From: Capitulum mitella
Taxonomy: Eukaryota > Arthropoda > Thecostraca > Pollicipedomorpha > Pollicipedidae
NCBI GenBank assembly: GCA_030062745.1
Contig: CP099844.1
Coordinates: forward strand, 23,250,596 to 23,314,595
DNA length: 64,000 nucleotides
Reading direction: 5' to 3'
The notes under the pieces were generated by a model. It did not search any database. It was not told where the DNA came from and worked only from the letters and a program-made list of their open reading frames with translations. How positions within the stretch are numbered: the first letter of the stretch is position 1; each line of letters begins with the position of its first letter. Below are positions 1 to 64,000 of this stretch, in pieces. A program made the position numbers and the translations under genes.

Positions 1-746
1 ACAAACGTATGTGCTAGGACACCAAGACATATGTGGATAGATAATTCAGCAATGTAGGACAATGATTCTTAAAAATATCCACCCCAATGCCGGCATGTGA
101 CATTGCAGACAAGCATTTTCCTAATAACGGCAGTTAAACCTAAGTAAATAACTGCAGTTAAACCTTATCTCGCTTGAAGTCCACACCATACAAGAACAAA
201 GAGCATGTCTAACATCAAAGGAATATGAGCAAGTACGTGAGTCAGTGTCCGTTCAAGTGCAGGCATCTACGACCTCGCATCACTACGGTCAGACGACGAA
301 GAGTACACGGAACCCTTGCACATAATGATGTGTTATTCCCCGTCCTATATAACTGGACACAGTGATTCCTGGGGACCGCAGCGCCAGCCCCCACGTCCCC
401 CTGTGGCGCCTCCGCACTACGTGCTGCGACTTTGGCCATAAGACCTTTGGTACGTAACTGCCATCCAATAAAAGAAATGCATTTGTTAGTTTTTCAGGAC
501 AACGCAGTGCAGGACACACACACACACACATACACACGCACGCAACATACAAATAAGGAAGCATAACGTACTGAATGACACATTTCTTTTCGGGTGTCCC
601 ACCTCCAATCGCGATGAAGATCTGCAGCCTGTCGCGCATAACTACCTTCGAGCATCAACCGCGAATTTTAGAGTTAGCTTATTTTCCTTCCAGATGTTAC
701 GAAACAATACCACCAAACGAACCAAACGCCAAACCGTCGCACACAC
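1..746. other. No gene seen; downstream flank of HAUS1
   Basis: No conserved reading frame or exon was recognised. It lies 3' of the minus-strand HAUS1 ORF and may hold its 3' UTR, but I saw no clear AATAAA on the minus strand. A short (CA)n tract lies near 517-545. The ORFs of up to 116 codons here have no recognisable content. Confidence 0.5.
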
Positions 747-1589
747 TCAACCCATCACGGTCGGATCACGCGCGCAGGCGTGAATCTTCTCGTTGAACTG
801 CGCCTCGAGCTTCTCGAGCTGGTCCTCCATCTCGGCGATTTTGACGCGCGCCAGGTCGGCGTCGGGCGGCAACTCGCCGTACTGCTGCAGCTTGGTCTGC
901 AGCTGCTCCAGCGCGCCGCGCTTCTGCGTCAGGAACTCGAACCGGCGCAGCACCGCGTCGTGCGTCAGCTCGTCGGCGAAGCCGCGCTGCTCCAGCAGGC
1001 CCTCGTGCTTGCGCACCAGGTTGCGGTACTCGTGCATCTTCTCGGCGAGGAAGCGCGACTTGGCGAGCTTCTGGTCGACGACGGCGCGGTCGGCGCCGCG
1101 CTGGGCGGCTGCCTCCTGCAGCTGGCGCTGCAGCGTCGCCTCCTGCACCAGCAGCTGCTTGACGGCGGCCGACTGGCGGCGCAGCGCGGCCTCCTCGCGC
1201 TCCAGCTGCGCCGACAGCGCGTCCACGGCGCGCGCCAGCCGGGCGTGCTCCAGCAGGCAGCCGGCCACACAGGGGCGCTCCAGGCCGAGCAGCTGGGCGG
1301 CCCGCGCCAGGGCGGCCAGCGTGCGCTGCGAGTCGGACGCCAGGTGCAGCGGCTCCAGGCCCAGGTGGCGCTGCGCCGCCGCCAGCCGCTGCTGCTCGGC
1401 GGCGTACGCGGCGCGCCGCCGCCGCAGGTGTGCCGTCAGCTGGCGTGCCCGCTCGTCGTTGGTCTGCACGGTCTGCTGCACACCCTGCAGCAGCGACAGC
1501 GTGCGCTTGTCCACCTCGTAGGCAGGCACTTCGGCCGTGCCTAGGGTCTCCATCAGCCACTGGTTCGACTTGACGATCTCCTTGTTCAT
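747..1589 (-). CDS. HAUS1: HAUS augmin-like complex subunit 1 (intronless ORF)
   Basis: Predicted 280-residue coiled-coil protein. HAUS1 is a subunit of augmin (HAUS), which binds spindle microtubules and recruits gamma-tubulin ring complex to nucleate branch microtubules in mitosis. The assignment rests on remembered similarity to vertebrate HAUS1 (278 aa). At the N-terminus, a segment reading VPAYEVDKRT (about residues 21-30) matches the vertebrate IPQYEVNPRT. At the C-terminus, LARVKIAEMEDQLEKLEAQF matches the vertebrate LAQVKIEEAKRELDSIEAEL. Between them lie long heptad-like helices rich in Ala, Arg, Gln and Leu. Length and end-to-end alignment indicate a complete gene without introns. 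The start is the ATG at 1589-1587, in the context GCAAAATGA with A at -3. This ATG overlaps the stop codon of the upstream prefoldin-like ORF, so both probably share one mRNA. The antisense ORFs over the same interval are GC-driven shadows. Confidence 0.85.
   Translation of the reverse strand: MNKEIVKSNQWLMETLGTAEVPAYEVDKRTLSLLQGVQQTVQTNDERARQLTAHLRRRRAAYAAEQQRLAAAQRHLGLEPLHLASDSQRTLAALARAAQLLGLERPCVAGCLLEHARLARAVDALSAQLEREEAALRRQSAAVKQLLVQEATLQRQLQEAAAQRGADRAVVDQKLAKSRFLAEKMHEYRNLVRKHEGLLEQRGFADELTHDAVLRRFEFLTQKRGALEQLQTKLQQYGELPPDADLARVKIAEMEDQLEKLEAQFNEKIHACARDPTVMG
1586..1589 (-). promoter_or_regulatory. ATGA stop/start overlap joining the ASDURF-like and HAUS1 ORFs
   Basis: Read on the minus strand, the upstream ORF ends GCA AAA TGA and the HAUS1 ORF begins ATG AAC at the same place, so four bases are shared. 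ATGA overlaps are typical of termination-reinitiation coupling. The sequence CAAAATG is also a strong arthropod-style start context, whereas the upstream ATG (3452) has C at -3. Another short ATG-led frame inside exon 3 would hinder simple leaky scanning. Confidence 0.7.
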
Positions 1590-2021
1590 TTTGCGTGCGG
1601 TGAGGCGCCGAGTTCCGAAAGCTGCTTCTTGACCGAGGAACGAACTTCCGGCAATCGGCTCAAGAAGAACACATGGCTGTTTTGCTGCTGGACATACACT
1701 CTCTGCGGAAATTCAGGAAAGACGACACACAAGGTTACGTCGATAGAACTTTGTCTCAAGACATAACTTCAGCCATACATTCAACAAAGTGTGCGGAGAT
1801 ATCAAATTCATCGTGCATCTCGAACAAGACGTAAAGATCTGTCCTGGATTCCATAAATGCCATTGTACATCTAACCATGTACAAGCTGGTAACAAACTTA
1901 CACAGATAGGCGATAGTTGCAAACAGGTTTCAGTGTCCTTCCCTTATAACCTGATCATCTAAACGTGTCTGATTATGAAAACAGACAACCTCCTTTATGA
2001 GAACTTGGATTTACACATGTT

Positions 2022-2063
<42 letters not shown>

Positions 2064-3452
2064 GTATATAAACATATATATCAACATGAGCTCAACGTTT
2101 CAGCCATATGCCATCTTCAGTTTACCATGGACTGAAATTCCTCCCGGCATGAAGGTTGCCTATTTTCATAATCATGTCCATGGCCCGGGAGCCTATAACG
2201 ACGATTTTTGACTTTATTAGGCTGTACCTTTGTCTGTCCCCAACCTCCTGTCCCGACGGGCATAAAAATGTCAAAGGCGTGGTACACGCCTTTGACATTT
2301 GACTGTCCAAAGAAACACATCAAACAATATCAAAATAAGACGGGGTGTAGAATAATCATCATCACTACTCGATTTATGCTACAATGTTTCCCAAATCATG
2401 CTTGAGAGCGACAAAAATACTTACAGCACCTTTCTTCAAACTACCTAATTCAGCGTCCAAAACCTGAAGCTCTTGAACCTGAAAACAGAAGCATATTAGC
2501 GCGCAGGTCTTCTCCATCCGTATACTGCTATCTGGGATGAGAAACCCCAATGTATCTGATTGGGAGAGTCTCGCTTCTTTTTGCTTGATTCGAATGGCTG
2601 CTGGGGTGATGTCAGGGAACAGTGTCCGCGCTAAGCAGGGGCTATTTCCTGGGCCCCGATCGCACAGACCACTTCCACGTCACGACTCTTTTTTGTGGCG
2701 AACGCTGAACGTGTCCTTAACGGCATGAAATGACCGTGTGGTGGTCTGGAAGACCCATTTTGGCCAGTTGCCACCCGATCCAGGGGCAAGATATCGAGCG
2801 CCGGGGCGACTCGTCCACGCCTTGTTCGGACTGGACGATCAGCGCTCTACCGACAGAGCTACCAGTCAAGGTCTCTTCAAAAGTTGAATTCTTTCTCGAT
2901 TTCGACACCGTAGCATTGAATCTGGGCGCAATGAATCTGGGCAAATCTCATTTCTACTGACATTTCTCTGCACGAAAGCTTTGCTTCATTCGTAGGGGGA
3001 AACCACTACCATAGAACACACAATACTTACATCTTAAACCCTGGCAAGTTTCTACTGCCTAATGTGGGACAGGTTTGCATCTTTTTCCACTTAATAATCT
3101 AGCTTTACCAGACTTGCATGCACGGCGTCACTGACATTTATTATGCACTGTTACCACGACGCTTATATTGTATCGGCATAACAAGTCTAGTGACCGAAAG
3201 GTCCGTAAAGAAAACCTTGTTCCAGTCCCGACAAAAGCGACACTCTGCCGTATACCTGCGACAATCGGCGTTTAAGATATGACATGCAATGTTTGAAAAA
3301 AAACGGCAGAAGACGGCGTCGATTAATACGCCAATGGCCGCCTCGACATGAGTAAGAATTATCCACTCCACATTCAAGAGAAGAAGCGCAATTCGGCTTA
3401 CCTTAGCTGTGTTGTCGGGCTTCTTCACGTCTTGCCCAGAAGTCTTCTTCAT
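1586..3452 (-). CDS. ASDURF-like prefoldin subunit, three exons, upstream cistron of HAUS1
   Basis: Coding exons 3452-3402, 2478-2425 and 1702-1586 join in phase 0 with good splice sites (AAG|GTAAGC, TTTTCAG|, GCT|GTAAGT, CCGCAG|). They encode 73 residues beginning MKKTSGQDVKK. The core reads LGSLKKGA, then RVYVQQQNSHVFFLS, and ends GASPHAK before TGA. This closely resembles human ASDURF (96 aa), whose core reads [23 protein letters not shown]. ASDURF is the beta-prefoldin-like subunit of the PAQosome (R2TP/prefoldin-like) chaperone complex, and in vertebrates it is translated from an upstream ORF of the ASNSD1 mRNA. Here the TGA (1588-1586) overlaps the HAUS1 ATG (1589-1587), and no ASNSD1 is visible. 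Helix, hairpin (the conserved Y-QQQN-FF strand region) and helix fit a small prefoldin. The exon chain is inferred by eye, but the alignment runs without gaps across both junctions. Gene identity is likely; orthology is not proven. Confidence 0.78.
2026..2062. repeat. (TA)n microsatellite
   Basis: An uninterrupted TA tract lies in the second intron (1703-2424) of the ASDURF-like gene. Confidence 0.9.
2266..2300. repeat. Perfect hairpin, 16-bp arms with 3-base loop
   Basis: Arms 2266-2281 and 2285-2300 are exact reverse complements (AAATGTCAAAGGCGTG) separated by GTA. It sits in intron 2 of the ASDURF-like gene. It may be the centre of a foldback element or a cruciform-forming site. No flanking target duplication was identified. 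Confidence 0.75.
2793..2872 (-). mobile_element. tRNA-like (SINE-type) sequence
   Basis: On the minus strand, a box A-like motif TAGCTCTGTCGG (2861-2850) is followed by GTAGAGC, forming a D-arm with stem GCTC/GAGC. About 34 bases further a box B-like motif GGACGAGTCGCC (2816-2805) appears. No complete cloverleaf is evident, so this is a tRNA-derived SINE head or tRNA pseudogene rather than a functional tRNA. It lies in intron 1 of the ASDURF-like gene. Confidence 0.4.
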
Positions 3453-6400
3453 GAGGCCAGTAAATGTCCACTACCTAGGCACTGAGGACAGAAGGGTATT
3501 CCGATGGACAAACATAGGAGTATCAAAAACCAAATAACAAATATTAATTACGATCACATATTATGATGAAAGGAATTAGTTTATGGTCACATCAAACGCG
3601 GTACCAAATATGGCGTTTGATCACATACCTACCTTTACTGCCACTCCTCATTATTTAAATGAGATTATTCATTTAAATTATTTAAATAGTTCAGTTTGTT
3701 AAAAAAGGCTTCGGGGGGGGGGGGGGCGGACGGAGGGCGAAGACATCTCTTTTTCTTTGACATATAACTCCGTAACCAAACTAAATCGCGTCCTTAATAT
3801 TTCTATATCTCTCGGTACATCAATAGTGTGCATTTCAATACAAACATGTTGTCAAGGCTACCCGAAGTGACGTCAAAATGCCGTCGTCCAGATGATGACA
3901 TTTTACGACTAGCGGAGAACTGCCATTGCGACAAGGCCGACAGTATGCAACACGTATTACAAAGTCATGAAAGGTCAGTGCAGCACCAAAGACCTCACCC
4001 AAGATGATCATGCATCAAATTAATCTAATTTCCAAATAAATGCCAAATTATGTAATAAACCCATTGTGACAAGCATTTTACGATTTCCTAGTGCAGAAAC
4101 GAGCATTTGACGAAATTGCCATTCTATATCGCTGCATGCAGTTTAATGTGCAATATACGGCAAACCTAAAACTAACACGCACACACATACGTATATGTAA
4201 CACATAACATATAATTCACCAACAAGTACCGCATGACCTAGCCAGACCTGTCACATCGTTTTTCTCTCAGGCATACGCGCATCGGTTTCTCGTGCATATA
4301 TCTATATGCATTTGACCTTTAGGATGTATGCAATCTCTGATTTGTGCGACAAAAGGCATCCCTAAATAATCAAAGACTAACATATTTCGTAGCCTGTAGC
4401 TTAATGCAAAAATATTTAGGGGTGCACCGGATAGCGGTTTTTACTATCCAACCGGATATCGGATATACCGGGAAATCCTGCTGGGTAACCGGATTATGCA
4501 ATATGAATCGAAATGGAAACACAATTCAGTGCTAGTTAAAGCTAGGGAAACCCTTGGAAAAGGGCAACACTTAAACCCCGACACAATGACCACTCGAAGC
4601 TTCGTAATGTGGAGGACAAAAATGATGTTCAAGTGGATGGGGGATGTTTCCCACTGCTTTCCAGGCATGCCTGCCAAATATTTTCATACATAAAGAAACG
4701 TGTCAATCCTCCAAAATGGCAGTTAGTTGGTAGGCAGGGAAGAAACTGAATATAGGTACTTATGAATGACATGTTTATTAACACCCCCTGGATGTTGCTT
4801 TCCGAAAAATGCTGCATATTAGTAAGTTCTGACTTGGGTCTCATTCATGGTGCTATATTCCACCTTTTCCTCAAAAAGGTCAGTTCTACTCCTTTGATTT
4901 TTTTTAAGTTTCCATATGACTGTGGCCTGGGTGAACAGAAGAACATTTGTTGTAACAAAGTTTTGAAATGCATGAGCACACATAAACTTCCTTTACAAAT
5001 CACCATTGAACAGGTCATTTGGATTCATTGAGGACTGTTCCTCTGAATAAACTAAAGCACACAAATGAGGGAATTTTATTTGCCAGCCATTGCAAGACTA
5101 ATTAATGGAAAGGATTATGACTCATACTAGTCATTACTGCATACTGCAACAGCATTGCAATTATTTGCAAAATTTATCATTCATCTAAATGAGTTCTTTC
5201 CCAAAATGTGTGTGATGTTTCTAAAGCAGTCTGTGCTACATATCCTTTTGCACCAAGCAACTACATCTCTGAACTGTACCTGACACATCAGTGAATCTGA
5301 GCTTCAGTCAGTAAGCATGATAAAACAGCATTTTATATGAACAGGAAATCTGGATTGTTTACTAGTTTACCACCCTTAAATAGAACAACCATAATAAGGG
5401 CATCCGGCCAGATCATAAAATCCAGTGGATAATGTGTGGTATATCCCACAGACAGTAAAAAATCATGCCTTCACAAACACAATATTTGGCCAGACTATCC
5501 AGCAAGGTTACATATCCGGTCATGGCCACATAATTTTGAGATCCAAAAATGTGATGTGCTAGGGATTACACTACAGATGACCATCAATTATCATTTGAAT
5601 CAGTAAATTGGTCCATTGGTTTCAGAGCTTCAGAGTTGGGGCATCTGATGCTTCCCCCACCCACCCCAGCATGTGCAAGGTGGGCCATACCCCAGTGTGT
5701 GCTGGACTAAGCTACAAAATGTAGACAACATCCACAGATTATAACATTCAGGGAGCATGTTTTTCTTACTTTATGATTCACATCTGTACTACACAAAAAC
5801 AGAATCTGACAACATAAACTGTGCCATGGTTGTTTGCATGCAATAATCATGACAGACTACTAGTCAGAGCTATAGTTCCTGCTTCTCAGTGTGGGGAAAT
5901 TGTCTAAACTATGCTGCAAGCCCCCAGTGGGTCACCAGGTGGCAAAACTGTGGCACCTGTTGGCAAGGGAGGGAGGTGACACAACCATGTGGCTAGCCAG
6001 GTCCAGGCCACCTTGTCTTAAGTCTGATGCTCCAACAACTTGGCCAGGGATGCTGGGAATGGGAAGGAGAACCAAGGGCAGCTGGCTACCCTCTCCTGAA
6101 TTTGGGGTCCAATGACAATGCATGGAAAGAAGATTCTGATTCTGTGCCACAAATTAAAGGCTCCATCTTTTCTGGTGCCATCAATGAGTGGGCAAAGCAA
6201 GCACAGTTAATTTGCCAGCCTTCAGTCAGTGAGCCTTTTTGGCACTCACACACACAGGAAAAAACAGCCAAATTTCTGTTTACTTATAATTTTTTTCCTA
6301 AAACATAACAAATGCACAGAAGGGGCTTGCCCTCAAGGCTGGGAAAGTTACCATTACCTGGCCCAATGGAAATGCATGGAAAGGATGCACTAGAAATGCC

Positions 6401-8249
6401 ATTTTCCCTAGCTGCCATGAGAACATGGTGCCACCACTGGATGTGGTCTCACAGCAAAGGGCAATGGAAAAAGGTTGCAGGTTTCCACGACTACCGACAT
6501 TTTGTTATATCAAAGACCACTGAAACCAAAACAATTTTAGGGCTAATCATCACTGACTGAAATACGTTCCTGACACCACTTGAGGCCTTCTGTTCCTTGC
6601 TCTTAGCTTGCTATGTGTACAAGACAATTTGATATTTTGATATGTCGTACATAGTCGTCAGAACACTCGATATAAGCTACGCAAACTACCTACTTGTTTT
6701 CACTCACTGACAGGCACATCTTACGCAAGTCATACATCTTTTTGCTCTTATTGTGTCCGATTTTCCGGGCAAGTCAGTTTACACAAAATGTCTGCGAGTC
6801 TGAATAGGTACTTCGTATTGCCCACTCACCGTTTACCCAACGTAGTTCTTCACAGGACACTCACAACCCACGGACACCACCATGCAAACTCCCAGCGCGG
6901 AGGCTTTCAAATATTTCGGCTCCTTCTTGCATTGTATTTAACGCGTCTTATTTGTATTTGGTATTCAGAGATGGCATGTAATGGTCAAATGATATGTACT
7001 TTTTGACTCCCAAATGGAAGATTTGCAATTGGATATGCATCGGAGGGCCAGTAATTCGTGTTTCTTTCATCATATGTCATGGGGTCTTCATGGTCCTCTT
7101 TACGTTTTCCAAAGAAGACATATAATGGGAATTTATGATAAAAATGTTGGATATCCTAGACGGGATACTTATTCTGTCATGCAGTTTCAGTCCATTTCTA
7201 ATGCAATTCGTATCAAAGAAGGCGAATGTTTTGGAGCATAAGGGAAACGAACACTGGCGAAGTACGTGAGGCGGAGTGGGAAGGGAACAGGGACATGGGG
7301 CTTACGCCTTTTTGTTTTTTGGTGGTGAGCTTCCATGCCGTTGTAACTTTCATTTCCGACCGAGATCTTGCGCTTGGCAATAAACATTAATGGGACCAAT
7401 TGGCACTGTGTACAGACAAGCTGTTTCCTGCCGGGATGAATTATGTCTTTGTTTTCCATGACTCATTGGTTCATCATTGGTTCGAGCAAATCCAAATTGA
7501 GAGCTAACCTGACAACCACTTGAAATATTGCTTTGTTAACATGCACCATCCAAGTCAGGGCTTTTGTCTGCTTGACTGTCCAGAGTTCAAGCTGCATCGA
7601 TGTGACTTGACTTGCACTACTTTTTGAAAGTTTTCTTGTAGAGTTCAAGCTGCAGTACAGATGATAAAAACATCAAAGAGGAAGCTCTAATGGTTGCCTT
7701 AAGGAATATGTGTGCAACACAGTAGATATGCTAAGAATGACTGTACTAGTCGTGTGTGTTTAAAAAGAACATTCTACCTTAACAGATCTTCTGAACTGAG
7801 ATAGCCAAATCATAAACTGTAGTCCTAGAAGGTAGTATGTAGCATGTATTATGTTTCAAAATTACATGTACAGAGATGTTTCAGAAGGAATCCCCCATGG
7901 CTTTCCCATGTGTTATTGCTGTGATGGCCTTTCCCATGTGTCATATTTGTTTTTGTCCTATTGACAGTTGTTATGTGACCTGGTGAGTGGGTGCAGTTTT
8001 GGTGCAGTGATTGCCATATTGGCAGATGACTGCAGAATACAGGTTTTAGCAAGCTGCAGCTGTTGAAGCCTCAGGTCATTTCCAGCAGAATGAGTGCTGT
8101 AAATGCTAGTGCCATTTTCCAGACCAAGTCAGTCCTGGAAAGTAAAAAGTTACATAAGGTGCAACATTCTGTTGGAGCCATAAAATGACTTATTTGTGTT
8201 ATGCCCTTGTTTCAGGTTGTCTTTGGCTGGTGATCAGCTGTAATTTGAC
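3453..8249. other. Intergenic region between head-to-head ASDURF-HAUS1 and WDFY2
   Basis: No coding exon was recognised. The promoter of the minus-strand dicistron and the 5' UTR exons of WDFY2 must lie in or near it; a likely WDFY2 5' UTR acceptor is TTGTTTCAG at about 8207-8215. The part from about 4.6 to 6.55 kb is nearly free of CG dinucleotides. At about 4419-4500 a GGGGTGCACCGGATA-like sequence with several CCGGATA motifs recalls hAT-type transposon ends, and related CCGG motifs recur near 5400-5525. A run of about 15 G lies at 3713-3726. Confidence 0.45.
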
Positions 8250-11200
8250 ATGGCTGCAGAAATCAAGCCAGCTGTGGGTGGCACAAGGACAACTGGTGAA
8301 AGGAAGCTCTCCCTGTTGGCCAAAGTTGAGGGCTTCAGTGATGAAGTTCATGATGCTGTCTTCATTGATGGAGAAGATGGGATAATCACTGCATCTGATG
8401 ATAAGTATGTGCCATTTTAAGTTGATCAGTAATGACCAGGGTTGTCAGTTTTATTCATTGAAATGTGTAGGATGTTGAAAAATAACCCATGCAGTTGGAC
8501 ATTCCTGGCCCAAAAATACCTAGTTCCTTTGACTTTTATCTATATCCCTGACACCTGACTGGAAAAGTCTGTCCATCTTGGAAATGACTTATAAGCTCCC
8601 TTCTTTTTTGCTGGCAGTTTTTGTTTATTGACTAGTCATTGTAACACAGACCCCAAATGTTTCAACCTATGGGTGATATTCTTGCAGGTTTGCCTTGGAA
8701 ACACATAAACTAAGAAGTTATGTGGCCATTACCCTCAGTGAAGACACATAGTTAAGGCTGACATCAGCAGTACTCAATTTCAGATCGGTGCGTGTTTGGC
8801 TCCGCCGCGACACAGGCCAGTTCTGGCCCAGCGTGTGCCACTACATGCCATCGCCGACCACCTGTCTGTTCTACCATGCGGCCTCCCACCGGCTGTTTGT
8901 CGGTCTGGAGAATGGCACAGTTTGCGTGAGTTCCACCAAACCAGACCTGTCTTGCTGGAGTTGTGGCCCTCTTAATGTGTTAGGGTGTATGGACATGCTG
9001 TTGGAAAACATAGATGTCAGTTAGGTCCCTGTGGGGACTAGGAAATGTGGTGTAACTCAATTAATTGATATATTTGGGCCTTGTATGTTCTGTCAGGCTG
9101 CTGCACAAACCATTTTTATGCTTTTGAGCCAAAGTACCATGTCTGCGATGGCATCATAAAGTGCCAAAAAACATTACACCTGTCAAGATGTGACAAAGCA
9201 CCCTAAGACTCTCACATTGGAGCATCACATGGTCATTGGGATGTCAAATCACTTTGCCAGTTGGTAGATCCATAAACATAGGTGCACTCATAGAATATCT
9301 GTAAGTGGCCTCTCCCACCCCACTGGATGGTTACTGAAGCTGTTTGGCTGCTGGCTGGCACAGTTTGCTTCATCCTACTACTGTGGCTGTCTACTGGCTA
9401 TCTGGAGAGTCTGGAGCTAGAGCATTATTCACCCTGCTGTCCAGCTGGCCCGCGGCTGGCTAGCGGGGTGCGCTCCGTTGCGCCGGGCGGCGGTCGGCTG
9501 ACGCCCCGGTCTCTGTTGGTGCAGGAGTTCCACCTGGCGACGGACTACAACCGGCTGTCGCCGGTGCGCGACTATCTGGCGCACCAGGCGCGCGTCACCG
9601 CCTGCCGCCTGTGCGCCGCCAGCGAGTGGGTGCTCAGCGCCAGCCGCGACAAGGCCTTCCAGTACCACTGCACGGAGACGGGCCGCCGGCTGGGCGGTCA
9701 CCAGACCGACGCCTGGTGCACCGCGCTGGAGTATCCTGGCGGACAGGGCGGGCCGAAACACGGCCCGAGACGCCCCGTCGCTCGAGACGGTGTCGGGTGG
9801 CTGGGTCGGTGTGTGTCCTCTGGGCAGTATTGTTGAGCCAGCTTTGTGGGTTGGTGACGTCGCAGTGGAGTTCGTGAGAACAGTTGTGCGGGTTGGATGG
9901 CAGTGAAGTGGGGTCGTGTTTTGTGCCAGTGTGGCGTGTTTTTCCCCTTAACCAGCTATCAGATACGACGATACGTCGCGGCACGTCTTCGTTGGCGACT
10001 ACTCGGGCTTGATTTCCATGCTGAAGCTGGACGACTCGGGCGCATCACTCATCACCAAGCTGAACGGACACGCCGGCAGTATTGGGTGAGACGACCAAAA
10101 TGTTTTGATCCATTTTGGGCAAGCTTGCCAGGTGCGGCGGACAGTCAGGTTAGTTGTGTCGTTCATTGATACTTGATATCATGGCCGACGTAGGCTTCGT
10201 GTTGGAATGGGGACAGGCAACCTTTCAGAGTGATCGGGCAGATATGGGCGTGAGATGAACGCCGGTTCTGTCACTTGGTGCGTTGTTCGAGCAATACCTT
10301 TCTCCGCTGTCCGCAAGCCGCCGAACCAGGGCTTTGCATCGTGCCCTAACGACAGGCATGGAGGAAACAAGTGCGATCAGAATGCTATGTTATAATGGTT
10401 TCACTCGTGTCATTCTACCGCAGGGCATTGGCGTGGGACGCCCAGCGCCAGTGGCTGTTTTCGGGAAGCTTCGACCAGAACATAATCGTCTGGGACATCG
10501 GAGGACGCCAGGGGACGGCCTACGAGCTCCAGGGCCACACGTGAGAGGTTTTGTCAGATTTTGATTGGACAGTTGCAGGTGTGACACAGGGCTGAAGTGT
10601 CACCTTTAGGTAGGCTGAGTCATTGGCGTCTCGCAAAACGCTACAGACTGTTTCCTTTGTTTGGAGTGGATGCTGTCCGTCGTTCCGTTTTTATGGGAAA
10701 TGCCTTTTCCAATGTTATTCTGCGTTTCCATGCGAGAGCGTTAACCAAAATGACCATTTGGACCGTAAGACGCATGCGCCATGCACACAGTACCCAAACA
10801 AACATCAGCATTTTTATTTGCGCCGATACAAAATACGTGCTTCAGAGGAGACGCGAAAGTTGTTTGGTGAGACACACCCGCCTGGCTCTGTTTGTGATTC
10901 TCACCGTCCGTCACCGCCACCTTGCAGTCGGCGATAAGCCGGTGGAGTTCCCGTCTTGTCTCGTCCCAGGAGGCCGAGCTGATCTTTGGCCTCGTTCGCG
11001 GCTCAGTGGACTCCGTTGGCTCCCTTTGCGCCACAGAAACGCGTCTTTTCTTGGTTGACTTTCGACCACACTGTCTCCGATAACGTACAGTCACGCCGGA
11101 AATCACGGAGAGGCTCCCGTCATTCTGACATCACAATCCTGCTCTGTCATAGGACAGTGTAGTAGGAACTTCAACCTCTGCGCTTGCAGTTGGCATATGA

Positions 11201-13235
11201 CTTTTGGATGTTTCGCCCCGCATCGTAGGCACAATGATGATGATGTTGATTTGTGTTTGCCCCCTTCTCATTGGTGACCTGCTGGAAGGAAGTATCTTGT
11301 CATCCCATCCCTAGTGTGACCTGAAAGTATGTTGTGGCTCTGGTGTGACCCACCGGTGGCATGTTGTGTCCCCAGTGAGACCCGCTGGCAGTGTAATTGT
11401 CACCCTAGTGTGACCTGCTGGCGAAGTGTTGTTCCCCCCCGGTGTGGCCTGCTGGAGGCGTGTTATCGCGCCGCCTGTGACCTGGAGGTGTGTTGTCGCG
11501 CCGTCTATGACCTGGAGGCGTTTTGTCGCCAGGGCCAAGGTGCTGTCGCTGTGCTACCACGGCGGCTCCCGACAGCTGGTGTCGGCCTCCGAGGACGGCT
11601 CGGTGGTCGTCTGGAACATGAGCGCCAACAGGAAGGAGGTGAGAGGCGGAGCGCTACGCCCGGTCTCCGGTGTCCACCGCCTGCCCGTGGGCCGCCGAGG
11701 ACGCTCTCGGCTGGCGACACGATCGGGCCCCGAAACCCTGCCCACGACTGCCATCTAGTGGGGGTTAAGCCGAAGTTGACGAAGTTGTGAATTCCGGCAT
11801 TGACGCTGGCAGTTCTCGACGAGGCCAGATTTGTAGGGTAATGTATGGGATCAGGGCTCGTGCATGGTAGAGCCTGTTGCACAGACTCGGAACCCCGTGC
11901 CCGATCGTGCAATCCTTGGTAACTGCGGACTTTGTGGCGAAAGTTTAACGTGCCATCAAAACTACATCACATCCGTGTGGTGGTCAGCATGGCTGTATTG
12001 GCCGTTTGCCAGCTGACCCGCTGGTTAGGTATGCACCACGGGCGGGACTGCAGCTCGTGTTAGCTTCCGATCATGGTCTGGCAACTTTATAAACGTTGCT
12101 GACGGACGTACTACTCCTATAAACAACCTTGACGGCTTCCATCGATCGCTCTGAACTGAAACCTCTGCTCCGACGAATTGCCGTGTGACTAGGCGTATTC
12201 CTTGCTGACTTCTCAGCCTTGGTGTTTATCATAACGACGCGGATTAAAATCGGGTTACATTAGGCCCATGGTGGTTCACCAGTCAGAGAACCTATGGATG
12301 GGAAGCCATTGTGGGGTCCCAGGGGAGGGAGAGGGAGAGAAAGAGGGCGAGAGGGAGAGAGAATCAGCTGTCATCGTTTCAGACGCCGTCGTGGAGCGAG
12401 TCGGACGTGTGCCAGCTGTGTCAGAAAGCCCTTCTTCTGGAACATCCGCGCCATGTACGACAACAAACAGCTGGGCCTCAACAGGCAGCATCACTGCAGG
12501 TTTGTGCGGAAAGTCGCAGCGTCACGTCTGATGCAACAGGTGTCCGTGGGACAAGTAGAAGTCCGACCGCAGTTGTCGTGCTCGTAATACCGCAACCGTA
12601 CGGTCACACGGCCTGGACTGTGTTACGCCCTGTGACCCGTTTTAGCACTGGTCTTGCTTCGTACCGTTCGTGATTGTGCGGTCTCTGTTCTGTCGCCATT
12701 TGTGTGCGATCGCATTGTTCTTTCGCCACGGACTCGGCTCGACTTGCTCCCCACCCACTTGGCACTGACTCAGCCCTAGCTCGCCCCTGACTCGAGTTGT
12801 CCCAGCCTGACTCGCGCCTGACTCGGGTTGTCTGAACCTGGCTCGCCCCTGACTCGGCCTAGATTTGCCCTGAATCGTTCCGTGCTAGGCCTGGCTTGGA
12901 CTGACCCGAACCGACTCTCCCTGACTCGTCCCTGACTCGGCTGTGACTCGGCCGTGACTCGACGACGCGTGATCGGCAGGAGCTGCGGCCGCGCCGTGTG
13001 CGACTCGTGCAGCTCGAAGCGGTGCGCCGTGCCGCCGCTCGGCTTCGAGCTGCCGGTGCGCGTCTGCGACCCGTGCTTCGGCGCGGTGACGGCGGCCGGC
13101 CACGCGCCGCTCGCCTCCATCCACGAGGCCAAACACCGGCTGACGGGCGGCGCGCTGGACGCCGCGCGCCGTCGCTACCTCACGGTCGGCCAGGACCGGC
13201 TGGTCAAGATCTGGGAGCTGGCGCCGGCCGGCTAG
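8250..13235 (+). CDS. WDFY2: WD repeat and FYVE domain-containing protein 2, eight coding exons
   Basis: Exons: 8250-8404, 8784-8925, 9525-9730, 9963-10085, 10424-10540, 11533-11638, 12383-12499, 12980-13235. All have GT-AG borders and compatible phases, giving about 406 residues (vertebrate WDFY2 is 400). WDFY2 binds PtdIns3P on early endosomes and scaffolds Akt/PKC-zeta signalling. WD40 blades fill residues 1-283 and a last blade follows the FYVE domain ([15 protein letters not shown]). The FYVE zinc ligands are visible: CQLC (293/296), the RQHHCR basic motif (317-322), CGRAVC-DSC, and RVCDPC (351/354). The start MAAEIKP matches the vertebrate start MAAEIQP. Oddity: exon 7 has one extra base near 12421-12431 (CAGAAAGCCC). 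The frame before it reads CQLCQ and the frame after it reads PFFWN, as in the family, so either an assembly error or a recent lesion breaks the FYVE domain. Confidence 0.93.
11290..11530. repeat. Degenerate tandem repeat in WDFY2 intron 5
   Basis: Variants of TGTGACCTGCTGG...GTGTTGTC recur about every 25-35 bases up to the exon 6 acceptor. The repeat is GC-rich and poorly homogenised. Confidence 0.6.
12725..12965. repeat. Degenerate CTGACTCG repeat in WDFY2 intron 7
   Basis: The word CTGACTCG/TGACTCGG recurs many times at irregular spacing of roughly 12-30 bases immediately before the last exon. It is simple low-complexity expansion; the reading frames it opens are not genes. Confidence 0.65.
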
Positions 13236-16200
13236 GCGCCACCGCCGGCGCGGCGCCCCCGCCCGGGCCGGGCGCGGGCGGGGGGCGGCGGAGCAGGTCC
13301 GCCGTCGGCCACGGGCGGGCGCCAGCGCTGGACGGGCGGCGCATAGGCGACGGCAGCGGACGGTATGCGGTGACGTGGTCGTCGTCCTGCGAGCTCAGCT
13401 GGTGGTCACGTGACCAGCCGTCTGCCGCGGTCACGTGGTGCGCCACGGGCACAACTCTTAGTGCTTGCATTTCACCCGGAAAGTCGCGTGTTGTACTCGG
13501 AACGGCCGGCATTCACCCAAGGCGCAGCGGGAACCCGTAGTCTGAATATGAGACAGCTGCCCTGGTGGCTAGCACATGCAGACAACCGAAGCCAACCACA
13601 CGGTGACGCCGTATTTTACTACATCGGACTGCAGCGATTCGAGGCGAACCCTGTCATGCGCTCATGTGCTCTGTGACCGCGTCTGCAGCCGTTCGTAATC
13701 TTACTTTCCGCGTCCCCTGACTGACGCGACACGTGAGGCGGCGCCTTGTCCTCTATTTATCGCAGCACGTGAGGTGGCGCCGCGTTGTCTGTTGGCCGGT
13801 CCAGGCTATCGTCCGGCGCCTGGACCAGCATGGAGCTTTGGCCGTCGCAGCTGTTGAAAGGGAGGCGGAACATTGGCGACGGCTTCAGTAGGAGCTGGAA
13901 CACTGGTGACGACCTTAGTCGGGGGACCTGCGCTGTCGACTTGGGGTCGTCCTGTCATGAACTCGGAGTAGCCTCCCCCCCGGAAAGCTGCGAAATGTTG
14001 TGCTTTTAATGCCCCCCCCCCCCACTACCGTCTCCCACTTGATATCTGATTGTTCTCGTCCTGGCACGAGCGGCGAGCAGCCTCTCGCTTTGTAGGTCGC
14101 TGTGGTAACGGCTTGGCAGTTACCGAGATTTCAACAGTAACCGAGCCATATATACGTCGAGCTCGAATAGTTTGGTCTTGTACGGTGGACTGGGCGTGTT
14201 TGCTGGTCTGGTCGGCGTGATCTCGTATAGTCGGTGTACGGCGCTGTAAGCGAACTGGACTGGCGTCTGCACCGGGCGTCTCGGGACCGAGTGGTCGCGG
14301 ACTGTTTCCCCTGGTATCCCAAGCGACAGCGCTGACAGCGCTGAGCGCGCTTCGCTCGCCACGCGGAGGCCCGAGCAGCCGGAGCCGCCCGTCGCGCCAT
14401 TCGTGTCGGTCGCCGGTCTCCGTTTCCTGGTAGCCGTGCTGCGCGGTCAGTCGCGGCTGCGTGACGGGCGCGGCCGGCCGCCCGCTCTTCATTTCCCGCT
14501 AACGCTGTCAGCCTCGGGCAGCTGCGTGGCTCGGCGGCGAGGGGCGGGAGAGCTGCGCGCCGGCGGCGTCTGGCGGCACAGTGGCGCCCCGTGTCTGTCT
14601 CTCGAGGTCGGGCGGAGCGGCCGGCGCGCCCGCCGCGTCTGGCTGGCGCCCTGTGCCTGTCTCTCGAGGTCCGGGATAGAGCGGCCGGCTGCTGGGCGGA
14701 CGCCGCGTATTGTCTGTGATCGTCTATGAATGCCCCGCCGGATCGGGCACCGCACGGGTGGTGGGCTCCCGGTTCCGGGCCACGTGCTGGCCGTTTATGT
14801 AATCGTCATGGTTACTATACAGCAGCGACCTGTGTTACGTGTTGCGCCCTTTATCTGAAATATACACGCGTACTATGCAGCGTGGTTCGTTCAGCAGCAC
14901 TGCGTTCAGGCGACGCGATACCTGTGTGTCTGCCCTGTATTCCGCCCCTGAGCCCTGTTTGCCACGTTCGTTTGCCTGATTTGACGTGCGGGAAGCGTGC
15001 GGAGTGGTCGCTTGTTCCGCGCACGGTAGCCTGTGAGGAAGGCGACGGGCGGTACGGAGGCCCGTCACAACCCAAAGCTTCCGCATGGCCGTCACCGGTA
15101 GATCAAAGACGGGCGGCAGGACGGTCTGGTCAGGGCCAAGGGCAAAAGCGTGCGTAATTTGCTATTGTGTAGTTCTGCCGGTTGTGTTGACGTGTCATGC
15201 GGCAGCGCACGTGTTTCGCCGATGGACTTTATGTTTCGAGAAACGTCTGGGTGCATGCGGGCCATGAGGCATGTTTACCATTTACTTCACTAGCGGTAAA
15301 TCGCGTATTATTACGTTTCCACAGCCTGCTAAGCGGTTGTATCTTACAGCTTATCTGCGCGCTTGATTATGTTGAACGTCCGGCACGTAGCTCGGATGTA
15401 ACTCTCAACAAGACTGACAACGGCGAATCCCATTCTTCGTCTGCAGAGTTGGGGAAGGTAAGATGACCGAAACGGCATATATATATATATATGTGTATTT
15501 CAGATATGGCTTACACTGGACTTAACATTGCAGACCTGAACCCGGGTACGCACTGTTCAAACTGTGCAATGGCAAAGAACATCTGAAAGAAAGAGAACAT
15601 TTCAAAACCACAGGCTAACACAGAATATCTAAACCTTTTTCTAAGAGAACCACATTCAGCTTAACAGCATTTACAAAGGCTGACTTTTGCCCCCCGTGAG
15701 AAAAGAAGCTGATACAAAGCACTCTCCAAACACATTTCCAATCGTTCGCCGCCAGAAAGCTCCAGACCACATCGCCCAAACGACAAGTTAACTGAACGGA
15801 GCGTCGCCAAACACTGATACTTCTGAAACTCCCTGGGCACAGCTTTAGACGTCCGTCGGTGGGCGGCGATCGGTTGTTGATAGTGATCAATCTCGGGCCT
15901 GCGATGAACCACAAAATGATTCTTCGCTGCCCGACATCCCCAACTAATCTAACACACCTCGCCGGCCGGCAGACTGGTATTGATCGCCCCCGGCCGGAGG
16001 CGCAATACACCATGGCTACACACCAACACGGACGTCTGACCCGGATCCCGCGCTAAACGCTGAAAGCACTCGCTGCCGCCGGCGCGCTCGCACGTGACGG
16101 GTAGGCCCCGACCCGCACCACGGCGTCGACCTCAGGACAGTAACATAGCTCACGCAGTGTGGAATAAATGATTGCATACATATCAGATCGTGCTGGATTT

Positions 16201-16535
16201 TGACACACGTACGGCGGACGGTGCCACGCCTGCCACTGACTCCCCGGCCCACCTCCCCAGCGCCCGTGCTCACATGCGGTCACCCACTCTCGGCACGACC
16301 CTATCACGAACCCTACTGACTGCGCCCACACGCCTCCAACGCCGTCTGGCCTCTCCTCTCCCGCACACATTCACTCACCACTCTCACGCGCGAACCACTC
16401 TTCACCCACGGCCGCGGCCACTGGCACAGACCGCGCGGCGGCCAGCCGACCGGCCGGTCGCCGCCCGGTCTGGTCGGGCCGCCCCTCCTGTGCACCTTAT
16501 GGCGCCACCCGGCGAGGCGCGCGCGCGCCCCGTCC
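13236..16535. other. Intergenic region between tail-to-tail WDFY2 and LAMP
   Basis: No gene was recognised. It should contain the 3' UTRs of both genes, but no convincing poly(A) signal was seen for either. A GC-rich imperfect duplication of about 62 bp lies near 14580-14700 (GGCGCCC...TGTCTCTCGAGGTC twice), and an (AT)n tract at about 15477-15491. A 132-codon minus-strand ORF (15615-16013) has no recognisable content. Confidence 0.5.
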
Positions 16536-32698
<16,163 letters not shown>

Positions 32699-35328
32699 CT
32701 TGATCGTCCTCTTGACGCGCTTTTGGTCCGCCGCACCTCCGTCCGGTCCTTGACTCCAACCTAAGGCGGACACAGATGCTTTCACGAGTACGCACTGTAA
32801 CTTAGTACTCCCCGCTGCACAGAAAAAAGGTGGAGGGAGACACTACTGCAAACCAATGCACGCTAACTCGCACGACTACTTTCTTCTGAAGAAAGGATAT
32901 AAATGCGTCCGCAGAGGGCTGCTCCCATGCAGTCGTCAAGGTCCTTTGTGTTTAGTTGAAAGGCGGACGAAGACTTCACGAGTTACGTCGTTGCGACGCC
33001 CAGCGCTCAGACTCCTGTCTACCATAGCTCTTTTCGCGATCTATTTCGGTTTCCTGTGTCCGCAAAGCGTCAGCTGATAATTCTCTTAAAATTTGTTTTA
33101 ATTAAAACACAAATGTAAAATATCTGGAAAACGCATGCAAAAGGTCTCAGAGTCATAAACCTGCTACAGAATACTTTTAATGAGTTAAGAAATTTTTATT
33201 CAAATTTAGCAAAAGGATTAATAAATATGACGTACCCTTCCATGTTGCTCGTGCTAAAAATTGTATTTCATCGAGCTTTTCGACTTATCTATCACTGATA
33301 TGGACTTCAGATTTAAGACCAAAATGTATAATGCGATCTAAAATACATACCAATACCTTATACAACATTATGCAAAATTGGAATGCTATAAATGAAGTTT
33401 TCCCGCTCTTATCTCCTCGTTTGGGTAACATCACTATTGATTCTCCGTGCCGCAATTGTCGCATGCTAACAGACCAAGGGTTACATTGGAAGTGGTTTGA
33501 ATTTGGGCTGGAGAGTGTAAGTTGTGTTGGGTACGTTGTATTCGAGTGGGTTGGAAGGATTGATACGTACTGTGGCTATAAGATTCATTGGACTTGCTGA
33601 AAAGGGTGTTCATGACAAGGTTTTTCTCAGATTTGAAAAATGATTTGGGAAGCTTCACAAAAATTGTGGACATCATGTGATTGTTAAGTTGTACTTGCTT
33701 GTATTGCCGGTCCTAAGAAAATGCATAAGCCAGTTGATCCGATCCTGTCAGTCAAATATTCATCAAATGCAAATTGTGACCAGCAAGTTTCAGGTTTGCC
33801 TGCAATGCTTGTTTACTGCTGTGTGAAATGTGTGGTGGACAGTTACCTGCCTGTTGATTATTGTCAGCTTCAAATTTGGACTACATTAAGTAACATGGTA
33901 TGTTAAGATTGGGTTAAATAAAGCATATGTGGCTAAATTTGCTAGTTTGTTTCAGATATGGGTCAACAGTAAGATTCAGCCCGAGCGCTTACTTCCAGGG
34001 AAAATAATCGTAGTAGTGGTTGCATGGCGTTTCAAATGCAATATTGATAAGTATTACTTACGATTTCAGCCAGAAAAACCTGAAACACACATTATTTCCC
34101 CCGAAACAGGTTGCGTCGTCACTGGTGTGCTAACCGCCATACGCTCGCGTAGGGATTATTTAACGTTTCTGCGTTAAATAGTTTGTTTACGTGAGATCTC
34201 GACGCTGATTGGTCGTCGGTCGGACTCAAGGTGCAATCAAGAGTTATAAAAAAGTTTTGGGGGAATAACTAATGCGATATAAATTATCTTTGAAATAAAA
34301 AAGTTAACTGTTGTAAAACTAATAGTAATAATAATAGTAATAATAATAATAATAACAAAATATAATAACAAAAAAGTAAAAATATTACAAAGATGGCAAA
34401 GCGTAGTTGCAATTTGAAAAATACAAAAAAAACAAAAAGCAGTGAAATAAAATATCTGAAAAAATCACCGAACAAAACTGGAAAATATTAGGAAGTGAAA
34501 TAAAACAATACATAAAAATTTACCCTAGCCTAACATAGTAACCAAACCTAACCTAACCTAACCTAACCTAACCTAGCCTAGCCTGGCCTAACCTAACCTA
34601 ACCTAACCTAACCTAACATAACCTAACCTAACGTAGCCCCGCACAAAAAATCACGGAACAAAACTGGAAAATATTAGGAAGTGAAATAAAACAATAAATA
34701 AAAATTTACCCTAGCCTAACATGGTAACCTAACGTAACCTAACCTAACCTAACCTAACCTAACCTAGCCTAACCTAACCTAACCTAACCTAACCTAACCT
34801 GATGTAACCTAGCCCAGCACAACCCAACCTAGCAACCTAATCTAACGAGTATTAAATGTCATAATGTAATAGTACTGATATCAGACATCCCAACAATTGT
34901 CTAATACAATAATATAACGGCGTAATAATTCAGCAGTTCCTCCAAGTTCAGTTTGTGGCAACAGAATAGAATTTTCCTATATATGACGTCATTAATCGCT
35001 TGAAGATGCATGCAGGGTCTACACGTCCTTGATGTCAATAACCTTAACCTTGGCGGCACTACATTTTCCGCCGCGGAATAATGTTCTCCGCCAGTCGACT
35101 GCAGCACGGTATTACTGTGTGGTACGTTATCGTTACGATTTTGTTGTTATTGTTTAGAAAATCAAGTAGTGGAAAGTACGGTTAGAAACAGGATGATACA
35201 TTCTTTACATTGGTGGCAATTATACAAAGGGTTGTTTGCGACTTCGTCGGGCAGAAACTTACCTTTAGCCCAGATATGCATGACATAATACTCATTTACA
35301 CTAAATAATGTTAACATAACCACATGTA
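32699..35328. other. Intergenic region upstream of LAMP (minus) and STAG (plus)
   Basis: It holds the presumed LAMP promoter and perhaps 5' UTR exons of STAG; no coding exon was recognised. It includes an AT-rich TAA/TTA-rich stretch (about 34315-34400) and the telomere-like arrays listed separately. Confidence 0.5.
34465..34830. repeat. Tandem duplication of about 186 bp containing (CCTAA)n arrays
   Basis: The sequence TCAC(C/G)GAACAAAACTGG starts at 34465 and again at 34651. In both copies it continues through TTTACCCTAGCCTAACAT into a (CCTAA)n array (about 34541-34630 and 34725-34803). Each unit therefore has an AT-rich leader plus a telomere-type tract. The arrays carry scattered CCTAG and CGTAA variants, so they are old interstitial telomeric sequence rather than an active end. 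Confidence 0.85.
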
Positions 35329-37061
35329 CAGTACTGGACATATTATTATGGATTTTTGAGAAAATCATAAAATTTGCTTCATTTCATCAAAATATATGAC
35401 AAATACACATCAAATATCATTTTATTAGTATGAGAAATTATTATTGTCCTTCTAGTATTTTGTCTGTCCTCCCTTTGCTTTCAAAAGAGCTTCAATACGT
35501 TTTGGCATCCCTTCAATCAACTTTGAGCACATTTCCTTCAATCTGTCAGAATGAAACCACACTTCTATAAGACGTGCTATCAGCGTTGTTTTGCTTGTAA
35601 TTGGCACTTGATGTATTTCATTTTTGAGAACCTCCCATAGGTTCTCTATGGGATTCATATCAGGTGAGTTGCCTGGCCAGGAGAGCAATTTCACCTGATT
35701 TTCTCCACACCATGCCTTCACTGACTTGGCAGTATGACAGGGGGCCCCATCTTGCATGAAAATCCAGTCATCAGCAAGCTCCCAGTCCCTGATTTGAGGT
35801 AGGAGACGATTCTTTAGTACAGATATATACTTGCTGGCATTCATAGTTCCCTCCACTATGTGTAAGCGACTTGTACCGCTTGTAGAAATTGCTCCCCATA
35901 CCATGATTTTTTGAGGAAATTTCACAATTTTCCTCAGGCATTCAGGTTTGAACTCTTCTCCTGGACGTCGTCGTACAGTCTGAACCCTGTCATCCAGCAC
36001 ACATGGTGCTTTCATCAGAGAACACCACCTGAAATGAATTAATGATGCTGGCTTATCAAAAACTTTTTTAAGACATCAAGAATCCTACTCTACAGATTCA
36101 TGATTTTCATCAAAAAATTGCCTGTATAATTTTCTAGGCAAACAAATTTAAAAACAGATTACTTAGTGATAGAACTATTTCTAAAAATTAGTATGATCAG
36201 TATAGAATTCTGTAATAATGATTTACCTTAGACCAATCTGCTACAGTCCATTCTTTGTGCTCATTTGCCCATGACATTCTTGCTTCAATCATTTTCTGGG
36301 TAAGACGCGGCTTTTTCCTAGGCCTGTAGGCCTTCCGTCCACACTCCAGGAGTCTTCAACTAACGGTTTTCCGATGAACATGGAACCCTTCTTTTACAAG
36401 AATGCTTGAAATCTTTTGACAGGAAGCCCTTCTCATCTTCAATGACATATTTTTAATCTTGTGATCTGTTCTTGCACTTGTCTTCCTCTTCGGGCCACAT
36501 TTCCCAACTCTCCTGTTCTCCAATGGAATGTCTTTCTGTAAATTTTTCTTAACTAAACTAACAGTTTGGGTTGATACCTTCAATTCCTTGGCGATTTCTA
36601 CCTGTTTAAGAGTAGAATTTTCCAGTAAAGTCTTTATTTGACCTTTCTTACGGGGACTGAGGTCAGCCCTTTTACCCATCCTCACTAATTCATCAATAAA
36701 TCGATGGAAATGTGATTATTTTGCTATAATTTAACTTTTTTGTATCCAGAATGAATCGAAAGTGAAACTAGAATACCAGTCAAATTCAAGAGTGAACTCA
36801 GCTGGAAAGGTTCCAGCGCTGAAGTTGTGTTTTTAAAAATGGGCAAAAAATGACGTTCAGTCAAATTGAGTGGATGAGTGCTTAAAAGTGGGCTTTTATC
36901 AATACAAAGTACTCATTAGAAATACTGAATATGAAAATGCATTCAGAAATTGTTTATACATCGATATACCGATGCATCGAAATACCGATCAGCTCCTGCA
37001 CCCATGTTTCCAAGCAGTATAGCTTCTTTTACAAAAATCCATAATAATATGTCCAGTACTG
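35329..37061 (-). mobile_element. Tc1-family (DD34E) DNA transposon, full length with intact terminal repeats
   Basis: Terminal inverted repeats of 30 bp (35329-35358 and 37032-37061) are identical, begin CAGTACTGGACATATTATTA and are flanked by TA on each side (35327-35328, 37062-37063). This is the Tc1/mariner target duplication. The transposase lies on the minus strand. About 350 bp of non-coding DNA lies between its start and the right terminus. Identical termini suggest fairly recent movement even though the coding region is broken. Confidence 0.95.
35452..36685 (-). pseudogene. Tc1-like transposase, interrupted
   Basis: Two exons seem present: 36685-36227 and 36028-35452, separated by a 198-bp GT-AG intron. 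The N-terminal part (MRMGKRADLS..., 109 codons to 36356) holds the paired helix-turn-helix DNA-binding domain. The C-terminal part has the catalytic triad: D in VFSDES, D in FMQDGAPCHTA, and E in SPDMNPIENLWE, with 34 residues between the second D and the E (DD34E, Tc1 family). Two defects are visible: an in-frame TGA after HRKTVS, and a one-base frame change between the SDES motif and the following VLDDR segment (about 36000-36018). It is therefore probably inactive in cis. I describe the lesions only. Confidence 0.9.
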
Positions 37062-38902
37062 TAGTTCTGATGCTTTATGCATTGTGTATCTTGTGCATTT
37101 TGACATCACATTTCCTTGACATGCATTAGATCATGTAAGGCCCAAATGCCCCATGATATTCCCCATAATATACACTTTGCCCCCAAATGCTCCATTACAT
37201 TATGCCTCTAAAATATGGATTATATTCATTGTGTTCAAACTGACTGAGAATACAAACTGCAAGCCAATGTAGGTTTGGAAAAAACTCAGTAGCTTGTTGT
37301 TGATTGCTTGGGAATGCTTCCAAATTTTAAGTCACTGCTGGCCCATACCACTGTTTTGAAGAGTGCTAGGACACACCTCAGGAATGTGCAATGATAAACA
37401 GCATGGTTGCCTTAAAAGGATCTCATGACCACAAGACACTGGTGTGTACACTTGTGGCCTCAGGTCTGCTGAGCTGGTGCACCCCTGGCTAACACGTGGA
37501 GGTTTCCATGATGCGAGGGTTGGGATTTACTTTCATGTTAACTTAACAAGTACATCATGTTATTCCTGCAGACTTGAGTACAATTTTGTGACGTAAATTC
37601 AAGCACAGTGGTGCATGAATAATAGTTGTCATGGATCCTGATAAAAATAGGCTGCATCAATTGCAGACTTAATCACGGATGAAAATGCAACATGATTTGG
37701 TTAGAATAGATCCCATAAGTCAAGAAACCAACTTTACAAGACAATTATGGGGAAGTCAGAGGCTAATTTCAGGGGACAGTTACATTTAGTCAGTCAAGGA
37801 AAGGGTGAAAAATTGAACATCATACTTATGCTTAAGGAATGATCCATAGTATCAAGGTCTGATGCAGAACAGTATAAAATGATTGAACAATGAATTTGGT
37901 GCTATACATTTAAGCATACTTGACTGTATGCTTGTCATGATCATTTTAAGCAATAGCATTTAATGGAAGTGATTTGAATATTTTACACTTATATTTTATA
38001 GCCTAGCCTGATTCTTTTCCTAGGTCAGAACATATATTGAACTTCAGTAAAGTGCATTGCCATTGACCAGTGATGCAATATTTATTGGTAGCAGTGGTGC
38101 TCTGCAAAGAGGCCTCTTTTAAGAGACATTTAGGTTGTGGCATCAAATTGTATGGTTTCCTTACCATTTTCTGTCCTCATGCAGTGTTGGCAGTTAAAGG
38201 TAATCCAGTACCACTGATGATACTGGATTCTGTGATTCATTGAAATGATTTTCATTAATTTCATTGCTAAGATCATTAAGTATTGTGTGTTTGCTACATT
38301 CTTTGTGGGCACTAATCACCAGGCTACTGAACAGACATGGACATCATTTTATGTAAGATGGCAGCTATGTTCATTGTCTTCATGAGAAAACCACTAGACA
38401 GCAGCTAATGGCCAGGAAATAAGTTACTTCAGGAATTGTCCAACATATAGTACTCATGGTATAATTAATGGGAGCTGATGGAGGTCACTATATAGCTGTC
38501 TCATTCCAGATCTGATGCACCATCAGGTACATGTCATAACACATTGATGATTTAATCCTGCTTTTGGGTTTTGAGGAAGAGTGCTGTGAAGAAAAAAAGC
38601 CCAGCTACCAGAACAGCAAAGGTAACAATATTGCCATATGTGTCATGCAGAAATGCCTGTCTGCAGTCCAAAGATTTTCACTTATTTGATGTTGTTCCCA
38701 CCACTGCTTATGTCAATGGGTTTTATGGTATGCACTGCAGACTGCTGTCACACACAGTGGTGTATGAGTCTGCCTGCTGTGGGTGCCAGTCAGTGCGCCT
38801 CCCCTGAGTCTGCGCCGCCTGCGCTGGCGCCGCTGCGTCCTCTGACGGCCGCCGGCGGTCACCGCGCGGTCTGACCGGGCCGGGCCGCTCTCGCGCCGCC
38901 AG
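37062..38902. other. CpG-poor sequence upstream of STAG, with a possible upstream STAG exon
   Basis: Mostly no recognisable gene; CG is nearly absent from about 37.1 to 38.7 kb. One segment, about 38576-38621, is bounded by TTTTGAG and AAAG|GTAACA. It encodes a Lys-rich peptide (SAVKKKSPATRTAK) ending in phase 0, which is compatible with the STAG exon starting at 38903. Vertebrate STAG N-termini are also Lys/Arg-rich. It may be an additional N-terminal coding exon or chance. Confidence 0.35.
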
Positions 38903-63021
<24,119 letters not shown>

Positions 63022-64000
63022 GTGACTCACCGGACTGGTGTTATTATTATTTTTTTTTTTTAGAAAAATTCAAACCAATTTCCAACCAAGTCCCGAGAAA
63101 TGGAACTTGGTTGTCCAAGACTGTCCAAGATCTAAGCTCAAGAAAATTCTGACATTTTCCTATGGCGCAGTAGAAACACACGTTACTACGGGCGTTGTAA
63201 TGTTTCTCTTTTGATTTCTGGCCAGTCATACCATATTTTTGCGCATGTATCGTAACAGTGTGCTTATGAGCATTGTTTTAGAAATGGGCGTAAAAGCTAG
63301 TTAATCACTCATTAATTTCATGGAATTACATTTAATAGGTCAGCTGAAAAAAAATGTTTAGAATCATTCAGTTTAGTTTGTTGATTTGTTTTTGGCAAAT
63401 GGTGCCGTAATATCTTGCTTACGTCTGGATATAATAATGATGGTGCATTCCAGTTTCCACTTAGCATTCCAAATGATTGGACGTGGTTGTGTTGTCTTGG
63501 ACAGTCCTGCTTCACTTCAAATGTATGCATTGTGGATATGACTATTTAAAGATGTGGAATTGAATTGGGTATGCAGAGTGCGGAAACATGGCCAACCATG
63601 ATGTTCAGTGACTGCATCAAAACGATAGTTTTTTGCCATGCTAGTTACTGTGTTTATAATTGGAATATTAAGTAGTATTGGTTCCATCTCATTCTTTTGC
63701 AGTTGGCTTCCAATAAGCTGTCGAATTTTTTTCCGAGAAATAAATGCCATGAGCCAATCGAATCCAACCAAAAGTCCGGAAGCTGTCCATTCGAAAATCG
63801 GACAGCCTTGGAAAAGTCGAAATTCGGAATCAGCGCTAGACCGGACCCGCCCGCCGGCGCCTTGGAGCCCGATTGGTGCAGGACCAAGGACTGTGTCCTG
63901 GCCGGTCGCTTTTGGTTGCCAGCCGTGTGCGCATACAGTCGATGTGCTTTAGTGTCAATATTTGGGGTGTGGAACGGCGCTGGTTGCATTCTTCCAGCAT
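63022..64000 (+). other. STAG intron 16 (incomplete), nothing else recognised
   Basis: This follows the donor GAG|GTGACT. No exon homologous to the next STAG segment was found before the window ends. Confidence 0.55.

Follow-up and report, generated by a model that had tools for sequence, protein, structure and literature searches.

Can one messenger RNA of the barnacle Capitulum mitella supply two unrelated proteins whose reading frames share a stop and a start codon? This question is raised by a stretch of 64,000 nucleotides of contig CP099844.1 (the window), on the minus strand of which a three-exon gene for the small chaperone subunit ASDURF runs into that of the cell-division protein HAUS1 in such a way that the ASDURF stop codon overlaps the HAUS1 start codon. 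The two proteins are unrelated, and both are encoded by complete ORFs lying in different frames. By its anatomy, two complete ORFs without an obvious exit between them, this is a dicistronic gene, and a single mRNA probably makes both ASDURF and HAUS1, as far as the DNA itself can tell. The identities of the two genes and the dicistronic anatomy, both proposed in a first-pass annotation of this DNA, are supported by Pfam and PDB matches and by the exon structure. That the two ORFs share one transcript, that both are translated and that ribosomes reach the second by scanning are inferences; we favour, with moderate confidence, a dicistronic mRNA on which HAUS1 would be reached by leaky scanning past the weak ASDURF AUG to a strong one.

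The two reading frames and their overlap

ASDURF is encoded on the minus strand by three coding exons joined at GT-AG sites in phase 0: exon 1 (3402..3452; 17 codons, start ATG at 3452), exon 2 (2425..2478; 18 codons) and exon 3 (1586..1702), which contains the TGA stop and continues, as one exon, into HAUS1. The spliced product has 73 codons plus the TGA. A profile search with this 73-aa peptide, proposed in the first-pass annotation, returned Pfam PF21975 (ASDURF, ASNSD1-SEP) at 39.3 bits, above the cut-off of 27, and the reversed peptide gave no match. Exons 2 and 3 together still pass (33.0 bits), while exon 3 alone, at 21.5 bits, falls below the cut-off. The match covers positions 22-79 of the 96 in the model, and 7 residues remain after its end. 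Human ASDURF has 96 aa, equal to the model length and about 23 residues more than the ORF described here; the incomplete coverage is a length difference within the family and not a failed identity. The claim that both proteins are full length therefore holds for HAUS1, whose entire model is covered, but only in part for ASDURF, the C-terminus of which is about 10 residues short. Against the Prefoldin_2 profile the peptide gives a weak match (13.7 bits, E 0.062, cut-off 27.6), and no prefoldin is found among its PDB matches to E 10. The ASDURF paper is reportedly that of Cloutier et al. of 2020.

Exon 1 requires separate consideration. Its donor, AAG/GTAAGC, scores 10.9 bits on a hand-entered donor matrix, the highest of the 8 possible first exons compared across 2480-7000, and an in-frame TAG begins 21 nt upstream of the ASDURF ATG. 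Homology was considered as proof of this exon and dropped, because six shuffled versions of it score nearly as well against PF21975 as the real one (34.4-38.9 versus 39.3 bits); four alternative first exons reach 32.9-37.0 bits, and the cut-off is likewise exceeded (33.5 bits) with an unspliced start immediately ahead of exon 2. Exon 1 rests on the splice donor, together with the upstream stop, and its homology support is not specific.

HAUS1 is a complete single-exon ORF of 280 codons (747..1589, minus strand), supported by its start context and by matches both to Pfam PF25762 (151.4 bits, cut-off 40, model positions 3-236 of 236) and to solved HAUS1 chains in the PDB (7sqk, E 2.7e-18). The alignment with 8at2 begins at residue 4 in both sequences, so that the start methionine corresponds to residue 1 of the 8at2 chain. 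The exon is very GC-rich (GC3 95%), which leaves other frames open through most of it (forward 769-1659; antisense 678-1541 and 784-1518), and ORF length alone is thus no proof of HAUS1; it is the profile match that supplies the proof. Confidence in the AlphaFold model of the protein (mean pLDDT 64.4, pTM 0.40) did not suffice for a fold search, and no conclusion here draws on that model. One HAUS1 scan each of viral contigs (51 pattern matches) and prokaryote contigs (260 pattern matches) yielded no relative.

Reconstruction of the exons and ORFs confirmed that the two frames meet in ATGA (1586..1589, minus strand), in which the start codon of HAUS1 and the stop codon of ASDURF overlap, as had been annotated. 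A chance ORF or an effect of mere composition was ruled out, since both ORFs pass curated profile cut-offs. By a rough estimate, not a computation, a genuine stop codon and a genuine start codon would coincide so exactly by chance in fewer than 1 in 1000 pairs of neighbouring genes in a genome with kb-spaced genes. Elsewhere in the window, 3 of the 10 neighbouring ORFs tested, out of 398 stop-to-stop ORFs of at least 70 aa, pass a Pfam cut-off; Rfam and tRNA scans gave no matches. TTAGG-type repeats, the one feature of the sequence by which it was taken as probably arthropod, are also present in the window.

Transcript continuity and rival readings of the junction

The interval bounded by the acceptor of exon 3 and the stop codon of HAUS1 contains neither a GTRAG donor nor any of eight poly(A) signal variants, and therefore an mRNA carrying the ASDURF stop should include the whole HAUS1 ORF. 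On the other side stand three weaker, GTRWG donor-like sites in the shared exon (1697, 1483 and 1270) and an AATAAA within each of the two ASDURF introns (3142 and 2218). Nor is any of the eight poly(A) signals present past the HAUS1 stop, as far as the edge of the window, where only the minor variants AAGAAA and AAAATA lie, at 588 and 685.

If HAUS1 had its own promoter within ASDURF intron 2 or exon 3, there would be two transcription units, and the HAUS1 sequence would be a long 3' UTR of the ASDURF mRNA. Intron 2, at 722 nt, has room for a start site, an initiator-like TCAGTC is found at 2133, and the contrast in GC3 is sharp, 95% in HAUS1 versus 58% in ASDURF; however, initiator-like sites in 1590-4200 show no excess over chance (3 found versus 3.3 expected), the TATA-like matches at 2032-2080 belong to a (TA)n array, and the exact 4-nt overlap would be left unexplained. 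We consider such a promoter unlikely. The sudden change in GC where the two ORFs meet, and 280 codons uninterrupted by introns, would also suit a HAUS1 retrocopy inserted where ASDURF stops, the functional gene being in another part of the genome, but the ORF is intact and no run of at least seven A's occurs in the 746 bp after its stop, and the chance of this reading appears slight indeed.

Other readings concern the few nucleotides of the overlap itself. It falls within a run of four A's, and a run of five (or two) would place everything in one frame of 353 (or 352) codons, that is, an ASDURF-HAUS1 fusion protein hidden by a wrong A count in the assembly; yet the HAUS1 methionine stands at the usual start of HAUS1 proteins and in a near-optimal context, neither of which a fusion needs, and an error of this kind seems very improbable. 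The same run could allow a lysyl-tRNA on AAA to slip back within AAAA before the UGA, so that some fusion would be made as well: GCA AAA TGA would permit perfect re-pairing one base back, entering the HAUS1 frame at its ATG. The site lacks the classical X XXY YYZ heptamer, we know of no animal precedent for such a minus-one slip, and this we hold to be the least probable of the readings. Finally, ribosomes ending ASDURF might restart at the ATGA, as in the calicivirus and influenza B overlaps, whose geometry is matched here (PMC5972666, PMC3035654); among cellular genes, a mouse GAD splice variant and human SLAMF1 are given as stop-start overlap candidates (PMC5972666). According to the same source, however, reinitiation without specialised mRNA-ribosome interactions is appreciable only after short uORFs, whereas ORF1 here has 73 codons, and the ordinary form is likely precluded by an overlap of even 1 nt (PMC5972666). 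The TGGGA core of TURBS is, moreover, absent from the 222 nt that lead to the overlap. Because ORF1 is long and lacks this core, termination-reinitiation is improbable; of the two mechanisms originally offered, leaky scanning is the better fit and the more likely.

Probable leaky scanning and comparable two-ORF genes

The case for leaky scanning lies in the contexts of the two start codons, weak for ASDURF (CTCatgA, with C at -3) and strong, near-optimal, for HAUS1 (GCAAAatgA, with AAA before the AUG); the argument from the weak ASDURF context stands or falls with exon 1, to which the homology caveat given above applies. Ribosomes initiating at the weak AUG would synthesize ASDURF and terminate at the UGA, and those missing it would scan about 215 nt and initiate at the HAUS1 AUG. 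This proposal is weakened by the other AUGs within the ASDURF coding sequence, which are not depleted: two are observed, where synonymous recoding at a GC3 of 0.58 predicts 2.1 (P for two or fewer, 0.65), and one of them, at 1674 (GCCatgT), has G at -3. Exon 3 also contains a third-frame mini-ORF (1660..1695, minus strand) with ATGs at 1695 (11 codons) and 1674 (4 codons). Its end lies 70 nt upstream of the HAUS1 ATG, and some ribosomes may translate the 4-codon version first and reinitiate 70 nt on, at HAUS1. Two further points against the proposal are that six ATGs occur upstream of ASDURF in 3453-3700, the closest to its start at 3515, and that 1590-4200 shows no initiator excess that would mark a 5' end of the transcript.

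In Drosophila, CG13879 is presumably wac, the fly HAUS1, and CG17486 is what we take to be the fly ASNSD1. Conserved-peptide uORFs and dicistronic genes of this fly, with two conserved ORFs per mRNA, are an established insect class, whose Table 1 (44 rows) includes neither of these two genes (PMC2276209). In the fly pair sloth1-sloth2 the starts are ACACATG and then CAAAATG, reporters in fly cells support leaky scanning, and impairing the first start increases translation of the downstream ORF (PMC9681215). The likeness to the present locus is close, with a small ORF1 at a non-optimal start, an optimal ORF2 start after GCAAA and ORFs that nearly abut (PMC9681215), but the sloth ORFs are 5 nt apart whereas ASDURF and HAUS1 overlap by 4 nt, and the two sloth peptides resemble each other and work together whereas ASDURF and HAUS1 are unrelated. 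Green-algal bicistronic loci share the weak ORF1 context and reach ORF2 by leaky scanning (PMC11892635); there, unlike here, possible start codons ahead of ORF2 are rarer than expected. In humans, ASDURF is encoded upstream of ASNSD1 on a bicistronic transcript (PMC13303939, PMC9776223, PMC8894207), so that the same small prefoldin-like protein precedes an unrelated large ORF in both cases, although the downstream partner is ASNSD1 there and, by genomic position, HAUS1 here. Removal of the human ASDURF start raised a downstream reporter 2.27-fold (PMC8894207), and a table of PMC9776223 lists the human protein at 40 aa.

Different partners and their possible meaning

The kind of gene described here, with two ORFs, is already known, while the ASDURF-HAUS1 pairing is apparently undescribed: our searches of an open-access library yielded no account of it among the papers listed, in line with the first-pass annotation, which knew of none, and a search of that library returned nothing on HAUS1 in arthropods. 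It had also been suggested that this prefoldin is repeatedly carried as the upstream cistron of different genes; two cases, ASNSD1 in humans and HAUS1 here, bear out the different partners, and "repeatedly" is an extrapolation because the cases are only two. In Arabidopsis, ASDURF carries its own gene number, AT1G49245 (PMC10893143). We suggest, tentatively and with some doubt, that ASDURF may be an itinerant upstream cistron of unrelated genes in separate lineages, as its short, weakly started ORF would make a tolerable or useful translational brake.

For annotation, the locus is a warning, in that a standard one-protein gene model would miss ASDURF. If the arrangement is genuine, at least two unrelated genes have captured a conserved chaperone subunit as their upstream cistron, and the question becomes whether ASDURF is preferentially made from a small, weakly started ORF. 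The locus also lends itself to an easy reporter assay in arthropod cells and to a comparison of synteny in any set of arthropod genomes. Should the itinerant-cistron proposal be true, the locus would make a spindle-microtubule nucleation factor scarcer as an HSP90 co-chaperone subunit became more plentiful, and the reverse.

ASDURF, HAUS1 and their surroundings

Three short minus-strand exons (3452-3402, 2478-2425 and 1702-1586, the last with the TGA stop), with GT-AG junctions in phase 0, are spliced into an ORF of 73 codons. This ORF matches Pfam PF21975 (ASNSD1 upstream-ORF protein, that is ASDURF) at 39.3 bits, above the cut-off of 27, and this profile check bears out the assignment made in the first-pass annotation. 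Exons 2 and 3 together score 33.0 bits and exon 3 alone 21.5 bits (cut-off 27), while neither the pair of exons 1 and 2 nor the reversed peptide matches PF21975. Against the Prefoldin_2 profile the peptide reaches 13.7 bits, below the cut-off of 27.6, and prefoldin chains were not among the matches of a PDB sequence search up to E 10. Among the eight first-exon candidates in 2480-7000, exon 1 has the best donor (10.9 bits, runner-up 7.9, scored with a donor matrix), and an in-frame TAG starts 21 nt 5' of its ATG. Homology argues only weakly for this exon, because the full peptide still scores 34.4 to 38.9 bits when exon 1 is shuffled (n = 6), and 32.9 to 37.0 bits with four other candidate first exons, against 39.3 bits. 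ASDURF could have another N-terminus, since an unspliced variant starting at an in-frame ATG just 5' of exon 2 reaches 33.5 bits. In intron 2, two perfectly complementary 16-nt arms enclose a 3-nt loop as an inverted repeat (2266-2300).

The ASDURF stop and the start of HAUS1 share the ATGA at 1589-1586; HAUS1 is here a minus-strand ORF of 280 codons (1589-747) within a single exon. This ORF matches PF25762 at 151.4 bits (cut-off 40), covering positions 3-236 of the 236-position model, in agreement with the proposed complete HAUS1 with a stop-start overlap, and solved HAUS1 chains match it with E values down to 2.7e-18. The alignment to PDB chain 8at2 opens at residue 4 in both sequences, which places the predicted start codon at the beginning of that chain's HAUS1. 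Both proteins had been said to look full length: this holds for HAUS1, but ASDURF is about ten residues short at its C-terminus, because the profile match reaches only position 79 of the 96-position model and just seven residues follow it. No HAUS1 relatives were found in scans of viral and prokaryote contigs.

Elsewhere in the window, four nearly CpG-free stretches, each roughly 1 to 2.4 kb long (4803-6488, starting some 1.4 kb 5' of the ASDURF ATG, 7751-8786, 30008-32411 and 37676-38796), look as if heavily germline-methylated, with 1-kb CpG o/e down to 0.03, TpG/CpA o/e of about 1.6 and flanking o/e near 1; the longest gap without CpG is 1438 nt. TTAGG is the arthropod telomere unit, and telomere-like (TAACC)n arrays occupy 34459-34811 within a 186-nt unit repeated 1.9 times; these TTAGG-type repeats are the basis for a probable arthropod origin of the DNA. 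Minus-strand matches comprise a DDE_3 transposase fragment (35455-36075, 62.6 bits) and ORFs for an FMN-dependent dehydrogenase (FMN_dh, 40843-41427, 203.6 bits) and an ionotropic glutamate receptor-like protein (Lig_chan-Glu_bd, 52544-54304, 49.5 bits). A dispersed repeat of about 1.1 kb is present in two copies (43464-44711 and 61333-62451, 78-79% identity), and 34-nt tandem units with a higher-order period of 170 nt, open in more than one frame, lie at 24143-24720.

Predicted transcript structure

ASDURF and HAUS1 are likely carried on one mRNA. Neither a GTRAG donor nor any of eight poly(A) signal variants occurs between the exon 3 acceptor and the HAUS1 stop, so an mRNA containing the ASDURF stop should also contain HAUS1; three weaker GTRWG donor-like sites occur at 1697, 1483 and 1270. 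AATAAA is present in each ASDURF intron (3142 and 2218). From the HAUS1 stop to the window edge none of the eight signals was found, the only minor ones 3' of the stop being at 588 and 685. HAUS1 could instead be transcribed from its own start site inside ASDURF intron 2, but 1590-4200 has no more initiator-like sites than chance predicts (3 observed, 3.3 expected) and the TATA-like matches are a (TA)n array. On a shared mRNA the usual trigger of nonsense-mediated decay would be absent at the ASDURF stop, barring an intron in the 3' UTR, because the intronless HAUS1 ORF leaves 840 nt past that stop without an exon junction.

Proposed translation of the second ORF

The ASDURF AUG has a weak context (CTCaugA) and the HAUS1 AUG a strong one (GCAAAaugA), and ribosomes passing the former would reach the latter by leaky scanning. 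The same order of weak and strong starts is found in fly sloth1-sloth2 (ACACATG, then CAAAATG, the ORFs being separated by GCAAA), for which reporters in S2R+ cells favour leaky scanning (PMC9681215). As in ASDURF, the ORF1 context is weak in green-algal bicistronic mRNAs, and altering it has the effects that leaky scanning predicts (PMC11892635); in human, ablation of the ASDURF start raised a downstream reporter 2.27-fold (PMC8894207). Against a clean leaky-scanning design, exon 3 has two further AUGs, one with G at -3, where synonymous recoding expects 2.1 (GC3 0.58; P = 0.65 for at most 2). The ORF that begins at these AUGs has 11 or 4 codons and ends 70 nt 5' of the HAUS1 AUG, and ordinary reinitiation there after such a mini-ORF would be possible.

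Reinitiation at the ATGA itself after ASDURF translation is less likely than leaky scanning, because ORF1 is long for it (73 codons), no UGGGA core was found in the 222 nt leading up to the stop-start site, and a review limits appreciable reinitiation to short uORFs unless mRNA and ribosome interact in a specialised way and holds that an overlap of a single nucleotide is already likely to preclude the ordinary route, although it names two cellular candidates whose stop and start codons overlap (PMC5972666). The overlap sits in AAAA, and five (or two) A's would give a fused frame of 353 (or 352) codons, so an assembly indel could hide an ASDURF-HAUS1 fusion; where the HAUS1 ATG lies, and in what context, speaks for a genuine start. 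Slippage by minus one on AAAA is also conceivable.

Known dicistronic genes and the ASDURF-HAUS1 pairing

Genes with two ORFs are familiar from flies. We take CG13879 and CG17486 to be fly HAUS1 and ASNSD1, respectively. Neither carries one of the 44 conserved-peptide uORFs listed in a dipteran survey (PMC2276209), and the sloth study puts the number of annotated bicistronic fly genes at 196 (PMC9681215). ASDURF is listed among the subunits of the PAQosome's prefoldin-like module (PMC11009110, PMC9776223); ASDURF-ASNSD1 is given as a previously characterised bicistronic transcript in human (PMC13303939), and Arabidopsis ASDURF has a gene number of its own (PMC10893143). Dicistronic genes as a kind are already known. 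In the open-access library searched, no paper was found with HAUS1 and ASDURF, HAUS1 and uORF, or augmin and dicistronic, and wider open-access searches had no such pairing among the matches listed; within that scope no earlier description of the pairing was found, in line with the first-pass annotation. Conservation is the one property that would tell a functional dicistronic gene apart from a chance arrangement confined to a single genome.
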